A stretch of 64,000 bases of DNA from Nitrospiraceae bacterium (lineage in GTDB: Bacteria; Nitrospirota; Nitrospiria; Nitrospirales; Nitrospiraceae). A program made the translations under genes and the position numbers. Positions 1 through 64,000 of this stretch are shown piece after piece. Each line of letters opens with the position of its first letter. The first letter of the stretch is position 1. The stretch is from the NCBI GenBank assembly GCA_919902505.1, contig CAKKRE010000014.1, positions 1 to 64,000 of the forward strand, in the 5' to 3' direction. The notes below the pieces were generated by a model. The model worked only from the letters and a program-made list of their open reading frames with translations. It did not search any database and had not been told where the DNA came from.

Positions 1-280
1 GCTTGCAGGCATCGATGACATGGCGCATCACACGAGGCCATTGGTCTTGCCAGACAGACGTGTTGTATTTCAAACCTGCTACCAGATAGACCACTTCGCT
101 ACCGGCCACTGCATTGACGGTTGCCCGACCGTCCAAGAGATCGGCAACCAATGTCTCGTCGGTCGGGTTTACCTTCCGAGGATTCCGACTCACCTGCCGG
201 ATGTCTGACGTATATGCGGCCAGTGCTCGCGAAAGCTCCCGAGCAATGATGCCATTGGCGCCCAGTATCGTATGCATCAT
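1..280 (-). CDS. NAD(P)-dependent epimerase/dehydratase (3' end outside window)
   Basis: The first 93 codons of a gene that runs off the left edge. Translation begins MMHTILGANG and continues with a Rossmann-like start in which a GANG-type turn replaces the usual GGTG. A later stretch reading VAGSEVVYLVAGLKY fits the second half of the NAD-binding fold of extended short-chain dehydrogenases. Start: ATG at 280 (a second ATG follows directly), with AGGAG about 10 bases upstream. The likely role is reduction or epimerisation of a nucleotide-linked or small-molecule substrate; the substrate cannot be read from this fragment. It sits behind an attC-like site (307-414) and so is probably a cassette gene. 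Confidence 0.7.
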   Translation of the reverse strand, partial: MMHTILGANGIIARELSRALAAYTSDIRQVSRNPRKVNPTDETLVADLLDGRATVNAVAGSEVVYLVAGLKYNTSVWQDQWPRVMRHVIDACK

Positions 281-306
281 CTTCTATAGGCTCCTGTCAT
301 CTATCC

Positions 307-414
307 ACGCAACGGTCTGCGCGACGCACCGGCAGGCGCGGAGCAACCGGCGGTTGTGCAGCAGCGGGGCGAGCGCGCAGCGCGAGAACCGTCTGCTGGA
401 ACCCGTTGTTGGAC
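307..414 (-). other. attC-like recombination site, degenerate
   Basis: On the minus strand the site opens with GTCCAAC (408-414, perfect RYYYAAC) and closes with GTTGCGT (307-313, a degenerate GTTRRRY). Next to the cores, CAACGG and CCGTTG can pair. It fills the gap between the stop of the methyltransferase gene (435) and the start of the epimerase gene (280). At 108 bp it is longer than the other sites here but within the known attC range. Confidence 0.45.
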
Positions 415-434
415 GACACTCGCGTGTCCACCGT

Positions 435-1238
435 TTACGACCGAGATCCGCTTAACACGTGCGCTGATATCTGAAACACAGTTCGGCCGCTTCCATCCAC
501 ATAGGCACGCAGCTCCCGATCAGCTTCCCCCAGAACTCTTTGGATGGTTTCCTCCTCGAGCATCACGCCCATGACCGGAAGCCAGCCACGTAAGTCGGCC
601 TCGACCAGAGACCGAATGCTGGGAAAGCGCGCCGTTCCGGTGTGCGTGTTCACCGTGGGCGCCGAAATCCCAGCATCACGACCTAACCGCTCCAGATCAG
701 CTTTGTTTCCAAGCACGAATGGCGCGCGAAGCGCATCCGCTGCTGCTCGCCCTGCTACCCGCTCCAAAAGAACAACCTCAGCGGCGATTGCAGGGATATT
801 GTCCAGGGAATCCCAGACCGCCACGGCCAAGTGACCCCTGGGGCTCAGGACACGAAGCATTTCTCGGAGTGATTTCGTGCGATCGGGGAAAAACATCAGC
901 CCGAACTGGCTCACAACGACATCGAAGGATTGATCCGGGAACGGCAACTCCTCTGCGGTTCCCTGCTTCCACTCGATATTCGGCGCGATTTGCTTTGCTA
1001 CTTCCACCATTCCGGGCATGAGGTCCAATCCAGCTACAGTTCCGGAGGTGCCGACCTGTGCCGCCAATTCGCGAGCAAGGATTCCGGTGCCACAGGCGAC
1101 ATCTAGCACGCGCTTTCCCGGCACCACATAGGCGACCTTGGCGAGAAGCGGGGCCCATTGCCGAAAAAGGGCGGGCACGAAAAGATCCTCATATGCCCGC
1201 GCCGCAGCGATCTGTTCCTGCAGTTGCGGAGTAATCAT
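435..1238 (-). CDS. Class I SAM-dependent methyltransferase (UbiE/MenG-like)
   Basis: 267 residues. The N-terminal 40 residues are helical, followed by the Rossmann methyltransferase core. Motif I VLDVACGTG lies at residues 44-52, the acidic motif II at GLDLMPGMV, and a motif IV-like SFDVVVSQFGLMFF after it; an ADLRGW segment follows in the C-terminal half. It would transfer a methyl group from S-adenosylmethionine in the cytoplasm; the acceptor is unknown. Start: ATG at 1238 has a strong GGAGGTGAC Shine-Dalgarno sequence. The open frame extends to 1328, but those extra codons read through the attC-like site at 1257-1290 and are not protein. Probably a cassette gene. Confidence 0.85.
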   Translation of the reverse strand: MITPQLQEQIAAARAYEDLFVPALFRQWAPLLAKVAYVVPGKRVLDVACGTGILARELAAQVGTSGTVAGLDLMPGMVEVAKQIAPNIEWKQGTAEELPFPDQSFDVVVSQFGLMFFPDRTKSLREMLRVLSPRGHLAVAVWDSLDNIPAIAAEVVLLERVAGRAAADALRAPFVLGNKADLERLGRDAGISAPTVNTHTGTARFPSIRSLVEADLRGWLPVMGVMLEEETIQRVLGEADRELRAYVDGSGRTVFQISAHVLSGSRS

Positions 1239-1256
1239 CGTCACCTCCCTTGTGTC

Positions 1257-1290
1257 GTCCAACGCCGTCCGCTGCATGCCGTTGTTGGGC
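1257..1290 (-). other. attC remnant (shortened)
   Basis: On the minus strand it opens with GCCCAAC (1284-1290) and closes with GTTGGAC (1257-1263), both perfect core matches. Only 34 bp separate the outer ends, which is too short for a working attC. The first arm (AACGGCATGCAGCGGACGG) is typical and the second arm seems deleted. It lies between the start of the methyltransferase gene and the stop of the TPR gene. Confidence 0.45.
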
Positions 1291-1324
1291 GGCACGGGCT
1301 GGAGCAGCCGCTCGAGCGTGCGGC

Positions 1325-3019
1325 TCACCGCCGCCGGCCTACATAGTCCTGCGCCTCCTGCAGGGCGGGCTTCCTCGTTCCCCCGCCAGCAACTGCCAAC
1401 AGCTCGCGGTAGAAGGTCCGGGCCCGGGATTCGTCACCGGTCGCACGTGCAGCTCGGGCTGCGCCCAGCAGGCTATTGAAGCGCCGCGGATAGAGAGCCA
1501 GCGAACGCTCGTACGCCGCGAGCGCCTCTGCCGGCTTCCCCTGCTCCATGAGAAGGTCGCCCAGGAGTTCGTGGCTTGGGAGAGTGGGCCCGGGAGTTAC
1601 CGCGTGCTTCGGCGTCGCCGCCTCCAGGTCTACCGCCTGGCGCATCAGCGTCACGCTGGTTTCCGCGTCGCGCGCGACCTGAGCAAGCCACGCGTCCAAC
1701 CCGAGGCGAAGGATGCGGATGTTGCGGGCGAAGAGCTCTTCGCCCGCGTTGCTGGCGGCGGCCTCGAGCTCCTCCAGACGCTGCCTCGCCCGCCGAGCCT
1801 CCTCGACTCTGCCTTCGCGAGCGGCCCCGAGGCCCCGGGCAAACCATATCACGGCCTCGGGCCACGGGAACCGGTCCCATGCGAGCGTCGGCGGGTCGCG
1901 CGGGACCAGCGACATCGCCTCCGGCCAGGCGCGCCGTTCGAGGGCGTACCGCGCTCGCGTAGACGCCAGGTGAAAGGCTGTCTTGAACGTGGGTTGCAGT
2001 CGGGCCGTTGCGTACAGGCGCCTCAACTGCGCCGCGGCTTCGTCATCGGCGCCCTTTTGGATGTCGGCGTAAATCAGGTATTCGATCGCGTGGGGAAATT
2101 CGTCCCACACGAATTGCCCGCTCTCGCCCGCGGGATGCTCGAGCGCTGCCTCCGCGGCGCGTAGGTTCCCGCGGATCACCGCATCCCAGTCGCCCAGCCG
2201 CGTGTAGATGTGGGTCGGCATGTGGAGCGCGTGGGGGTTGCGCGGAGCGGTCGTCTCGTACTTCCGGATGATCTCCAGCAATTCGCTCTCGCGGCCCGGC
2301 GTGTCGTTCGCGTGCACGAGATAGTGCATCGCCCCCGGGTGGTCCGGGTTGCGCTCGTACACGTCGAGCAGGATCGTGGCGGCGCGATCCGAGTGGGCGC
2401 GCGAGATCTGGTCGGCGGGTGCGATGGCCAGATGGGCGAGGGCGTAGAAGGCGGCCACTTCCGGGTCCTGCGGGAAGGCGACATACGCCCGTTGCATCGC
2501 CTGCTCCCAGCGGCGAATGCGCGGCCAGTAGCCCTGCGACTCCGGTTCGCGGAAAAATTCCGCCGCGGCATCGACAAGCAGGCGCTCGCGCTCCGTCGGC
2601 GCCCCGAGGGTCCTCGCCGTCTGCACCGCCTCCCATCCGCGCCGTAGCTCGGCGCGCCCGGGCCGAGTGGGCCAGAGGGGCTGGAAGAGGGTCATCGCGA
2701 TCCCCCAGTGCGCCATCGCACACTGGGGATCGGTCGCCGCTACTCGGTCGAATGCCTCCCGTGCTTGTGGATACGTCATGTGATGCAGGAGGGCGATCGC
2801 TCGATTGAACTCCACTTGAGCTTGTTTTGAGCAGCTGATGGGCAAGTCAACCGTGCCCAAGCGGTGGCCGGCATGTTGCTGGACCTGACCTCTCGCTTCG
2901 TCTGCCCAAGCCCCAAGCAGGACGAACATCAAACCGATTCCGACGCACGGGAAGACACGATGCAGTGTGCGCTCTACTAGATTACCTGGCCCCTGGCCCG
3001 GGAATCTGCTGCTTGTCAT
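1325..3019 (-). CDS. Secreted tetratricopeptide-repeat protein
   Basis: 564 residues. A signal peptide or anchor (hydrophobic stretch FVLLGAWADEARG, residues ~29-45) is followed by a helical body with TPR-type repeats. Clear examples are the PQAREAFDRVAATDPQCAMAHWGIAM segment near residues 85-110 and a C-terminal PAEALAAYERSLALYPRRF repeat. Such proteins scaffold protein-protein contacts; the partner is unknown. Start: ATG at 3019, with GGGAG eight bases upstream; the frame is open to 3034. It lies between attC-type sites at 1257-1290 and 3079-3150. At 1.7 kb it is a large gene for a cassette. Confidence 0.75.
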   Translation of the reverse strand: MTSSRFPGQGPGNLVERTLHRVFPCVGIGLMFVLLGAWADEARGQVQQHAGHRLGTVDLPISCSKQAQVEFNRAIALLHHMTYPQAREAFDRVAATDPQCAMAHWGIAMTLFQPLWPTRPGRAELRRGWEAVQTARTLGAPTERERLLVDAAAEFFREPESQGYWPRIRRWEQAMQRAYVAFPQDPEVAAFYALAHLAIAPADQISRAHSDRAATILLDVYERNPDHPGAMHYLVHANDTPGRESELLEIIRKYETTAPRNPHALHMPTHIYTRLGDWDAVIRGNLRAAEAALEHPAGESGQFVWDEFPHAIEYLIYADIQKGADDEAAAQLRRLYATARLQPTFKTAFHLASTRARYALERRAWPEAMSLVPRDPPTLAWDRFPWPEAVIWFARGLGAAREGRVEEARRARQRLEELEAAASNAGEELFARNIRILRLGLDAWLAQVARDAETSVTLMRQAVDLEAATPKHAVTPGPTLPSHELLGDLLMEQGKPAEALAAYERSLALYPRRFNSLLGAARAARATGDESRARTFYRELLAVAGGGTRKPALQEAQDYVGRRR

Positions 3020-3078
3020 ACTCGGTTCTCCCATTCGCTGCCTCGCGGCTTATTCTGAATCCTCGGGGTTTCGTGTCC

Positions 3079-3150
3079 GCCTAACGCCATAGCTCACCGG
3101 CGGCTTTGGAGCGCAGCGGAAAAGCCGTCCGGTGCAGCGCCTTGTTCGGC
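3079..3150 (-). other. attC recombination site
   Basis: This is the best-preserved site. On the minus strand it starts GCCGAAC (3144-3150) and ends GTTAGGC (3079-3085), 72 bp in total. The two arms, GCACCGGACGGCTTT and AAAGCCGCCGGTGAGC, pair with the unpaired extra bases typical of folded attC sites. It lies 12 bp after the stop of the FAD oxidoreductase gene. Confidence 0.75.
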
Positions 3151-3162
3151 GTGCCATCTGTT

Positions 3163-4512
3163 TCAAGCCGGTTTGACGTTCTGGTTAAGGCGGAAGAAAT
3201 TCGTTGGGTCATACTTTTGCTTGATCGCCGCGAGCCGCTCATAATTGGCACCGTAGGCAGCCATGACCCTGGATTCGCCCTCGTCACCCAGATAGTTGAC
3301 GTACACCCCACCTTTCAAGAACGGCTCTGCGGTCCGGTAGCACCGGCGTGCCCAGTCAATATTGGCTTCGGATTCGGCAGGATCCTGCCACATCCGCAGC
3401 ACAAGGAGGCTGTGTTGTGCGTCGCGGTGACTGAACGCGGTGTCCTGTGGGCCAACGCGACCGACGGCCCCGCCCAAGTGCTCAATCGCGATTGCGGCGA
3501 AAAACCCGGGAACAGCGCCTGTAAAGAAGTCCACGATCGCTTCGATGGCGTCATCGCTGAGCGCATGGACGACCCCGGCCTTCCAGTAGTGCAGCCGACC
3601 GGGCTGGAATACCTCGGTGAGGAGGTTTTGGACCGTCGCGTACGGAACCGGGGCGACAGTGTCAACCATGGGAGACCCGCACGACCGCAGGGGCCGCAAC
3701 ACTCTCTCGCCCTCTTCGAGCGCCCCGCTGTAGCAAACGATGACGTCCAGTGCCGGGCCCTCGGGTCCTGAGAGCAGCGTTGCATCTGCCCGAACCTCGT
3801 CCGGAGCTGCCGTGGACCAGTCTCGGTAGAAACGCAGCACCTTCTTTGCCTGGTCCAAGGGATAGACAATTTCACCTCCCAGCACGGGTCCCACCAAGTG
3901 AAGACGGTACTGGAAAGAGGTGACCACGCCAAAGTTGCCACCCCCGCCGCGCAAACCCCAGAAGAGGTCCTCGTGTTCCTCGGCGCTCGCCCGCAGCAAT
4001 CGTCCGTCGGCGGTCACAACATCTGCAGATAACAAGTTGTCGCAAGTCAGACCACACTTTCGGTTGAGATAGCCGATGCCGCCGCCCAAGGTGAGGCCCG
4101 CGATGCCGGTGGTGGGGACAATGCCCCCGGTGGTGGCCAGGCCAAACGCTTGGGTCTCGTGATCAAAGTCGCCCCAGGTGGCTCCGCCTTCGGCTCGAGC
4201 CGTCTGATTCTTAGGATCGACGTGAACACTCCTCATCGCGGACAGATCAATCACAAGACCCTCGTCGCACACGGCGTTGCCCACCACACCGTGGCCACCA
4301 CCGCGAATCGCCGTCAACAGATGAGTCTCACGAGCGAAATTGACGGCCGCGATTACATCCGCGACGCCCGCGCACCGCACGATCAGGGCGGGTCGCTTGT
4401 CGATCATCCCGTTGAAGACCTTTCGCGCCTCCTCGTACCTTGGGTCGCCTCGTTGGATCAGTTCGCCGCGCACTCGCGCCTTGAACTTCTCGATATCGGT
4501 TTCGTTGAACAT
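3163..4512 (-). CDS. FAD-dependent oxidoreductase, berberine-bridge/PCMH type
   Basis: 449 residues. The N-terminal FAD-binding PCMH domain spans about residues 40-215 and contains AIRGGGHGVVG; His74 is the expected 8-alpha-histidyl FAD link. Cys157 in GLTCD sits where family members carry a second, 6-S-cysteinyl link, so bicovalent flavin is likely. The C-terminal BBE segment (YDPTNFFRLNQNV) is present. Known relatives oxidise sugars or alkaloid-like alcohols with O2 and release H2O2; the substrate here is unknown. It has no signal peptide. Start: ATG at 4512 preceded by GGAGAAAC. Bounded by attC sites at 3079-3150 and 4538-4589, so it forms a complete cassette. Confidence 0.88.
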   Translation of the reverse strand: MFNETDIEKFKARVRGELIQRGDPRYEEARKVFNGMIDKRPALIVRCAGVADVIAAVNFARETHLLTAIRGGGHGVVGNAVCDEGLVIDLSAMRSVHVDPKNQTARAEGGATWGDFDHETQAFGLATTGGIVPTTGIAGLTLGGGIGYLNRKCGLTCDNLLSADVVTADGRLLRASAEEHEDLFWGLRGGGGNFGVVTSFQYRLHLVGPVLGGEIVYPLDQAKKVLRFYRDWSTAAPDEVRADATLLSGPEGPALDVIVCYSGALEEGERVLRPLRSCGSPMVDTVAPVPYATVQNLLTEVFQPGRLHYWKAGVVHALSDDAIEAIVDFFTGAVPGFFAAIAIEHLGGAVGRVGPQDTAFSHRDAQHSLLVLRMWQDPAESEANIDWARRCYRTAEPFLKGGVYVNYLGDEGESRVMAAYGANYERLAAIKQKYDPTNFFRLNQNVKPA

Positions 4513-4537
4513 GGCGTTTCTCCTTTCCCGTGCTTGC

Positions 4538-4589
4538 GCCCAACGGCCCCGCGGCTCACCGGCAGGCGCGGTGCAGCCACTGGTTCGGG
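4538..4589 (-). other. attC recombination site
   Basis: On the minus strand the site runs from CCCGAAC (4583-4589) to GTTGGGC (4538-4544), 52 bp. GGCTGCACCG in the first arm pairs imperfectly with CGGTGAGCC in the second. It lies 20 bp after the stop of the amidinotransferase gene and just before the FAD oxidoreductase gene. Confidence 0.65.
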
Positions 4590-4609
4590 TGACACGAAGC
4601 GGAGCACGG

Positions 4610-5569
4610 TTACCTGCACAAGCGTGTGCGCCCGCTCACCCCGCTTCGACGAATGGGAGCGGTTGCACACCTGAATGCGCCATCCAGCCGCGCGTGCCAA
4701 CTGAAGTTAAGAGGAAGAACTCGGAATCCCCGTTCCCGTAAACTCTGCTGTAAGTGAACGTGTCGTGACTGAACGATGATGGTCCTGGCATCTAGAGCCA
4801 AGACATTCGTTCCCAGTTCTTGGCGAGTGCGTGCATCAACTTCGATGAATTCATACGTATCAAGAGGCGGCGGCAACGGGTTTGCCAGCGACTCGCGATG
4901 AAGGATTCCCAGTCGAGGGCCAATCAGCGTCAGGCAACAATCCAGATGGAGAATCCCTGAAACAGCCAGCGGTACGGGTACGACCGTGACTGCCGCTCCC
5001 AATTGGCGTTGTAACCACTCCACGCCCTTCAAGTTGCTACCGTACTTGCCCACGCCCACGTAAAGGTACGGCAAATCTACGATCACATCGCCCCCTTCAA
5101 GAAAGATGTCGTCGGAGGAAACAGCAACGACGCGCGTGTGGTTGCCGGTCAAGGCGCTCAATAGCGCGTCGAGTCCGCGACGCTCTTTGCGGCGCATTCC
5201 GATTTGGAGCTGCCCGACAATCAGCGTGTCGCCGACCGCCATAATCGGGTCACGGGCAAACATTTGACCAAGCCCCGGCGGCTCTTCGGCCAATGGCGTG
5301 ATGGGAACCGGGCGATGCACGGTGCACCCATGCTCAAGAAGAATCTTTCGTAACGATTCCAGTTCGGCAACATACTTCTGGGTAATCCATGCAGGGACAC
5401 GACGGCCCTTGGCAAGCGTAGAGAGCATGGCTGCCGAAGCCCGTCGCCACCATGGGTGTACGGGTTCCAGTTCAATGGGGTGCCTTGCTGGAAAATACAA
5501 CTCGGGCGCGATGCCGAGCACAACTTCTTCCAGGCAAGACCACTCGTTGTGAACAGATATCTGCGTCAT
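4610..5569 (-). CDS. Amidinotransferase / guanidine-modifying enzyme family protein
   Basis: 319 residues of the pentein fold shared by arginine:glycine amidinotransferase, arginine deiminase and dimethylarginine dimethylaminohydrolase. Visible active-site motifs are MFARDP (Arg106, Asp107), LEGGD (Glu158, Asp161), HLD (His208, Asp210) and the catalytic Cys301 in FRCATAP. All residues needed for chemistry on a guanidino or amidine group are present, so it should be active; substrate and direction cannot be told. Start: ATG at 5569 with AGGAGAAA directly upstream. The frame stays open to 5719, but that stretch covers a gene remnant and a repeat. It has an attC site right after its stop, so it is a cassette gene. 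Confidence 0.82.
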   Translation of the reverse strand: MTQISVHNEWSCLEEVVLGIAPELYFPARHPIELEPVHPWWRRASAAMLSTLAKGRRVPAWITQKYVAELESLRKILLEHGCTVHRPVPITPLAEEPPGLGQMFARDPIMAVGDTLIVGQLQIGMRRKERRGLDALLSALTGNHTRVVAVSSDDIFLEGGDVIVDLPYLYVGVGKYGSNLKGVEWLQRQLGAAVTVVPVPLAVSGILHLDCCLTLIGPRLGILHRESLANPLPPPLDTYEFIEVDARTRQELGTNVLALDARTIIVQSRHVHLQQSLRERGFRVLPLNFSWHARLDGAFRCATAPIRRSGVSGRTRLCR

Positions 5570-5676
5570 TTTCTCCTGAAAACTTGCGGCGTGTTGCGTA
5601 AGAAGTAGGCGAACGGCCCAGCAGTTTGCCGGAAAGCGTGGGGGCCATTGAAGGTTGTGCCGCCGCCCTCTAGTCA

Positions 5677-5779
5677 CACGGGCCAATGGCACAGCGGCCT
5701 CCATCCGCGTGTCAGCCATCCGTCAGTTCAGCGCGGCGAATCCGCAACATCTGGTTGCCGCCCCGCTGAAACTCGTACG
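5677..5779. repeat. 103-bp direct repeat, copy 1
   Basis: Identical over 103 bases to 6479-6581, with a period of 802 bp. On the minus strand it holds the last codons of a methyltransferase gene, its stop codon, and about 35 bases after the stop that can form an imperfect hairpin. The PfpI-family gene lies between the two copies. Confidence 0.95.
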
Positions 5780-5807
5780 CTACCTGCGCAAGCACAACAG
5801 CAAACCC
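5712..5807 (-). pseudogene. C-terminal remnant of a methyltransferase gene
   Basis: 31 codons that end in the same ...RRAELTDG tail and stop codon as the intact methyltransferase at 6514-7212. The first part is diverged: the remnant reads GFAVVLAQVAYEF where the intact copy reads GFAVTLERVSYEF. An in-frame stop lies shortly before the similarity starts, and there is no start codon or ribosome site. It is what is left of a second copy of that gene, downstream of the PfpI-family gene. Confidence 0.75.
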
Positions 5808-5839
5808 TGTATCGAGGTCGCAGTGAGACTACGTGGTAG

Positions 5840-6409
5840 CTATGCCTTCCATCGGTACGGATAGTCCATTTGGGCGGCGATCCGCGAGCGGGCCTCCGCA
5901 CCCGCAAGTTTCTGCACAAGGTGGAGACCCACGTCAATCGCGGACGAGACCCCACCCGCCGTAACGAGATCCCCGTCATCGACGACTCGCTCTCGAACGA
6001 CCACCCCACAGTATCCCTGGAGCTCCGCATAGGCGTTCGGGTGGGTGGTCGCGCGACGGCCCCGAAGAAAACCCGCCGCCCCAAGAAGGAGGGCCCCGGT
6101 GCAGACCGACACCTTCAACCGCACCGAGTGCCCGGTCTTCAGCCAGTCGATGAAGGCAGGGTCATGTTGGAGAGTTCTCGTCCCAATCCCGCCTGGTACA
6201 AACAGCAGGTCAAACGCATCGAGCGGCTGTGCGACGGTATCCGCCACGATCCGGAGCCCTCGATCATCGACGACGTTATGGGTCATTGAGCAGATGCGCC
6301 ACGTGAAATCATCCATGATCTTCATGGACTTGAGACGCGTGACGGGATCGTACAACCCGATGAAATCCAGCGAGGTCATGCGATCGAAAACGACGAATGC
6401 GGCTTTCAT
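5840..6409 (-). CDS. DJ-1/PfpI family protein
   Basis: 189 residues, the usual length for a single-domain DJ-1/PfpI protein. The nucleophile elbow is SVCTGALLLGAAGFL with Cys103; an early acidic residue (Asp15 in LDFIGLYDPV) and the HPNAYAEL segment after the elbow fit the isonitrile hydratase-like and transcription-factor-like branch. It is cytoplasmic. Possible activities are isonitrile hydration, glyoxalase III or a regulatory role, and the sequence alone does not decide. Start: ATG at 6409 after AGGGGAG. It lies between two copies of a 103-bp direct repeat, as if it were inserted or duplicated as a unit. Confidence 0.82.
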   Translation of the reverse strand: MKAAFVVFDRMTSLDFIGLYDPVTRLKSMKIMDDFTWRICSMTHNVVDDRGLRIVADTVAQPLDAFDLLFVPGGIGTRTLQHDPAFIDWLKTGHSVRLKVSVCTGALLLGAAGFLRGRRATTHPNAYAELQGYCGVVVRERVVDDGDLVTAGGVSSAIDVGLHLVQKLAGAEARSRIAAQMDYPYRWKA

Positions 6410-6478
6410 CGCTCCCCTAATCTTTTACTGGCGTGATCTAATGTTGCAAAAGAGCCACGCACCTCAGCGACATGATTG

Positions 6479-6581
6479 CACGGGCCAATGGCACAGCGGC
6501 CTCCATCCGCGTGTCAGCCATCCGTCAGTTCAGCGCGGCGAATCCGCAACATCTGGTTGCCGCCCCGCTGAAACTCGTACG
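6479..6581. repeat. 103-bp direct repeat, copy 2
   Basis: Identical to 5677-5779. This copy includes the true 3' end and stop codon (6514-6516) of the intact methyltransferase gene. Past the left-hand end (6479) the two copies lose similarity at once; past the right-hand end they stay partly similar within the coding sequence. Confidence 0.95.
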
Positions 6582-7212
6582 ACACTCGCTCAAGCGTAAC
6601 CGCGAAGCCTGCGCCGCAGAACTCGGCAACGCCGGTTTCGACATACGGAGACCGCTGTCCACCCAATGTCAGTAACGGAAAGATTCGAACTTCTGAGGCG
6701 ACGCGGCACATCTCTCGAATGGCCGCACGATGGAACGCCTCGCCGAGCTGACCGGTGTACAGAAACAGCAAGTGGGAGCAGACCGCCAAGTCGAACGCCC
6801 CATCTGGGAATGGGAGCGTCGGGAGTTCGGCCTCAACATAGCGTCCGGCAGCCTTGCCTGCTTCAAAGTCCTCCAAGAACGCGTCCATCGCCTGCCTGCG
6901 GATTTGTCCCAACTTCTCGACGGACCCGATCTCGTCACCCCAGACGAACTCCGCGGCGTTCTTCCGCGTCTGCGCCAGGATCGTCTCGGAGGTAGCAGCA
7001 ATCCGCTCCCGGATCTGCATCGGCCCCCACCGGTAGATCGGATCGCACGAGACGACCCGAGTACCACGAGCCGTCGCCTCAGCGTTGAATGATGCAGGAC
7101 CATCGCCGCAGCCGACGATGGTGCGCGCGAGGTCGGCATCGGTGAGCCCGAACATCCGTCGATATTCGTCGAACGACCGGCCCCAGGGCACGATGTGATC
7201 CAGGGTAAACAT
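6514..7212 (-). CDS. SAM-dependent methyltransferase
   Basis: 232 residues. A short N-terminal helix region (SFDEYRRMFGLTDADLA) precedes motif I, IVGCGDGPASFN (residues ~33-44), and the motif II aspartate in VVSCDPIY. A FDLAVCSHLLFLY segment carries the motif IV position. This is a cytoplasmic class I methyltransferase of unknown acceptor; proteins with this layout are often annotated only as methyltransferase-domain proteins. Start: ATG at 7212, with a GTG one codon upstream and only a weak ribosome site. A duplicated tail of this gene persists at 5712-5807. The neighbours suggest a cassette gene. Confidence 0.78.
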   Translation of the reverse strand: MFTLDHIVPWGRSFDEYRRMFGLTDADLARTIVGCGDGPASFNAEATARGTRVVSCDPIYRWGPMQIRERIAATSETILAQTRKNAAEFVWGDEIGSVEKLGQIRRQAMDAFLEDFEAGKAAGRYVEAELPTLPFPDGAFDLAVCSHLLFLYTGQLGEAFHRAAIREMCRVASEVRIFPLLTLGGQRSPYVETGVAEFCGAGFAVTLERVSYEFQRGGNQMLRIRRAELTDG

Positions 7213-7231
7213 CACTTCAGTCGATCAGCAA

Positions 7232-7282
7232 GACCAACATACAGCCAAGCAGCGGGGGCGACAACGCCCATCCCGCTTGAGC
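7232..7282 (-). other. attC-like hairpin, degenerate cores
   Basis: A 51-bp element in the gap between two cassette genes. GCGGG and GGCG pair with CGCC and CCCGC around an ACAA loop, with bulged A and CAT bases, as in folded attC sites. The outer cores on the minus strand are GCTCAAG and GTTGGTC, each one or two bases off consensus. It could instead be a plain stem-loop. Confidence 0.4.
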
Positions 7283-7288
7283 GACATA

Positions 7289-7984
7289 TTAGACTGTGCC
7301 GCCAACGATCGCCTTAAAAAAAGCCGTCACCAATGGATGTGGCCTCTCAGGTGTGGAGCGTGTCTGTGGCACGAAGAGCGTCCCAATGAAAAACGCGTGG
7401 CCGGGATACTCAATGACACGGACTTCGCCCTCACTATCTGACCCGGAGATGTTCAGTGGTCCTCGCTTCAACTCATGAATGCAGTCCGGACTCACGCCGA
7501 AATTGCAGAAGTAGTGTTCCGTTGCGGATACACTCCCGTATATTGCCGCAACCTGAGACCCTGACACAAAACGCAGCCACATCTCGCGTCCAGCGAGCGA
7601 ACAAGCCAATGGCGAAATAAAGAGCTTTGAGGCGTATGGATTGTACTCGGCATGGTGCGCGTCCTTGAACCCCAGGACGTTGCGTGCGTATTCGAGAACG
7701 ATATGCTGGAATCCGCCACAAGTGCCAAAACACGGGATATTGTGTTCCCTCGCGTAACGAATCGCCCAGAGCGTGTTCTCCATGTTCTTGTATGGGCTTC
7801 CCGGCACAACCCAGAGGCCGGCGTACTGCTCAAACAGGTTTGGCTCGACCGCTGCCGTTGAAATCCAGTCCGCTGAGATATCCGCCTGCAGAAATGTTCG
7901 AGAATGCTCTATCGCGGCTTCAGTTGAAGCGTGAGGTGGATATGTTGGAGTGTATTCGCCAAGCAGAGCCACGCATTTACGCAT
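7289..7984 (-). CDS. CTP-synthase-like class I glutamine amidotransferase domain protein
   Basis: 231 residues, resembling only the C-terminal amidotransferase half of CTP synthase; no synthetase half is present. The nucleophile elbow is PCFGTCGGFQ (Cys89) and the oxyanion strand is VVPGSPYKNMENT. The distal motif reads YPGHAFFIGTLFVPQ: His196 is kept, but the usual catalytic Glu is Gln207. It is therefore either a changed amidohydrolase or a non-hydrolysing binding protein. Start: ATG at 7984; a TTG nine bases upstream is possible and the ribosome site is weak. Lies between attC-type sites at 7232-7282 and 8006-8068. Confidence 0.75.
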   Translation of the reverse strand: MRKCVALLGEYTPTYPPHASTEAAIEHSRTFLQADISADWISTAAVEPNLFEQYAGLWVVPGSPYKNMENTLWAIRYAREHNIPCFGTCGGFQHIVLEYARNVLGFKDAHHAEYNPYASKLFISPLACSLAGREMWLRFVSGSQVAAIYGSVSATEHYFCNFGVSPDCIHELKRGPLNISGSDSEGEVRVIEYPGHAFFIGTLFVPQTRSTPERPHPLVTAFFKAIVGGTV

Positions 7985-8005
7985 GCTGTTCAATTCCGCT
8001 ACACG

Positions 8006-8068
8006 GCCTCACGCACCGCGAACCGGCGCGCGGCTGGTGGCGCGTCCGTGTTGAGCGCAGTGTTAGGC
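8006..8068 (-). other. attC recombination site
   Basis: On the minus strand it opens with a perfect GCCTAAC (8062-8068) and closes with GTGAGGC (8006-8012, one base off GTTAGGC), 63 bp. The stop codon TAA of the upstream membrane-protein gene lies inside the first core. Inner arms are GCGCTCAACACGGACG and GCCGGTTCGCGGTGCG. Confidence 0.65.
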
Positions 8069-8725
8069 CGCTCTCTTGGCATTGGCTTGATGGAATAGCT
8101 TGGCCAGCACTCCCGCAGCGACAGGAAAGAGAACAGCATAGCCAATGATACCAATAGTTCGAACCTGCATGTTTTCGATAGGCACACCGACAACCCCCAC
8201 GAACGCAAGCATGGCACTCGTGAACATGAGGGCACGAGCCACGCGCGCGGACCCAGCACCAGACATGGCGATAGCGAGGAACAGCGCTCCCAGGGCAAAG
8301 AAGATGTCCCAGGCGAGAATATCCAACGCATATGCGACAGACGGCCAAGAGAAGGAGAAGACCAAGGGAGCCCACGACTCCCTTGCGAATGTGGGGTGTG
8401 TGCTCAGGGTCAGGGTGGCAAAGTGAACGACGCACGTAACGGTGGCGGACATGCTGATGAAAACCACCCCGGCCAAGGCGAATGCCTTACGGTCCGGCAC
8501 CGCCCAAGCATGAAGCGCAATAGACAGAACCACAAGAGCTGGAGCGATACCAAGAATCAGCAACTCCATCAGAAAGAACCATGGTTGCTGGATCTGGTGA
8601 ACCGGCGATGGGAGCGTAAGGAGACCAACCGCTAGGACGCAGACGTAGGCGAGGCAAAGGACCGCAACGGCTGCGCCAGAGACGATGCCGAGGCGCCGCA
8701 GGGTAAAAGGTACAGCATCGTGCAT
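8063..8725 (-). CDS. Multi-pass membrane protein of unknown function
   Basis: 220 residues with about six to seven hydrophobic segments, for example IVSGAAVAVLCLAYVCVLAV near the N-terminus and IGIIGYAVLFPVAAGVLAKLF near the C-terminus. No catalytic motif stands out and I do not recognise a family. Start: ATG at 8725 (MHDAVPFTLRR). The longer frame to 8809 would translate the upstream attC site, giving the tell-tale LTSRSTRTCRLAVREA string, and should not be annotated as protein. The gene ends inside the attC core at 8062-8068 and is flanked by two closely related attC sites. Confidence 0.65.
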   Translation of the reverse strand: MHDAVPFTLRRLGIVSGAAVAVLCLAYVCVLAVGLLTLPSPVHQIQQPWFFLMELLILGIAPALVVLSIALHAWAVPDRKAFALAGVVFISMSATVTCVVHFATLTLSTHPTFARESWAPLVFSFSWPSVAYALDILAWDIFFALGALFLAIAMSGAGSARVARALMFTSAMLAFVGVVGVPIENMQVRTIGIIGYAVLFPVAAGVLAKLFHQANAKRAA

Positions 8726-8753
8726 GTCAGCTGCCGACGGGCGCGTTTGTGCG

Positions 8754-8802
8754 GCCTCACGCACAGCTAACCGGCACGTCCGAGTTGAGCGTGAAGTGAG
8801 AG
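8754..8802 (-). other. attC recombination site, shortened and diverged
   Basis: Ends with GTGAGGC (8754-8760), the same altered core as the site at 8006-8068. The two sites share GCCTCACGCAC, AACCGGC and GTTGAGCG in the same order; this one has about 14 fewer bases in the loop side and a decayed first core (CTCTCAC). Its sequence supplies the stop codon of the frameshifted brnA. Confidence 0.55.
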
Positions 8803-9033
8803 CTCGCACATGATGCTCCGTATAGGCATCGAGAAGCCGCGGATCATTCGCTGGTACTGCGTGTGATGTTTTCGCGCCTCACTCTTGAAGAACTCGACGC
8901 TTCTCTTGCTCAACGCGATGGTGACCTTGACGCCTTCGTCTCGAAAGATGAGTTCCTCTGGGCGAGGAAGGACGTCAGGAACGACCCTGAGGTCTCCGAG
9001 AGGTTCGTCGGTATACTTGATTTTCTCGCTCAT
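8767..9033 (-). pseudogene. brnA: BrnA-type (CopG/RHH) antitoxin gene, frameshifted
   Basis: The first ~63 codons encode a typical BrnA: MSEKIKYTDEPLG, then VKVTIALSKRSVEFFK and HHTQYQRMIR, the ribbon-helix-helix region. Directly after MIR the frame is lost: one C is missing near 8837-8842. In the shifted frame the expected end RLLDAYTEHH appears, while the actual frame runs on as GFSMPIRS and stops in the attC site. Start: ATG at 9033 after AGGAGAG. The antitoxin would normally bind the BrnT toxin and repress the shared promoter. Here the DNA-binding part is partly kept, and the C-terminus is replaced. Confidence 0.7.
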
Positions 9034-9214
9034 AGACTCTCCTGCCTTTCCGCCAATAGCCGGCGCCGAAAATCCGAATGACATCATGGCGAAACGTAAA
9101 TCGAACAGTCAGGACTCCGCCATCGATCCAGCCGAAACAGTAATGTCGCGTCTCACTTGAGCTATGAGACAGATCTCCCGCGATCACGCGGCGGGGATCA
9201 GCCGTTGACTTCAC
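8975..9214 (-). pseudogene. brnT: BrnT-type toxin gene, 5'-truncated
   Basis: The C-terminal half of a BrnT RNase toxin: DLSHSSSETRHYCFGWIDGG, then VLTVRFTFRHDVIRIFGAGY and the WRKGRRVYERE end. The N-terminal ~45 residues, which hold the first beta strands and part of the active-site surface, are absent. The reading frame starts from a GTG at 9214 with no good ribosome site, a few bases from the neighbouring gene's stop at 9242. It overlaps the start of brnA, as in intact brnTA operons. The toxin is most likely inactive. Confidence 0.7.
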
Positions 9215-9241
9215 GCAATCTCTGAGACCCCTCGGAGAGGT

Positions 9242-9643
9242 TTATTCGGTTGATGTTCGCTTCAGCCGATACCCGGAATAGCGATACCCCTCTTCTCCTG
9301 CTTCCTGGAGGACGTCAAACGTTTCACCGCCGCCCAAGCCCAGGCCCATCACAATGGCTTCCGTGTCGGAGAGCGGTTCCAAGGCATGGATGAACTCAAA
9401 CGGCGTGGGTTTGGTGAAGCGGCCGGTCAGCACCAGGAATCCATCCTGAATCGACAATCGCAGACGGTCGAGCAATGCCTCTTCTTCACCGAGGTCGATA
9501 ATCTCATAGCTGCCCACTCGATGGTGCCACGCGGAGGGGATGGGCACCGGATGGATGCGCTCTCCCACGACCATGCGCGACGTCTGATTCGTCCGACCGA
9601 TCAACAGGTCGTGGCCGGCCATCATGGCATGCGAAAAGGTCAT
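9242..9643 (-). pseudogene. Possible C-terminal accessory domain of a serine beta-lactamase-like protein
   Basis: Up to 133 codons from ATG 9643 (frame open to 9682, TTG). The sequence has WHHRVGSYEIIDLGEEEALL, then a beta-rich stretch and a glycine-rich MGLGLGGGETFDVLQ segment ending in YRYSGYRLKR. This looks like the lipocalin-like tail that follows the catalytic domain of some class C beta-lactamase homologues. No SxxK or YxN catalytic motif is present, so it seems to be a gene fragment expressed, if at all, behind the thioesterase gene. The family call rests on memory of the pattern and is uncertain; it could be a stand-alone small protein. Confidence 0.4.
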
Positions 9644-9662
9644 CTTTCCCAATTGCCCGAGA

Positions 9663-10109
9663 TCAATCGGAAACAATCCCAACCGTCTGTTGAAACAGCC
9701 TGGTCAGTGCATCTGGAACACGCACGGGCCGGTGGGTCTTCATGTTGATGAAGAGGCCGTGCTGAGTCGCCTCTGCCGCGATCCGATTGTGCCCCACGAT
9801 GACGAACGTAGCCGACAACTCCCAGCTCGTCCGGCCTAAACTCTTCAACCACGCGGTGCCCGACACAACATCAAACAGCCGAATCGGGCTCTTATACTGA
9901 ATCTCGGTTCTCGCGATCATCGGAACCGTATCCTGCTGCATGAGAGCCGGCAGCGGCAGGTATTGACTCAACATGGCCAGCCGCAAATCCTCCAGCCACT
10001 TCACATGCACCAGATTGCTGAGCACGCCGCTGAAATCAATCTCGTAGGTTTTGGGTGTCAACGTCAGATGCGTCAGCAACGGCTGCCCATTCGCAGGGGA
10101 TCCACTCAT
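9663..10109 (-). CDS. Acyl-CoA thioesterase, hotdog fold (4HBT/YbgC-like)
   Basis: 148 residues, the normal length of a single hotdog domain. The motif EIDFSGVLSNLVHVKWLEDLR (~residues 24-44) corresponds to the conserved D-x-x-G-x-V-x-x-x-x-Y/W segment that includes the catalytic acid in this superfamily. MIARTEIQYKSPIRLFD and the GHNRIAAEATQHGLFIN strands follow. It would hydrolyse acyl-CoA thioesters in the cytoplasm; chain length is unknown. Start: ATG at 10109 with GGGAGGTGAC upstream. The following fragment (9242-9643) starts before or close to this stop. Confidence 0.8.
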   Translation of the reverse strand: MSGSPANGQPLLTHLTLTPKTYEIDFSGVLSNLVHVKWLEDLRLAMLSQYLPLPALMQQDTVPMIARTEIQYKSPIRLFDVVSGTAWLKSLGRTSWELSATFVIVGHNRIAAEATQHGLFINMKTHRPVRVPDALTRLFQQTVGIVSD

Positions 10110-10336
10110 CGCGTCACCTCCCGAGGCCAAGACATCTCACGAACGACCATAGTCCGTAGTTCTCTCCCAATAGGAATGGTTACTCTCCTCGATGAACCAG
10201 GAACTAGCCACTCCATCGTACTGATCTCAAGTCGAGCGATCAAAGTCAAAGGGTCAACCGACATTCCAATGTATCGAGATTGAACATGCCGGCACCCAAT
10301 GAGCCTCATCAAGGCCCGGTTCCTCGTTGACCCGGC

Positions 10337-10800
10337 GTGGTTCTCACAGTAGTCTGCGAGACGATTGGGAACTCTACTTTCTCAGCCGCGGATAACTCCG
10401 ACAACCGTGACGCCCTCGCGCCTACGAGCCATGAACACATTTGCGCGAATCCCCACGGCCTGCGTGATCATCGTGCTATGGGCGACGTCGCTCTGAAGCT
10501 GCCGAACCAGGCGCAGGCGGATATCAAATATTTCCCCATCCCTGCTGTCAGTACCAGCAAGAACGACGGCCATGAGATCACCGTCAAAAGAGGCGCTGAG
10601 CCGCTATATTCGAAGGACCGGCTTGAAGTGAACAAGATGTTTGCGAGTGAATCCAAGCGGGCGATTCTGGTGATTCGTGGCGACCTGCAAGCCACCATCG
10701 GTGCAGATGTTCCATTTTATAAACAGAGCGCCTTGGGCGGACAGAACAATCTGCGCGGTTTCGGGGTCGATCCGTACATCGATCAGCAGCTGATTGCCTG
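10337..10800 (+). pseudogene. Remnant of an outer-membrane barrel (BamA/D15-like) gene
   Basis: An open stretch that translates to short pieces of a beta-barrel protein. Near the end FYKQSALGGQNNLRGFGVD matches the signature of BamA/Omp85-type barrels (G-G-x-x-x-L-R-G-F), followed by PYIDQQLIA. Upstream pieces (LPNQAQADIKYFPIPAVSTS and a KNDG turn) look like barrel strands, but much of the barrel between them is missing. After about 10800 the frame leaves any recognisable protein and a different fragment begins. No signal peptide or ribosome site is visible. Interpreted as a deletion-scarred pseudogene. Confidence 0.5.
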
Positions 10801-10818
10801 TAGCCCGCGTGCTGGCAC

Positions 10819-11070
10819 GTGGACGATTCCCGCCTGCTGGTGGAGCAGATTCGTTCCGCCGTGCCATCAGACGATTCTGTCGTTCTTTCCCAGGCCGCCC
10901 ACCGCTTGAAGTCCAGCAGCGCCCAGCTCGGCGTCCTGGCCACCGCCGCCCACGGCAAAGAATTGGAGACACTTGGACGGCTTGCTCGGATCGACGAGGC
11001 CGCTCACGTTCTGTCGCAACTCATCGAAGCCCATCAGTTCGCCTGCATCGCGATCACCTCGGAACTGCAA
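10819..11070 (+). pseudogene. Hpt-domain remnant of a hybrid histidine kinase
   Basis: About 83 codons matching the C-terminal Hpt domain of the hybrid kinase at 18916-22548. Both contain AHRLKSSSAQLG around the phosphorylatable histidine, a preceding S-R-x-x-V-x-x-[IL]-R-x-A-[IV] helix, and a C-terminal AC-I/T helix. The rest of the kinase is missing; at its left end it abuts the outer-membrane barrel remnant. It lies in the same frame as apaH, but the linker between them (11071-11154) has no domain character and apaH has a normal start at 11155. Confidence 0.65.
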
Positions 11071-11154
11071 CAGCGCGCCGCCCGATCAACCAACCGTTCG
11101 ACCGGCTCTCGCGACTTGCGAATGGACGTCGTCCGCGCTAGTCTGCACGCACCC

Positions 11155-11973
11155 ATGTCTACCTATGCAATCGGCGATGTGCAAGGCTGCTTTGCCTCGC
11201 TCAGACACCTCACACAGACGATTGGATTCCATCCGGCGCAGGATCGTCTCTGGTTCGTAGGGGATCTCGTCAATCGCGGGCCGGATTCCCTCGCCGTTCT
11301 GCGTTATATTCGTGGGCTCGGACCGGCAGCGGTCACCGTACTCGGCAATCACGACCTGTTCCTGCTTGCCGTTGCGGCCGGCCTGGCGACCCTTCGGCGC
11401 GACGATACGCTGACCCAAGTCCTGGACGCCCCGGACTGCGACGAACTCACGACCTGGCTCAGACAGCAACCGTTGCTCTATCGGGAGGGGTCCTATGTCC
11501 TAGTCCATGCCGGACTTTTGCCGCACTGGACACTTGAGGAGGCCCAGCGATTGGCCATGGAGGCCGAAACGGCACTGCGGGGAGAACAGTTCAACGCCAC
11601 GCTCCGCGCCCTCCACCCCAGCGGCCATTTGCAATGGTCGCCCGATCTGAAAGGCCCAGTGCGACTTGCCACCGTCACCAAGGTGTTGACCCGGCTACGA
11701 ACCTGCTCCGACGACGGTATCATGGACTCAACCTTCTCCGGCCCGCCGAAACTCACCCCCCATGGATTTCACCCCTGGTTCGATGTCCCAAACCGACGAA
11801 GTGCGACCGCCACGATTGTGTTCGGGCATTGGGCGGCGATGGGTCTTCATCTCACACCGAACCTGCTCGGACTGGACAGCGGCTGCGTATACGGGCGACA
11901 GCTCACCGCGGTGCGACTGGAGGACCGGAAGGTCTTCCAAGTGCGTTGCGAGGAGACGCGTGGTGGCAAGTGA
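11155..11973 (+). CDS. apaH: Bis(5'-nucleosyl)-tetraphosphatase, symmetrical (diadenosine tetraphosphatase)
   Basis: 272 residues, normal for ApaH. The metallophosphoesterase motifs are in order: YAIGDVQGC (residues 4-12), WFVGDLVNRGPDS, VLGNHD, then LVHAGLLP and a late IVFGHWAA. It cleaves Ap4A into two ADP and so controls alarmone levels and RNA capping by dinucleoside polyphosphates. It is cytoplasmic and needs a divalent metal. Start: ATG at 11155, chosen because conserved sequence begins there; the ribosome site is weak, and the open frame upstream is an unrelated Hpt remnant. The next gene overlaps its end by 11 bases, so the two are probably co-translated. Confidence 0.93.
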   Translation: MSTYAIGDVQGCFASLRHLTQTIGFHPAQDRLWFVGDLVNRGPDSLAVLRYIRGLGPAAVTVLGNHDLFLLAVAAGLATLRRDDTLTQVLDAPDCDELTTWLRQQPLLYREGSYVLVHAGLLPHWTLEEAQRLAMEAETALRGEQFNATLRALHPSGHLQWSPDLKGPVRLATVTKVLTRLRTCSDDGIMDSTFSGPPKLTPHGFHPWFDVPNRRSATATIVFGHWAAMGLHLTPNLLGLDSGCVYGRQLTAVRLEDRKVFQVRCEETRGGK

Positions 11974-12505
11974 GCCGCCGGTCACGGTCGAGTGGCCCCG
12001 CTACAGTAGCACGGCGCTGCCTACCTACCGATTCCTCCCGGGCCTGACCCCGCATCCACGCCGCGATCTACTGGGGCATTCCTTCGCAGAGCCGGAGCCG
12101 CGCCCGTGCCCGCGCCCGTTTGAACACCACCAATGGTCGAACTCGGAGGACTATCTGTATGCGATCGATCTCTACAACTTTTTCTATTGGTGGGAAGCGC
12201 ACGAAGTGTTCGAGGGTTTATGGCACGCGTGCGGACGCAAGACGACGGCGGGCAACTTCTTCCAAGCCCTCATTCAGTTCGCCGCCGCCCATCTCAAACG
12301 CGCGCTCGGCAATGAAATAGCCGCGCACAATCTTGCCCGTAGCGGGCTTCTGCGCCTGCAGAACAGTCCCGTTCACTATATGGGGCTTGATACCGTCACA
12401 GTCGCCGATGACGCCACATTGTGGATGGGGAACAACAGCCGGCCAAGCGTGCGTATTCGATTGGGAAGCTGTGGCGAGGGGTTATCGGTGAGCAAGGCCC
12501 CGTGA
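11963..12505 (+). CDS. DUF309 domain-containing protein
   Basis: 180 residues. The DUF309 core is clear: YLYAIDLYNFFYWWEAHEVF, then a WHACGR turn and a helix AGNFFQALIQFAAAHLKRAL. This family of small helical proteins is common in bacteria and has no settled function. The N-terminal ~60 residues are proline- and arginine-rich and look unstructured. Start: GTG at 11963, with GAGGAGA a few bases upstream, overlapping the apaH stop by 11 bases. Convergent with panB; only 33 bases separate the two stops. Confidence 0.78.
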   Translation: MASEPPVTVEWPRYSSTALPTYRFLPGLTPHPRRDLLGHSFAEPEPRPCPRPFEHHQWSNSEDYLYAIDLYNFFYWWEAHEVFEGLWHACGRKTTAGNFFQALIQFAAAHLKRALGNEIAAHNLARSGLLRLQNSPVHYMGLDTVTVADDATLWMGNNSRPSVRIRLGSCGEGLSVSKAP

Positions 12506-12538
12506 GCATCCATGGTTCCTACTCGGGACGGCAGCCGG

Positions 12539-13327
12539 CTAGTGATAACTTTCAGAATCGGATGGGAAGGTGCCCTGCTCAACCTCATCCTTGTATCGGC
12601 GGAGAGCCTGCAGAGCATCGACCTTGAGATGCGCGTAGGGTTTTACGAACTTCGGCACAAACTCATCGAAGAGGCCCAGCAGGTCATACAGCACCAGCAC
12701 CTGACCGTCACAATGCGGGCCGGCCCCGATGCCGATCGTCGGAATCGAGAGCGCCTCCGTCACGGTCTTCGCCACCCCCGCGGGAATCGCTTCCAGCACG
12801 ATCCCCACAGCCCCGGCGGCTTCCAACGCCTGGGCGTCTTCGAGCAATTGCTGCGCCCGGTCCTTGCCCTTCCCCTGCACCTTATACCCACCGTATTGAT
12901 GGACAGATTGCGGCGTCATACCGAGATGCCCCATCACAGGGATGCCGACCTTCACAATCGCCGAGACACGGTCCGCAACCGCAGCCCCTCCTTCCAGCTT
13001 CACGGCATGGGCTCCGGCCTGAATGAACCGACCGGCGTTTCGAAGCGCATCTTCCTGGCTGACCTGGTAGGACAGGAACGGCATATCGCCGATGACCACA
13101 GACCGCTGAACCGCTCCGGCCACCAGCTTGGTATGGTACAGCATCTCCTCCATCGTGACTGAGAGGGTATTCGATTTACCCTGTACCACCACGCCCAGCG
13201 AATCGCCCACCAGAATCACGTCGATCCCCGCCTCTTCGACGATACGCGCAAACAGCGCATCGTACGCGGTGACGACCGTGATCTTCCGCCTGTCACGCTT
13301 GCACTTCTGCAAGTCCGGGACGGTCAT
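12539..13327 (-). CDS. panB: 3-methyl-2-oxobutanoate hydroxymethyltransferase
   Basis: 262 residues, as usual for PanB. It transfers the hydroxymethyl group of 5,10-methylenetetrahydrofolate to alpha-ketoisovalerate, giving ketopantoate for pantothenate and CoA. The TIM-barrel motifs are visible: ITVVTAYDALFARIVEEAG, ILVGDSLGVVVQG, MPFLSYQVS, AVKLEGG and PTIGIGAGPHCDGQVLV. Start: ATG at 13327, whose A is the last base of the metF stop (TGATG). This suggests translational coupling. Pairing with metF and folD links folate one-carbon supply to its use in this pathway. Confidence 0.96.
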   Translation of the reverse strand: MTVPDLQKCKRDRRKITVVTAYDALFARIVEEAGIDVILVGDSLGVVVQGKSNTLSVTMEEMLYHTKLVAGAVQRSVVIGDMPFLSYQVSQEDALRNAGRFIQAGAHAVKLEGGAAVADRVSAIVKVGIPVMGHLGMTPQSVHQYGGYKVQGKGKDRAQQLLEDAQALEAAGAVGIVLEAIPAGVAKTVTEALSIPTIGIGAGPHCDGQVLVLYDLLGLFDEFVPKFVKPYAHLKVDALQALRRYKDEVEQGTFPSDSESYH

Positions 13328-14217
13328 CACCCGAGCTCTGCTTTCGTGAGAATTTCCGGCAGCCGTTCCGTCGACTTGATCGCCATGATGTGCACGCCGT
13401 CGCAGTAGGGACGCACGGCCTTGATGGTGCGGACGGCAATCTCCACGCCTGCATCGAGTGCCCGCTTGTCCCCCGCAGCGCGCATTTCGTCGATCATACC
13501 CTGCGGCACACAGACGCCGGGAATGTTGGCGTTCATGAATTCCGCCATCTTCGCGCTGCGCAGCAACAGGATTCCGGCGAGCACCTTCACCTTGAACGGA
13601 CGCACTGCCTGCATGAAAGTCTTGAACTGCTCAGGCTGATAAATCGCCTGGGTCTGAAAGAACTCCGCGCCCGCCCGCACCTTGACCTCGAACTTCACCA
13701 ACATCGGGCCGAGCGGATCGGCTTCAGGAGTCACGGCGCCGCCGATCGTAAAGGCGGTGGACCCGTCGAGCTTATTCCCCGCATAGTCCTTCCCGTTATT
13801 CAAGCCCGTCACCAACTGCATGACTTGAACAGAATCCAGGTCGTACACCGGCTTCGCTTCTTTATGGTCGCCTACGGTGGGATAGTCCCCGGTCAGACAG
13901 AGGATATTCCGGATGCCTAGAATGTGCGCACCCATGAGATCGGATTGCATCGCGATACGATTGCGATCCCGACAGGTCAGCTGCATCACCGGGTCATGCC
14001 CCAACTCATACAACACGCGGCAGACCGGCAACGACCCGGCCCGCACGATCGCCGCCGTATTGTCGGTGACGTTCACCCCATGCACACGGCCGACGAGCGC
14101 CTTGGCACTCTCAACCACATGGGTCAGGTTCGTGCCCTTCGGCGGATTATATTCCACCGTCACGGCAAATTGTCCCTGGGCCAATACGTCTTTGAGTCGC
14201 CGCGGCTCCCGGCTCAT
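13327..14217 (-). CDS. metF: Methylenetetrahydrofolate reductase family protein
   Basis: 296 residues, a TIM-barrel flavoprotein of the MetF family. It reduces 5,10-methylenetetrahydrofolate to the 5-methyl form used for methionine synthesis. Visible signatures: FAVTVEYNPPKGT near the N-terminus (the catalytic Glu region), QLTCRDRNRIAMQSDLMGA, NILCLTGDYP for FAD binding, and FFQTQAIYQPEQF. Start: ATG at 14217 preceded by ATAGGAGA. Its stop overlaps the panB start. An 81-bp inverted repeat lies upstream, before folD. The small size fits prokaryotic MetF, which lacks the eukaryotic regulatory domain. Confidence 0.93.
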   Translation of the reverse strand: MSREPRRLKDVLAQGQFAVTVEYNPPKGTNLTHVVESAKALVGRVHGVNVTDNTAAIVRAGSLPVCRVLYELGHDPVMQLTCRDRNRIAMQSDLMGAHILGIRNILCLTGDYPTVGDHKEAKPVYDLDSVQVMQLVTGLNNGKDYAGNKLDGSTAFTIGGAVTPEADPLGPMLVKFEVKVRAGAEFFQTQAIYQPEQFKTFMQAVRPFKVKVLAGILLLRSAKMAEFMNANIPGVCVPQGMIDEMRAAGDKRALDAGVEIAVRTIKAVRPYCDGVHIMAIKSTERLPEILTKAELG

Positions 14218-14273
14218 GTAAATCTCCTATCCATTTCCGTCCTTTCCAGGACTATCCCCGTCTCACAGCAGAT

Positions 14274-14354
14274 AGGCCGCGGACTCCTTCGTGCGCGCGT
14301 CCAACGAGGGCCTTCTAAGGCCGCGCGTTGCGCGAGCATAGGAGTCTGCGGCCT
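14274..14354. repeat. Long imperfect inverted repeat between folD and metF
   Basis: Outer 15-base arms AGGCCGCGGACTCCT (14274-14288) and AGGAGTCTGCGGCCT (14340-14354) pair with one mismatch. Inside them GGCCTT-CT-AAGGCC makes a second stem, flanked by CGCG-rich arms. The whole can fold as one long hairpin on either strand. No T-run follows, so it is not a classic terminator. It could be an RNA structure in the folD-metF transcript or a palindromic repeat element. Confidence 0.6.
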
Positions 14355-14362
14355 GGCTGCTG

Positions 14363-15223
14363 CTATTTCATCCCTGCCATTCTCTTAGCAGATTCAACCG
14401 TATTGTCGAGCAACATCGCAATCGTCATCGGCCCGACTCCGCCGGGAACCGGGCTGATCCACCCGGCCTTTTGGCTGACCGACTCGAAATCCACATCCCC
14501 CACCACCTTCCCATCCGGCAAGCGGTTGGTGCCTACATCGATCACGACCGCGCCTTCGCGCACCATATCGGCTGTCACGAATTTGGCTTTTCCGATCGCG
14601 ACCAGCAGCAATTCCGCCTCCCGACAAACGTCCGGCAGGTCTTTGGTCTTCGAATGGCAGATCGTGACGGTAGCATTGCGATGAAGTAGCATGAGCGCGA
14701 GTGGCTTGCCGACAATGTTGCTGCGGCCGAGCACCACCGCCCGTTTGCCCTCGATCGAGACCCCGGTCGATTCGATCATCTTAATGACCCCCTTCGGCGT
14801 GCAGGCCTCAAAAATGGGGCTCCCCTCGACGAGCCGACCGAAGTTGTATGGGTGGAACCCGTCGGCATCCTTCTGAGCGGACACCGCGTCGAGCACGACC
14901 TTGCTGTCGATATGTTTGGGCAACGGCAGTTGCACCAGAATGCCGTGAATTTTCGGATCGGCATTCTTTTGGGCGATCAAGGCCAACAAGTCGGCCTGAG
15001 TGGTGCTGGCAGGCAACTTCGAATCGTCGATGTAGATCCCCGCTGCGTCGCAGGCCTTCTGTTTGCTTTTGACATAGAGATGCGAGGCGGGATCGTCACC
15101 CACCAAGATCGTGGCCAAACCCGGTTTCATCCCTGTTTTGGCCAGTACCGCCGCGGATTCTTTCGCGAGTCCTTCACGAACCTGTTGCGCCAACGCCTTC
15201 CCATCGATAATTCGAGCTGCCAC
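14363..15223 (-). CDS. folD: Bifunctional methylenetetrahydrofolate dehydrogenase/cyclohydrolase
   Basis: 286 residues. FolD interconverts 5,10-methylene-, methenyl- and 10-formyltetrahydrofolate with NADP. Motifs present: SHLYVKSKQKACDAAGI with the active-site lysine, the GILVQLPLPKHID signature, and the NADP-loop segment VVLGRSNIVGKPLALMLL, ending in ISPVPGGVGPMT. Start: GTG at 15223 with AGGGAGG upstream, matching the usual N-terminus ARIIDGKALA; the longer frame from 15277 has no support. A sigma-70-type promoter lies 41-70 bases upstream. Acts with MetF and PanB nearby. Confidence 0.95.
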   Translation of the reverse strand: MAARIIDGKALAQQVREGLAKESAAVLAKTGMKPGLATILVGDDPASHLYVKSKQKACDAAGIYIDDSKLPASTTQADLLALIAQKNADPKIHGILVQLPLPKHIDSKVVLDAVSAQKDADGFHPYNFGRLVEGSPIFEACTPKGVIKMIESTGVSIEGKRAVVLGRSNIVGKPLALMLLHRNATVTICHSKTKDLPDVCREAELLLVAIGKAKFVTADMVREGAVVIDVGTNRLPDGKVVGDVDFESVSQKAGWISPVPGGVGPMTIAMLLDNTVESAKRMAGMK

Positions 15224-15263
15224 GATATCCTCCCTGGCCTGAATAGAAACAAAAAGTGTCGGC

Positions 15264-15293
15264 ACCATAGCAGGCAATTTTTCAACAAGTCAA
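15264..15293 (-). promoter_or_regulatory. Sigma-70-type promoter for folD
   Basis: On the minus strand TTGACT (15288-15293) and TATGGT (15264-15269) are separated by 18 bases. The predicted start of transcription is near 15257, about 34 bases before the GTG start. Confidence 0.6.
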
Positions 15294-15415
15294 CGCTGGA
15301 GGCACCGGTGAGGCCTTCGACAGATCCCCTTGCTGAACGCAATCTCCGGAAGAATCTCCGCTGCCTCACGCGCTCCACCCTCCGGCCCTTCGCCATGGGT
15401 GATTCTGCGGCTTCC

Positions 15416-15445
15416 TTGACAGTCTCTGAGGCCCTTGGCTACGAT
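15416..15445 (+). promoter_or_regulatory. Sigma-70-type promoter for the NHL-propeller gene
   Basis: Consensus TTGACA at 15416-15421 and TACGAT at 15440-15445, spacing 18 bases. Transcription should start near 15452, about 29 bases before the ATG at 15481. Confidence 0.65.
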
Positions 15446-15480
15446 GCATCTACAGAATCCTCTGTGCGACACCTTCGTTG

Positions 15481-16512
15481 ATGATTTCCACGACCATCCG
15501 CCACAGCTCTTTCAACCGGCCACTGCGCCGCCGCGGTCTTGGACTGGCTCTCGCGCTGGCCATTGGAATCCTGTTCCATAGCCCATGGGCCCGGGCTCTT
15601 CAAGTGAGCGGACTGGAATCCCCGCACAGTTTTCTGGCCGACCCGGTGACGAGGTCCTATTTCATTTCCAACATCAACGGGGAAGCCGATGCCCGGGATA
15701 ACAATGGATTCATTACCAAGCTGAGCGACGACGGCCGGATTACCGCCTTCAAGTTCATTGAGGGCGGCCGCGGAGACGTCACGCTCCATGCACCCAAGGG
15801 CATGGTGGCGGTCGATGACGTCCTCTACGTCACCGACTTGGATACCCTGCGCGCCTTCGACAAGACGACGGGGAAACCCCTCGCCACTCTGGCTCTCCCA
15901 CGCCCCGCAGCCGGCACCGCTGCCCAGTCCCTCGTGGATGTGGCCTCCGACGGCCAAGGCCATCTCTACCTGGCCGACCAGGGCGGCAACGCGATCTACC
16001 GCGTGGATCTCGCACCGACATTGACGTTGTCGTTGTATGTATCCGGTGCGCACCTGGCCGGTCCCTCCGGAGTCGCCGTGCATCCCAAGACCGGACATGT
16101 GGTGGTGGTGAGTTATGACTCCGGAAAGATTTTTGACATCACCCCGGAGGGCACGCTCACAGAACTGGCTTCGAACGGATTTTTCACCGCCCGATTCCAG
16201 AATCTCAGCGGCGTGGATTTCGACCGGTGGGGAAGCATGTACGTCTCGGATGGGGCGAAGGGCAAGATCTGGCGCATGCTCCCGAACGGGAAGTTTCAGG
16301 TGATCGCGGAATACCTGCCGGGTCCATCCGATGTGGGCATCGACCGGGTGAACCACCTGATTCTCGTCCCCTACCAGGACTCGAACGCCGCCGAGGTCAA
16401 CGGCCTCGAATCGCCGACCGCTTCATCAGGCGACCGGGCCAAACGCACACTCGCAGACTATGGATTCGTCGAACCCAAGAAATCCGACAAGGAAGGATCT
16501 CCTCGCAAATGA
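15481..16512 (+). CDS. Secreted NHL/SMP-30-like beta-propeller protein
   Basis: 343 residues. The N-terminal signal peptide has basic residues, a hydrophobic core (GLALALAIGILFHSPW) and a likely cleavage after ARA. The rest is a six-bladed propeller of NHL/SMP-30 type, with blade signatures such as APKGMVAVDDVLYVTDLDTL, VASDGQGHLYLADQGGNAIY and GPSGVAVHPKTGHVVVVSY. It may bind a small ligand or protein in the periplasm; no lactonase activity can be claimed. Start: ATG at 15481; a TTG one codon upstream is less likely. It overlaps the next gene by four bases (ATGA). Confidence 0.78.
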   Translation: MISTTIRHSSFNRPLRRRGLGLALALAIGILFHSPWARALQVSGLESPHSFLADPVTRSYFISNINGEADARDNNGFITKLSDDGRITAFKFIEGGRGDVTLHAPKGMVAVDDVLYVTDLDTLRAFDKTTGKPLATLALPRPAAGTAAQSLVDVASDGQGHLYLADQGGNAIYRVDLAPTLTLSLYVSGAHLAGPSGVAVHPKTGHVVVVSYDSGKIFDITPEGTLTELASNGFFTARFQNLSGVDFDRWGSMYVSDGAKGKIWRMLPNGKFQVIAEYLPGPSDVGIDRVNHLILVPYQDSNAAEVNGLESPTASSGDRAKRTLADYGFVEPKKSDKEGSPRK

Positions 16513-17207
16513 GCCGATGTGTCTACTGCAAGCAACGCAAGGGCAAACGTTCCTGTCCCGCCCTCACCGGGTTGATCTGCAGCCAATGCTGCGGGGAACA
16601 TCGACTGACGAGAATCTCCTGTCCTCCTGACTGCGACTATCTCGACACCGGAAGCGACTACCAGCAGAAGCGACTCGGCGAACAGTTTGCCCCGGTCCGG
16701 CGGGAGCTCTACCGGCAACTGAGTGTGGCGGGAGGCGAAAAGGCGGCCGCGCTGTTCAACCTCATCGAGGTCGTCACCTTCGGCTATTTCCACGACCGGC
16801 GAGACGGCCAGGATGCCGAAGTCTTTGCCGCCATCCAAGCCCTTCGTCGGACCTTGAGTCCCCTTCATGTGCCGTCGGCCCCGATGCCGGTGTTTGCGGA
16901 ACGACTCAAAAAGGAATACGACACGTTCGTCAAACAACAGCCTCAACAGGTGAGTGACGCCGGATCAGCCCCGGAAATTCTCGATCGTGCGGTCGCGATC
17001 CTCACAGAATTTTCAGGCCAGGACTTTCAATCACGCCGCTTCCTGAACGGCATGATCGGCTACGTCAAAACCTTCCACCCCGAGATTGCAGAGCATCTGA
17101 CCAAACAGCACGAAGCCGGCCGGATCGTGCTCCCGGGCCAACTGACCCCGCCTCCCCAGGAGCCGACCCATGTTCACGGCCCAGAGTGCCATCACCACCA
17201 CCACTAA
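16509..17207 (+). CDS. Cysteine-rich zinc-binding protein with histidine tail
   Basis: 232 residues; I do not recognise a named family. The first ~45 residues hold eight cysteines spaced CVYCKQRKGKRSC, CSQCCGEH and CPPDC, which looks like two small zinc knuckles. A mainly helical middle region follows (residues ~55-205). The natural C-terminus is a HVHGPEC stretch ending in five histidines, a probable metal-binding tail. No signal peptide is visible, so it should be cytoplasmic. Start: ATG at 16509, overlapping the stop of the propeller gene (ATGA), which indicates translational coupling. A role in zinc handling or redox sensing is possible but unproven. Confidence 0.7.
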   Translation: MSRCVYCKQRKGKRSCPALTGLICSQCCGEHRLTRISCPPDCDYLDTGSDYQQKRLGEQFAPVRRELYRQLSVAGGEKAAALFNLIEVVTFGYFHDRRDGQDAEVFAAIQALRRTLSPLHVPSAPMPVFAERLKKEYDTFVKQQPQQVSDAGSAPEILDRAVAILTEFSGQDFQSRRFLNGMIGYVKTFHPEIAEHLTKQHEAGRIVLPGQLTPPPQEPTHVHGPECHHHHH

Positions 17208-17443
17208 ACCCGCGTCCCGTCGGGCCGGCATCCGTCACTGCCCCGTCATACCCGTAACCATCCACTCCTGTTAATTCCTGTACCTCCCTACGCTCATTTT
17301 TTCTTTAGTTTCGGCTGATTTGTACCGATACAGGCGTGCCAAGACCTACGACTGCGCGAAAGAGCGCGGCCAGGCGAATCGCCACAACTAACTGAAACGA
17401 ATGGGCTCTTTCGTGATGGATCTTCTGGCAAGTCTGCCGAAGG

Positions 17444-17746
17444 GAAACCGATACGGGCATCGGCATTCCGCTGCAGGCTCAGGAAAAGATTTTCGACGCC
17501 TTCTCGCAGGCGGACGGATCGATGACGAGAAAATACGGCGGCACCGGACTCGGGCTCGCCATCGTGAAGCAACTGGTCGGCATGATGGGCGGACAACTCG
17601 GCCTCCGCAGTACGCCCGGACGAGGTACGACCTTTTAGTTCACGATCTTCGTAGACAGGAACACCTCACCCGATGCGGAGTCGCAGCAACACAGGTCCGA
17701 TGAGACTCCCCTCACGATGACCACACGACAGCAACCAGGCAACTAG
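17444..17746 (+). pseudogene. Histidine-kinase ATPase-domain remnant with internal stop
   Basis: The frame reads ETDTGIGIP, then [23 protein letters not shown] and a final STPGRGTTF: the G1 and G2 boxes of a HATPase_c domain. A TAG at 17636-17638 then interrupts the frame, which reopens as FTIFVDR and ends at the TAG 17744-17746. The N-terminal part of the kinase is missing. It resembles the ATPase domains of the two kinases downstream and probably comes from a related hybrid kinase. The preceding 17208-17443 shows no gene. Confidence 0.8.
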
Positions 17747-17761
17747 AAGGAGCGCCCTCGC

Positions 17762-18910
17762 ATGCATGTCGCCACCGCCTCCATCAAAACCGGCAGTGCC
17801 TTCTCTCCTGCGTCGCTCTCCACACTGGATTCTGAGGAGACCCTCGTCCTCCTCTTCGGAGCCCCGGACTTGATCGATGCTCCGCATCGCATCCGCGAGG
17901 TCGTCGACGCCTGTCCCCGGAGTCACGTGATGGGCTGTTCGACGGCAGGCGAAATTCACGGATGCGAAATTTCCGATGACAGCATGGCCGTTGCCGTCCT
18001 GCGCTTCGACAACACCCCGATCCGCACCGCACAAGCGGCAGTGCAGTCCCCGAAAGATTCCTACGCCGCCGGACGCGCGATCGCGGATCACCTCAAACAG
18101 CCATCGCTACGGGGAGTGTTGGTGCTGTCCGACGGTCTGAATGTCAACGGCAGCGAACTCGTCAAAGCACTCAATGATACGCTGGGAGGCACCGTCGTCG
18201 TCACCGGCGGACTGGCGGGCGATGGAACTCACTTCAAACGGACCTGGGTATTGAAAGACCGCATGCCTCAGAGTGGCTACGTGACCGCCGTCGGATTCTA
18301 TGGGGACCATATCCGGCTTGGACATGGCTCGAAGGGGGGCTGGGATAAATTCGGCCCGGAACGTCAGGTCACCAAATCGATCGGCAACGTGCTCTATGAG
18401 CTGGACGGCCGCCCCGCACTGGGACTCTACAAAGAATATCTGGGGGATCGCGCCGCAGGCCTGCCCGCCACCGGGCTCCTATTCCCGCTTGCAATCAGAG
18501 CCTCGCAGGCAGAGGGAAAAGTCCTGGTCCGCACCATCCTGGCCGTGGACGAAGCCACCCAATCCATGACCTTTGCCGGCGATATTCCGGAAGGGGTCTT
18601 CGCGCAATTGATGCGCGCGAATTTCGACCGCCTGATTCAAGGCGCATCCGAAGCGGCCGCACTCACGGCCAATAATCACAACGGTTCGCACTCGACTTCG
18701 CCGACTCTCTCCATCGCGATCAGTTGCGTCGGTCGACGCTTGGTGCTGGGCGAACGGACAGAAGAAGAAATCGAAGCCACCCTGAATATTTTACCCAAAG
18801 ACAGCCGGCAGGTCGGCTTCTACTCGTATGGTGAAATCTCCCCGTACACCAGCGGCACCTGCGACCTTCACAATCAGACCATGACGCTCACGACCATTAC
18901 CGAACACTGA
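17762..18910 (+). CDS. FIST-domain signal-sensing protein
   Basis: 382 residues with both FIST_N and FIST_C. The N-terminal half has ETLVLLFGAPDLID, HVMGCSTAGEIHG and the conserved GVLVLSDGLNVNGSELV and TGGLAGDGTHF; FIST_C covers roughly residues 215-365 with PALGLYKEYLG and VGFYSYGEISP. FIST domains are predicted to sense small ligands in the cytoplasm, and their genes usually neighbour two-component systems. Start: ATG at 17762 with AAGGAG upstream. Five bases separate it from the hybrid kinase gene, so the two surely form an operon, with the FIST protein probably feeding signal to the kinase. Confidence 0.88.
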   Translation: MHVATASIKTGSAFSPASLSTLDSEETLVLLFGAPDLIDAPHRIREVVDACPRSHVMGCSTAGEIHGCEISDDSMAVAVLRFDNTPIRTAQAAVQSPKDSYAAGRAIADHLKQPSLRGVLVLSDGLNVNGSELVKALNDTLGGTVVVTGGLAGDGTHFKRTWVLKDRMPQSGYVTAVGFYGDHIRLGHGSKGGWDKFGPERQVTKSIGNVLYELDGRPALGLYKEYLGDRAAGLPATGLLFPLAIRASQAEGKVLVRTILAVDEATQSMTFAGDIPEGVFAQLMRANFDRLIQGASEAAALTANNHNGSHSTSPTLSIAISCVGRRLVLGERTEEEIEATLNILPKDSRQVGFYSYGEISPYTSGTCDLHNQTMTLTTITEH

Positions 18911-18915
18911 CGTCC

Positions 18916-21900
18916 ATGCATCCGCTGCTGAAAAGACAACTGAACCGCATCGGGCTGGAGGAGGCCACCGCGCCCCTATCGGTCGACAGCTGGCAACAGC
19001 TCCTCGAACGGGTGAGCCAGAGCTATCTGGAGTCCGATCAGGGGCGCGAACTCCTGGAGCGCTCCATCGCCCTATCCTCGCATGAAATGCAGGAGTTGAA
19101 CGAGCAACTCCGCCGCACGTCGGAAAGCCAACTTGCCGGGGAACGGGACAAGTTGCAGACGGTCCTCCGCTCCATCGGCGACGGGCTCTGCGTAGTCGAT
19201 GGACAGTGGAACATCGTGCTGCTGAATCCCGAGGGCGAACGTCTGTGGGGTCTGACCGAAAAAGAGGTCGTCGGTCGCCGGCTTCACGAGATGATTTCCT
19301 TGTCCTACGGCACGAAGCTTACGGAACCGATCTTCACCCAGATGCTGCTGGACGATACCGCGCAGGGAGGCTCGTTCCGGACCGATGACGGGTTGCTGAC
19401 CTCGATCACCGGGCGCTCGTTTCCTGTGTCGTGTGTCCTGGCACCCATCCTCCAGGAGAGCCACACGGCCGGAGCCGTTCTCGTGTTTCGCGACATTACG
19501 GACCGCAAACAGACGGAGGACATCCGTCGTCGCACGGAAAGTTTGCTGCGGCGACAACAGACCACCCTCCTTGAGCTGACACGCAACAGCGTCATCCAAA
19601 GCGGCCTCCTGGAACCGGCTTTGCAGGAAATTACCCGCGCGACGGCAGTGACCCTCGGAGTGAGCCGAACCAGCATCTGGATCTTGAGTGAAGACCACGG
19701 CTCAATCCGATGCAAAGATCTCTACGAGTCTTCCCCGAACACCCATTCATCGGGGGGTGAACTCCAGGCAGCCAGTTTTCCGGGATACTTCCGCGAACTG
19801 CTCTCCGAACGTGTAATCGACGCCTTCGATGCGAGAAGCGACCCTCGGACCTGCGAGTTCACCTCCAGCTATCTCGAACCCCTCGGGGTCACGTCCATGC
19901 TGGATATCCCCATTCGTTTCAAAGGCAAACTCGTCGGGGTGCTCTGCATCGAACAGATCGGCCTCCCTCGCCACTGGATGCTGGAGGAACAGCAGTTCGG
20001 CCATGCGATCGCGTCTCTGGTATCGCTAGCCCTCGAAGCCGTCGAACGTCTCCACGCGGAAGGAGAGCTGCGCAAGAGCGAAGGCCGGACCAGATTGATC
20101 ATCGATACCGCACTGAGCGCGGTGATTGGGATGGACGAGCGAGGCCTTATCATCGGCTGGAATTCGCAGGCCGAGCAGATCTTTGGCTGGACCCGCCAGG
20201 AAGCCCTCGGCCGTGCGATGACAGACACCATCATTCCGCATGCGCACCGCGAGGCGCACCAACGCGGGCTTGAGCGGTTCCTCAAGACCGGTGACGGCCC
20301 GGTCTTGAACAAACGGATCGAAATCACGGCGCTGCGACGCGACGGCAGAGAATTTCCGATCGAGCTGGCCATCACCCCGCTCCGTATCGAGAATGCCTAT
20401 ACCTTCACCGCCTTCGTGGTGGATATTTCAGAACGAAAAGAGGCGGAAGAGGCTTTGCGCACGAGCGAAGCACGGCTGACGATGACCGTGCAGGGCTCGC
20501 ACATCGGGATCTGGGACTGGAACCTCACCTCAGGCGCAGTCTATTTCTCTCCACAATGGAAGAACCAACTCGGCTACGACGACACCACGCTCTCGAATAA
20601 CTTCGACGAATGGCGGACGCGGATCCATCCTGAAGACCAGCCGTTCGTTCAGGAAGTCGTCCAAACCTGTCTGGACGGCCAACGATCCCAGTTCGAACTT
20701 GAACATCGCCTTCGACATCGAGACGGCTCCTATCGATGGATCCTGTCCCGCGGCAGTCTGATTCGAGATATCTATGGCGTGACCGCGCGCATGGTCGGCA
20801 TCCACATCGATACCACCGACCGGAAGCAGACCGAGCAGGAACTCCGTGCCGCGAAGGAAGCCGCAGAAGCCGCCAGCAAAGCGAAGAGCGAGTTTCTGGC
20901 CAATATGAGTCACGAAATCCGCACTCCCATGAACGGAGTATTGGGCACAACCGAACTGCTGCTCAACAGTGCGCTGACGGACAAACAGCGACATCTCGCG
21001 TCGACCGTGCATCGTTCCGGAAGAACGCTGCTGGCCATCATCAACGACATTCTGGACTATTCAAAAATCGAAGCCGGGAAACTCGATTTGGAATGCGTCG
21101 ACTTCGACCTGCTCCCGGTGCTCGAAGAATCGCTCGAGCTGTTCGGCGAAGCGGCCCGTCGGAAACAGCTTCGTCTTTCTCAACACATCGACGACGCGGT
21201 CCCGCGCTACCTCAAGGGCGACCCGGTCCGGTTCCGCCAGATCCTCATGAATCTGCTGAGCAACGCGATCAAGTTTACCGAAACAGGGGGCGTCTCCTTG
21301 AGCGCCGAGTATGTGGAAGGAACCACCACCCAGGCCCTGTTGCGCTTCGCCGTGACCGACACCGGCATCGGCATTTCCCCGGCGGCCAAGTCACGCATCT
21401 TCGACGCATTCTCTCAGGCGGACGGGTCGACCACCAGACGATACGGCGGGACCGGTCTCGGCCTTTCCATTGCCAAGCAGTTGGTTGGACTCATGGGTGG
21501 TACCATCACCGTGGACAGCACACCGGGAAGCGGCTCCACCTTCGCGTTTACGACGCGGTTCGATCTGCAACCCCTAGGGTCGGGCCTCTCAACGAAGCTC
21601 GCACCGTATGTGCAATGGGCAGAGCCCCTTGTCTCGTCCGGACAGACGGGCGACACCCCACGCCCCCACGTACCTGAAGCGGGCGCAGCAGCGCCGAGCC
21701 CCAAACAGAGCGGGCGAATTCTGCTGGCCGAAGACAGTCCCGTGAATCGCGAAGTGGCCGTCGGCATGTTGGAGCAACTGGGCTATGAAGTCGAGGTGGC
21801 GGAAAACGGCCGGCAGGCCCTCGCGGCCGCCGAGCGCGACCGTTTCGACATCGTGCTGATGGACTGTCAGATGCCTGAAATGGACGGGCTCACGGCCACC

Positions 21901-22548
21901 GGAGAAATTCGCCGTCGAGAAACAGCCTCCGGTCGGCGTCGGCTGCCCATCATTGCCTTGACGGCGCATGCCATGCAGGGAGACCGTGAACAATGCCTCA
22001 CCGCCGGCATGGACGATTATCTGAGCAAACCCTTCACCCAGATGCAGTTGCAGGGAATCGTCCGCAAATGGCTGAGTCAGCATGAGCCTCCCGCGCAGGC
22101 CGCACAGCTGAACGCGGCAGCTCCTGGAACTCAATCCGTGCCACACCGAACCACGATTGAACCGGCAGCGGACACCCCATCTACAGCGCCCGGCATGGAC
22201 CTCAAGGCCCTGGAGGGCATCCGTGCGTTGCAACGTCCCAACCGGCCGAACGTGCTGACCTCCGTGCTTCGCAAGTATCTCGACAATTCGCGAGAAAGCG
22301 TGGATGCACTGCGTGACGCCATCCGCGCCAACGACCCGATGGCCCTGGAAGCAATCGCGCATCGCCTCAAATCAAGCAGCGCACAACTCGGCGCCATTGC
22401 TGTGGCTGCCAGCTGCAAAGCGCTCGAAGCCATGGGGAACCGAAAACATCTCGTCGATGCCGACCAGATGTTTGCTCAATTGCAATCCGACTATCTTGCA
22501 GCCTGTACCGTCTTTCGAAATGAGATCGCCAAGGAGAAACAGACATGA
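18916..22548 (+). CDS. Hybrid sensor histidine kinase (PAS-GAF-PAS-PAS-HisKA-HATPase-REC-Hpt)
   Basis: 1210 residues. Domain order by eye: N-terminal coil (1-75), PAS (~76-200), GAF (~215-375), PAS (~385-510), PAS (~515-640), HisKA (~655-720, His666 in NMSHEIRTP), HATPase (~765-880, N box at Asn783, GGTGLGL 844-850), receiver (~933-1050, Asp983 in LMDCQMPEMDG) and Hpt (~1105-1205, His1149 in AIAHRLKSSS). No transmembrane segment is visible, so it is a cytoplasmic kinase running a His-Asp-His phosphorelay. All phosphorylation residues are kept. It follows the FIST gene by five bases and overlaps the next gene by four. The final output regulator is not in the window. Confidence 0.93.
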   Translation: MHPLLKRQLNRIGLEEATAPLSVDSWQQLLERVSQSYLESDQGRELLERSIALSSHEMQELNEQLRRTSESQLAGERDKLQTVLRSIGDGLCVVDGQWNIVLLNPEGERLWGLTEKEVVGRRLHEMISLSYGTKLTEPIFTQMLLDDTAQGGSFRTDDGLLTSITGRSFPVSCVLAPILQESHTAGAVLVFRDITDRKQTEDIRRRTESLLRRQQTTLLELTRNSVIQSGLLEPALQEITRATAVTLGVSRTSIWILSEDHGSIRCKDLYESSPNTHSSGGELQAASFPGYFRELLSERVIDAFDARSDPRTCEFTSSYLEPLGVTSMLDIPIRFKGKLVGVLCIEQIGLPRHWMLEEQQFGHAIASLVSLALEAVERLHAEGELRKSEGRTRLIIDTALSAVIGMDERGLIIGWNSQAEQIFGWTRQEALGRAMTDTIIPHAHREAHQRGLERFLKTGDGPVLNKRIEITALRRDGREFPIELAITPLRIENAYTFTAFVVDISERKEAEEALRTSEARLTMTVQGSHIGIWDWNLTSGAVYFSPQWKNQLGYDDTTLSNNFDEWRTRIHPEDQPFVQEVVQTCLDGQRSQFELEHRLRHRDGSYRWILSRGSLIRDIYGVTARMVGIHIDTTDRKQTEQELRAAKEAAEAASKAKSEFLANMSHEIRTPMNGVLGTTELLLNSALTDKQRHLASTVHRSGRTLLAIINDILDYSKIEAGKLDLECVDFDLLPVLEESLELFGEAARRKQLRLSQHIDDAVPRYLKGDPVRFRQILMNLLSNAIKFTETGGVSLSAEYVEGTTTQALLRFAVTDTGIGISPAAKSRIFDAFSQADGSTTRRYGGTGLGLSIAKQLVGLMGGTITVDSTPGSGSTFAFTTRFDLQPLGSGLSTKLAPYVQWAEPLVSSGQTGDTPRPHVPEAGAAAPSPKQSGRILLAEDSPVNREVAVGMLEQLGYEVEVAENGRQALAAAERDRFDIVLMDCQMPEMDGLTATGEIRRRETASGRRRLPIIALTAHAMQGDREQCLTAGMDDYLSKPFTQMQLQGIVRKWLSQHEPPAQAAQLNAAAPGTQSVPHRTTIEPAADTPSTAPGMDLKALEGIRALQRPNRPNVLTSVLRKYLDNSRESVDALRDAIRANDPMALEAIAHRLKSSSAQLGAIAVAASCKALEAMGNRKHLVDADQMFAQLQSDYLAACTVFRNEIAKEKQT

Positions 22549-23792
22549 ACCCGCTGATACCAGGACGAGCACCCTATGCGCTGATTACGGACGACGATAT
22601 CATCATCCGTATGTTCGCTCGAGAGGCACTGGAGCAAGCCGGGTGGGTGGTCGAGGAGGCTCAAAACGGAATTGAGGCCTGCGAACTTTTTCAGAAGTGT
22701 CCGCCGGACGTGGTGCTGCTCGACGTCATGATGCCCGGGATGGATGGGTTCGCCACCTGCGCAGCATTACGCCGGCTGCCGGGCGGCGAACATACCCCCA
22801 TTCTTATCATGACCGGACTGGACGACTTTGAGTCGATTACAAAGGCCTACGATGCCGGCGCGACCGATTTTATCCTCAAACCGCTGAATGCGATGCTGCT
22901 GACCCACAGGATTCGTTATATGGTGCGCGCCGACCAGGTGCTCCAGGAACTCCGGGAGAGTCAGGCTACGCTCACGCAAGCCCGCGATGCCGCGATTGAG
23001 GGCGCCCGACTCAAATCCGAATTCCTCGCCACCATGAGTCACGAAATCCGTACCCCCATGAACGGCGTCCTGGGCATGACAGATTGGTTGCTGGACACGC
23101 CCCTCACCGCCGAACAGCTTGACTGCGCCCAGACGATCCGCTCATCGGGCGATGCCTTGATGGTCATCATCAACGACATTCTGGACTTCTCCAAAATCGA
23201 ATCCGGGAAACTGTCCCTTGAACTGCTGGACTTCGACTTGCCCACATTTCTCGACCGTGTTCTGGCACTCTTTGGAGAACGAGCACAACGGAAGGGTTTG
23301 TTGCTGACTTCGCGGATCGCCGAGGACGTGCCAAGCGGCTTGTGTGGTGACCCGGCGAGACTGCAACAGATCCTCAGCAATTTGCTCGCGAACGCCATCA
23401 AGTTCAGTGAGCACGGATCCGTCTCCGTCCTGGTGGAACTCGATCAGCGACCAGCCGAACAAGGCCTTGAGTTTCCTGCGACTAGGTATGGCGACCTGTC
23501 GGCGCAGCAGGAGCGGGTGACGCATATCCGATTTTCCGTCTCGGACAATGGAATCGGAATTGAACCCAGCGCCTTTTCAAAATTATTCCAGCCGTTTGTG
23601 CAGGCTGACGGGTCCACCACCAGGAAATATGGCGGAACCGGGTTGGGACTGGCCATCTGCAAACAGCTTGTTGAATTGATGGGTGGGCATATCGGAGCGG
23701 AAAGCGAACCAGGGTCCGGTTCCGTCTTTCGATTCACCGTACCGCTTCAGCAACAATTGCCGAACAGCCTCTCCACTCGACAGGCGGCCTGA
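22545..23792 (+). CDS. Receiver-histidine kinase (REC-HisKA-HATPase)
   Basis: 415 residues. An N-terminal receiver (~11-125; Asp60 in VLLDVMMPGMDG, Lys112 in LKP) is followed by a coiled linker, HisKA (~157-225, His166 in TMSHEIRTPMNG) and HATPase (~265-400, with DNGIGI and [11 protein letters not shown]). It has no other sensor domain and no membrane segment, so its kinase may be set by phosphotransfer from the Hpt domain of the gene before it. Start: ATG at 22545, overlapping the upstream stop by four bases. The three genes FIST, hybrid kinase and this one form a tightly spaced signalling operon. Confidence 0.92.
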   Translation: MNPLIPGRAPYALITDDDIIIRMFAREALEQAGWVVEEAQNGIEACELFQKCPPDVVLLDVMMPGMDGFATCAALRRLPGGEHTPILIMTGLDDFESITKAYDAGATDFILKPLNAMLLTHRIRYMVRADQVLQELRESQATLTQARDAAIEGARLKSEFLATMSHEIRTPMNGVLGMTDWLLDTPLTAEQLDCAQTIRSSGDALMVIINDILDFSKIESGKLSLELLDFDLPTFLDRVLALFGERAQRKGLLLTSRIAEDVPSGLCGDPARLQQILSNLLANAIKFSEHGSVSVLVELDQRPAEQGLEFPATRYGDLSAQQERVTHIRFSVSDNGIGIEPSAFSKLFQPFVQADGSTTRKYGGTGLGLAICKQLVELMGGHIGAESEPGSGSVFRFTVPLQQQLPNSLSTRQAA

Positions 23793-23974
23793 GCACCAAG
23801 GCTCAAGGCTCCCATAGCACCCTCACTTCCCCTCAGCCTATCAGCGCGCCAATCATGCATCGCCACGCAGGAGTGTATCTATTAAGATACTCGATGCGTG
23901 AATTCTATGATACAGTCGCGCGAAGTATGCCCGCTTATAATTGCTATCAGATTGAAATACTTAGCGAAAGTGTA

Positions 23975-23989
23975 TGGCTTAAACTTTGC
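23975..23989 (+). promoter_or_regulatory. Sigma-54-type promoter in the long deacetylase leader
   Basis: TGGCTT (23975-23980) and TTGC (23986-23989) are five bases apart, the exact -24/-12 spacing of RpoN promoters. The surrounding gap (23793-24121, 329 bp) is clearly richer in A and T than the flanking genes and has no convincing gene. Transcription would start near 24001, leaving a leader of about 120 bases before the deacetylase start. Confidence 0.5.
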
Positions 23990-24121
23990 TTTACTTCGTC
24001 CTGCACACATAGTATACAAAGCGGTCGAAAAGATCTTCTTGGTGGCCTTCTTCAGCATGCGTATGGCAGCTCTTACTTTTCTCGCTTAGTAGGAAAAACC
24101 CTACACCCAAGGATCACACCA

Positions 24122-25015
24122 GTGCATTGCCTGACATTCGACATCGAAGAACATTTTCAAGTTTCCCGTTTCGATTCGCCAATTCGTCGACGGCACTGGG
24201 GATCATTTGAAAGTCGAGTCACTCCAAACACCTGCAAGGTGCTGGATCTCCTCGCCCGCTACCAGACCAGGGCAACCTTCTTCGTCTTGGGATGGGTTGC
24301 GGAGCGTCATCCCGGGCTCATTAAGCAGATCGCCGAATGCGGCCATGAAATTGCCTCACATGGGTACGGCCATGAGCTGGTCACAGCCCAGACGCCTGAA
24401 TTGTTTCGCGCGGATGTGAGAAAAGCCAAACAGATTCTCGAGGACCTCACCGGCTCACCGGTGCAAGGCTATCGCGCACCGGGCTTCACCATTACACGTG
24501 AAACGCTGTGGGCCTTGCCGATTCTGGCAGAGGAAGGTCATACCTACGACTCCAGCATCGTCCCGATCCGGCACGACCATTGCGGCCTACCGGGGTCCGA
24601 TCCCTGGCACCATCTGAGACAGACCTCTTCCGGCCCCATTTGGGAAGTCCCCCCATCCACGGTCAACCTCGGCGGAGTGCGGCTTCCCATTGCCGGTGGC
24701 AGCTACTTCCGGCTTCTCCCCTTTCCAGCCATCTGCGGGCTGTTGCGACAAATTGAACGTAAGAGTCGGCCCCTCGTCATGTATTTCCATCCGTGGGAAC
24801 TCGATCCTCTGCAGCCGCACATGGAAGGACCGATGCTCTCGCAATTCCTCCACTATCTCAACCTCGACAAGATGGAGTTCCGGATCTCTACCTTGATGAA
24901 TACATTCCGATTCGGCCCCATCGCCGAACAGATCGACCTTTCGCCGATCATGCCTCTCGATCCGGCTATCTTCCCGACTCTTCCTCCTGCCGAAATCGCG
25001 CAAGACGTAGCCTAG
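24122..25015 (+). CDS. Polysaccharide deacetylase, XrtA/PEP-CTERM-locus type (DUF3473)
   Basis: 297 residues, typical for this subfamily. It begins VHCLTFDIEEHFQV, giving the NodB Asp-Asp/Glu pair for metal binding; ATFFVLGWVAER and the metal-binding HEIASHGYGHE follow; YRAPGFTITRETLWAL and the C-terminal MYFHPWELDP complete the active site. It would remove N-acetyl groups from an exopolysaccharide. Start: GTG at 24122 with AAGGA upstream, where family members start; the frame is open to 23855 but that part looks non-coding. Such genes normally sit in exosortase/EPS clusters, yet none of those genes is nearby. Confidence 0.85.
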   Translation: MHCLTFDIEEHFQVSRFDSPIRRRHWGSFESRVTPNTCKVLDLLARYQTRATFFVLGWVAERHPGLIKQIAECGHEIASHGYGHELVTAQTPELFRADVRKAKQILEDLTGSPVQGYRAPGFTITRETLWALPILAEEGHTYDSSIVPIRHDHCGLPGSDPWHHLRQTSSGPIWEVPPSTVNLGGVRLPIAGGSYFRLLPFPAICGLLRQIERKSRPLVMYFHPWELDPLQPHMEGPMLSQFLHYLNLDKMEFRISTLMNTFRFGPIAEQIDLSPIMPLDPAIFPTLPPAEIAQDVA

Positions 25016-25170
25016 CCACGTCGATACTTCCCACGCAGGCATTGACCGGACCACCGGCAGTGCGCCATTGCTCACGCTGCGTCAAAGTAGTGATTGCAGT
25101 GCGTATCCGGTTTCAGTACGGTAGGGGGCGCCTTAACGAATCCAGCACAAAACTCTCACGGAGACTGACC

Positions 25171-25746
25171 ATGCATCACGGGAGTAGGAACCGGCGACAG
25201 CAGTCGCCCAACACAACGGGCCTGGCATGGGCACTAGCCTGCATGATTTGTTTACCCGCAGCGGCCGCCGGACAGAGCCTGGATGACACTGTACAGTTCA
25301 TCAGCGACATGGCCAATACACACGGCTTTGTCAGGAGCCTGAGTTGCAGAAATCCGAAGGCGGGAAAACCGACGAAAATTACCGAGATCTACAGTGTCAT
25401 TCCAACCGGAACCAAACTCGGCACGGTCGAACTCAATCACGGACATGATGAGGTCAATACCGGCTTCACGCACTTCGATCTGCACGATATCGACACGATC
25501 GAGTATCAGGGCCAAGACACGAAAGAGAACAACCTGGTCCTGTATGGCGTCCGCATCACGTGCAAAAGCAGCGGCCCCTGCATCATGAAGACCAGTTTCT
25601 GTACCGGAGCCGTCACCGAACTCGAAGCGCAGTTCCCTGAAGATACCTTGCTGTTTCGCTCCGCCTCTCATGCCGAGCGAATGACCAAGGCGCTCGCTCA
25701 CTTCTTAGGGTTGGTCCGCGCCCAACAGCAGAACCAACCCTTCTGA
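25171..25746 (+). CDS. Secreted protein of unknown function
   Basis: 191 residues. A signal peptide (hydrophobic core GLAWALACMICLPAAAA, cleavage near AAAGQS) leads to a small mixed alpha/beta domain with five cysteines, likely periplasmic. Pieces such as FDLHDIDTIEYQGQDTK and VLYGVRITCKSSGPC show alternating strands; no known motif was found. Start: ATG at 25171 after GGAG; the frame is open upstream into the deacetylase gene in another frame, which is chance. Convergent with the peptidyl-prolyl isomerase gene. Confidence 0.6.
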   Translation: MHHGSRNRRQQSPNTTGLAWALACMICLPAAAAGQSLDDTVQFISDMANTHGFVRSLSCRNPKAGKPTKITEIYSVIPTGTKLGTVELNHGHDEVNTGFTHFDLHDIDTIEYQGQDTKENNLVLYGVRITCKSSGPCIMKTSFCTGAVTELEAQFPEDTLLFRSASHAERMTKALAHFLGLVRAQQQNQPF

Positions 25747-25761
25747 CCGATATCGGTCTGC

Positions 25762-25795
25762 TCCGGGCCGACACTCGTGAAGAGATCGGCCCGGA
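25762..25795. terminator. Stem-loop between convergent genes
   Basis: TCCGGGCCGA (25762-25771) and TCGGCCCGGA (25786-25795) form a perfect 10-bp stem with a 14-base loop, between two convergent stops (25746 and 25812). There is no T-run on either side, so any termination would be weak or factor-assisted. Confidence 0.45.
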
Positions 25796-25811
25796 CACAC
25801 CGCTGTCTCAC

Positions 25812-26465
25812 CTACTCAATAATCGTCACAGTCATTTCAACCCGATCGATCGGGTTATCGCATGGCCCCTTGTCCGCAGGACTCGGTGCGCCGGTCTGGC
25901 ACATGACTCGCGGCAACGCCACGATCTTGTCCGCCACCCCGATGCCTTTGACGACCTCGCCGAAGATCGTATATTTGCGATCTAAGAACCGGGACTCCTC
26001 GACGACGACAAAAAACTGGGATCCTGCGCTGTCCGGATCCTGCGCCCGCGCCATAGACACCACGCCGCGCTTGTGAGGCAGGTCGCTGAACTCGGCTTTC
26101 ACATTGTGCCCTGGCCCACCCTGGCCATACGCATCCTTCTTCAGCGAGTCCTTCGTATTGGGGTCACCGCCCTGGATCATGAATCCCGGAATCGCCCGAT
26201 GGAAAATTGTGCCGTTGTAGAACCCCGACTTGGCTAACGTGATGAAATTCTCAACATGCTTCGGCGCGACTTCCGAAAGAAACTTGATTTCGATATCGCC
26301 GAACTTCGTCTTGATGACCGCCCGCGCGTGACTCGCACTCACAGCCTCACTTCCGGCTGGAGCAGCACTAGCGGCCTGGCCGATTCCCGCCATGCCGACT
26401 GCCATGAGCAGACCCACTACTCCCGCAATTCTAAACCGATTGCTCCATCGCTGCTGCGCCATCAT
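25812..26465 (-). CDS. Periplasmic peptidyl-prolyl cis-trans isomerase, cyclophilin type
   Basis: 217 residues. An N-terminal signal peptide (VVGLLMAVGMAGIGQAASA) is followed by a cyclophilin domain: VIKTKFGDIEIKF, the catalytic FHRAIPGFMIQGGDP with its arginine, and GSQFFVVV. A MARAQDPDSAGSQFF segment is typical of the fold. It speeds up proline isomerisation during folding of exported proteins. Start: ATG at 26465 with AAGGAGG upstream (a second ATG follows). It is the last gene of the minus-strand block that starts at rpsF; 34 bases after rnc. Confidence 0.9.
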   Translation of the reverse strand: MMAQQRWSNRFRIAGVVGLLMAVGMAGIGQAASAAPAGSEAVSASHARAVIKTKFGDIEIKFLSEVAPKHVENFITLAKSGFYNGTIFHRAIPGFMIQGGDPNTKDSLKKDAYGQGGPGHNVKAEFSDLPHKRGVVSMARAQDPDSAGSQFFVVVEESRFLDRKYTIFGEVVKGIGVADKIVALPRVMCQTGAPSPADKGPCDNPIDRVEMTVTIIE

Positions 26466-26499
26466 CGTGCCTCCTTCTAGTCGGTCCGCGACCTCTTGC

Positions 26500-27204
26500 T
26501 CACGCCAACTGCGTCAACGCTTCCTTCGCCGCCATTTGCTCCGCTTCTTTCTTACTGCGACCGCGCCCGATCCCTCGCATGACTCCCTGAATGGTCAACT
26601 CGACCTCAAAGACTTTCTCATGATCGGGACCCGATTCCCGAACCGTCTCATACTGCGGCAAGCTTTCATACCGTTTCTGACAGACCTCCTGCAGCTGCGT
26701 TTTGTAATCCTCCATCCCCGGCCGAGCCTGCTCAGCACGCGTCGCCAACAATTCCTCCTCCAACACCTGCAAGGTGAACTTCCGGCTGGCCTCAAGCCCA
26801 CCGTCCAGGTAAATGGCGGCAATCAACGCTTCAAGGGCGTCGGCCAACAGAGAATGCTTCTCACGCCCTTTCGAGAGTTCTTCGCCTTTCCCCAGTCGCA
26901 AGAGCCGACCCAGCTTCATGCGTCTGGCCGCCTTCGCGAGCGACGCCTCGCTGACCAGATGCGCTTTGAGCTTGGACAGCCCGCCCTCGTTGCTGCCTGG
27001 AAACTCGGCAGCGAGATACTCGCTCATGACAAGCGAGAGCACCGCGTCGCCAAGAAACTCCAGGCGTTCGTTCTGGGTTCGATCTCTGCTGCGCCGTTCG
27101 TTTGAGTAGGACTTGTGAGTCAGAGCTTCCTCCAGCAGACGAGGCTGATGGAAGCGGTAGCCGAGAAGGCGCTGGACCGCCTCAATTGACGTTGCCGGCG
27201 TCAT
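26500..27204 (-). CDS. rnc: Ribonuclease III
   Basis: 234 residues, the standard length. The catalytic domain has ERLEFLGDAVLSLVMSEYL (the signature with its metal-binding Glu and Asp) and the second acidic cluster LLADALEALIAAIYLDGG. The C-terminal double-stranded RNA-binding domain runs from MEDYKTQLQE to RSKKEAEQMAAKEALTQL. It processes rRNA precursors and cuts structured mRNAs. It lies 27 bases after fabF, a common neighbour of rnc in bacteria. Confidence 0.97.
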   Translation of the reverse strand: MTPATSIEAVQRLLGYRFHQPRLLEEALTHKSYSNERRSRDRTQNERLEFLGDAVLSLVMSEYLAAEFPGSNEGGLSKLKAHLVSEASLAKAARRMKLGRLLRLGKGEELSKGREKHSLLADALEALIAAIYLDGGLEASRKFTLQVLEEELLATRAEQARPGMEDYKTQLQEVCQKRYESLPQYETVRESGPDHEKVFEVELTIQGVMRGIGRGRSKKEAEQMAAKEALTQLA

Positions 27205-27231
27205 ACGACCTGACTCGCGCCCTGAAGTGGA

Positions 27232-28482
27232 TTACTGATCACACCTGCGAAAGAGCAGGCAGGCGTTCACCCCGCCAAAGCCGAAGGAATTTGAAAGGAC
27301 CACCTGAGTCTGGACGGGACGCGCCGTATTGGGCACGTAGTCAAGATCGCAGGCGGGATCGGGATGATCAAGGTTGATCGTGGGAGGCAAAATGCCATGA
27401 TGCAGCGCCAAAATGCTAAACACCGCCTCAATACCGCCGGCCGCACCCAGGAGGTGCCCTGTCATGGATTTCGTGGAACTGACAGGAATCCGGTAGGCTT
27501 GCTCCCCAAACACGTGTTTGATGGCCTTGGTCTCGATGGCATCCGCCATGGTAGACGTACCGTGGGCGTTGATGTAGCCGACGTCCGTCTTGGCCACACC
27601 CGCATCCTTCAATGCCATTTCCATACAACGGACCGCCCCCTCCCCTTCTTCAGGCGGGGCGGTAATGTGGTACGCGTCACTGTTCATGGCGTACCCGATC
27701 ACTTCGGCATAGATGCGGGCGCCACGCGCGCGGGCATGCTCAAGTTCTTCAAGCACCACCACGCCGGCCCCTTCGCCCAATACGAACCCGTCTCGATCCT
27801 TGTCGAACGGACGGCTGGCCTTCGCCGGGTCGTCATTCCTGAAAGAAAGGGCTTTCGCCGAGGCAAACCCTGCCACCCCGAGCGGCGTAATCGCCGCCTC
27901 AGCACCGCCGGCGATCATCACATCCGCATCGTCGCGCTGAATGAGCCGATAGGCATCGCCGATACAGTGATTACCGGTGGCACAGGCCGTCACGGCGCAG
28001 GAGTTCGGCCCTTTGGCGCCGACTCGAATCGCCACCTGCCCGGAGGCGAGGTTGATGATCGTCATCGGGATGAAAAACGGAGAGACCCGCCCGGGTCCCT
28101 TCTCCCTGAGTACGTCGTGGTAATGTTCGATCGACCCTAGCCCGCCGATACCGGACCCGATGTAGACCCCGACCCTCGTGGCTTCTTCAGGCGCCACCTT
28201 GAGCTTCGCGTCGTCCACCGCCAGCTGACTCGCCCCCACCGCATAGTGGATGAAGGTGTCCATCTTCTTGATTTCTTTTTTCTCGATGAACTGAGCTGGG
28301 TCGAAATCCTTCACCTCTCCGGCAATCTGCGCATCATAGCCGGTCGGATCGAATCGCGTGATTCGGCCGATCCCCGACTCTCCGGCGCACAGCGCTTTCC
28401 AGGTCTTCTCTACCCCGGTTCCAAGCGGCGTCACCAGTCCGAGACCGGTCACCACCACACGTCTGGCAGGTCGATCGTGCAT
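27232..28482 (-). CDS. fabF: 3-oxoacyl-[acyl-carrier-protein] synthase II
   Basis: 416 residues. KAS II condenses malonyl-ACP with long acyl-ACP in the elongation cycle. The thiolase fold shows [13 protein letters not shown], the nucleophile Cys167 in [17 protein letters not shown] with the first histidine and GHLLGAAGG with the second, so the Cys-His-His triad is complete. Start: ATG at 28482, which fits the family N-terminus; the frame to 28560 runs into the acpP gene and is not real. Thirteen bases separate it from acpP. Confidence 0.97.
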
Positions 28483-28495
28483 CCCTACGGTTCCG

Positions 28496-28729
28496 TTATG
28501 CCTTCTCTTTAATATAATCCAGCGCTTTGCCGACGGTGAGGATCTTTTCGGCATCCTCATCGGGGATCTCGATCTCGAACTCTTCTTCCAGAGCCATCAC
28601 CAATTCGACCGTGTCGAGCGAATCGGCGCCCAAATCCTCGACGAAATGGGCCTCGAGCGTCACTTCTTCTTCCTCGACCCCCAACTGCTCGGCAATAATT
28701 TTCTTCACCCGTTCATCTACTGTTGCCAT
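28496..28729 (-). CDS. acpP: Acyl carrier protein
   Basis: 77 residues, strongly acidic. The phosphopantetheine attachment site is Ser37 in [12 protein letters not shown]. The first helix reads [15 protein letters not shown], as in most bacterial ACPs. It carries growing acyl chains between FabD, FabH, FabG and FabF, all encoded next to it, and delivers them to PlsX. Start: ATG at 28729 with AAGGAGG upstream; the extra upstream codons to 28771 include this ribosome site. Confidence 0.97.
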
Positions 28730-28828
28730 GGACTTGCCCACCTCCTTCCCCATCTTACTTGACCTCCACATTCCTCACCGGGAGATTCCGGATCGAGGAC
28801 ACCAACCCGGACACCCGACCTGACTCAC

Positions 28829-29572
28829 TTATACCATGAGCATGCCACCGTTCACGTGCAACACTTGCCCCGTGATATACGACGCTGCATCCGACACCAG
28901 AAACCGAACCGCCGCCGCAATGTCGGAGGGAAGCCCCAGGCGTCCCAGCGGAATCTGCTTCTGCAACGCGTCCTTGACCTCCGGCGACAGCCCCTGGGTC
29001 ATCGCCGTATCGATAAAGCCCGGCGCCACCGCATTCACCGTCACCGCCCGGCTCGCATACTCGCGCGCGACCGTCTTGGTAAAACCGATCACCGCCGCTT
29101 TGGACGCCGCATAATTCGCCTGTCCCACATTCCCCATCGCCCCGACGATCGAGGCAATGTTGACGATCCGCCCGTACCGCTGTTTCGTCATCGGGAGCAG
29201 GACCGCTTTCGTGCAATGAAAGGTTCCATTCAAATTGACCTGCAAGACCAGGTTCCAATCTTCTTCTTTCATCCTCAGCAACAATCCGTCGCGAGTAATG
29301 CCGGCGTTGTTCACCAGAATATCAATCTTGCCCCACTCCTGCATCACTTGATCGGCCATGGCCTTGGCATCGTTCCAATCGGCCACGTTCACCTTCACGC
29401 TGAGCGCCCGCCGCCCCAGCTTCTGGATCGCCGCCACGGCATCCTGCGAGCGCGCCGGATCGAGGTCTGCAACCGCAATGTCTGCTCCGTCTTCAGCCAA
29501 CGCTTCCGCAATGGCCCGTCCGATTCCCTGCGCCCCACCGGTGACAATTGCTACTTTTCCCTGTAATGACAT
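28829..29572 (-). CDS. fabG: 3-oxoacyl-[acyl-carrier-protein] reductase
   Basis: 247 residues. A short-chain dehydrogenase: the NADPH loop is VTGGAQGIGRAIA, VNNAGITRDGLLLRM contains the structural Asn-Asn-Ala-Gly, and the catalytic Ser and the Tyr-x-x-x-Lys pair occur as ASIVGAMGNVGQANYAASK. It reduces 3-ketoacyl-ACP with NADPH. Start: ATG at 29572, with GGGGAG upstream. Lies between fabD and acpP in the usual order. Confidence 0.97.
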   Translation of the reverse strand: MSLQGKVAIVTGGAQGIGRAIAEALAEDGADIAVADLDPARSQDAVAAIQKLGRRALSVKVNVADWNDAKAMADQVMQEWGKIDILVNNAGITRDGLLLRMKEEDWNLVLQVNLNGTFHCTKAVLLPMTKQRYGRIVNIASIVGAMGNVGQANYAASKAAVIGFTKTVAREYASRAVTVNAVAPGFIDTAMTQGLSPEVKDALQKQIPLGRLGLPSDIAAAVRFLVSDAASYITGQVLHVNGGMLMV

Positions 29573-29601
29573 CAGCCTGCTCCCCGCAATCTCAATTCGT
29601 C

Positions 29602-30555
29602 TTATGCCTGACTCTTCACGCCCAGCGTCGTGAGTGTCGCCTCCAGCGACTTCGGATCATTGACGTTCGCCGTGACGGCGCCCGGAAGAATCCGCTTCAC
29701 CAACCCCGTCAGCACGGTTCCCGGCCCGATCTCGACGAAAGTCGTGACGCCCAGTTTGGCCATCGTCTGCACCGACTCTTCCCACCGCACCGATGACGGC
29801 AACTGCCGAACCAGGGAGGCCCGGATGTCTTCGGATCGTTGGAGGGCCGTTGCTTCGGCATTATTCACCAACGGCACGGTCAAATCACGCCAGGCCACTC
29901 CACCGAACTCTGCTGCGAGCCGGTCTGCCGCCTTCTGCATGAGCGGCGTATGGACCGGGACACTGACCGGGAGTGGAATCGCTTTCTTACATCCCTTGGA
30001 TTTGGCAATCTCTATGGCCCGTTCGACAGCGGCCTTCTCTCCGGCGATCACGACTTGGCCGGGAGAATTAAAATTCGCGGCCGCCACCACGCCGACCGAA
30101 GCGGCCTCCTGGCAGACGGCCTTGACCACGTCGGCCGTAAGCCCCAATAACGCCGCGACGAGTCCGGTTCCAGGTGGAACCGCTTCCGACATGTAGCGCC
30201 CTCGCTTCTGCACGAGGGCCACTGCATCCCGAAACGACACCCCGCCGGCCGCATAGACCGCCGAATATTCACCGAGACTATGCCCTGCCACAGCCAGCGG
30301 CTTCAACCCGGCTGGCTCCAATGCCTTGAGCGCCGCCGCGCTACTCACCAGCAACGCCGGCTGGGTATTCTCCGTCAAATTCAACCGTTCAGCCGGACCT
30401 TCAAAACAGAGCTGCGCGACGTCATATCCAAGAATCGAGGAGGCCTCATCGTAGACCGCCTTGACCGCTGGAGACGCCTCATAAAAAGCGCGCCCCATTC
30501 CTACAGATTGCGACCCCTGTCCGGGGAACAAAAATCCAATTTGTGACGCCATCAT
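29602..30555 (-). CDS. fabD: Malonyl-CoA:ACP transacylase
   Basis: 317 residues. FabD loads malonate from CoA onto ACP. Motifs: FLFPGQGSQSVGMG near the N-terminus, the catalytic serine in VAGHSLGEYSA, an arginine about 25 residues on, and the second catalytic residue in SVPVHTPLMQKAA. Start: ATG at 30555 (a second ATG follows at once); the ribosome site is weak and the open frame upstream to 30594 has no support. A 106-base gap before it, below fabH, shows no clear promoter. Confidence 0.96.
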   Translation of the reverse strand: MMASQIGFLFPGQGSQSVGMGRAFYEASPAVKAVYDEASSILGYDVAQLCFEGPAERLNLTENTQPALLVSSAAALKALEPAGLKPLAVAGHSLGEYSAVYAAGGVSFRDAVALVQKRGRYMSEAVPPGTGLVAALLGLTADVVKAVCQEAASVGVVAAANFNSPGQVVIAGEKAAVERAIEIAKSKGCKKAIPLPVSVPVHTPLMQKAADRLAAEFGGVAWRDLTVPLVNNAEATALQRSEDIRASLVRQLPSSVRWEESVQTMAKLGVTTFVEIGPGTVLTGLVKRILPGAVTANVNDPKSLEATLTTLGVKSQA

Positions 30556-30661
30556 AGCCGCGTAAGGTATCGTAGAAACCACGTTCAATGTCAACGGGAA
30601 AAAGCTGAACGAGCCCCGCGCGTCAGTAGCGACCGACCGACCCCGACCAGGCGTTTCCTGA

Positions 30662-31639
30662 CTACCAGCGGACCAGTGCGGAGGCCCAGGTCAGTCCCGC
30701 CCCGAAGGCGCCGAACATCACCAACTGCCCCTCCTTGACCCGTCCATCCCGCACCGCTTCATCCAAGGCGATGGGAATCGACGCGGCAGAGGTGTTGCCG
30801 TATCGATCCATATTCAACACCACTTTTTCCAGCGGCAGATTCAGGCGGTCGGCAACCGCTTTAATGATCCGTAGATTTGCCTGATGGGGGATATAGACAT
30901 CGAGTTCATCGACCGACAGGTGATGCGCCGCAAGTGTCTCCCGCGCCACTTCCTCAAGCGTCCGCACCGCCACCTTGAACGTTTCATTGCCCTTCATCTT
31001 AATGTACTGCGAGCGCTCGCTCACCATGGCCTCTGACGGGGGAATGCGCGTTCCACCACCGGGCACCACGATCAAATCAGAAAGGCTTCCATCCGAGTGC
31101 AAGTGAGTGGACAGGACCCCGCGTTCACCCTCCGATGCACTCACGACCGCCGCACCGGCGCCGTCCCCGAACAGAATACAGGTGTTGCGATCCGTCCAAT
31201 CCGTGATCGTCGACATCACTTCCGACCCTACGACCAGAATATGCCGCATACCGGTTCGAATATAGGCATCGGCCACACCGAGCGCGTAGACGAATCCGCA
31301 GCAGGCGGCAGACACATCACAAGCCGCTGCGCGGGTTGCGCCCAACCGGTGCTGGAGCAGGCAGGCGGTGGAGGGTAAGGGCATGTCCCCCGTGCAGGTG
31401 GCCAGGAGGATCATGTCAAGTTCATCGGCGGAAATGCCTGCGGCCTTCAAGGCGCGTTCCGCGGCAATCAGGCCCAAGTCGGAACAGGCCTGCCCCTCGG
31501 CGGCAATGCGACGTTCACGAATGCCCGTGCGCTCGCGAATCCACTCATCGGACGTCGCGACCAGCTTCTCCAAATCGGCATTGGTCATCACCCGTTCCGG
31601 GGCATACGACCCGGTTCCGGTGATTCGCGCTCGTATCAC
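30662..31639 (-). CDS. fabH: 3-oxoacyl-[acyl-carrier-protein] synthase III
   Basis: 325 residues. KAS III starts fatty acid synthesis by condensing acetyl-CoA (or another short acyl-CoA) with malonyl-ACP. The nucleophile is Cys113 in DVSAACCGFVY; the His-Asn pair lies in YIPHQANLRI and MDRYGNTSAASIP. Start: GTG at 31639, which overlaps the plsX stop (GTGA). This arrangement is typical of plsX-fabH operons and implies coupled translation. Confidence 0.97.
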   Translation of the reverse strand: MIRARITGTGSYAPERVMTNADLEKLVATSDEWIRERTGIRERRIAAEGQACSDLGLIAAERALKAAGISADELDMILLATCTGDMPLPSTACLLQHRLGATRAAACDVSAACCGFVYALGVADAYIRTGMRHILVVGSEVMSTITDWTDRNTCILFGDGAGAAVVSASEGERGVLSTHLHSDGSLSDLIVVPGGGTRIPPSEAMVSERSQYIKMKGNETFKVAVRTLEEVARETLAAHHLSVDELDVYIPHQANLRIIKAVADRLNLPLEKVVLNMDRYGNTSAASIPIALDEAVRDGRVKEGQLVMFGAFGAGLTWASALVRW

Positions 31640-32667
31640 GCCTGCTTCCCTTCCGGCCGTTCGTCCTGGTGCCGTCTCAGGCTTTCTTCAATGTCGCGCT
31701 GGATCAATTCGTCCAGTCGGGTCTCAGCTAAGCCCTTCGCGCGGCGAATCGCATTCTTGATCGCTTTGGCGGATGAACGGCCATGGCAGATCATAGTGGT
31801 CCCATTCACTCCGAGCAGAGGCGCCCCCCCGAACTCGGCATAATCGATCTTCCGTTTCAGATTCAGCAAGGGCTTCGCCATCAGCGGATAGGCTAATCGC
31901 CCAAGCCAAGAACCGGAGATTTCCTTCATCAACAATTTTTTGATGACGTCCGCGACCCCTTCGGAGATCTTGAGTGCCACATTGCCGATGAATCCGTCGC
32001 AGACCACCACATCGGCGCTGCCGCTGTACACTTCCCGCCCCTCGATGTTGCCGATGAAATTCAGCGGACTGGCCTTCAGCAGTTTAAAGGCTTCTTTGGT
32101 AACCTCGTTGCCCTTGCTGTCTTCCTCGCCGATGCTCAAGAGCCCTACGCGCGGATTCGGCTTGGCGTACACGTGCTTGGCGAACTCGTTCCCCATCAGG
32201 GCGAATTGCTCAAGATGCTGTGCCGTGCAATCGACATTCGCGCCGACATCGAGCATCACCGCGCTGCCCGTCAAGGTGGGTAGCATGGTGGCGATCGCCG
32301 GGCGTTCCACACCTTTGATCAATCCGAGCACAAAAAACGAGGCCACCATGCTCGCGCCGGTATTCCCCGGACTCACCACCGCATCGGCTTCACCGGATTT
32401 CACCAACTCCGTTGCCACCCAGATGGACGAGTCACGCTTCTTCCGTGCCACGGTCGCCGGCGACTCGTGCATCTCCACCACCTGCGGGGCATGGTGGATC
32501 GTGATCCGCGTATCGGTGCAATTGAGCTTTTGACATGCGGCGGCCAGCTCATCCTGCTTGCCGACCAGAATGATCCCGACATCCAGTTCCTGCGCGGCTT
32601 GCATCGCGCCTTCAATGACCGGGGCCGGTCCGTGGTCTCCGCCCATCGCATCGACGGCAATCTTCAT
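31636..32667 (-). CDS. plsX: Phosphate acyltransferase
   Basis: 343 residues. PlsX turns acyl-ACP and phosphate into acyl-phosphate for PlsY in phospholipid synthesis. It begins MKIAVDAMGGDHGPAPVIEG, the classic signature; later SPGNTGASMVASFFVLG and LDVGANVDCTAQHLEQFA are diagnostic. It is peripherally membrane-associated in bacteria studied. Follows rpmF after 151 bases and precedes fabH with a 4-base overlap, tying phospholipid and fatty acid synthesis to ribosomal protein expression. Confidence 0.97.
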   Translation of the reverse strand: MKIAVDAMGGDHGPAPVIEGAMQAAQELDVGIILVGKQDELAAACQKLNCTDTRITIHHAPQVVEMHESPATVARKKRDSSIWVATELVKSGEADAVVSPGNTGASMVASFFVLGLIKGVERPAIATMLPTLTGSAVMLDVGANVDCTAQHLEQFALMGNEFAKHVYAKPNPRVGLLSIGEEDSKGNEVTKEAFKLLKASPLNFIGNIEGREVYSGSADVVVCDGFIGNVALKISEGVADVIKKLLMKEISGSWLGRLAYPLMAKPLLNLKRKIDYAEFGGAPLLGVNGTTMICHGRSSAKAIKNAIRRAKGLAETRLDELIQRDIEESLRRHQDERPEGKQA

Positions 32668-32818
32668 GTGCGGTTAGCGGTCCACGGATAGAGATGTGAA
32701 GAATCGTGTAGAGACGCCTTGCCGGCTAGGACCTGAACGGCCTCACGCATGACATAGCGTCGGATCGTGATCACGGTGCGCAATTGTACCCGAATCACGT
32801 CTGGAAAATAAAACTCGA

Positions 32819-33004
32819 CTAGCTTTCCTCGACGACGATGACGGCCTTCCCTTTGTAGGTCCCGCAATTCATGCACGTATAGTGCGGCAGCTTTAATTCG
32901 TGACATTGCGGGCACAGCGAAAACCCAGGGGGAACCAGCCTGGTCTTGGCCGTTCGCCGCATATCTCGCCGGGACCGTGAATGTTTGTGTTTTGGATTTG
33001 CCAT
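32819..33004 (-). CDS. rpmF: 50S ribosomal protein L32
   Basis: 61 residues. The basic N-terminus [18 protein letters not shown] and the zinc-ribbon cysteines ([18 protein letters not shown]) are typical; all four cysteines are present, so this is the zinc-binding C+ form. It is part of the large ribosomal subunit. The usual neighbour on its upstream side, DUF177, and on its downstream side, plsX, are both in place. A longer frame (32664-33164) is a shadow. Confidence 0.96.
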
Positions 33005-33042
33005 GACGACTCCTTACAACGGGTACATGCCCGGTTAACAGA

Positions 33043-33657
33043 CTATGCGTGTCCACCCTTGGATAGGGGCGACCGCAACACACGAAAGGGACTCGGCCCT
33101 TGCTCCGGCGGGCAGCCGCAGCGACGCTCATTGAGATTCTGGCCGCACTGCGGACAGAGACCACGGCAATCTTCCCGACATAACGGCTGCATCGGAGCAG
33201 CCAGGATCACCTGCTCGCGCACCATTGGCACCAGGGCGAGGTGCTCGCCCTGATACAGATAGACTTCGTCCGCCTCGTCCGCCTCGTCCGCCTCTTCAAC
33301 AGGCTCAACCGGCTGGGGACCGCGTCTCGGCCCTCTCCGGCCCTGTTCCGCCGGAGCCGGCTTGGTCGCCAGGCCCGCCTGCGAAAGATACTCGGCATAG
33401 AGATTCACAAAGAGCGGATCGGAATATTCCGTGAGGCAGCGGACACACTGACGGATCGCCGTCCCTTCCAACGTGCCGGTCACCGTGATCGGACCGTCGT
33501 GTTGGACAAGTTCCAGTTGAATCGTAAGCGGTCCCTCAAACTTCTCTTCCGGCTCATCCAAGCCGAGTTCAGGCCCCGTGGCCGTGCACGACAAGGACAG
33601 TCCTTCTGGGTCGATATCGACAATCGCTGGCTTGAGCGTATCCATCAGCACCGTCAT
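33043..33657 (-). CDS. DUF177 (YceD-type) protein
   Basis: About 204 residues from ATG 33657; ATG 33645 is an equal choice and neither has a good ribosome site. The family core is visible: GTLEGTAIRQCVRCLTEY and, near the end, CREDCRGLCPQCGQNLN, two cysteine pairs that could hold zinc. YceD-type genes precede rpmF across bacteria and affect 23S rRNA metabolism in Escherichia coli and plants; the mechanism is unclear. A run of acidic residues (EEADEADEADEVY) is coded by a 9-base tandem repeat. Confidence 0.85.
   Translation of the reverse strand: MTVLMDTLKPAIVDIDPEGLSLSCTATGPELGLDEPEEKFEGPLTIQLELVQHDGPITVTGTLEGTAIRQCVRCLTEYSDPLFVNLYAEYLSQAGLATKPAPAEQGRRGPRRGPQPVEPVEEADEADEADEVYLYQGEHLALVPMVREQVILAAPMQPLCREDCRGLCPQCGQNLNERRCGCPPEQGPSPFRVLRSPLSKGGHA
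33267..33293. repeat. Three tandem 9-base repeats inside the DUF177 gene
   Basis: Three exact copies of CGTCCGCCT on the plus strand, coding for repeated Glu-Ala-Asp on the minus strand. Being a multiple of three bases, copy-number change would lengthen or shorten the acidic linker without a frameshift. Confidence 0.85.
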
Positions 33658-33741
33658 GACGGGAAGAGCCGCCCCCGAACTGAGCGGGAGACAGACTGCC
33701 CGACTACTTGATCCAAGACTCACCAAAACCTATCCCTCGCC

Positions 33742-33999
33742 CTATCGCTCTTCAGCGAAACTCACCAAGGCGATCTGGCGCGCCCGCTTTACCGCCACCG
33801 TCAACACACGCTGGTGCTGCAGGCAATTTCCAGAAATGCGGCGTGGGACGATTCGTCCGCGCTCAGTCAGAAAATTCCGCAACAGACCGACATCCTTGAA
33901 GTCAATCGGCGCCTTATCGACACAAAACCGGCACGGCTTGCGGCGCTGAAAAAACCGACCGCCTCCGCCCCCGCTATTCCCGCGATCTCCTCGTTCCAT
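33742..33999 (-). CDS. rpsR: 30S ribosomal protein S18
   Basis: 85 residues. [21 protein letters not shown] and [18 protein letters not shown] are the S18 signatures; the three cysteines could be part of a zinc site as in C+ forms of S18. A glycine run near the N-terminus (SGGGGG) is a small local oddity. S18 pairs with S6 in the platform of the small subunit. It follows ssb by 15 bases. Confidence 0.96.
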
Positions 34000-34014
34000 A
34001 CTCGCCTCCGTCTG

Positions 34015-34407
34015 CTACGACTGTTCGTCTTCGAAAGAAGGTTCTTCGTGTAGGCCGCCGCTCTCGCCTCCCGCCTCGCCCCGCTTCGGCAGGAAGGTCA
34101 CGCCTTGGGCCACGACTTCGTGTTTGCTGCGTTTCTGTCCGTCTTCGGTCTCCCAACGGCGCTGCTGGAGCCGGCCATCGATAATGACGCCGTTGCCCTT
34201 GCTGAGATACTGCCCGCAATGTTCCGCCTGTTTCCCGAACACCACGATGTCGATGAAACAGACTTCTTCCTTGAGTTCATCCCCCTGCTTAAACCGCCGG
34301 CTTGTCGCCAACCCGAAGCTGGCAACCGGCGTTCCGCTGGGCGTATAACGCAACTCGGGATTGCGGGTCAGGTTCCCGACCAGGATGACTTTATTGAACC
34401 CCGCCAA
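34015..34407 (-). CDS. ssb: Single-stranded DNA-binding protein
   Basis: 130 residues. The OB fold is clear: FNKVILVGNLTRNPELRYT, ATSRRFKQGDELKEEVCF and GNGVIIDGRLQQRRWETEDG. The C-terminus is acidic (EEPSFEDEQS) but ends without the usual D-D-I/L-P-F tip that recruits partner proteins, so partner binding may differ or rest on another SSB. Start: TTG at 34407, chosen because AAGGAG lies six bases upstream and the family N-terminus follows; ATG codons upstream lie inside rpsF. Overlaps rpsF by 17 bases. Confidence 0.93.
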   Translation of the reverse strand: MAGFNKVILVGNLTRNPELRYTPSGTPVASFGLATSRRFKQGDELKEEVCFIDIVVFGKQAEHCGQYLSKGNGVIIDGRLQQRRWETEDGQKRSKHEVVAQGVTFLPKRGEAGGESGGLHEEPSFEDEQS

Positions 34408-34744
34408 CGGTGGCTCCTTGTGGTGCGACCACGGGGGCACCTCTCGGTGGAGCAGGCTCCTGCTCCAACTTCACGGTCAGAAACTTAATGATCGAATCTT
34501 CAAGTCGGTAGGCGCGTTCGAGTTCGGCGATGACCGTTCCCGGCCCCTTGAAGTAGAAATAGACGTAGGTACCCTTGCGCTCACGCTTGATCTCGTAGGC
34601 GAGCTTCTTTCGGCCCCAATTTTCAGCCCGCTCGAGCGAGGCGCCGTTCTTGGTCACGGTGCCCTTCATCTTTTCAATCAACGCAGTGGTTTCTTCGTCG
34701 CTTAAGGTCGGACGAATAATAAACAGGGACTCGTAGAGTTCCAT
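34391..34744 (-). CDS. rpsF: 30S ribosomal protein S6
   Basis: 117 residues. MELYESLFIIRPTLSDEE and the GTYVYFYFKGPGTVIAELER strand are typical of S6. A proline-rich tail (PAPPRGAPVVAPQ) extends past the core fold. S6 binds S18 to form a dimer on the 30S platform. Start: ATG at 34744 after AGGAGG. First gene of the block rpsF-ssb-rpsR, which usually also carries rplI; no rplI is present here. Confidence 0.96.
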   Translation of the reverse strand: MELYESLFIIRPTLSDEETTALIEKMKGTVTKNGASLERAENWGRKKLAYEIKRERKGTYVYFYFKGPGTVIAELERAYRLEDSIIKFLTVKLEQEPAPPRGAPVVAPQGATVGGVQ

Positions 34745-34755
34745 GCAGAATCCTC

Positions 34756-34786
34756 CTGGGCATCGGCCCCCGTTCACAGACGGGAG
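34756..34786 (-). promoter_or_regulatory. Possible S6:S18-binding leader hairpin of rpsF
   Basis: In the rpsF leader, CCCGT and ACGGG pair around CTGTGA, directly followed by a small GGC-CGA-TGCC stem that presents CCG. In several bacteria the S6-S18 complex represses its operon through a leader hairpin exposing CCG. The match here is by eye and weak. Confidence 0.3.
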
Positions 34787-34826
34787 CGAGGTGTAGGTAC
34801 GCCGGACAAGCCGGGACGAGCTGGCG

Positions 34827-34856
34827 AAGGTAGCACAGCGTCAAAGAATGTGTCAA
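34827..34856 (-). promoter_or_regulatory. Sigma-70-type promoter for the rpsF-ssb-rpsR block
   Basis: On the minus strand TTGACA (34851-34856) and TACCTT (34827-34832) are 18 bases apart. Transcription would start near 34820, about 75 bases before the rpsF start, leaving room for the leader hairpin. Confidence 0.6.
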
Positions 34857-34912
34857 ACAGGGGAGCAGCTTTTTCAGGACATCACGCCCGGCACGACACA
34901 AAGATCAGGGCC

Positions 34913-35278
34913 TCACAACTTCTTCCTGAACTGCGGAGGGGCGTGGGACGGCGGTGCCGGACGAGGTCCCGGCGTGCCGGATGGCGGGCGAACCGCACCG
35001 AATCCGCCATATCCACCGTACCAACCAAAACCCAGCGGGCCGTATGGGCCGCCATAGTACCCGAGTGGAGGCCCCCAATAGCCGTAGCCATAACCGATCC
35101 CATATCCAGGGCCATAGCCGGGTCCGGGCCAATAGGAATAGGACTGGGCGCCGGCATAGCCGGGATCCACCAGGAAGTCACTCTGCGCCAACCGCTCCGT
35201 CTGGTGGACCGATTGCGCACAGCCGGCAGAAAAGAGGGCTGCGCAAAGGACCACAAATCGTAGAGCGAATCGAGTCAT
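34913..35278 (-). CDS. Gly/Tyr/Pro-rich lipoprotein (paralogue 1)
   Basis: 121 residues. The signal peptide ends in a lipobox, LFSAGC, so the protein is probably lipidated and exported. After SVHQTERLAQSDFLVDPGY comes a low-complexity segment of repeated GYG, YGP and WYG units, then a proline-rich end PPQFRKKL. Start: ATG at 35278 with GAGGAAA upstream. It is a paralogue of the next gene: both share the HQ-ER-L opening, DPGY/NPGY, the aromatic-glycine middle and the ending PPQF-x-KK. No known family comes to mind. Confidence 0.7.
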   Translation of the reverse strand: MTRFALRFVVLCAALFSAGCAQSVHQTERLAQSDFLVDPGYAGAQSYSYWPGPGYGPGYGIGYGYGYWGPPLGYYGGPYGPLGFGWYGGYGGFGAVRPPSGTPGPRPAPPSHAPPQFRKKL

Positions 35279-35342
35279 GGCTGTTTCCTCAGTGAGATCA
35301 CGATGTGCCTGGCTGTATTTCGGCACAATCGACCGCATCGAA

Positions 35343-35645
35343 TCAATATTTCTTCTGAAACTGTGGCGGCGCATTGGCCGGTGGGGTCGGACGTGGAGCG
35401 GGTGCATTCGGCTGCTGACTGCCGATGCCATAGCCGCCCCCATACCACCCATAGCCGGAACCATAGTAGCCGAACGGATTCCACCAGAATCCAGGGCCGC
35501 TCCAATAGGACGGCGATTCTGGATAACCGGGATTCATGTGGGCGCCCACAGATCCAAGACGCTCTCCCTGGTGAAACGATTGCGCACAGGCCGTCAGGAG
35601 CAACAGAGCGCTTGCGACGTAGAGGGAACCGATCGATCGTCTCAT
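35343..35645 (-). CDS. Gly/Tyr/Pro-rich lipoprotein (paralogue 2)
   Basis: 100 residues with the lipobox LLTAC. The mature part opens QSFHQGERLGSVGAHMNPGY and continues with GFWWNPFGYYGSGYGWYGGG, then a proline-rich end PPQFQKKY. The strong pairing of Gly with Tyr and Trp suggests an extended, sticky surface segment. Start: ATG at 35645 with TAGGAGG upstream. It lies 11 bases after the barrel gene at 35657-36298 and 64 bases before its paralogue, so the three are probably one operon. Confidence 0.7.
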   Translation of the reverse strand: MRRSIGSLYVASALLLLTACAQSFHQGERLGSVGAHMNPGYPESPSYWSGPGFWWNPFGYYGSGYGWYGGGYGIGSQQPNAPAPRPTPPANAPPQFQKKY

Positions 35646-35656
35646 GCCCGCACCTC

Positions 35657-36298
35657 CTAAAAATGATAGGACAGGCCCACAAATAGTTGATGGGCACGAT
35701 AGGTCGCATCAAAGCCGCCGACCGGCCCGAACGCTCCGCCGAAACGAAACGTAGAGTCCGTATATTTGTATTCGGTGAACAACGCCACCTTCGGCGTGAC
35801 GAATGCTCGAATTCCGACGAGGACATTCCCGCCGACCGACACTTGCGTATCACTCTCCGTGGTCGAAGATCGGCCGAGATGCGCCACAAGCAACGCCGGC
35901 CCCCCGCCGATATAGGGTTGCCAGGTCACGCCGGGATACCGCAACACCACATGGGCGCCGATGTTGGTTACGGAGAGATGGATCCCCGGCACATCGTCGA
36001 GGTTCTTGATATGCGGGGTACTGTGCGAGACGTCCAGCTCAATCCCGAACAATCCATGGCCGGGAAAGACACCCACCTTGCCTCCGAAGGCAGGGCTCGT
36101 TTTTAGATTGAAGTTCGGAGCATCCAGACCAGCCAACGTCCCGCTCCCTCGGACATTCCGGAGGGGATCGGCAAAGTTTGCACCAAGCTGGCCGGCCACG
36201 TACCATTCAGCCTGGATTGGTGAGGGAGCACAAAGGAGAAACCAACAGCCCAACAACCCGGCACTCAACCTGCTGCACACGAACCTGGTCCACACCAT
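35657..36298 (-). CDS. Outer-membrane beta-barrel protein (OmpA/OmpW-like porin fold)
   Basis: 213 residues. A signal peptide (hydrophobic core LSAGLLGCWFLLCAPSP, cleavage near IQA) is followed by eight or so alternating strands: WYVAGQLGANFADPL, GGKVGVFPGHGLFGIELDV, VNVLVGIRAFV-like strands and the ending QLFVGLSYHF, whose final aromatic fits the BAM-recognition signal. It is probably a small eight-stranded barrel. Start: ATG at 36298 with GGAG upstream; the frame to 36364 is possible but less likely. Cargo or function is unknown; two lipoproteins follow in the same operon. Confidence 0.75.
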   Translation of the reverse strand: MVWTRFVCSRLSAGLLGCWFLLCAPSPIQAEWYVAGQLGANFADPLRNVRGSGTLAGLDAPNFNLKTSPAFGGKVGVFPGHGLFGIELDVSHSTPHIKNLDDVPGIHLSVTNIGAHVVLRYPGVTWQPYIGGGPALLVAHLGRSSTTESDTQVSVGGNVLVGIRAFVTPKVALFTEYKYTDSTFRFGGAFGPVGGFDATYRAHQLFVGLSYHF

Positions 36299-36462
36299 GA
36301 TGCATACTCCATGGGCGAGGCGTATCTGGATCTTATCAGGCAATCTGCGCGGCAGACTGGACAACTTTGGCTTGATCGATTGAGGGATGTCGAATGTGTC
36401 ACGGACGGAACGCTATTCGCTCGAGGGCTGGCGGAATGTTGAGAGGGTGATTCGACGTCCTG

Positions 36463-36675
36463 CTACGGCTCATTGCGGGCGGAGGAATTATAGAGCAGGT
36501 ACAATGCGATCCCGCCGGCCACGGCAATGCCCAACCCCGCCAGAGCACGTGTACCGAAACTCAGCGGCCCCACGACAAACTCCGCTACGCGCGGCAATGC
36601 CACCGTCGCGACAATGACCAGCAGTAACGCAAGCAGATGAATCCAGAGGTAGATGGGTTCGCCGGGTTTTCGCAT
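36463..36675 (-). CDS. Small two-helix membrane protein
   Basis: 70 residues with two hydrophobic helices, LWIHLLALLLVIVATVAL and ALAGLGIAVAGGIALYLLY. No family is recognised. Start: ATG at 36675; the ribosome site is poor, and a 6-bp GCGTGA/TCACGC hairpin lies just upstream (36683-36698). It stands between the dioxygenase gene and the outer-membrane barrel gene, all on the minus strand. Confidence 0.5.
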   Translation of the reverse strand: MRKPGEPIYLWIHLLALLLVIVATVALPRVAEFVVGPLSFGTRALAGLGIAVAGGIALYLLYNSSARNEP

Positions 36676-36764
36676 ACATCAGCGTGACGCTTCACGCAGT
36701 GTACGAACTCTGGCCCCATTATTCCACTGTAGAGCACGGGGCGTCAGGAGCGCAGGCCTGAGGC

Positions 36765-37970
36765 TCAATCGAGTATGAACCGTTTCGTTTCTTCGAGGTG
36801 TTTGCTCAAATAGGGCATGAAGGGCGTGCCGCCGGTGCCGACCGCGGTGGGATTGCTGGCGTGCGACTGGTGTTGCCGGAAGATATACCGCTCGGCATAC
36901 CCGATGTGAATGTCTCGAAACTGCGCGAGCAAATCCACACAGGCACAGAAGGCCTTCCATAGATCAGGCCGCGTCGTTTTGCGATCGCGCGCATAGCCGT
37001 AGAGCAACGGGCGATGCTGCTCATCCGTGCGTGCTTCGAGCGCCGCCAGAAACGCCCGGTGGCGCGGAGGCATGTAGTCACGCATCTCCACAAGGTACTG
37101 CGTCAGCGGATCGTCCGCATGAGGAATACCAAGGCCGGCATCCAGCGCCGGCACAATCGAGCTTTGCGAGCCGGTTTCACCGCGGAATTGTTGAGGTCGC
37201 TGCGCGTAGTCCGCGACCCCTTGGTAGACGATTCCCTGAGGCAATGACGGGCTGTTCTTCCAGCCATGGATATAGGGCCGCACGCGGCTGTAATAGATGT
37301 ACGGATCACAACGCTCGGGCATGCGAAGCAACGTCTCCCGCATCGCCTCCTGCGCAGCTGCCAGTCCACGGAGTCCTTGCAGCACATCGTCCGGCTTATT
37401 GTCTCGCGCAGCATTGTGAGCTTGAACCAATCCCACCAACCCCGGTCCTGCCTTCGCCTCAATATCGATATGGATCAGGACAAACCATTCTTCATCGAGG
37501 CCCCCAAGAAAGTTCTGCAGGAGCACCACGTTGCCTAACTCGATGGGCTTCTGCGGATCGAGACGCCGCCAGTTGTGCAGGGCATAGGAGGCATAAGAAA
37601 GCACAGGCGGCCGGCCGAGCTGTTGCGCGACGGTACACCACGGCAGTGCCAGACTGGCCGGAAGGAGTGACGCGGGATGGTCGGGATCTTCCCAGACAAA
37701 GGCATGACCGGCAAAGGAAAGGGTGCGCATCGCGCAGCGAAAGACATCGAGGCCCCAGTCATCCGCGACCGGGCCCATGAGCTGCTGATGGTCCTGGATA
37801 ATAGATCGAAATTGTCGCGCCGTCAGGAATTTCGGAAGCTCCGCGCCGATCTGATTCAAGATCGGCTCATCCGGCAGCTGCACCAACGGATCCTCAGCCG
37901 GAAGGAACCCGCGGTCAGCTGAAAGGTCGAACTGTGCAAGCGAGAGAGGCTGGTGGCTAGATGTCGTCAT
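36765..37970 (-). CDS. Indoleamine 2,3-dioxygenase family protein
   Basis: 401 residues, in the range of indoleamine 2,3-dioxygenases. The C-terminal half has FRDIHIGYAERYIFR, which contains the proximal heme-ligand histidine, and GTGGTPFMPYLSKHLEETKR, the C-terminal signature. Earlier, PPRHRAFLAAL and GSQSSIVPALDAGL are typical. The expected reaction is opening of the tryptophan indole ring to N-formylkynurenine with O2 and heme. No other kynurenine-pathway gene is in the window. Start: ATG at 37970 with GGAAG upstream. A palindromic operator-like sequence lies 41 bases further up. Confidence 0.85.
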   Translation of the reverse strand: MTTSSHQPLSLAQFDLSADRGFLPAEDPLVQLPDEPILNQIGAELPKFLTARQFRSIIQDHQQLMGPVADDWGLDVFRCAMRTLSFAGHAFVWEDPDHPASLLPASLALPWCTVAQQLGRPPVLSYASYALHNWRRLDPQKPIELGNVVLLQNFLGGLDEEWFVLIHIDIEAKAGPGLVGLVQAHNAARDNKPDDVLQGLRGLAAAQEAMRETLLRMPERCDPYIYYSRVRPYIHGWKNSPSLPQGIVYQGVADYAQRPQQFRGETGSQSSIVPALDAGLGIPHADDPLTQYLVEMRDYMPPRHRAFLAALEARTDEQHRPLLYGYARDRKTTRPDLWKAFCACVDLLAQFRDIHIGYAERYIFRQHQSHASNPTAVGTGGTPFMPYLSKHLEETKRFILD

Positions 37971-38010
37971 GGTCGCTTCCACGGGTCGATGCTACAACTA
38001 TTTTTACTGT

Positions 38011-38035
38011 ATCACAGTGATCCCACTCACTGCGG
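38011..38035. promoter_or_regulatory. Operator-like palindromes upstream of the dioxygenase gene
   Basis: ATCACAGTGAT (38011-38021) is a perfect 5-1-5 palindrome. It overlaps a second repeat CAGTGA-N6-TCACTG. Both lie in the likely promoter region of the dioxygenase gene (start 37970), where a repressor or activator could bind. Confidence 0.35.
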
Positions 38036-38146
38036 AACCATTCATATCATACGGCTGCTTCGAAAAAATCCCGCACAGTTTACGTGAAAGCATCCGTCCA
38101 TTCTTCATCGCCCAAACGGTGTAGACAAAATCACTCTCAACGGGAA

Positions 38147-38161
38147 TGGCACACACCTTGT
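38147..38161 (+). promoter_or_regulatory. Sigma-54-like promoter, imperfect -12
   Basis: TGGCAC (38147-38152) and TTGT (38158-38161) are five bases apart. The -24 part is consensus; the -12 GC is GT. It lies in the 391-bp gap 37971-38361, which shows no gene apart from the operator-like palindromes, about 200 bases before the secreted-protein gene at 38362. Confidence 0.3.
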
Positions 38162-38361
38162 CCCACTCGTACAATTACTCCGTCCCAGGCAGACGTCTCA
38201 GAAGAGATCCCTACCATGGTCAACGCGTCCGATTCAGATGCCAGATCACCGCCGTTTCCATTCGCGCACGCAAGCACTGTTCACCCTTGGCGAGCCGATG
38301 AAACGGGCCGCTGAAATCAAACGGTTCCCATCGACCCGCAAACTCCGAAAGGAGTACTGCC

Positions 38362-38871
38362 ATGAACTGGAACAACCTACAACACAGCATGCGAGTGATC
38401 CTAGCGGCAAGCTGTGCCCTCGCACTCTTGTGCGGCGGCACGGCACTCGCGAGCGAGACGTGGATCGACGATGTGTGGAACATGGTCACGTTCGAGAAAA
38501 CGAACTACCCCACCTCTGACTTCGCCCCCTACTTCCAGAAGCTCGACCGCATCAAAACAGGCCTGGACCGGGGAGATCAGCAAGCCGCCAAGATGGAAAC
38601 CGACCGCTTCCTCAAGATGTTGATGGATCGACGGCACGGCATCAATGACGTGGCGGCAGACGAAATCTATAATTTCGTCGTGGGCATCAGGCCCAACGGA
38701 TCGAACGATTCAACCGCGTTGAGCGCACCCATCGAGCTGGGGATCGACACCGAACGCCCCATCAGCGTCCCGGACTTCACGGTGAACACGCCCTATGAAG
38801 GGGGACCTCTCTGCGGGTCAGGCGGGTGCGATTACTGGAACAATGATGTGTGGGACCCGGGCGCTTCGTAA
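38362..38871 (+). CDS. Secreted protein of unknown function
   Basis: 169 residues. The signal peptide (MRVILAASCALALLCGGTALA) is cut before SETWIDDVW. The mature protein is acidic and mostly helical, with a charged stretch (YFQKLDRIKTGLDRGDQQAA) and a C-terminal part with two cysteines in GGPLCGSGGCDYWNND. No domain is recognised. Start: ATG at 38362 with AAAGGAG upstream, a strong site. It stands alone on the plus strand; a stem-loop 46 bases after the stop may end its transcript. Confidence 0.65.
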   Translation: MNWNNLQHSMRVILAASCALALLCGGTALASETWIDDVWNMVTFEKTNYPTSDFAPYFQKLDRIKTGLDRGDQQAAKMETDRFLKMLMDRRHGINDVAADEIYNFVVGIRPNGSNDSTALSAPIELGIDTERPISVPDFTVNTPYEGGPLCGSGGCDYWNNDVWDPGAS

Positions 38872-38917
38872 CAGAGCCGACTGCTAGGACAATGTGCATT
38901 TCTTTTGTGGAAAAAGT

Positions 38918-38946
38918 GGTGGCCTCTGGCTGCTGCAGAGGCCACC
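38918..38946. terminator. Stem-loop terminator-like hairpin
   Basis: GGTGGCCTCTG (38918-38928) and CAGAGGCCACC (38936-38946) form a perfect 11-bp stem with a 7-base loop. An A-run lies on its left side, so on the minus strand it has the T-run of an intrinsic terminator; on the plus strand it could end the gene at 38362-38871. The following 38947-39260 holds no convincing gene. Confidence 0.5.
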
Positions 38947-39267
38947 ATCTGTTGATCCTGCGGATCGGGCTTTCACCTTCCAGTCGCCATTCACCAGAGA
39001 GAGTCCATTGCCACGCTGAACCGCACAGGCCCCGAAGGGTTTCTCGCACGAGACACTTCGTGGCGTACTCAACGATGGCTTACTTGCTTGAGGCCTGCCA
39101 CTTCGGCGCAGCGCCTCGAATAATGCAGGCCGCGCCATTGCCGGCCAGCCGCAATGGCCGCAACTTACAGCAAGTTGTGCCTCATGCCCTGCGATGATGT
39201 GCGACCCAACCTCTCCGCCCAACCCTTCGCCACATTCAAATACATTCCCGAGTTCCGCTGAAACGTT

Positions 39268-39296
39268 TTGAATACCTGGAAACATCGGGCTATGCT
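39268..39296 (+). promoter_or_regulatory. Sigma-70-type promoter for the BamE-like lipoprotein gene
   Basis: TTGAAT (39268-39273) and TATGCT (39291-39296) with a 17-base spacer; transcription would start near 39303, 24 bases before the ATG at 39327. Confidence 0.5.
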
Positions 39297-39326
39297 TCGC
39301 ATACTTTGTCTTCCAGGGAGGCAATT

Positions 39327-39767
39327 ATGCGGATTCAATTCATAATAGTTTCTGTACTGTTGAGCTTCTGCGCGTTTGTTTTGGGTTGTGCTAGCAGTGG
39401 CAATCCTGAAATTCAACGTGATGATTTAACCTCCCAGATCAAAATCGGTGAGTCAACTAAGGATGACGTGCGGCGATTGTTTGGACATCCTAATGGCACA
39501 TCGCGTTACACCGGAACGGTGCCCCAGTTGCCAGGCCATCCGACAACGCCCCCAGGCGCATTCTCAGAGATTTGGACCTATGCCCACGTCAACACGGAGA
39601 TAGCTCCGGTCACATTCATTCCGATAGTGGGATTGTTCGCAGGCAGCGCCACATCCGAAGTAAGTCAGCTGGCGATTACCTTCGATGACAAGGGAATCGT
39701 CCGAGGGGTTCGGACAGGGCACACTAGGGCAACGGGCGGGCCTGGATCAAGCACACCAGAGCAGTAG
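39327..39767 (+). CDS. SmpA/OmlA (BamE)-like lipoprotein
   Basis: 146 residues. The lipobox FVLGC ends the signal peptide. The mature part has the BamE-type pattern: QIKIGESTKDDVRRLFGHPN is the conserved helix-turn, where the G-x-S/T-x-x-[DE]-V-x-x-x-[LF]-G-x-P motif is kept, then strands EIWTYAHV and VSQLAITFDDKGIVRGV. Proteins of this fold bind other envelope proteins, BamE being the best known; whether this one belongs to the barrel-assembly complex is open. Start: ATG at 39327 with AGGGAGG upstream. Confidence 0.72.
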   Translation: MRIQFIIVSVLLSFCAFVLGCASSGNPEIQRDDLTSQIKIGESTKDDVRRLFGHPNGTSRYTGTVPQLPGHPTTPPGAFSEIWTYAHVNTEIAPVTFIPIVGLFAGSATSEVSQLAITFDDKGIVRGVRTGHTRATGGPGSSTPEQ

Positions 39768-39838
39768 TTTTTCAAATGGAACGGACAACAGCGAGATGGC
39801 CGGCCAAGTTGGGCATGAGCCCGATGCAGGTACCGGGG

Positions 39839-40429
39839 CTAACTCGCCTGCTCTCCACCTTCGGTTTTTTCCCGCACGTTGAATTGATTCATCGCCGTGG
39901 CGACATCGCGGTTGAGGAGCAATTCGAGGGCATCGACGGCTCGCTCCAGGCAGGGGGCATAGATCGCCCGCTCTTCAGGTGAAACCTGTTCCAGCACGTA
40001 GTCGGCCGTATCCTGCCTCGGTGCTGGACGGCCGACGCCGATCTTCAGCCGCACGAACTGCGGCGTGCCCAATGCTTCAATGACAGACTTGATGCCGTTG
40101 TGGCCGCCGCTGCCGCCGTCTTGCCTGATCCGCACACGACCCGGTTCTAAATCCAGATCGTCGTGCACGACCACCAGGGCTTCCGGGGTCAGACCAAGCT
40201 CGCGGAGGAGCCCCTTGAGGGGAGGGCCACTGAGATTCATCCAGTCGAGGGTACTGGCGAGTTCGACTAGTTTGGAACCGGCGCGACCCGAGCCTCGCTG
40301 GGCCGCGCCTTTCCTGGTGAGACGTATCGACCACCGCGCAGCGGCCCGTTCGATCACCCAACAACCGATATTATGCCGTGTGTCGGCATAGTCGGCTCCG
40401 GGATTGCCCAATCCAACGAGCAGGCGCAA
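39839..40429 (-). CDS. pth: Peptidyl-tRNA hydrolase
   Basis: 196 residues. It frees tRNA from peptidyl-tRNA that has dropped off the ribosome. RLLVGLGNPGADYADTRHNIG contains the catalytic histidine, and VVHDDLDLEPGRVRIRQDGG plus GGHNGIKSVIEALG are the other active-site motifs. Start: TTG at 40429, since the family N-terminus follows directly and rplY ends five bases upstream. prs-rplY-pth is a widespread gene order. Confidence 0.95.
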   Translation of the reverse strand: MRLLVGLGNPGADYADTRHNIGCWVIERAAARWSIRLTRKGAAQRGSGRAGSKLVELASTLDWMNLSGPPLKGLLRELGLTPEALVVVHDDLDLEPGRVRIRQDGGSGGHNGIKSVIEALGTPQFVRLKIGVGRPAPRQDTADYVLEQVSPEERAIYAPCLERAVDALELLLNRDVATAMNQFNVREKTEGGEQAS

Positions 40430-40434
40430 CGCAA

Positions 40435-41202
40435 CTACTTCTTCTTTTCCGCTTCCTTCTTCGCAGGCGCTGCCCCGGCCTTGGGCGCGGCAGCCCCAGC
40501 CTTCGCGTCTCCCGCCTTGCCGGCCTCCGCACCGGCCGCCCCTTCAGCCACCGCCTTGCCCTTCGCCGCCACTTCAGGCTCCTTGGCCCCTTCAGCGCCA
40601 GGCGCCCCGGCCGTGAGCAATGCTTCGAGCTTGGCATCGGTCATCGGCGCGGCCACACTCACGACCATGTGCTCAAGGTCGTCCAAAAACCGCAACCCCT
40701 CGGTCTTCGGAATGTCCTTCAGATGGATACCCTGGTTGATTTGGAGCTGCGATGCGTCGACTTCGATGAAATCGGGCAGGACAGACGGGAGACATTCGAT
40801 GTGCAGCTGACGCAACACATGATGCAACACCCCGCCCTCTTTCAGCCCAAGCGGCTGACCGCCGGTCAAGTGCACCGGAACTTTGACGCGAATCGGCTTA
40901 TCCATCGCCACTTCAAAGAAATCCGCGTGCAGGACGCTGCCCGTAATCGGATCGACCTGGAACTCCCGCAGTAACGCGGTACGCTTGGCCTTGCTCTTCG
41001 CGCCGTTGATGGCGAGGGAAATGAGCGCGGTGGATCCGGCTTGAGAGCGCAGAATTTTCACCAACTCATCGGGCTTGACTGAGAGCAGGAGACATTCCCC
41101 CTGCCCGTACAACACGGCCGGGACCCGACCGGCACGACGAAGTTGACGCGCGGGCCCCTTGCCCCCACCCTCTCTGCTTTCAACGGTTAAATCGAATTTC
41201 AT
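40435..41202 (-). CDS. rplY: 50S ribosomal protein L25 / general stress protein Ctc
   Basis: 255 residues, the long Ctc form. The N-terminal L25 domain binds 5S rRNA (GPARQLRRAGRVPAVLYGQG, then DPITGSVLHADFFEV); the C-terminal TL5-type beta domain follows (~95-185). The last ~60 residues are a low-complexity Ala/Gly/Glu/Lys tail ending in KK-rich sequence, a feature seen in other Ctc proteins. Located between prs and pth with short gaps (37 and 5 bases). Confidence 0.94.
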   Translation of the reverse strand: MKFDLTVESREGGGKGPARQLRRAGRVPAVLYGQGECLLLSVKPDELVKILRSQAGSTALISLAINGAKSKAKRTALLREFQVDPITGSVLHADFFEVAMDKPIRVKVPVHLTGGQPLGLKEGGVLHHVLRQLHIECLPSVLPDFIEVDASQLQINQGIHLKDIPKTEGLRFLDDLEHMVVSVAAPMTDAKLEALLTAGAPGAEGAKEPEVAAKGKAVAEGAAGAEAGKAGDAKAGAAAPKAGAAPAKKEAEKKK

Positions 41203-41239
41203 GATACTCCTCCTCGACCAGTCGCTCGACGCGGACGGC

Positions 41240-42181
41240 CTACACGAATAACGAACTTACTGATTCATCTTCATGGATACGCCGAATGGCTTCTCCGAAG
41301 AGCGGCGCCACCGACAACACCTTGAGTTTCGGACACTTCTGTTCTTTGCCCCGCAGGGGAATCGAATCGGTCACCAGCACTTCCGTCAAACCGGACTGTT
41401 GGAGCCGTTCCAATGCCGGTCCCGACAAGACCCCGTGGCTACACCCGGCCCACACCTCACGCGCCCCTTTATCCAGGCAGGCCTGGGCGCCCTGCACAAT
41501 CGTCCCTGCGGTATCGATCATATCGTCGAGGAGCAAGGCGCTCTTTCCCTGCACATCGCCGATGATATTCATCACCTGCGCCTGATTCGGTCCCTCGCGG
41601 CGCTTGTCGATAATGGCGAGGTTGGTCTGCAACCGTTTGGCAAACGCTCGGGCGCGCTCCACCCCTCCGGCATCCGGCGACACGACGACCACATCTGCAA
41701 TCTTCCGTTTCGTAATGTAATCCATCAGGACCGGCAAGGCGTAGAGGTTGTCGACCGGAATATTGAAAAAACCTTGGATCTGGCTCGCATGGAGATCCAT
41801 CGTCAACACCCGGTCGGCGCCGGCGGTGGTAACGATGTCCGCGACCAGTTTCGCGGAGATCGGCACACGCGGCTGATCCTTGCGGTCTTGCCTGGCGTAA
41901 CCGAAATAGGGAATCACCGCCGTGATGCGGTTGGCGGACGAGCGTTTCAAAGCATCGATCATGATGAGCATTTCCATGATCGAGTCGTTCACCGGAGCAC
42001 AGCAGGATTGGACGAGAAACACGTCCGCCCCACGGACATTCTCTTCTACACGAACCCGGATTTCCCCGTCACTGAACGAGGCTACCGTAGCCGCGCCGAG
42101 GGGCAGATCGAGATACGAGCAAATCGCCCGCGCAAGCGCAGGATTGGCGCCGCCCGAAAAGAGCTTGAGTTCCCTGTTCAT
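41240..42181 (-). CDS. prs: Ribose-phosphate pyrophosphokinase
   Basis: 313 residues. It makes PRPP from ribose 5-phosphate and ATP for nucleotide, histidine and tryptophan synthesis. Motifs: [33 protein letters not shown], the metal-binding [13 protein letters not shown], and the PRPP loop [20 protein letters not shown]. Start: ATG at 42181. A good promoter lies 148-177 bases upstream; the 293-bp gap up to ispE (42182-42474) otherwise contains no gene or tRNA that I could find. Confidence 0.97.
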
Positions 42182-42328
42182 TCCACCCCTTCGATGCCGT
42201 ACGAGGCGATGCCGATGCTGTCACGGTGCTTGTCGAATCGTAAAAACGGTGGGCACGGACAGGACCCGCTGTGAGTCCCGCTGACCTCGCACACTGTCAG
42301 GACAAGAGGACGCCTACCGAAGCACAGC

Positions 42329-42358
42329 ACAATAGCGAAAACACTGGGAAGTTGTCAA
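42329..42358 (-). promoter_or_regulatory. Sigma-70-type promoter for prs-rplY-pth
   Basis: On the minus strand TTGACA (42353-42358) and TATTGT (42329-42334), spacer 18 bases. Transcription would start near 42322, giving a leader of about 140 bases before prs. Confidence 0.6.
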
Positions 42359-42474
42359 CCAATCTGCGGTAAACGAAGACCTCACGTCCCGAGGTGTGGC
42401 GTGTCTGGCCGCCTTGCAGTGGGTGGCCCCTTGAAGCCTGGATGCGCTGCCAAAGAGCCCTCAGAGTTCATTGC

Positions 42475-43374
42475 TCAGACGACACTCGTGACCGGAGTAC
42501 CCGCCGCCGGTACGGCGTAGGCCTTCATCTTCGGGTCAAGGGCAAACACAGAGGCAGCCCGCTCCGCATCGGCCTGCCCGGGAAATACCCCGAACATCGT
42601 GGCACCGCTCCCAGACAACAGGGCCACTTCAGCTCCCTGACTCAGCAATTGGCTCTTAATCTGGGCCAATACCGGATGCTGCGAAAAGACCGGCGCCTCA
42701 AAATCATTCTCTACCAGGGGAATGATCTCGGACCAATCCACTACAGTACGGCTGCCCAGTTGCTGCAATGCCGGAGAGAGAGGACGCACCCCCGCCCTGG
42801 TGGCAGACAGCTGCTGATAGGCCCACTTGGTTTCGACAGGAAAGCCGGGATTCACCAGCACGATCCAGCGAGTGCCCGTCATCTGCATTGATCGCACCTG
42901 TTCACCTCGACCGGTGACACAGGCGGCTGGCCCCACAAAAAAGAACGGCACGTCACTTCCCAACTGTTGCCCCAACTCCGCCATCTGTGCAATCGGCCAG
43001 TTCAATCCCAACAGGCGGGTCAGACCGAGGATGGTCGCCGCCGCGTCACTGCTGCCGCCCCCCAAGCCGGCCCCCAGCGGGATGCGTTTTGTCAGGCTGA
43101 TCGACAGATCGACGGCTCGATCGATTCGCTCCAACACGAGCTGCGCGGCTCGATAGACCAGATTGCTCTGATCGGCCGCCAGTGCGACATGGTCGCAGCG
43201 CAAGGCGATACGGGAGGTCGTGCCGGGCTGGACAGTCAGAGTCAGTTCATCGTCGAGTCCGACCGTGTGCATCAGCGACCAGATGACATGAAAACCGTCA
43301 GGACGCCGTTCGAGCACGCGGAGGATCAGATTCACTTTCGCAGGGGTCAGAACCCGCAGGCTGGTAGAGTTCAC
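42475..43374 (-). CDS. ispE: 4-(cytidine 5'-diphospho)-2-C-methyl-D-erythritol kinase
   Basis: 299 residues. A GHMP kinase of the non-mevalonate isoprenoid pathway. The N-terminus SLRVLTPAKVNLILRVLERR has the conserved A-K-[IV]-N-L, the ATP loop is IPLGAGLGGGSSDAAA, and LLSGSGATMFGVF is motif 3. Start: GTG at 43374, chosen from the family N-terminus; its ribosome site is weak and could lie in the end of the upstream regulator gene (AGGAGG about 27 bases away). It is 20 bases downstream of pilR. Confidence 0.93.
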   Translation of the reverse strand: MNSTSLRVLTPAKVNLILRVLERRPDGFHVIWSLMHTVGLDDELTLTVQPGTTSRIALRCDHVALAADQSNLVYRAAQLVLERIDRAVDLSISLTKRIPLGAGLGGGSSDAAATILGLTRLLGLNWPIAQMAELGQQLGSDVPFFFVGPAACVTGRGEQVRSMQMTGTRWIVLVNPGFPVETKWAYQQLSATRAGVRPLSPALQQLGSRTVVDWSEIIPLVENDFEAPVFSQHPVLAQIKSQLLSQGAEVALLSGSGATMFGVFPGQADAERAASVFALDPKMKAYAVPAAGTPVTSVV

Positions 43375-43394
43375 TCGCAGATTACTGGGCGGCG

Positions 43395-44774
43395 CTAATC
43401 CCGGCCTCCTTTGATTTCGTATTTTTCGAGACGGTACCGGAACGACCGAGTATTCAACCGCAACAACCGCGCGGCTCGCTTCTTGACCCACTGACTCCGT
43501 TCGAGCGCTTTCAACAGCAGATCCTTCTCGATCGTGTTGATGAGCCCTTCCAGGTCCAGGCCATCTTCAGGCAACTCAGACGGCAGGGCCTGCTGGTTGC
43601 TCACCGGCTTGTGGAGCCATCCGCGAATATCCGCATCCGTCACCGACGATCCCGTTGTGAAGGCCACGACACGTTCGACGACGTTCTCCAATTCCCGAAC
43701 GTTGCCTCGCCACTCATGCGCCAACAGCACGCGCATGGCCTCCTGGCTCATCGTCGGCACTGGTTTACCACTTTCTTTGGCAAATTTCTCCAGGAAATGT
43801 TGGCTCAACAACGGAATGTCGCCGGTCCGCATACGCAACGGGGGAAGCTTGATCGGGATCACATCCAGCCGGTAGTACAGATCTTCCCGGAAGGCGCCTT
43901 CCGCCACCGCCTTCTCCAAATCCCGGTTCGTGGCCGCAACGATGCGGACATCCACCTTCACGTCCTGGGTCCCGCCCACCCGCCGGAACTCACGCTCCTG
44001 AATCACTCGCAGCAACTTCACCTGGATGGCCGGTGTCGTATCGCCGATCTCATCGAGGAAAATCGTCCCGCCGTTCGCGACTTCGAACAGACCGGCTTTG
44101 TTGGAGATCGCCCCGGTGAACGAACCCTTCATGTGACCGAACAGTTCACTTTCAAGCAGCGTTTCCGGCACCGCGCTGCAGTTCACTGCCACGAACGGCA
44201 TGGAGGCGCGCACACTGTTGAAGTGGATCGCCCGAGCGACCAACTCTTTGCCGGTCCCGCTTTCCCCGCCGATCAACACATTGCTCTTCGAATCGGCTAC
44301 TTTCTTGATGACGTCATAGACCTTCTGCATCGCCTCGCTCTGGCCGATGATCTGTGAGAACGACGACTGGCTGGCCAGCTCCCGCTTCAGGAGCATATTC
44401 TCCGTCGACAACCGGCGCCGCTCGATCGCGTTGCGGATAATCAGCTGCACCTCATCGACCTGGAACGGCTTGGTGAGATAGTCGTAGGCCCCGTGCTTCA
44501 TCGCCTCGACCGCCGAGTCGGCGGAGGCGAAGGCCGTGATCATCAAGACGACTGTATCCGGTGACGAGGCCTTGACGGCTTTCAGCACCTCAAGCCCGCC
44601 CACTCTGGGCATCTTGAGGTCGGTGATAACGAGATCGAAAATCTCCTTCTGCACTTGCGCGATCGCTTCATCGCCGTCCGAGGCCAGGGTGACGGCATAC
44701 CCGGCCCGCTTGAGCATGATGCTCAACACATCGCGCAAGCCCTGCTCGTCATCCACGACTAAAATCTTTTCCAC
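43395..44774 (-). CDS. pilR: Sigma-54-dependent response regulator (PilR/NtrC family)
   Basis: 459 residues: receiver (~3-115, Asp52 in VITDLKMPRVGG), AAA+ domain (~140-375; Walker A GGESGTGK 169-176, GSFTGA loop in place of the commoner GAFTGA, FLDEIGD Walker B) and a C-terminal Fis-type helix-turn-helix (AARLLRLNTRSFRYRLEKY). The GSFTGA loop contacts sigma-54; the serine variant is uncommon, and it may alter activation. Start: GTG at 44774 with GAAGGAAGGGA upstream. It overlaps the kinase gene by 16 bases. Since pilC is next to it, PilR is the likely identity; an NtrC-type role is not excluded. Confidence 0.88.
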   Translation of the reverse strand: MEKILVVDDEQGLRDVLSIMLKRAGYAVTLASDGDEAIAQVQKEIFDLVITDLKMPRVGGLEVLKAVKASSPDTVVLMITAFASADSAVEAMKHGAYDYLTKPFQVDEVQLIIRNAIERRRLSTENMLLKRELASQSSFSQIIGQSEAMQKVYDVIKKVADSKSNVLIGGESGTGKELVARAIHFNSVRASMPFVAVNCSAVPETLLESELFGHMKGSFTGAISNKAGLFEVANGGTIFLDEIGDTTPAIQVKLLRVIQEREFRRVGGTQDVKVDVRIVAATNRDLEKAVAEGAFREDLYYRLDVIPIKLPPLRMRTGDIPLLSQHFLEKFAKESGKPVPTMSQEAMRVLLAHEWRGNVRELENVVERVVAFTTGSSVTDADIRGWLHKPVSNQQALPSELPEDGLDLEGLINTIEKDLLLKALERSQWVKKRAARLLRLNTRSFRYRLEKYEIKGGRD

Positions 44775-46618
44775 GGTTCCCTTCCTTCGTGCCGTAGCTG
44801 GACACCCGTCTCTGCGGACTGCGGAAGATACACGACGAACCGTGCCCCCTGTCCGACCTCGCTTTCGACCTTGATCCACCCATCGTGCAACTCCACAATG
44901 CGGTGAACTTGAGCCAGCCCCAGCCCGGAGCCCTCTTTTTTCGTGGTAAAAAACGGCAGAAAGATCTTGTCGAAATTCTGTTTGGGAATGCCTTCTCCGT
45001 TATCCTGAAACCCGATTTCGATCACATCGGATCGGTGCCCACCGACGTCCACTCGCCGCACCCCGGTGGCGATCGTCAAGGTTCCTCCCCCGGGCATTGC
45101 ATCAAAGGCATTGGCGGCTAGATTCCAGAACACCTGCTTCAGCTGGTCCTGATCGACCTGGGCCACAAGTGTGTTCGGCGACATGCGGGAAACGATCATG
45201 ATACCGGCTCGAGATCGAGCTTCATGTTGGATCAGATCCAACGTATCGGCAAGGACTTTGTTCAAATCGTGCTCCACCAGATTCAGCGCAGGCGGACGGG
45301 CGTACTGCAGAAACTCGGTGATGATATTGTCGAGCCGCCGGGCCTCACGAATGGCAATATCCATCAAGCGCTGACTGGTGTCGTCTGACCCGACATCTTG
45401 CCGCAGCATCTGCATCGCCCCCGCGAGCGCGCCGAGCGGATTGCGGATTTCATGCGCCATCCCCGCCGACATCTCGCCCAAGTTCGCCAGCCATTCCCGC
45501 CGGCGCATCTCCTCCTCCAAATATCGAATTTGCGTCAAATCCTTAAAGACACCGACCAAGCCACGCTGCGTGCCCTGTGCATGCAACGGAGACACCGTCA
45601 TTCCCAGCACCAGCCGACTCCCGTCCGCATGGAGACATTCCACCTCAAATCGCAAGGGAGACAGCGACCTCAGCGCAGTTTCCTCGGATGGGTCGCCGGG
45701 ATGCCAATTGAAGACATCCCGCCAAAGACGCCCTTGCACATCAGCAAAGGCATAGCCGGTGACTTCATGCGCCGCCGGGTTGAAAGACGTGAGGCGTCCC
45801 TCTTCATCCGTTGTAAACACGCCGCTGCTGATACTTCGCACGATACTTTCGTGAAAGACTTGCAACCGATTGAGCCCTTGCTCTTTTTCACGCAACGACT
45901 GATCCGCATGGCGAAGCTGGTCGGCTAACACACCGCTCAGGAACCCCACGACCAGAAAGGCCAGGCCATAGACTCCGAACGTTTGCAACGTTTCGCCGGG
46001 TGCCAGCCGACTCGGGGGCAGCCAGCCGGAGGCATGGAGAAGCCCGACATGTTGCACCCACGTGACCAAACCGAACAGGAGTGTGCAACCCGCTCCGGTC
46101 ACCAATCCCACACGGCGATGCGGCACGAGACTGGCGACAGTCACCGTAATGACATACAGCACCGCAAAGGGACTTTCGATCCCGCCTGTCCTCGCCACCA
46201 GGACAGTCTCCAACACAAAATCAAAGCCAACCTGTAGCCACGTGAACGCCGTGAGCGCAGCGGGAGCGGTCAGCCGTCGCAGCAAGAGGGCGTAGGCGAT
46301 CGTCGTGGCATAGGTGAGGATGATCAGAGCGGAGAACGTCGGCACTAGTTCGCCACGGGTGGACTGAAACGCCAGTGACAGCCCCAACAGGAGCGTGACG
46401 ACTGCCACGCGGAGCCCCATGAGCCAGTGAAGCCTCGCCTTCAACTCAGGCATCGCACGCTCGCCAGGCGGCAATTGGGGCAGGTCCGCTACTAGCGACT
46501 TGCGAGGAGTCGAGTTGAGAGGTGGCTCAGGGCCGGCAGCGTCAACTGGAAGTGTCGATGAGAGCATGCGGGGCGCGTTGCCCTGATGGATGTGCGGCGC
46601 ATGGCCTGACGGTCTCAT
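44759..46618 (-). CDS. pilS: Sensor histidine kinase, PilS-like
   Basis: 619 residues. About six transmembrane helices lie between residues ~65 and 232, followed by a coil, a PAS domain (~252-365), HisKA (His389 in AGMAHEIRNPLG) and HATPase (~430-600, with DNGEGIP and GSGLGLA). It would phosphorylate the sigma-54 regulator encoded next. Start: uncertain; ATG at 46618 is the longest, ATG at 46567 is also plausible. The first ~55 residues are proline-rich and polar. Together with the overlapping regulator and pilC upstream, control of pilin or other sigma-54 genes is likely. Confidence 0.87.
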   Translation of the reverse strand: MRPSGHAPHIHQGNAPRMLSSTLPVDAAGPEPPLNSTPRKSLVADLPQLPPGERAMPELKARLHWLMGLRVAVVTLLLGLSLAFQSTRGELVPTFSALIILTYATTIAYALLLRRLTAPAALTAFTWLQVGFDFVLETVLVARTGGIESPFAVLYVITVTVASLVPHRRVGLVTGAGCTLLFGLVTWVQHVGLLHASGWLPPSRLAPGETLQTFGVYGLAFLVVGFLSGVLADQLRHADQSLREKEQGLNRLQVFHESIVRSISSGVFTTDEEGRLTSFNPAAHEVTGYAFADVQGRLWRDVFNWHPGDPSEETALRSLSPLRFEVECLHADGSRLVLGMTVSPLHAQGTQRGLVGVFKDLTQIRYLEEEMRRREWLANLGEMSAGMAHEIRNPLGALAGAMQMLRQDVGSDDTSQRLMDIAIREARRLDNIITEFLQYARPPALNLVEHDLNKVLADTLDLIQHEARSRAGIMIVSRMSPNTLVAQVDQDQLKQVFWNLAANAFDAMPGGGTLTIATGVRRVDVGGHRSDVIEIGFQDNGEGIPKQNFDKIFLPFFTTKKEGSGLGLAQVHRIVELHDGWIKVESEVGQGARFVVYLPQSAETGVQLRHEGREPWKRF

Positions 46619-46659
46619 CGGGCCATGCGCCGGAGAAAAGACGCAACTGCGCGACGGCG

Positions 46660-47877
46660 CTATTGAATGGCCGACGCCATCGTAAAGATCGGGAGATACA
46701 TCGCGATGACGATAAACCCGATGATGGTACCCAACACCACCATCATGATCGGTTCGAGCAAGGAGGTCAGCGTCTCGACTGCCTGGTCGACCTCGTCTTC
46801 ATAAAAGTCAGCGATCTTGCCCAACATGGCATCCAATGCCCCGGTCGATTCTCCGACGGCGATCATGTGGGTGACCATCTTGGGAAACACATTACACTTC
46901 GCCAGCGGTTCGGAGATCGTTTTGCCGCCGCTGATGCTCACCCGTGCATTCATCAGCGCTTCCTCGATGACCTTGTTGCCGGAGGTCTTGGCGCAGATGC
47001 TCAACCCCTCGAGCAACGGCACACCGCTGGTGATCAAGGTTCCCAGGGTGCGAGTGAACTTCGCGACAGAGGCTTTTCTGATCAGATCTCCGACAATCGG
47101 AACCTTGAGCAACAACCGGTCGATCACCATACGCCCGTTCACGGTGGCGTAGTACCGCTTGATCGCAATGGCCGTGGCCACCATGGCTCCGCCCATGGCA
47201 TACCAGTAACTCTGGAAAAAATTACTCACGTTGATCACGATCTGCGTCGGACCAGGCAATCCGACTTTTCCGCCCGACATTTCCAAAAACATCTGGGCGA
47301 ACACGGGAATGACCCACACCATCAAGACACTGATGATGATGACGGCCACCCCGACGATCGCGGTGGGATAGACCATGGCCGACTTGATCTGCCCCTTCAG
47401 CTTCATCGCCTTTTCGATGTGCTTGGCCAGACGAGTCAGAATCGTATCGAGCAGACCGCCGACCTCACCGGCATGGATCATATTCACATAGAGGTCGTCG
47501 AACACTTTCGGGTGTCGCTTCAACGCATCGGAGAATGTGGATCCTGCTTCCACGCTGTTTTTCACATCGCCGACCGTTTCCCGCAGCACTTTATTTTCGG
47601 ACTGAGTGGAGAGAATATCGAGACATTGGATCAGGGGCAATCCGGCATTGATCATCGTGCCGAATTGGCGGGTGAAGACCACGAGATCCTTGTCGGTCAG
47701 GCCGCTCCCCAGGCTAAACTTGAACTTTCCGCCCATGCCTGACTTTTCTTCCAGCCTGGTCACGACGACCTGCTGCTTGCGGAGCTGGTCCACCGCCTCA
47801 TCTCGGGTCTTGGCGGTGAGCTCCCCCTTTTTCACAGCACCCTGGCGGTTCCGTCCGACATAGGCGAATGTACTCAT
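46660..47877 (-). CDS. pilC: Type IV pilus inner-membrane platform protein PilC
   Basis: 405 residues with two GspF/T2SSF domains (~70-195 and ~275-400). Motifs include FTRQFGTMINAGLPLIQCLD and FTRTLGTLITSGVPLLEGLS, one per repeat, and three membrane helices, the last in VVLGTIIGFIVIAMYLPIF. It anchors the pilus assembly ATPases at the inner membrane. Start: ATG at 47877 after AAAGGAG. No pilB, pilT or pilin gene is next to it; the following genes are pilS and pilR. A promoter lies about 68-96 bases upstream. Confidence 0.93.
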   Translation of the reverse strand: MSTFAYVGRNRQGAVKKGELTAKTRDEAVDQLRKQQVVVTRLEEKSGMGGKFKFSLGSGLTDKDLVVFTRQFGTMINAGLPLIQCLDILSTQSENKVLRETVGDVKNSVEAGSTFSDALKRHPKVFDDLYVNMIHAGEVGGLLDTILTRLAKHIEKAMKLKGQIKSAMVYPTAIVGVAVIIISVLMVWVIPVFAQMFLEMSGGKVGLPGPTQIVINVSNFFQSYWYAMGGAMVATAIAIKRYYATVNGRMVIDRLLLKVPIVGDLIRKASVAKFTRTLGTLITSGVPLLEGLSICAKTSGNKVIEEALMNARVSISGGKTISEPLAKCNVFPKMVTHMIAVGESTGALDAMLGKIADFYEDEVDQAVETLTSLLEPIMMVVLGTIIGFIVIAMYLPIFTMASAIQ

Positions 47878-47944
47878 AACGCGGTTTCCACTCCTTTGAA
47901 CACCAGGCAGGATACGTATGGATGCAGCGGAAAACTATGATCGA

Positions 47945-47973
47945 AGTCTATAAGACGACCGAAAAACTGTCAA
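47945..47973 (-). promoter_or_regulatory. Sigma-70-type promoter for pilC
   Basis: On the minus strand TTGACA (47968-47973) and TAGACT (47945-47950), spacer 17 bases. It directly follows the terminator of pgsA, so pilC-pilS-pilR-ispE probably forms a separate transcript. Confidence 0.55.
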
Positions 47974-48008
47974 ACGAATGCACGAAAGCGGACCCAGCGG
48001 CAGAGGCT

Positions 48009-48033
48009 GAAAAACGCCGCCACCAAGGCGGCT
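48009..48033 (-). terminator. Intrinsic terminator after pgsA
   Basis: GCCGCC and GGCGGC (48016-48021, 48027-48032) form a GC-rich stem with a 5-base loop; on the minus strand it is followed by G and five T bases. It starts seven bases after the pgsA stop. Confidence 0.7.
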
Positions 48034-48038
48034 GTGCG

Positions 48039-48581
48039 CTAGATCTGGCTGGAGGTAATGCGGCAATAGCCGCGGGAGAGATAGTGCAGGCCGGACATCA
48101 GGGTCACCCCGCCCATGAGATACAGGAGGGGGTCGAGCGTGGCGAGATCGAGCCGGCGAGAGGCAAAGAAAATGATGGAGACCAGCGTCGCGAGTTGAAC
48201 CAATGTGGTACCCTTCCCCAGCACGGTCGGCGATATATCGACCTGGGTATGGGTGAAATGGGCGACGGCCGCCCCCAGCATCAACATGAGATCGCGGCTG
48301 ACCACAAGAATCGTCAACCAGAGCGGGACCAGATGCATCACAGAGAGCGTGATGAACCCCGTCGTCAGCATGAGTTTATCCGCCAGGGGATCCAGGACTT
48401 CTCCGAGTCTTGTGCGCTGGTTGGCGACACGGGCGATGATTCCGTCGAGCGCATCCGTCAACCCGGCAATGAAAAGCGTCGCCAACGCATAGTCGAATTG
48501 CTCATAGTTGAGTAATCCGACATACACCGGGATCAACAGGATGCGCAGCATCGTCAGACTGTTGGGAACGTTCATGTTCAT
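48039..48581 (-). CDS. pgsA: CDP-diacylglycerol-glycerol-3-phosphate 3-phosphatidyltransferase family protein
   Basis: 180 residues, a multi-helix membrane enzyme. The CDP-alcohol phosphotransferase motif is complete: DALDGIIARVANQRTRLGEV with the final two Asp in LDPLADK (D-x2-D-G-x2-A-R-x8-G-x3-D-x3-D). PgsA makes phosphatidylglycerol phosphate; the exact alcohol acceptor of this copy is inferred from the family and the N-terminus NVPNSLTMLRILLIP. Start: ATG at 48581 (another ATG two codons on). Single-gene transcript: strong promoter upstream and terminator downstream. Confidence 0.88.
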   Translation of the reverse strand: MNMNVPNSLTMLRILLIPVYVGLLNYEQFDYALATLFIAGLTDALDGIIARVANQRTRLGEVLDPLADKLMLTTGFITLSVMHLVPLWLTILVVSRDLMLMLGAAVAHFTHTQVDISPTVLGKGTTLVQLATLVSIIFFASRRLDLATLDPLLYLMGGVTLMSGLHYLSRGYCRITSSQI

Positions 48582-48641
48582 CGAACCAACTGGTGTTTGA
48601 ATCGGCCCCTCGACTAGCGAACGATGCCACGCGAATCGCGC

Positions 48642-48671
48642 ATCATAGAAACCCCCGGAGAACCTTGTCAA
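48642..48671 (-). promoter_or_regulatory. Strong sigma-70-type promoter for pgsA
   Basis: On the minus strand consensus TTGACA (48666-48671) and TATGAT (48642-48647), spacer 18 bases. Back-to-back with a plus-strand promoter whose -35 begins only seven bases away. Confidence 0.7.
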
Positions 48672-48677
48672 CGACGG

Positions 48678-48706
48678 TTGCACTCCGGAAAGGAGGTCCC
48701 TATAAT
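48678..48706 (+). promoter_or_regulatory. Sigma-70-type promoter for the 48752 gene
   Basis: TTGCAC (48678-48683) and perfect TATAAT (48701-48706), spacer 17 bases. Transcription would start near 48713. It is divergent from the pgsA promoter. Confidence 0.65.
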
Positions 48707-48751
48707 CTGGACCCGTAAGACGCTCCCAGCGGATGATGGACGGAGGTTTGT

Positions 48752-49072
48752 ATGAGTGGACTCCCCCTCCTCTTTAAGAAAGAGGGCTTAATCGAACGGC
48801 ATCAAGTCGAGGGGATCGACCCGAGCGACCGGTATTTTAATCGAGCGGTGCTCGTCAGTCGTGTGGCCGCGGGCTATACGGGAAAAGTGACCTACGAATC
48901 GTACGCCGTCGAAGGTGCCGCGCACTCCACCACAAGTGCTGCCGTCAAGGCCGTTGTTGAAAAGCTCCTGGGAGTCGGATTTACCCGGTTGCGCACCCGC
49001 CTGAACTTCAAAGGCACCCGCTACCTGGCCGAAAAAGAAACCTGGACCGACTATCCGGACCTGCCAGCCTAA
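48752..49072 (+). CDS. Small conserved-looking protein of unknown function
   Basis: 106 residues, soluble, mixed alpha/beta: VAAGYTGKVTYESYAVEG is followed by a helix AVKAVVEKLLGVGFTRLRTR and LNFKGTRYLAEKETW. I do not recognise a domain. It has clear gene signals: a perfect -10 box and a GGAGG ribosome site before ATG 48752. Its stop overlaps the stop of the convergent serine hydrolase gene by four bases. Confidence 0.6.
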   Translation: MSGLPLLFKKEGLIERHQVEGIDPSDRYFNRAVLVSRVAAGYTGKVTYESYAVEGAAHSTTSAAVKAVVEKLLGVGFTRLRTRLNFKGTRYLAEKETWTDYPDLPA

Positions 49073-50196
49073 TCCCCTAGAAACTCGCGGCAAATCAGAT
49101 CGTGAATGAGCGGACGGAATGTCTTGATCCGTTCATTTTTCCTCGTCGGATGTACCCGGTTGGACAGCAGCACCACCTCCAATTCCTTGACCGGATCAAT
49201 CCATAGCGAAGTCCCGGTATAGCCGAGATGCCCGAATGATTCGGGCGTGAAGCGCGTTCCGGAAGAAGACGGGGCTGACGGCGTATCCCACCCCAAGGCC
49301 CAGCTGGCATTCGGTACTCCCTGCTGCCGGGTCGTAAACAACGTGACGAGCTCAGGACGTAACAATCCCGTCTTCCCGCGCCGGCCATCCATCCACGCCT
49401 TCGCCACCGCGAGGACCGCGCGCGCACCGCCGAACAACCCGGCATGGCCGGCCACGCCGCCCAGCGCAAAGGCATTTTCATCGTGCACTTCGCCGCACAA
49501 CGTGCGTCCCCTCCAAGGATCGTCTTCGGTCGGAGCGATCGCATGTGATTCCAATGAGGCGGCAGGCATGGCCTGCGACCCGCGCGGGATGTACGCAAGC
49601 GGCTGCGCCTCAAGCGAACGATAGATCTGGCTGTTGCAAAATTGGTCCAGCGACTCACCGGCCAGTCGCTCCACCGCCCATCCCAGCAACATGAAACCCA
49701 GGTCGCTATAGAGACTGCGTGAGCCCCGCTCGTAGATCAACTCCTCCTGCGCGATGTAGCCCAGCACCGCCTCGCGCGCCGATGACGCTCCCTGGAATCC
49801 GGACCAGACCGCGTCAAGCAAAACCAGCCGCTCGTAATAAGGTCGCCACCCGGGAAGCCCCGAGCTGTGAGTGAGCAACTGCCGTAGAGTCGCAGAACCG
49901 ACCGCGCTTCCCTGGAGCTCAATCAGGATGCGATCGATCCGATCATCCAGCGTCAGCTTGCCGCGCTGCATCAGCAACAGCAACGCGGTAGTAGTCGCCA
50001 GCACCTTGGTCAGAGAGGCCAGGTCGTAGCAGGTGTGGATCGTCACCCCCTCGCCCGGAATCTGCGGGGACAGGCGGCCGACGGCACCTTCATAGACCAA
50101 CGTTCCTCGCAATCGGACAGCCAACACCGCGCCGGGAAAGGTGCCGTCATCGACCGCGGCCTGCAATGCGGCCTGAATGGGATGAGGTGTTACCAT
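49069..50196 (-). CDS. Serine hydrolase, class C beta-lactamase-like
   Basis: 375 residues. The catalytic Ser-x-x-Lys is Ser61/Lys64 in LASLTKVLATT, the Tyr is Tyr163 in LYSDLGFML (where true beta-lactamases have YxN), and the third motif is HLG (323-325) in HLGYTGTSLW. These features fit the esterase/D-aminopeptidase-like branch rather than an antibiotic resistance enzyme. No clear signal peptide is seen, so it may be cytoplasmic. Start: ATG at 50196. It is followed by nothing in its direction; upstream are divIVA and the division cluster, so a role with peptidoglycan fragments is possible. Confidence 0.85.
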   Translation of the reverse strand: MVTPHPIQAALQAAVDDGTFPGAVLAVRLRGTLVYEGAVGRLSPQIPGEGVTIHTCYDLASLTKVLATTTALLLLMQRGKLTLDDRIDRILIELQGSAVGSATLRQLLTHSSGLPGWRPYYERLVLLDAVWSGFQGASSAREAVLGYIAQEELIYERGSRSLYSDLGFMLLGWAVERLAGESLDQFCNSQIYRSLEAQPLAYIPRGSQAMPAASLESHAIAPTEDDPWRGRTLCGEVHDENAFALGGVAGHAGLFGGARAVLAVAKAWMDGRRGKTGLLRPELVTLFTTRQQGVPNASWALGWDTPSAPSSSGTRFTPESFGHLGYTGTSLWIDPVKELEVVLLSNRVHPTRKNERIKTFRPLIHDLICREFLGD

Positions 50197-50306
50197 GGAT
50201 GCGCGCCTATATGAGATTCACGGAGAGAGGACAGGGGAATGGAAGAGTGGAGCCCCCCGGCAACCCCGCCGAAGGCGGAATCGAAGTCCCAAGGGGCGCA
50301 AGATGC

Positions 50307-50819
50307 TCAACGCGCCGTGCTTGATTCGCCGGCCAGCTTTCCTTCGACCGAAGCCGCATCCGACTGGTAGGCATCGCTTTCTTCCACTTCCAACATACGC
50401 TCGAACGAGCGCAGGGTTGAACGGAATCGCTCCACCATCATCAGACGCTGTTTCTGGAGATCCGCGAGACCACGTTGCATGTCGGAGAGACTCACCCGGG
50501 CCTGCCGGATGATCTCACTCGCCTTCAGCTCCGCTTCCTTCACAATCAGGTCGGACTCGCGCTGCGCAGACCGTTTCACATCCTCGGCCAACGTCTGGGC
50601 TGAGACCAAGGTATTCGAGAGCGTCGTCTCCGTGCGTCGCAAGTCGGTGACCTGCTGCTCGGTCGCGGTCAGCTTTTCACGAAGCGCACTGTTCTCTCGA
50701 TTCAAGTTCTCGACGGTCAATGCCAGCTCCTCGAGGAACCGGTTCACTTCGTCCCGGTCATAACCCCGGAACTTGACCTGAAAGACCATCTGCTGAATGT
50801 CGATGGGAGTGATTTTCAT
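50307..50819 (-). CDS. divIVA: DivIVA-domain cell division/polarity protein
   Basis: 170 residues. It begins MKITPIDIQQMVFQVKFRGYDRDEVNRFLE, here given as two parts: the membrane-binding turn KITPIDIQ and FRGYDRDEVNRFL, both diagnostic. The rest (~30-150) is a long coiled coil. DivIVA proteins sense membrane curvature and recruit partners to poles and septa. It is the last gene of the dcw block. The gap to the serine hydrolase (50197-50306) shows a GC-rich stretch but no gene. Confidence 0.92.
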   Translation of the reverse strand: MKITPIDIQQMVFQVKFRGYDRDEVNRFLEELALTVENLNRENSALREKLTATEQQVTDLRRTETTLSNTLVSAQTLAEDVKRSAQRESDLIVKEAELKASEIIRQARVSLSDMQRGLADLQKQRLMMVERFRSTLRSFERMLEVEESDAYQSDAASVEGKLAGESSTAR

Positions 50820-50840
50820 ACGACACCTCTTCCCCGACGG

Positions 50841-51137
50841 TTAATGCATCCGCACGGCGATATCCCGTAACGATTGAACCACGGCATATTGCAAAAAGAC
50901 AAGAATCAGAATCGCGATCATCGGCGACAGATCCATGCCCATGCGCCATCCTACCAGCCGACGGATCGGCGTCAGCACCGGCTCCGTCGCGCGCTCCAAA
51001 AATTGCACGATCGGATTCCACGGATCCGGATTGACCCACGAAATCAACGCGCGGGCGATGATGACCCACATGTACAGCCACAACACCGTATCCAACACCG
51101 TGGCAGTCCCCTGCAGCACATTGCTCATCACAAACAT
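50841..51137 (-). CDS. yggT: YggT family membrane protein
   Basis: 98 residues with two hydrophobic stretches, VLDTVLWLYMWVIIARALIS and ILILVFLQYAVVQSL, around the family motif SWVNPDPWNPIVQFLERATEP followed by PIRRL. YggT is linked with osmotic or division functions but has no firm biochemical role. Start: ATG at 51137, overlapping the proC stop; ATG 51128 is also possible. Confidence 0.9.
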   Translation of the reverse strand: MFVMSNVLQGTATVLDTVLWLYMWVIIARALISWVNPDPWNPIVQFLERATEPVLTPIRRLVGWRMGMDLSPMIAILILVFLQYAVVQSLRDIAVRMH

Positions 51138-51943
51138 CAGCGTCCCAACTCCTGTGAACGTTTTGTGGCCGCCTCGACGGCCGCCATCAGGCAGCTCCGC
51201 AGCCCGCCGGCCTCCAACTGATACAACCCGGCGATCGTGGTGCCTCCCGGCGACGCCACCTGATCCTTCAACTTGGCCGGATGTTCACCCCGCTCCAAGA
51301 CCATTTTCGCGGCGCCCAGAACCGTCTGCGCGGCCAGGAGTTCCGCAGTTGCCCGCGGCAATCCCATCCGGACCCCGCCGTCTGCCAATGCTTCAATCGC
51401 GACGAATACATAGGCGGGTCCGCTTCCGCTCAGACCGGTCACCGCATCCATGAGTCGTTCCTCGACCGACACGACCGAGCCGACCGCAGCAAATAATGTC
51501 CGCACTGCACCCAGATCGTCAGATTGGAGATCGGGCTGATAGGTCAATGCCGTCACCCCTTCACGCACCAAGGCGGGGGTATTGGGCATCGCCCGGACGA
51601 TGCCTCTGGGCGTCACGATCCGCTCGCGAATCCAGGCGGTCGTCACACCGGCGGCGATGGAGACGACCAGTTTCCCGGCGCAGGCCTGCCCCGCATCACT
51701 GAGCACCGCCGGCATCGCCTGCGGTTTCACCGCGAGAACCACCAGATCGGCCCCGAGGACCGCCTTCGCATTCTCATCGCCGACGCGAATGCCGAAGCGC
51801 GATTTCAACACATCGCGACGCGCGGCAACCGGGTCCGTCGCGCAAATGGATGCAGGCTCACAGGCCCCCGCGGCCAGCAGCCCGCCGATCAGGGCCTCCG
51901 CCATTTGCCCGCCTCCGAGGAATGCAATCGGTTTTGTCAGCAT
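51137..51943 (-). CDS. proC: Pyrroline-5-carboxylate reductase
   Basis: 268 residues. The last step of proline synthesis, reducing pyrroline-5-carboxylate with NAD(P)H. N-terminal Rossmann motif IAFLGGGQMAEALIGGL; VLAVKPQAMPAVL and RAMPNTPALVREGVTAL in the middle; the signature near the C-terminus is QVASPGGTTIAGLYQLEAGG. Start: ATG at 51943 with GAGGTGAG upstream, four bases after yggS ends. Confidence 0.96.
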   Translation of the reverse strand: MLTKPIAFLGGGQMAEALIGGLLAAGACEPASICATDPVAARRDVLKSRFGIRVGDENAKAVLGADLVVLAVKPQAMPAVLSDAGQACAGKLVVSIAAGVTTAWIRERIVTPRGIVRAMPNTPALVREGVTALTYQPDLQSDDLGAVRTLFAAVGSVVSVEERLMDAVTGLSGSGPAYVFVAIEALADGGVRMGLPRATAELLAAQTVLGAAKMVLERGEHPAKLKDQVASPGGTTIAGLYQLEAGGLRSCLMAAVEAATKRSQELGR

Positions 51944-51947
51944 CGAT

Positions 51948-52655
51948 TTACTCACCTCGCGCTCCGAAAATCGCCGTTCCGACTCGCACGTACGTCGCCC
52001 CTTCCTCAATCGCAACGGGATAGTCGTGCGACATGCCCATCGAGAGTTCCTGCATATTAATGTTCCTGTACCCCCGCGCTGTCAATGTCTGAGCGAGGGT
52101 CCGGAGTTGTCGAAAGTAGGGCCGCGCGTCGTCCGCCGTCGGAGTGGGTGGGGGAATGGCCATGAGGCCGCGAATATCCAGCTGCTCGAGCCCGTTCAGG
52201 GATTCCAGTGCCGCCACCAGTGTCGTTGGCTCAAATCCTCCCTTGCTGACTTCTCCAGCAAGATTCACTTCCAGCAGGACACGTTGCCGCAGCCCCGCGG
52301 CCTTCGCCTGACGGTCGATCTCTTCCGCCAGTGCGAGACTATCGACGGAATGAATCGTCTCAAATCGCCCGATGACCGATTTCACCTTGCGCCGTTGCAG
52401 GCTGCCGATAAAGTGCCACACGACCCCTTCGCGCCCTAACGTGTCGATTTTCGGCAAGGCTTCCTGGAGACGGTTTTCTCCAAGATATCGGATGCCGGCG
52501 TCCACTGCCTGACGCAGCCGTTCAACGGATACGGTTTTGGACGCGGCAATGAGACGAACAGACTCCGGCGGGCGCCCCGCACGGGCGGCCGCACGTTGCA
52601 TTTCGTCGAGCACCGCTCGAACCCGACCCGCAATCGTCCCCAGCTCTACATCCAT
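51948..52655 (-). CDS. yggS: YggS family pyridoxal phosphate-binding protein
   Basis: 235 residues. A TIM barrel that binds pyridoxal 5'-phosphate through Lys40 in LIAASKTVS; GENRLQEALPKI, WHFIGSLQRRKVK and LSMGMSHDYPVAIEEGAT are family marks. It buffers PLP and affects amino acid balance, with no catalytic activity known. Start: ATG at 52655. Neighbour of proC in very many bacteria. Confidence 0.96.
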   Translation of the reverse strand: MDVELGTIAGRVRAVLDEMQRAAARAGRPPESVRLIAASKTVSVERLRQAVDAGIRYLGENRLQEALPKIDTLGREGVVWHFIGSLQRRKVKSVIGRFETIHSVDSLALAEEIDRQAKAAGLRQRVLLEVNLAGEVSKGGFEPTTLVAALESLNGLEQLDIRGLMAIPPPTPTADDARPYFRQLRTLAQTLTARGYRNINMQELSMGMSHDYPVAIEEGATYVRVGTAIFGARGE

Positions 52656-52756
52656 CCTGCCGCCTTGCGGATTGCTCCATGTGCAGCGTCACCCTATGCC
52701 ATCCCCGAGCAGGTGATTCGAGCGGTGCCGGACATCACACCGACCGGGAACCGATC

Positions 52757-53500
52757 TCAAGCCGACCGGCGAGGCACGAGTGCAATCCCGCTGACCATCG
52801 TGGCCTTCACCACACCGTCGCGGCGATAACTATAAAATCGCTCGGGCTGGCAAATCGTGCAGGCATCGATCGTGGCGACTCGTTCCGCAGCCAGCCCGTC
52901 AGCCAACGCTTGCCGACGCACAAATGCGCGCAAGTCGAGATGCACCTTCTGACTGTTCACCGGCTTCACGACAGATCGCCACTCGGGGAACACCTCCCGC
53001 AGTCGCGCAAGCACCGGCTCATCCACTTCGTAACAGCAGGGACCGGCGGAAGGACCGATCGCCATCTGTAGCCGATCCACGGTCGTCCCGAACCGGCTCA
53101 CCATCAAGGCCACCGTCTTCGGCACAATACCGGCCACCGCACCCCGCCAGCCTGCATGGATCGCCGCAACCACCCGTCGCTCCGGATCGTGCAGAAGCAC
53201 CGGCACGCAATCCGCGGTTCGCACGGTCACCATCACTCCCGGCTGATCGGTCACCAACGCGTCCCAGCCACCTTCGAAAACATCGCCCGGCTTGACCGGC
53301 TGATCGACGATCAGCGCATCCGTCCCGTGAACCTGTTTGACGGACAAGATCACGCTCGCCCCTCGCTCGCGATGCGGGGTCCCTGGCGCAGCGGCACGAC
53401 CCGGTGTCACCGAGACGGACGACAACCGGGTGCCGAAAAAATGTTCCACCCCATCCGCGGCCGTCGCAAACGACGGCGCGGTGATCACATCTGACACCAT
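52757..53500 (-). CDS. pgeF: Polyphenol-oxidase/laccase-domain purine nucleoside phosphorylase (PgeF/YfiH)
   Basis: 247 residues. The zinc site is given by VKQVHGTD, RTADCVPVLL and AAIHAGWRG (His, Cys, His), all intact. Members act on purine nucleosides (phosphorolysis, adenosine deamination), and in Escherichia coli the homologue edits peptidoglycan precursors, which fits its place right after ftsZ. Start: ATG at 53500; the frame is open to 53575 inside ftsZ. Followed by yggS after 101 bases. Confidence 0.93.
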   Translation of the reverse strand: MVSDVITAPSFATAADGVEHFFGTRLSSVSVTPGRAAAPGTPHRERGASVILSVKQVHGTDALIVDQPVKPGDVFEGGWDALVTDQPGVMVTVRTADCVPVLLHDPERRVVAAIHAGWRGAVAGIVPKTVALMVSRFGTTVDRLQMAIGPSAGPCCYEVDEPVLARLREVFPEWRSVVKPVNSQKVHLDLRAFVRRQALADGLAAERVATIDACTICQPERFYSYRRDGVVKATMVSGIALVPRRSA

Positions 53501-53540
53501 CCCGGTTCCAAGCCTCGCAGCTACCGCTATCGCTTCATGC

Positions 53541-54743
53541 TCAGTCTGCCTGCTTGCGCAGGAAGGTCGGCACATCCCATTCGTCGTCGCCGACGACCGC
53601 GATCCGCTCCACGGCTTCCCGGGTCTCGCTCATGCGGCGTAGGAAGGTCGGCCGATCCAAGTCTTTATGGGGCCGGTCCGATCCCGTGGCATGCACGCCG
53701 GTCAGCACCTGTTGCGCCGGGCGCCCATTGGGGGTCCGCACCGCAGGGCGTTCCGCCGTCACGGCCGGTCGCGCAGCCGGTTGTTCTTCGCGCTCGAACC
53801 CGGTCGCAATCACGGTCACGATCAGGTCATCGCCGATCTCAGGGTTGATGACCTGTCCGACGATGATGTTCGCTTCGGCATCCGCCGCATGCTGAACGAT
53901 CGACGCCGCTTCTTCCACTTCGTGCAACGACATGTTCGGGCCGCCTGTGATATTCAGCAGGACGCCGCGAGCGCCTTCGACGCTGCCCTCTTCCAACAAG
54001 GGACTGCAGATCGCTTTCTGCGCCGCTTCCTGCGCCCGGTTGGCGCCACGGCCGATGCCCATCCCCATCACCGCGCGACCCGTGTGTGCCATGATGGTCC
54101 GCACATCGGCAAAGTCCACATTGACCAACCCGATGGTCGTGATCACGTCCGCAATGCCTTGAATAGCCTGGCGCAACACATCGTCCGCCACCTTGAACGC
54201 ATCCAGCAACGGGGTCGCCTTGTCCACGATTCCCAGCAACCGTTGGTTCGGGATAATCAGCAACGTATCCACGTGCCGACCGAGATCGCGAATGCCTTCC
54301 TCGGCATGGCTCATCCGCCGATGTCCTTCATACTGGAAGGGCTTGGTCACGACCGCGACGGTCAGGATCCCCAGTTCACGCGCAATACTGGCCACGATCG
54401 GAGCCGCGCCCGTCCCGGTGCCGCCGCCCATGCCGGCGGTGACGAACACCATATCGGCGCCCACCAGACTCTCGCGAATCTCATCTTTGCTTTCCAACGC
54501 GGCGTCGCGTCCCACTTCGGGCTTGGCGCCGGCGCCGAGACCGCGCGTCCGTTCCGGACCGATCTGAATCTTATAGGATGCCTGGGATCGTTCGAGTGCC
54601 TGCACATCCGTATTTGCCGCCACGAAATCGACCCGGCACAATCCGCCGGTGATCATCGTATTGACGGCGTTGCACCCCGCTCCTCCGACCCCGATCACTT
54701 TGATGCGAACGGGTGATTGCGGCTCCTCTTGAAATGAAAACAT
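53541..54743 (-). CDS. ftsZ: Cell division protein FtsZ
   Basis: 400 residues. The tubulin-like GTPase that forms the Z-ring. N-terminal [18 protein letters not shown], then the tubulin signature [17 protein letters not shown], and the T7 loop [11 protein letters not shown] with its catalytic acids. The variable linker (~320-380) is rich in Ala, Pro and Arg, and the C-terminal end is [12 protein letters not shown], a typical FtsA/ZipA-binding tail. Start: ATG at 54743 with GGGAGG upstream; the longer frame is not supported. Confidence 0.98.
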
Positions 54744-54797
54744 CGTGGCACCTCCCTTGACGATGGTGCGGACGTGGTCTGAAGCCGTCCGCAAAAG

Positions 54798-56042
54798 TTA
54801 GAAAAACTCGAACATCCACGATCGCATCCGATCGAACACTTTCCCCAACCCTTTGCCGTGACGGATGCCGGCAGCCTCCAAGTTGTCGGCATGTTGACGT
54901 GCATGCAACAACAGCCCGACACCGGTCGCGTGCATCGGGTTGCTGACGATATCGCGCAACCCACCGATGCCCGTCGGCATGCCGCGGCGAGCCGGCAGAT
55001 TCAGCCCTCGCTCCGCAGCATCCGGCATCCCTTCCAATAGTGAGGTCCCGCCCGTGATCACCACGCCGGCGCCCAGCATGCCTTCATAGCCGGCGCGCAC
55101 GATTTCGCGCTTGACCAGATCGAACATTTCTTCGACGCGCGGTTCGAGAATCTCGGCGATATCTCGGCGCGTGAATTGCCGCGGCGGCCGATCGCCCACG
55201 GACGGCACTTCCACCATTTGATGCCCGTGCACCAGCTCGGTGCGGGCGATGCCATGCTGCACTTTGATTTTTTCCGCGTCGGTTTGCGAGGTCAGTAGCC
55301 CAATGGCCAGATCCTTCGTCAGATTCTGTCCGCCGATCGGGAGCACCGCCGTGTGACGGATGCTGCCGTCGAGGAAGATCGCCAAATCGGTCGTGCCGCC
55401 GCCCAGGTCCACCATGGCGACTCCCAACTCCCGTTCTTCGGCGCTCAGCACGGCCTCGCTCGAGGCGAGGGGCTGCAGAATAATGTCCACGACATCGAGC
55501 CCGGCCCGATTGACACTCTTGATGATGTTCTGCGCCGACGTCACCGCGCCGGTAATGACATGGACGTTGACCTCCAGCCGGTTGCCGGACATGCCCAACG
55601 GCTCGCGCACGCCTTCCTGATCGTCGACCATGAATTCGCGCGGCAACACGTGCAAGATGCGACGCTCGTGAGGAATGACGGCGAGAGTGCGCGCACTTTC
55701 CACCGCACGACTGATGTCGTCGCGCGTCACTTCCTGTTTTTTGAGGGCCACGACGCCCTTGAGGTTTTCCCCGGAAATATGGCTCCCCGCGATGCCCGTA
55801 TAGACCGAATTGATCTGCACGGCCGCCATGAGCTCTGCTTCCTCAACCGCCTTCTTGATCGACTCCACCGTACTCTCGATATTGACCACCACACCCTTGC
55901 GAAGCCCGCGCGAGGGGCAGGAGCCGACACCGATGATATTCAGCGGGCCCTCCTCCGGCACTTCGGCGACAATCGCACAGATCTTGGTGGTCCCGATGTC
56001 GAGTCCGACCAGGATATGATCCCGCTTAGACACTCGGCTCAC
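54798..56042 (-). CDS. ftsA: Cell division protein FtsA
   Basis: 414 residues. An actin-like ATPase that ties FtsZ to the membrane. LVGLDIGTTKICAIVAEV is the phosphate-1 motif; VVDIILQPLASSEAVL and MVDLGGGTTDLAIFLDGS give phosphate-2, and VVITGGTSLLEGM the adenosine motif. The C-terminus ends RMRSWMFEFF, a short amphipathic membrane-targeting helix. The ATG at 56042 overlaps the ftsQ stop by four bases. Confidence 0.97.
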   Translation of the reverse strand: MSRVSKRDHILVGLDIGTTKICAIVAEVPEEGPLNIIGVGSCPSRGLRKGVVVNIESTVESIKKAVEEAELMAAVQINSVYTGIAGSHISGENLKGVVALKKQEVTRDDISRAVESARTLAVIPHERRILHVLPREFMVDDQEGVREPLGMSGNRLEVNVHVITGAVTSAQNIIKSVNRAGLDVVDIILQPLASSEAVLSAEERELGVAMVDLGGGTTDLAIFLDGSIRHTAVLPIGGQNLTKDLAIGLLTSQTDAEKIKVQHGIARTELVHGHQMVEVPSVGDRPPRQFTRRDIAEILEPRVEEMFDLVKREIVRAGYEGMLGAGVVITGGTSLLEGMPDAAERGLNLPARRGMPTGIGGLRDIVSNPMHATGVGLLLHARQHADNLEAAGIRHGKGLGKVFDRMRSWMFEFF

Positions 56043-56908
56043 CCCCTTCCCCGAACAATGACGCGGTCGGCAAAGCGAAGATCGATTTCATTCGCCCTGG
56101 CGCCCTCGCCGTCAAAAGCCACATCACGCAGTGCGGGCCGCATTTTGAGAAACCGATACCATTGTTGATTCATCGACGACTCACTGAATTGAAACGTGAC
56201 GCCCTGAACCTCGACCACCAAGTTATTGAGATTCCCCACGTTGATGTCCGGCCGTCCTCCGGTCGTCTGCCCGACCATGCGGGCCAGGGCCGCACCGACT
56301 TGCACCGGGCGGCGATCGTCTGGTTTCCCCTGCACGAGCCGCTTGCCGTCGACACCGGACAACATCGGCAGGGTCGGGTCATCCGCCGACCCGAGATGAG
56401 CCAGCAGGAACCCGTCCGAATCGGCCAGGAGGTTCTCCGCCAACGTGCGCACCACCACCGCTGGTTCCCGCTCGACGATGTCGATGTGAATCTCGTGTAA
56501 GGGCTTCAGCACCACCGTCGCATCCTTGATCCATGGATGGATCTTGATCCGGTCGGCCAGCCAGGACGGGTTAATGGAGTAGAGGGCGGTATCGGGCTTC
56601 AACGCCAGTCTCCCGATCACTTCTTTCCTCGTCACATGGTGCAGTCCGCTTACCGACACGGAGCGCACCAGAAACCATTCCCGCGTCAGAGGCCCCACTT
56701 CCCGTGCCAGGACGAACAGACCAGAACAACCACCGACCAGAACGGTCACCGTGGCGACCACCCGCAAGGTAATCAACAGGCCCCGCCCCAGCCTGGACCA
56801 ATACCCGCCCGTCTCACCGCTCCGATGGCGACCCAGCGCGGATTCCGAACGGGCATTCGCCCGCGGATTCACTTTAGCCGGGCGTACCTTGCGCCATCGC
56901 AACGACAT
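56039..56908 (-). CDS. ftsQ: Cell division protein FtsQ
   Basis: 289 residues. A basic cytoplasmic N-terminus (~45 residues, Arg/Lys-rich), one membrane helix (LLITLRVVATVTVLVGGCSG), then a periplasmic POTRA domain beginning FLVRSVSVSGLHHVTRKEV, with the following beta domain up to the end. FtsQ joins the divisome and recruits FtsL/FtsB. Start: ATG at 56908 with GAGG upstream; ddl ends only two bases before it. Overlaps ftsA by four bases. Confidence 0.95.
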   Translation of the reverse strand: MSLRWRKVRPAKVNPRANARSESALGRHRSGETGGYWSRLGRGLLITLRVVATVTVLVGGCSGLFVLAREVGPLTREWFLVRSVSVSGLHHVTRKEVIGRLALKPDTALYSINPSWLADRIKIHPWIKDATVVLKPLHEIHIDIVEREPAVVVRTLAENLLADSDGFLLAHLGSADDPTLPMLSGVDGKRLVQGKPDDRRPVQVGAALARMVGQTTGGRPDINVGNLNNLVVEVQGVTFQFSESSMNQQWYRFLKMRPALRDVAFDGEGARANEIDLRFADRVIVRGRG

Positions 56909-56910
56909 CG

Positions 56911-57909
56911 CTACCTCACAGCCCGAAATGAACCGACTCCGGCCCGCCGGAGCGCGGACTGGAGAATCCGCTCCGTCAATGCATCGTAGGACAGTCCGGC
57001 CTTCCCCGCCGCCATCGGCAGCAGACTCGTCTCCGTCATTCCCGGCACCGTGTTGATCTCGAGCACAAACGGCTTCCCCTTGGGCGTAATGCGGAAATCG
57101 ACCCGGGCCGCCCCGCTGCATCCCAAGGCCTCATAGGTCCGGATGGCCAGTTGTTTGATCTGCCGCGTGACCGCAGCCGGGAGCGGCGCCGGGCACAGAT
57201 ACTGGGTTCGACCTTTCTCATACTTCGCTGAGAAGTCATAAAATCCGTCTGGCGCCACGATCTCCACGGCCGGCAAGCCGGTTACGACTCCGTCGGAATC
57301 CCCCAACAACGACAGGGTCACCTCATGCCCGGGGATAAACGCCTCGACCATCGCTTCTTCGTCGTATCGGTGCGCCACACGAAGGGCTTCCTTCCAGTGC
57401 GACGGCTTCCGGACAATGGTCACCCCGATCGTGGAGCCCTGACTCGCCGGCTTGACGACCACAGGCAACTTCAACTTACAGGTGCTCAGCACTCGATTCA
57501 GACTGGGCGCTGTGCCGCGTAGCACCACCGTTCCGCGCGGGACCGGAATGCCCTGAGCCGCCAATTCCGTCTTGGTCACCACCTTATGCATCCCGATGGC
57601 GCTGGCCCGGACACCGGAACCCGTATAGGGAATGCCGAGGGTCTCCAAAAATCCCTGTATCGCCCCGTCCTCGCCTCCCGGTCCGTGCAGCGCCAGAAAC
57701 CCGATCTCAACCGCCTGATCCTGCAGCGTCTTGCAGAGATCCGGACCGACATCGATGGCCACCGCGTTGTAGCCGCTTCGCGCCAACGAGCGATACACAG
57801 CCTCGCCGGTTTTCAGCGACACTTCCCGTTCAGACGAGTGACCGCCCATCAGGACCCCGATTTTTGAACGCGTCAGCGGCTTCCGTTCCGTCACATCCAC
57901 TCCCTTCAT
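56911..57909 (-). CDS. ddl: D-alanine--D-alanine ligase
   Basis: 332 residues, ATP-grasp. The ligase joins two D-Ala for the peptidoglycan stem. IGVLMGGHSSEREVSLKTG is the N-terminal signature; LALHGPGGEDGAIQGFLE, VVKPASQGSTIGV and VDFRITPKGKPFVLEINTVP (metal site and catalytic loop) follow. Start: ATG at 57909; a GTG at 57894 has a better ribosome site (GGGAG) and is an equal alternative. Confidence 0.97.
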   Translation of the reverse strand: MKGVDVTERKPLTRSKIGVLMGGHSSEREVSLKTGEAVYRSLARSGYNAVAIDVGPDLCKTLQDQAVEIGFLALHGPGGEDGAIQGFLETLGIPYTGSGVRASAIGMHKVVTKTELAAQGIPVPRGTVVLRGTAPSLNRVLSTCKLKLPVVVKPASQGSTIGVTIVRKPSHWKEALRVAHRYDEEAMVEAFIPGHEVTLSLLGDSDGVVTGLPAVEIVAPDGFYDFSAKYEKGRTQYLCPAPLPAAVTRQIKQLAIRTYEALGCSGAARVDFRITPKGKPFVLEINTVPGMTETSLLPMAAGKAGLSYDALTERILQSALRRAGVGSFRAVR

Positions 57910-57918
57910 CGATCCGCA

Positions 57919-58851
57919 TCAGGCCTCACCGACCACCTTCAGTTCCAATTCCAGCTTCACGCCCGACACCTTTTTCACAGCCGCGCGGACCTTCTTGATC
58001 AACGCCAGCACATCGGCCGCGCGCGCATGGCCGAGGTTCACCATGAAATTCGCGTGCTTCTCCGACACCTGTGCGTCTCCGATGCGAGCCCCCTTCAGGC
58101 CCGCCGCGTCCACCAGGCGACCGGCGGAGTCCTGCGGAGGGTTCTTAAACACGCACCCGGCGCTCGGCAAGGTGAGCGGCTGGGTCTGCTTGCGATACTG
58201 CAGATAGTCCTTCACCGTCTTTTCAATTTGATCATGATCGCCGGGTCTCAACTGCACCCAGACTCCCGCCACGATGCCGCGCGGCACATGCGCCCGTCGA
58301 TAGCTGAACGGAATATCCGCGGCGGGAATATCCACCAGCCGGCCGCGTGGATCCACCATCCGGACGGCTTTGACGGAATCCTTCATTTCACCCAGGCGCG
58401 TTCCTGCATTCATCACGACGCACCCCGCCACGGTCCCGGGAATTCCGGCACCCCATTCCAAACCGGCGAGCGACCGACGGATGGTATAGCCGATCAACGT
58501 CGGCATGCCCACGCCCCCTTCTGCATAGAGCACATGGTCCGGCTCCTGGCGGATGGCTTTGAATCGCCGCAGACTGACCACAATTCCCCGGATGCCCCCG
58601 TCGCGAACGAGCAGATTGGTCCCGCCCACCACGAAGATCGGAACGTGTTCCGCACGAGCCTGTGCCACCACCCGGCAAAGGTCCTCCACATCGGACGGCT
58701 CCACCAGGACTTCCGCCGGTCCGCCGATGCGGAACGAGGTATAGGCCTGCAGCGAGGCCTCGTACGTGACCGCTCCACGGACCCCCTCAAGAATACGCGC
58801 CCAGTCTTTCCTGGTTCTTGCCGCATGATCTTTGCCCGCCGCACGTGACAC
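57919..58851 (-). CDS. murB: UDP-N-acetylenolpyruvoylglucosamine reductase
   Basis: 310 residues. A FAD enzyme that makes UDP-MurNAc. The FAD domain has SFRIGGPAEVLVEP, FVVGGTNLLVRDGGI and GAGIPGTVAGCVVMNAG; a SYRRAHVPRGIV segment and the catalytic serine/glutamate region (PSAGCVFKNP and KHANFMVNLGHA) follow. Type II MurB by the shortened loop region. Start: GTG at 58851. Confidence 0.97.
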   Translation of the reverse strand: MSRAAGKDHAARTRKDWARILEGVRGAVTYEASLQAYTSFRIGGPAEVLVEPSDVEDLCRVVAQARAEHVPIFVVGGTNLLVRDGGIRGIVVSLRRFKAIRQEPDHVLYAEGGVGMPTLIGYTIRRSLAGLEWGAGIPGTVAGCVVMNAGTRLGEMKDSVKAVRMVDPRGRLVDIPAADIPFSYRRAHVPRGIVAGVWVQLRPGDHDQIEKTVKDYLQYRKQTQPLTLPSAGCVFKNPPQDSAGRLVDAAGLKGARIGDAQVSEKHANFMVNLGHARAADVLALIKKVRAAVKKVSGVKLELELKVVGEA

Positions 58852-58872
58852 TCTTGTTCGCCTCGTCGCCCC

Positions 58873-60255
58873 CTAGGCCGGCAATCGCTCCAGGATCGCC
58901 AACCCTGTCTTCCAGATATCCCCTGCGCCGAGCGTAATCACGAGATCCCCGGATTTCAGCGTCGGCAGCACCTGCTCCGCCATGGTGTCTTTGCGCTCCA
59001 CGAAGGTGGCCGATGGATGCCCGGCCGCCTGCACCGCCTCCACCAGCTTCGCACCGGACACGCCGGGAATCGGCTGTTCGCCCGCCGCATAAATTTCCGT
59101 CATGAAGAGCGCATCCGCCTGGTCGAACGCATGGGCAAATTCCTGCATCAAATCGCGTGAACGGCTGTAGCGATGCGGCTGGAACAGCACGACCACGCGT
59201 CGATCCCACCCCTGCTTCGCGGCGGCGATCGTGGCCCGCACCTCGGTCGGATGATGCCCGTAGTCGTCCACCACCATGATGCCGGCCTTTTCCCCGCGCA
59301 GGTGGAACCGTCGCTCCACCCCGCTGAACGCCGCGAGGCCTTTCCGGATCAGATCGACCGGAATGTCCAACTCCATGCCGATGGCGATCGCCACCAATGC
59401 ATTCGACACATTGTGAATGCCAGGAATGGACAACCGGAACGGACCGAGGTTGCGCCCGCGGAAGAACACCCGGAACTCAGCGCCCCATTGCCGCAGGCTG
59501 ATATCGGTGGCGCGAAAGTCGGGCACATAGCCGGGGTGTTCGTGCAGGCCGTACGTCTGATAGCGCTTCACCACGCGGGGCAGCAGATTGCGCAACCGCT
59601 CGTCGTCGGAACACAACACGGCCAGGCCGTAGAACGGCACCTTGTTTACAAACTCCAGGAAGCTGTCGTTCAACTTCTCCATACTGCCATAATGGTCCAG
59701 GTGCTCACGGTCGATATTCGTGACTGCAGCGATGGTCGGGGCGAGTCGCAGAAACGACCCGTCACTTTCATCCGCTTCCGCAATGAGCAGATCGCCGCGC
59801 CCCAGTCGGGCATGGCTCCCGAGGGCATTCACCTTGCCGCCGATCACCATCGTGGGATCCAATCCGCCTTGCGCGAGCACATTCGCCACCATCGAAGTCG
59901 TCGTCGTCTTCCCATGGGCGCCGGCGATCGCCACGCCGAACTTCAGCCGCATCAGCTCCGCCAACATCTCCGCACGCGGGATGACCGGAATCTGCCGCGC
60001 TTTTGCCGCAACCACTTCAGGATTGGTGGCGGCCACCGCGGACGAGATCACCACCACCTGCGCTTCGCCGATGTTGGACTCATGGTGGCCGATGGCGATG
60101 CGCCCCCCCAGTTCCTCAAGCCGGCGCGTCGTTTCCGATTGGCTGAGATCCGAACCGCTGACCTTATACCCGAGCGTCAACAACACCTCGGCGATCCCGC
60201 TCATCCCGGATCCGCCGATGCCCACCAGATGAATATGTTGTGTCTTTCTAAACAT
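58873..60255 (-). CDS. murC: UDP-N-acetylmuramate--L-alanine ligase
   Basis: 460 residues. The first of the amino acid ligases of peptidoglycan synthesis. HLVGIGGSGMSGIAEVL is the N-terminal UDP-binding part, AGAHGKTTTTSMVANVL the P-loop, and DEYGHHPTEVRATIAA occurs as VDDYGHHPTEVRATI. Start: ATG at 60255, where the family begins; the open frame to 60369 overlaps murG and is not protein. Confidence 0.97.
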   Translation of the reverse strand: MFRKTQHIHLVGIGGSGMSGIAEVLLTLGYKVSGSDLSQSETTRRLEELGGRIAIGHHESNIGEAQVVVISSAVAATNPEVVAAKARQIPVIPRAEMLAELMRLKFGVAIAGAHGKTTTTSMVANVLAQGGLDPTMVIGGKVNALGSHARLGRGDLLIAEADESDGSFLRLAPTIAAVTNIDREHLDHYGSMEKLNDSFLEFVNKVPFYGLAVLCSDDERLRNLLPRVVKRYQTYGLHEHPGYVPDFRATDISLRQWGAEFRVFFRGRNLGPFRLSIPGIHNVSNALVAIAIGMELDIPVDLIRKGLAAFSGVERRFHLRGEKAGIMVVDDYGHHPTEVRATIAAAKQGWDRRVVVLFQPHRYSRSRDLMQEFAHAFDQADALFMTEIYAAGEQPIPGVSGAKLVEAVQAAGHPSATFVERKDTMAEQVLPTLKSGDLVITLGAGDIWKTGLAILERLPA

Positions 60256-60337
60256 TGCCGGCCGCCTTAGTCCCTGTTCGCGAAATGGTCTGTGACTCCC
60301 GTTCCTGTCATGTCGCTGTGGCTCCCATTCTCGTGGT

Positions 60338-61459
60338 TCATAGGGCGCGAGCGCTCCCGCTGGTCTCATGGCGCCTCCTTATGACGTCGTAACATTCATG
60401 AACGATGGCTTCCGCCGCATCACTGCGCCGCATACTCCAACTCTGTTCACTCATGGTCTGAAGCCGATGAGGCTCTTTCAAAATCTGTGTGACGGCTTGC
60501 GCCAGTCCGGCTCCGGTCAATTCCGCTTGCGGCAGGAGCACCGCACCACCGGCCTGAGCCATCACTTCGGCATTCCGCAGTTGATGGTTGTAGATCGCCG
60601 TCGGCAGCGGAATCAGAATCGCCGCCTTGCCACAGACCGTCAGTTCGGCAATCGTCATGGCTCCGGCCCTCGCCACCACGAGATCGGCGCTTCGCAGCAC
60701 CGTCGGCATGTCGTAGAGGAAGGGGACCACCTGGGCGGGCATGCCGGCTTCTTCATACGCGGCTACCACCCTGGCGTGATCCGCCTCACCGGTTTGATGG
60801 GTGATGGTCAGCAGGCCCTGCATGGCACGAAGCCACGGCAAGGCCTCGATCATCGCCGAATTGATGGCCTTCGCTCCCTGACTGCCGCCGAAGATCAACA
60901 GATGTCGAGTGGTGCGTTCCTCTGCCCGGCTCGCCGCCGGAGCGGCAGAGCCCAGAAACGCCTGTCGGACCGGTGTGCCCACCACGCTGGCCTTGCATCG
61001 ATCGAAGCATTTCACCGTCGACTCGAAAGCCAGAAACACCCGCTGCACGAACGGCGCGACCGCCTTGTTCGCCATGCCGGGATAGGCGTTCGGCTCGAGA
61101 ATCACACCGGGGATCCGTCGTAGAAACGCGGCGAGAAGCATCGCCGGACTGGTGTATCCGCCGACGCCGAACACGAGATCGGCACTCTGCTTTTTGAGGA
61201 TCCCCATCGACTGCCACAGACTCTTCGGCAAGGTGACCAGGGCCTTCACGATCTCAAGCGGACTCTTACCCATCAAGGGATTGGCATCGATGCACTGCAA
61301 GGGAAAGCCTTCATGGGCCAGCACTTTGCGTTCGATTCCACGCGTGGTGCCGACAAACAGAATCCGAGTGGATGGATCGCGCCGTAAAAATTCCCGCGCG
61401 ACGGCGATCGCCGGATACAGATGGCCTCCCGTTCCACCGGCAGCGATGACCACGTTCAC
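60338..61459 (-). CDS. murG: Undecaprenyldiphospho-muramoylpentapeptide beta-N-acetylglucosaminyltransferase
   Basis: 373 residues, GT-B fold. It adds GlcNAc to lipid I, giving lipid II, at the inner face of the membrane. VIAAGGTGGHLYPAIAVA is the first glycine loop; VFGVGGYTSPAMLLAA the second; FGGSQGAKAIN and VVARAGAMTIAEL contact the donor. Start: GTG at 61459, five bases after ftsW, with the ribosome site in the ftsW stop region (GGGGGTGA). Confidence 0.96.
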   Translation of the reverse strand: MNVVIAAGGTGGHLYPAIAVAREFLRRDPSTRILFVGTTRGIERKVLAHEGFPLQCIDANPLMGKSPLEIVKALVTLPKSLWQSMGILKKQSADLVFGVGGYTSPAMLLAAFLRRIPGVILEPNAYPGMANKAVAPFVQRVFLAFESTVKCFDRCKASVVGTPVRQAFLGSAAPAASRAEERTTRHLLIFGGSQGAKAINSAMIEALPWLRAMQGLLTITHQTGEADHARVVAAYEEAGMPAQVVPFLYDMPTVLRSADLVVARAGAMTIAELTVCGKAAILIPLPTAIYNHQLRNAEVMAQAGGAVLLPQAELTGAGLAQAVTQILKEPHRLQTMSEQSWSMRRSDAAEAIVHECYDVIRRRHETSGSARAL

Positions 61460-61463
61460 TCCG

Positions 61464-62663
61464 TCACCCCCCGCGCTTGCGCACCACCCGCGGCCCACTG
61501 CTGTCCTGCCCGCCCTGCCGGTCGCGTGAAATGTTCAACAGAATCCCGACGCCGAACAAATTGGCCATCAATGAGGAGCCGCCATAGCTGACAAACGGCA
61601 GGGTCAAGCCTTTGGTCGGCAGCAGTCCGGTGACCACCCCAGTATTGACCAGGGCCTGCATACCGACGAGAAGCGTGATGCCCATGGCCAGGTGCCGACC
61701 GAACGGATTGCGCGCCCGCCCCGCGATCTGAAAGCCCTTGATGACGAACAGCCCAAACAGCAGCACGATGGTCACGGTGCCCATCAGCCCCAACTCTTCG
61801 CCGACCAGGGCCAGCACAAAGTCGGTATGCGCCTCCGGCAGAAAAAACAACTTCTGTTTTCCTTCGCCCAGGCCCACACCGAACGGGCCGCCGCTGCCGA
61901 ACGCCAGAAAGGATTGATGGATTTGATATCCGGAACCGGTCGGATCCTTGGCCCCGTACAGATATTCGATCACTCGTCGACGCCGATAAGGGGACCCCAG
62001 AATCAAGGCCGCCACCGTCGGCAGCGCACAGAGCGCCAGGAGGCCGAGATGTTTGATGCGCGCCCCTGCCAGAAACAGCATCGTCACGACCACCAGGCCC
62101 ATCACCACGACCGTTCCCAGGTCCGGCTCCAGCAAAACCAGGCCGCTCAGTAGCCCCAGCACGATCAGCGGCGGCAACAGGCCGCGAGAAAAGTGGGCGA
62201 GCTGGTCCTGCTTCTTCGTCAGGTAGGCCGCGATGTATATGACCACCGCGTACTTCGCCAACTCGGCCGGCTGAATGTTGATCGGACCGAGATGCAGCCA
62301 CCGGCGCGCCCCTTTGGCCACACTGCCGAGCGACGGAAGGAGCACCAACACCAGCAGCACCGTCGTCCCGAACAGCAGCGGAATCGCCAATTTCTTCCAA
62401 ATCGTGTAGTCGATCTTCGAAATGAGATGCATCACCAGGAGACCGGCGCCCAACCAGGCCAACTGGCGCTTCAGGAAGTACCAGGGGTCGTGAAACCGAT
62501 TCCCCGCTACTACCGCGCTGGCGCTGAACACCATGACCAGCCCCACCAGGGCAAGAATGAGCGTCACGGCCAGGAGGGCCGGATCGACCGGCACGCGTTT
62601 GGTCGCCCGCTGGGTCGAGGTCGACCAGGGCAACATCAGTGTTCCGAGCGCATGCTGTGCCAT
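61464..62663 (-). CDS. ftsW: Peptidoglycan glycosyltransferase FtsW (SEDS family)
   Basis: 399 residues with ten predicted membrane helices. The SEDS polymerase that makes septal glycan strands with its partner transpeptidase. Signature segments: NIQPAELAKYAVVIYIA, LLEPDLGTVVVM (with the catalytic-site Asp), YQIHQSFLAFGSGGPFG and GLTLPFVSYGGSSL. A basic C-terminal tail (SRDRQGGQDSSGPRVVRKRG) is cytoplasmic. Start: ATG at 62663. Confidence 0.96.
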   Translation of the reverse strand: MAQHALGTLMLPWSTSTQRATKRVPVDPALLAVTLILALVGLVMVFSASAVVAGNRFHDPWYFLKRQLAWLGAGLLVMHLISKIDYTIWKKLAIPLLFGTTVLLVLVLLPSLGSVAKGARRWLHLGPINIQPAELAKYAVVIYIAAYLTKKQDQLAHFSRGLLPPLIVLGLLSGLVLLEPDLGTVVVMGLVVVTMLFLAGARIKHLGLLALCALPTVAALILGSPYRRRRVIEYLYGAKDPTGSGYQIHQSFLAFGSGGPFGVGLGEGKQKLFFLPEAHTDFVLALVGEELGLMGTVTIVLLFGLFVIKGFQIAGRARNPFGRHLAMGITLLVGMQALVNTGVVTGLLPTKGLTLPFVSYGGSSLMANLFGVGILLNISRDRQGGQDSSGPRVVRKRGG

Positions 62664-62698
62664 CGATCAGCTGTTGTTCCTCCCACACGGCTTCCGCC

Positions 62699-64000
62699 TT
62701 ACGCCGGCAGCCCTTGGACCAGGGTCTTAAACTGCCGGCCCCGGTCCTGATAATCCGCAAACATGTCGAAACTGGCGCAGGCCGGCGAGAGTAAGACCAC
62801 CTCACCGGGCTGCGCCTCGCGAGCAGCAAGCTCCACGGCATCGCGGAGGGTCGCTGCAGGACGACACCGGTCAAAATCACCCATCGCCGCCTGAATACGC
62901 CCGGCGGCCTCCCCGATCAAAATTAATCCCTTCACCCGTTCCCGAATCGCCCCTTCGAGACGAGAAAAGTCGCCGCCCTTGTCGCGGCCACCGGCGATCA
63001 ACCAGATCGGCTGGTCGATTCCTTCGAGCGCCTTCAACACCGCATCGACATTGGTGCCTTTAGAGTCGTTCACGAAGCGAACCCCGCGGCGCTCGCGTAC
63101 CACCTCCAGGGCATGTTCCAGTCCGGGGAAGGATCGCAACACGGCGCGAATGGCCTCGATTGAACAGCCACAGAGCAGACCATACGTCACCGCCGCCATC
63201 ACATTTTCGACGTTATGGGGGCCGATAAGCCGCATGTCGCTCCGGCGACAGATTTCCTCCCGCCGCCCTCGAACCGTCGTCACGATCAGGTCGCCGTCAA
63301 TCACGGTGGCCCCCGCTACCCCCGACACCGTGGCGCCGCTGCGGCTGAATCCCAGCACGGTACCCTTGGTGCGTCCGCGAAGCGCGGCCACGCGCGCATC
63401 ATCGAGATTGAACAGCGAATAGTCGCCGGCCGTTTGGTTGGCAAAGATGTTCGCCTTCGCCGCCACATAGTCGTCCACCGAGGCGTAGCGGTCCATATGG
63501 TCCAAGGTCACATTCAAAATCGCAGCAATCCAGGGGTGGAACTGCTCCGTCGTCTCAAGTTGGAAACTGGAGACTTCCAGCACCACATACTCATAGGGTA
63601 CGGGACTCCCAGCCTTCGCCTGGACGGAGGCCAAAGCCGCCTCGCTGGCGGCAATTCCCAGATTGCCCCCGACGAAGGCCCGTTTTCCGCTTTCTTGTAA
63701 AAACTTGCCGATCAAGGTCACCGTCGTGCTCTTCCCGTTGGTCCCGGTCACGGCCACCACCGGCGCCGTCCAAAAGCGGGAGGCCAGCTCCAGTTCCCCG
63801 ATGACCCGGACCCCGCGGGCACGCACACGATTGAGCGCAGCGAGTTGAGTCGGCACACCCGGGCTGATCACGACCAGGTCGGCCCCTTCGAGTGCGGACT
63901 CGTACTGCGCCCCCACCTTCACCGCGATGCTCGACCGGTCCACCTGCGACAGGATGGCGGTCAGTTCCTGCGCCTCCTTCCGGTCGGCCAAGGTGACCCG
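62699..64000 (-). CDS. murD: UDP-N-acetylmuramoylalanine--D-glutamate ligase (5' end outside window)
   Basis: The last ~433 residues of MurD; the first ~20 or so lie beyond the right edge. [20 protein letters not shown] is the P-loop, [15 protein letters not shown] the UDP-MurNAc-Ala pocket, and [17 protein letters not shown] the conserved C-terminal signature. It adds D-Glu to the precursor after MurC. It leads the visible part of the dcw cluster and is followed by ftsW after 35 bases. mraY is expected just outside the window. Confidence 0.96.

Follow-up and report, generated by a model that had tools for sequence, protein, structure and literature searches.

A PfpI-family gene between perfect 103-bp direct repeats in a chromosomal integron cassette array of a Nitrospira relative: possible cassette fusion and gene conversion

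Elements that integrate into the 3' end of a gene are bounded by attL and attR, which form direct repeats, and the resulting layout consists of an intact gene with its tail, the element and a second copy of the tail. Several processes that alter cassettes in integrons are described in the literature. Cassettes can become fused when part of the first attC is lost (PMC4670013). Slippage or cleavage by SbcCD has been proposed in a review to explain the loss of attC structures that are too stable (PMC8946536), and gene conversion has been proposed among paralogous cassettes (PMC1382264). Integrase-free loss of small cassettes between similar sites, probably by slippage, is described for cassettes of 60 bp and about 400 bp with sites that were 83% alike (PMC5371416). 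In the Nitrospira group, two CALIN were reported in Candidatus Nitrospira inopinata with IntegronFinder 2.0 (PMC9024848).

The stretch of DNA analysed here (the window, 64 kb) starts with the first base of contig C14 in a draft genome of 4.24 Mb in 84 contigs. The initial annotation described a PfpI-family gene in the window that is bracketed by perfect 103-bp direct repeats with a period of 802 bp, and base-by-base comparison of 5677-5779 with 6479-6581 confirmed this description (103/103 identical, direct orientation, spacing 802). A chance origin of the identity is excluded (P ~3e-59 at 27% background identity). The repeat and its neighbours comprise the following features.

6514-7215, minus strand: MTa, intact class I methyltransferase cassette gene, 233 codons (open reading frame; Pfam Methyltransf_11, 27.9 bits)
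6479-6581, minus strand: repeat copy 2, comprising the final 21-22 codons of MTa, its stop codon and the following 35 nt; equals 5677-5779
6428-6441, minus strand: 5' end of the PfpI cassette (TTAGAT..., corresponding in the alignment to GTTAGAT... in G005); the portion of an attC R' box that moves together with the following cassette
5840-6409, minus strand: DJ-1/PfpI family gene, 189 codons (Pfam PF01965, 80.6 bits)
5812-5829, minus strand: what remains of the PfpI cassette's attC, its left half (R'' and L''), from alignment with the complete G005 attC
5780-5809, minus strand: putative diverged methyltransferase tail, remnant of MTb (20/30 nt in register, P ~7e-6; not identical to MTa)
5677-5779, minus strand: repeat copy 1, a methyltransferase tail that was probably homogenised, stop and 35 nt beyond; equals 6479-6581
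4610-5569, minus strand: arginine-deiminase/dimethylargininase-like (ADI-like) gene, the next cassette (Pfam ADI, 48 bits)

Each copy of the repeat contains the last codons of a methyltransferase frame, the stop codon TGA (6514-6516 in MTa) and the 35 nt beyond it, as the initial annotation had it. The frame in copy 1, counted there as a remnant of 31 codons, is a start-less remnant of about 31-34 codons. The pair was stretched by the repeat finder to 133 nt at 92%, because the identical part is adjoined by 30 nt that match at 20 positions, with register and reading frame unchanged. These 30 nt (5780-5809) lie beyond the edge of copy 1 and align in frame with the neighbour of the other copy in MTa; copy 1 is therefore not simply a copy of the MTa tail. 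Identity drops to background below 5677 (14/37, then 8/40) and is also at background above 5809.

The repeat was found at just two places in its own genome, together with a weak 42-nt match (83%) on contig C27 that sits in a chromosomal methyltransferase fragment. It was absent from every relative searched (395 genomes of the phylum, own included), so the situation named in the initial annotation, in which all relatives share both copies, does not apply. The post-stop part of the repeat had no match in the other genomes of this set. An empty site was sought through the ADI-like cassette in the same 395 genomes, of which 19 matched; outside the own genome the matches were attC parts or pieces of 26-42 nt, and no ADI cassette was found. 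The 201-bp stretch around copy 1 gave no match in phages or in plasmids in distant mode, Rfam and tRNA scans of the 64-kb window gave 0 matches, and the locus was named in no title or abstract opening in the literature searched. Elsewhere in the window, two imperfect direct repeats (20889-21125 and 23018-23254, 73-76%, 2129 bp apart) look like tandem signalling genes, judging by their sequence.

The region belongs to a chromosomal integron cassette array. The first 9 kb contain nine genes, all on the minus strand (ORF calls, Pfam), in the order short protein, membrane protein, CTP-synthase-like GATase, MTa, PfpI, ADI-like, FAD oxidase, TPR and UbiE-like methyltransferase. The short first protein was read as CopG/BrnA-like and has no family match. 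The likely start of the ADI-like gene is the ATG at 5569 after AGGAG; a longer frame from 5719 begins inside repeat copy 1. A strict-box attC scan of the minus strand found 8006-8068 alone, and a looser box scan, which gave many false sites in coding DNA, was used solely for choosing candidates. An attC covariance model was built from nine sites in this genome and in related ones (11 candidates were aligned, two were dropped and one was re-cut by eye) that share an R''/R' stem followed by a second stem with one unpaired base. The model was run with filters off and gave eight matches with E<=1 in the window, seven of them on the minus strand within the first 9.1 kb; excluding the training site, the count is 6/7 (P ~8e-7). 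The single match outside this part lies at 33466-33507 (16.9 bits). The minus-strand matches are at or near gene borders; one is strong, and the others in the array are weak or partial.

8754-8802, minus strand: weak attC-like site upstream of the membrane-protein gene (12.2 bits, E 0.56)
8006-8068, minus strand: weak attC-like site before the GATase cassette (13.4 bits, E 0.26)
7232-7294, minus strand: attC between the CTP-synthase-like GATase and MTa genes (18.7 bits, E 0.008)
4538-4589, minus strand: partial attC between the ADI-like and FAD genes (20.3 bits); right half shared at 88-93% identity with three attC copies in the G017 array
3079-3150, minus strand: canonical attC between the FAD-oxidase and TPR genes (69.4 bits; found by the box rule and itself a training row of the model)
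1257-1290, minus strand: weak attC match (12 to 15 bits)
341-414, minus strand: weak attC-like site at the contig start (14.8 bits, E 0.1)

The site at 7232-7294 shows 79% identity over 57 nt to an attC on contig C79 (34.7 bits). An attC would be expected after MTa and after copy 1, and none was recognised there (best 5.8 bits, gene strand, in 5560-6620 outside the PfpI gene). This leaves the original boundaries of the cassettes uncertain on these two sides; either the two sites have decayed or the boundaries differ from those read here.

A full-length integron integrase is encoded on contig C65, not on C14 (TIGR02249, 462 bits against a cut-off of 265); in 14 control genomes this family matched every time and never above the cut-off. 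Across the genome, 18 attC matches with E<=1 are distributed over contigs C14, C65, C62, C20, C3, C67, C79, C51 and C21. The array is split over contigs, C14 starts inside it, and several pieces stop at contig ends. Cassettes are shared with other genomes in other orders; the PfpI gene, for example, occurs in C14, G005:C28 and G279:C174 with differing neighbours.

Other pieces of integrons were observed in this and related genomes. On C65 (L128 11856-13890), the integrase, the next gene and an attC lie on the same strand and the integrase reads towards the array, a layout described for Treponema and not the usual divergent one. On contig C62 (L130 12380-12763; G000:C62:42358-42735), an integrase end of 127 residues precedes a cassette array that contains attC sites; this end shares its last residues with the C65 integrase, which points to a second or a split integron. 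Two loci from two genera, L146 (G000:C3:98000-107195) and L190 (G279:C174), have cassettes in common (83% identity over 586 bp and 70% over 686 bp). An array with unusually long attC sites lies behind a 475-residue integrase frame at L137 (G017:C181). The right halves of these sites are also present in many genomes of the family, and in the window they occur at 4542-4585 and 320-363.

The PfpI gene forms an independent cassette. Its counterpart on G005:C28 is 79% identical in DNA over 5812-6425, and nothing else of the 4.7-kb query matched on that contig. The G005 cassette starts with GTTAGAT and terminates in a complete attC of 61.6 bits, which was among the nine sites used to train the model and whose folding is well beyond that of shuffled versions (z -4.5). 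No methyltransferase match was found in the 12-kb G005 stretch around it. In the window, the base preceding TTAGAT at the cassette start is A where G is expected. Alignment with G005 places the join to the methyltransferase tail inside the PfpI attC. The left half (5812-5829) is kept, whereas the right half was not found (best -0.5 bits with the attC model, gene strand, 5760-5845), and such partial loss of the first attC is a feature of fused cassettes. The proposal in the initial annotation that a PfpI cassette had carried the tail along does not agree with these observations, since the G005 cassette ends in its own attC without a methyltransferase and the join in the window lies within that attC. 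The two PfpI proteins share 80% amino-acid identity, and the nucleotide differences fall on the three codon positions as 25/15/78, which points to purifying selection on the gene. A third copy occurs at a contig end in G279 (79.5% identity over 176 residues); that contig has two cassettes in common with C3 of this genome, and the attC model found no site on its PfpI stretch. A methyltransferase start fragment follows directly after this PfpI gene, but it is of another branch (66% to L073) and therefore only suggestive.

The best relatives of MTa show 63-64% identity. In G010, a relative with 51% identity forms a cassette whose attC directly follows the stop codon (L013, 61.9 bits). From 67 loci with methyltransferase relatives, 36 were given to the attC model, with one match at E<=0.1 (L057, 5' of the gene); a further set of 31 loci (13 PfpI, 18 methyltransferase) gave three matches at E<=1, namely L013, L102 and L121, the last being the locus in the window. 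The chromosomal methyltransferase on C27 (L131 7027-7335; G000:C27:35026-35334) is carried by many genomes of the genus; only its last 103 residues are left, these are 84% identical to L018 over residues 125-227, and the N-terminal half was not found in 16 kb. A distant cassette-borne relative is intact.

About 11 codons behind the broken attC read TGFAVVLAQVA, compared with AGFAVTLERVS in MTa. In a family profile of 79 distinct relatives (blocks of >85% identity or without YE[FL]Q were left out, and rows were dropped from the tail comparisons if the tail ended before query residue 215 or 220), this 11-residue block scored 11.5 bits, a value reached by 10 of 100,098 six-frame blocks of the window; MTa scored 15.9 bits and the family median is 21.9. 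The nucleotide and profile tests depend on each other, and neither goes much beyond 1e-4 when the choice of length is allowed for. From this sequence similarity, 5780-5809 is taken as probable methyltransferase homology. MTb is known from these roughly 11 diverged codons alone, and neither a complete MTb nor the ancestral cassette order was found in any genome.

Identity switches sharply at 5779/5780, from 20/30 to 103/103. The probability of 103 unchanged sites is ~7e-19 at the divergence of the 30-nt stretch and ~4e-10 at 19% divergence. Copy 1 is hence a mosaic, in which either the final 103 bp of a diverged tail were overwritten or the opposite took place. A conversion tract would be expected to have lower-identity homology at its edges; such homology lies on one side of the repeat, and the other side has none. 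The initial annotation had offered a duplicated methyltransferase of which the tail remained. A methyltransferase tail in a cassette array and a recombination that made the tails identical agree with this idea, but a plain duplicate is less likely than the tail of a diverged homologue that was later homogenised. The event had also been called recent. This is weakly implied by the identity, but 103 unchanged sites make a short clock, and conversion would have reset it.

The explanation preferred here, to which an even chance of being correct is given, is that a deletion fused PfpI to a diverged methyltransferase tail and that gene conversion then equalised the two tails in a decaying integron array. 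The former array would have contained, in minus-strand 5' to 3' order, methyltransferase a, PfpI, methyltransferase b and the ADI-like gene, each as a cassette, so that the tail now joined to PfpI would have been the next cassette. A deletion from the loop of the folded PfpI attC into the last part of methyltransferase b, by slippage or by hairpin cleavage at attC, would have left PfpI with the left half of its attC joined to the tail of methyltransferase b as a fused cassette. A join at the attC loop would fit the loss of a too stable attC structure. Tails in direct orientation 0.8 kb apart are an arrangement that suits RecA. RecA-type homologous recombination without crossing over (gene conversion) could then have erased the differences over 103 bp, with 30 bp of the former divergence left beside the join; the conversion may be placed after the deletion. 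Under this explanation the 103-bp repeat would be a scar and a RecA substrate and not an integrase site. RecA recombination between the copies could also remove the 802-bp unit together with PfpI.

The initial annotation had further suggested that the post-stop part folds as a bulged hairpin and may be the recombination site itself. By folding and by the attC model, this candidate is not supported as a recombination site or as an attC: its folding z is -0.2 (76/200 shuffles were as good), the attC model reaches at best 3.8 bits on the gene strand compared with 69.4 for 3079-3150, and attC-like R''/R' and L''/L' pairing arms were not recognised. The entire 103-nt repeat folds with a z of -4.0, and one of 250 random 103-nt windows reaches -3.9. 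Its strong stem lies in the coding tail (TTCAGCG...CGCTGAA; positions 5726-5772 and 6528-6574). The attC model recognises this stem with its inner part only, scoring 5.3 bits on the gene strand and 7.4 bits on the opposite one. This coding-tail hairpin may have helped breakage. The exact 44-nt hairpin pattern had 0 occurrences in viral contigs.

Four other explanations were weighed against cassette fusion followed by gene conversion. A plain short duplication, in which template switching, or a tandem duplication later shortened by deletion, placed a single copy of the 103-bp MTa tail behind PfpI and 5780-5809 resembles MTa by chance, has the advantage that perfect identity calls for no second gene and that identity is at background below 5677 and above 5809. 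It is nevertheless unlikely, given the 20/30 in-register and in-frame matches right at the edge of the copy and the family-like residues in 5780-5809. An artefact of assembly, such as a chimera in which two strains are joined at a shared 103 bp, could be suspected in a draft genome of 84 contigs in which several array pieces end at contig ends. With two copies only, however, the order A-repeat-B-repeat-C has one solution, and the sequence is unique in the attC half on one side as well as in the diverged 30 nt, so that the probability of an artefact is small.

Insertion of an 802-bp circle, an excised fused cassette composed of PfpI, a methyltransferase tail and the attC of the latter, by homologous recombination in the MTa tail would produce two hybrid tails. 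The period equals one circle starting and ending at the same place, the cassette start TTAGAT precedes PfpI, and a single crossover would derive the diverged 30 nt from the circle. On the other hand, 103 bp of identity between circle and target would be required beforehand, which saves no step; neither a free circle nor an empty site was seen, and the ADI-like cassette was found nowhere else in the 395 genomes beyond attC parts and short pieces. This explanation is considered quite improbable. A bolder version of it is slightly less probable still, namely that the circle entered the array through RecA at a gene tail, without integrase action at attI or attC; the 802-bp unit would then be exactly one fused cassette and the shared tail a portable homology arm. 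If this were true and general, cassettes with a broken attC would still be exchangeable between arrays through paralogous gene tails. Least probable, and to be regarded as very improbable, is the action of IntI at a secondary site, with the G of the R' box of the PfpI attC joined to G^T in the methyltransferase tail (G^TACGAG, 5778/5777). The identical stretch does start one base ahead of such a GT, but the box is GTACGAG and not GTTRRRY. The right half of the PfpI attC that would then be hidden in 5780-5809 was not supported, with 6/8 pairs to the left half (equalled by 1,887 of 5,000 shuffles) and -0.9 bits over the span in the attC model.

With cassette fusion and gene conversion as the preferred reading, the locus is largely explained as an ordinary and familiar kind of array decay and recombination that is well preserved. 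It gives a concrete example of how a cassette may become locked in a sedentary integron, since with the hairpin site lost the exit would depend on ordinary recombination between the flanking repeats only. It also documents an integron with an integrase and scattered arrays in a Nitrospira relative. The layout is that of elements bounded by attL and attR, with an intact gene and its tail, an intervening segment and a second copy of the tail; it differs from them in that only PfpI and no recombinase lies between the copies and that the homology at the edge is that of a diverged methyltransferase. The fused blaGES-1/aacA4 cassettes of class 1 integrons, with a truncated first attC, resemble this locus in that partial loss of the first attC joins the next cassette (PMC4670013). 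Here the second member is just a gene tail within a 103-bp direct repeat, and the array is chromosomal and belongs to a Nitrospira relative. Recombination between paralogous cassettes was proposed to homogenise them in Vibrio arrays; that proposal concerns non-coding cassettes and 59-be sites, whereas one sharp 103-bp tract with a diverged edge is found here (PMC1382264). Clusters of attC sites in the Nitrospira group are common to this genome and to the CALIN and sedentary chromosomal integrons treated with IntegronFinder 2.0, and compared with the CALIN of Candidatus Nitrospira inopinata described there, this genome adds a full-length integron integrase on another contig (PMC9024848).
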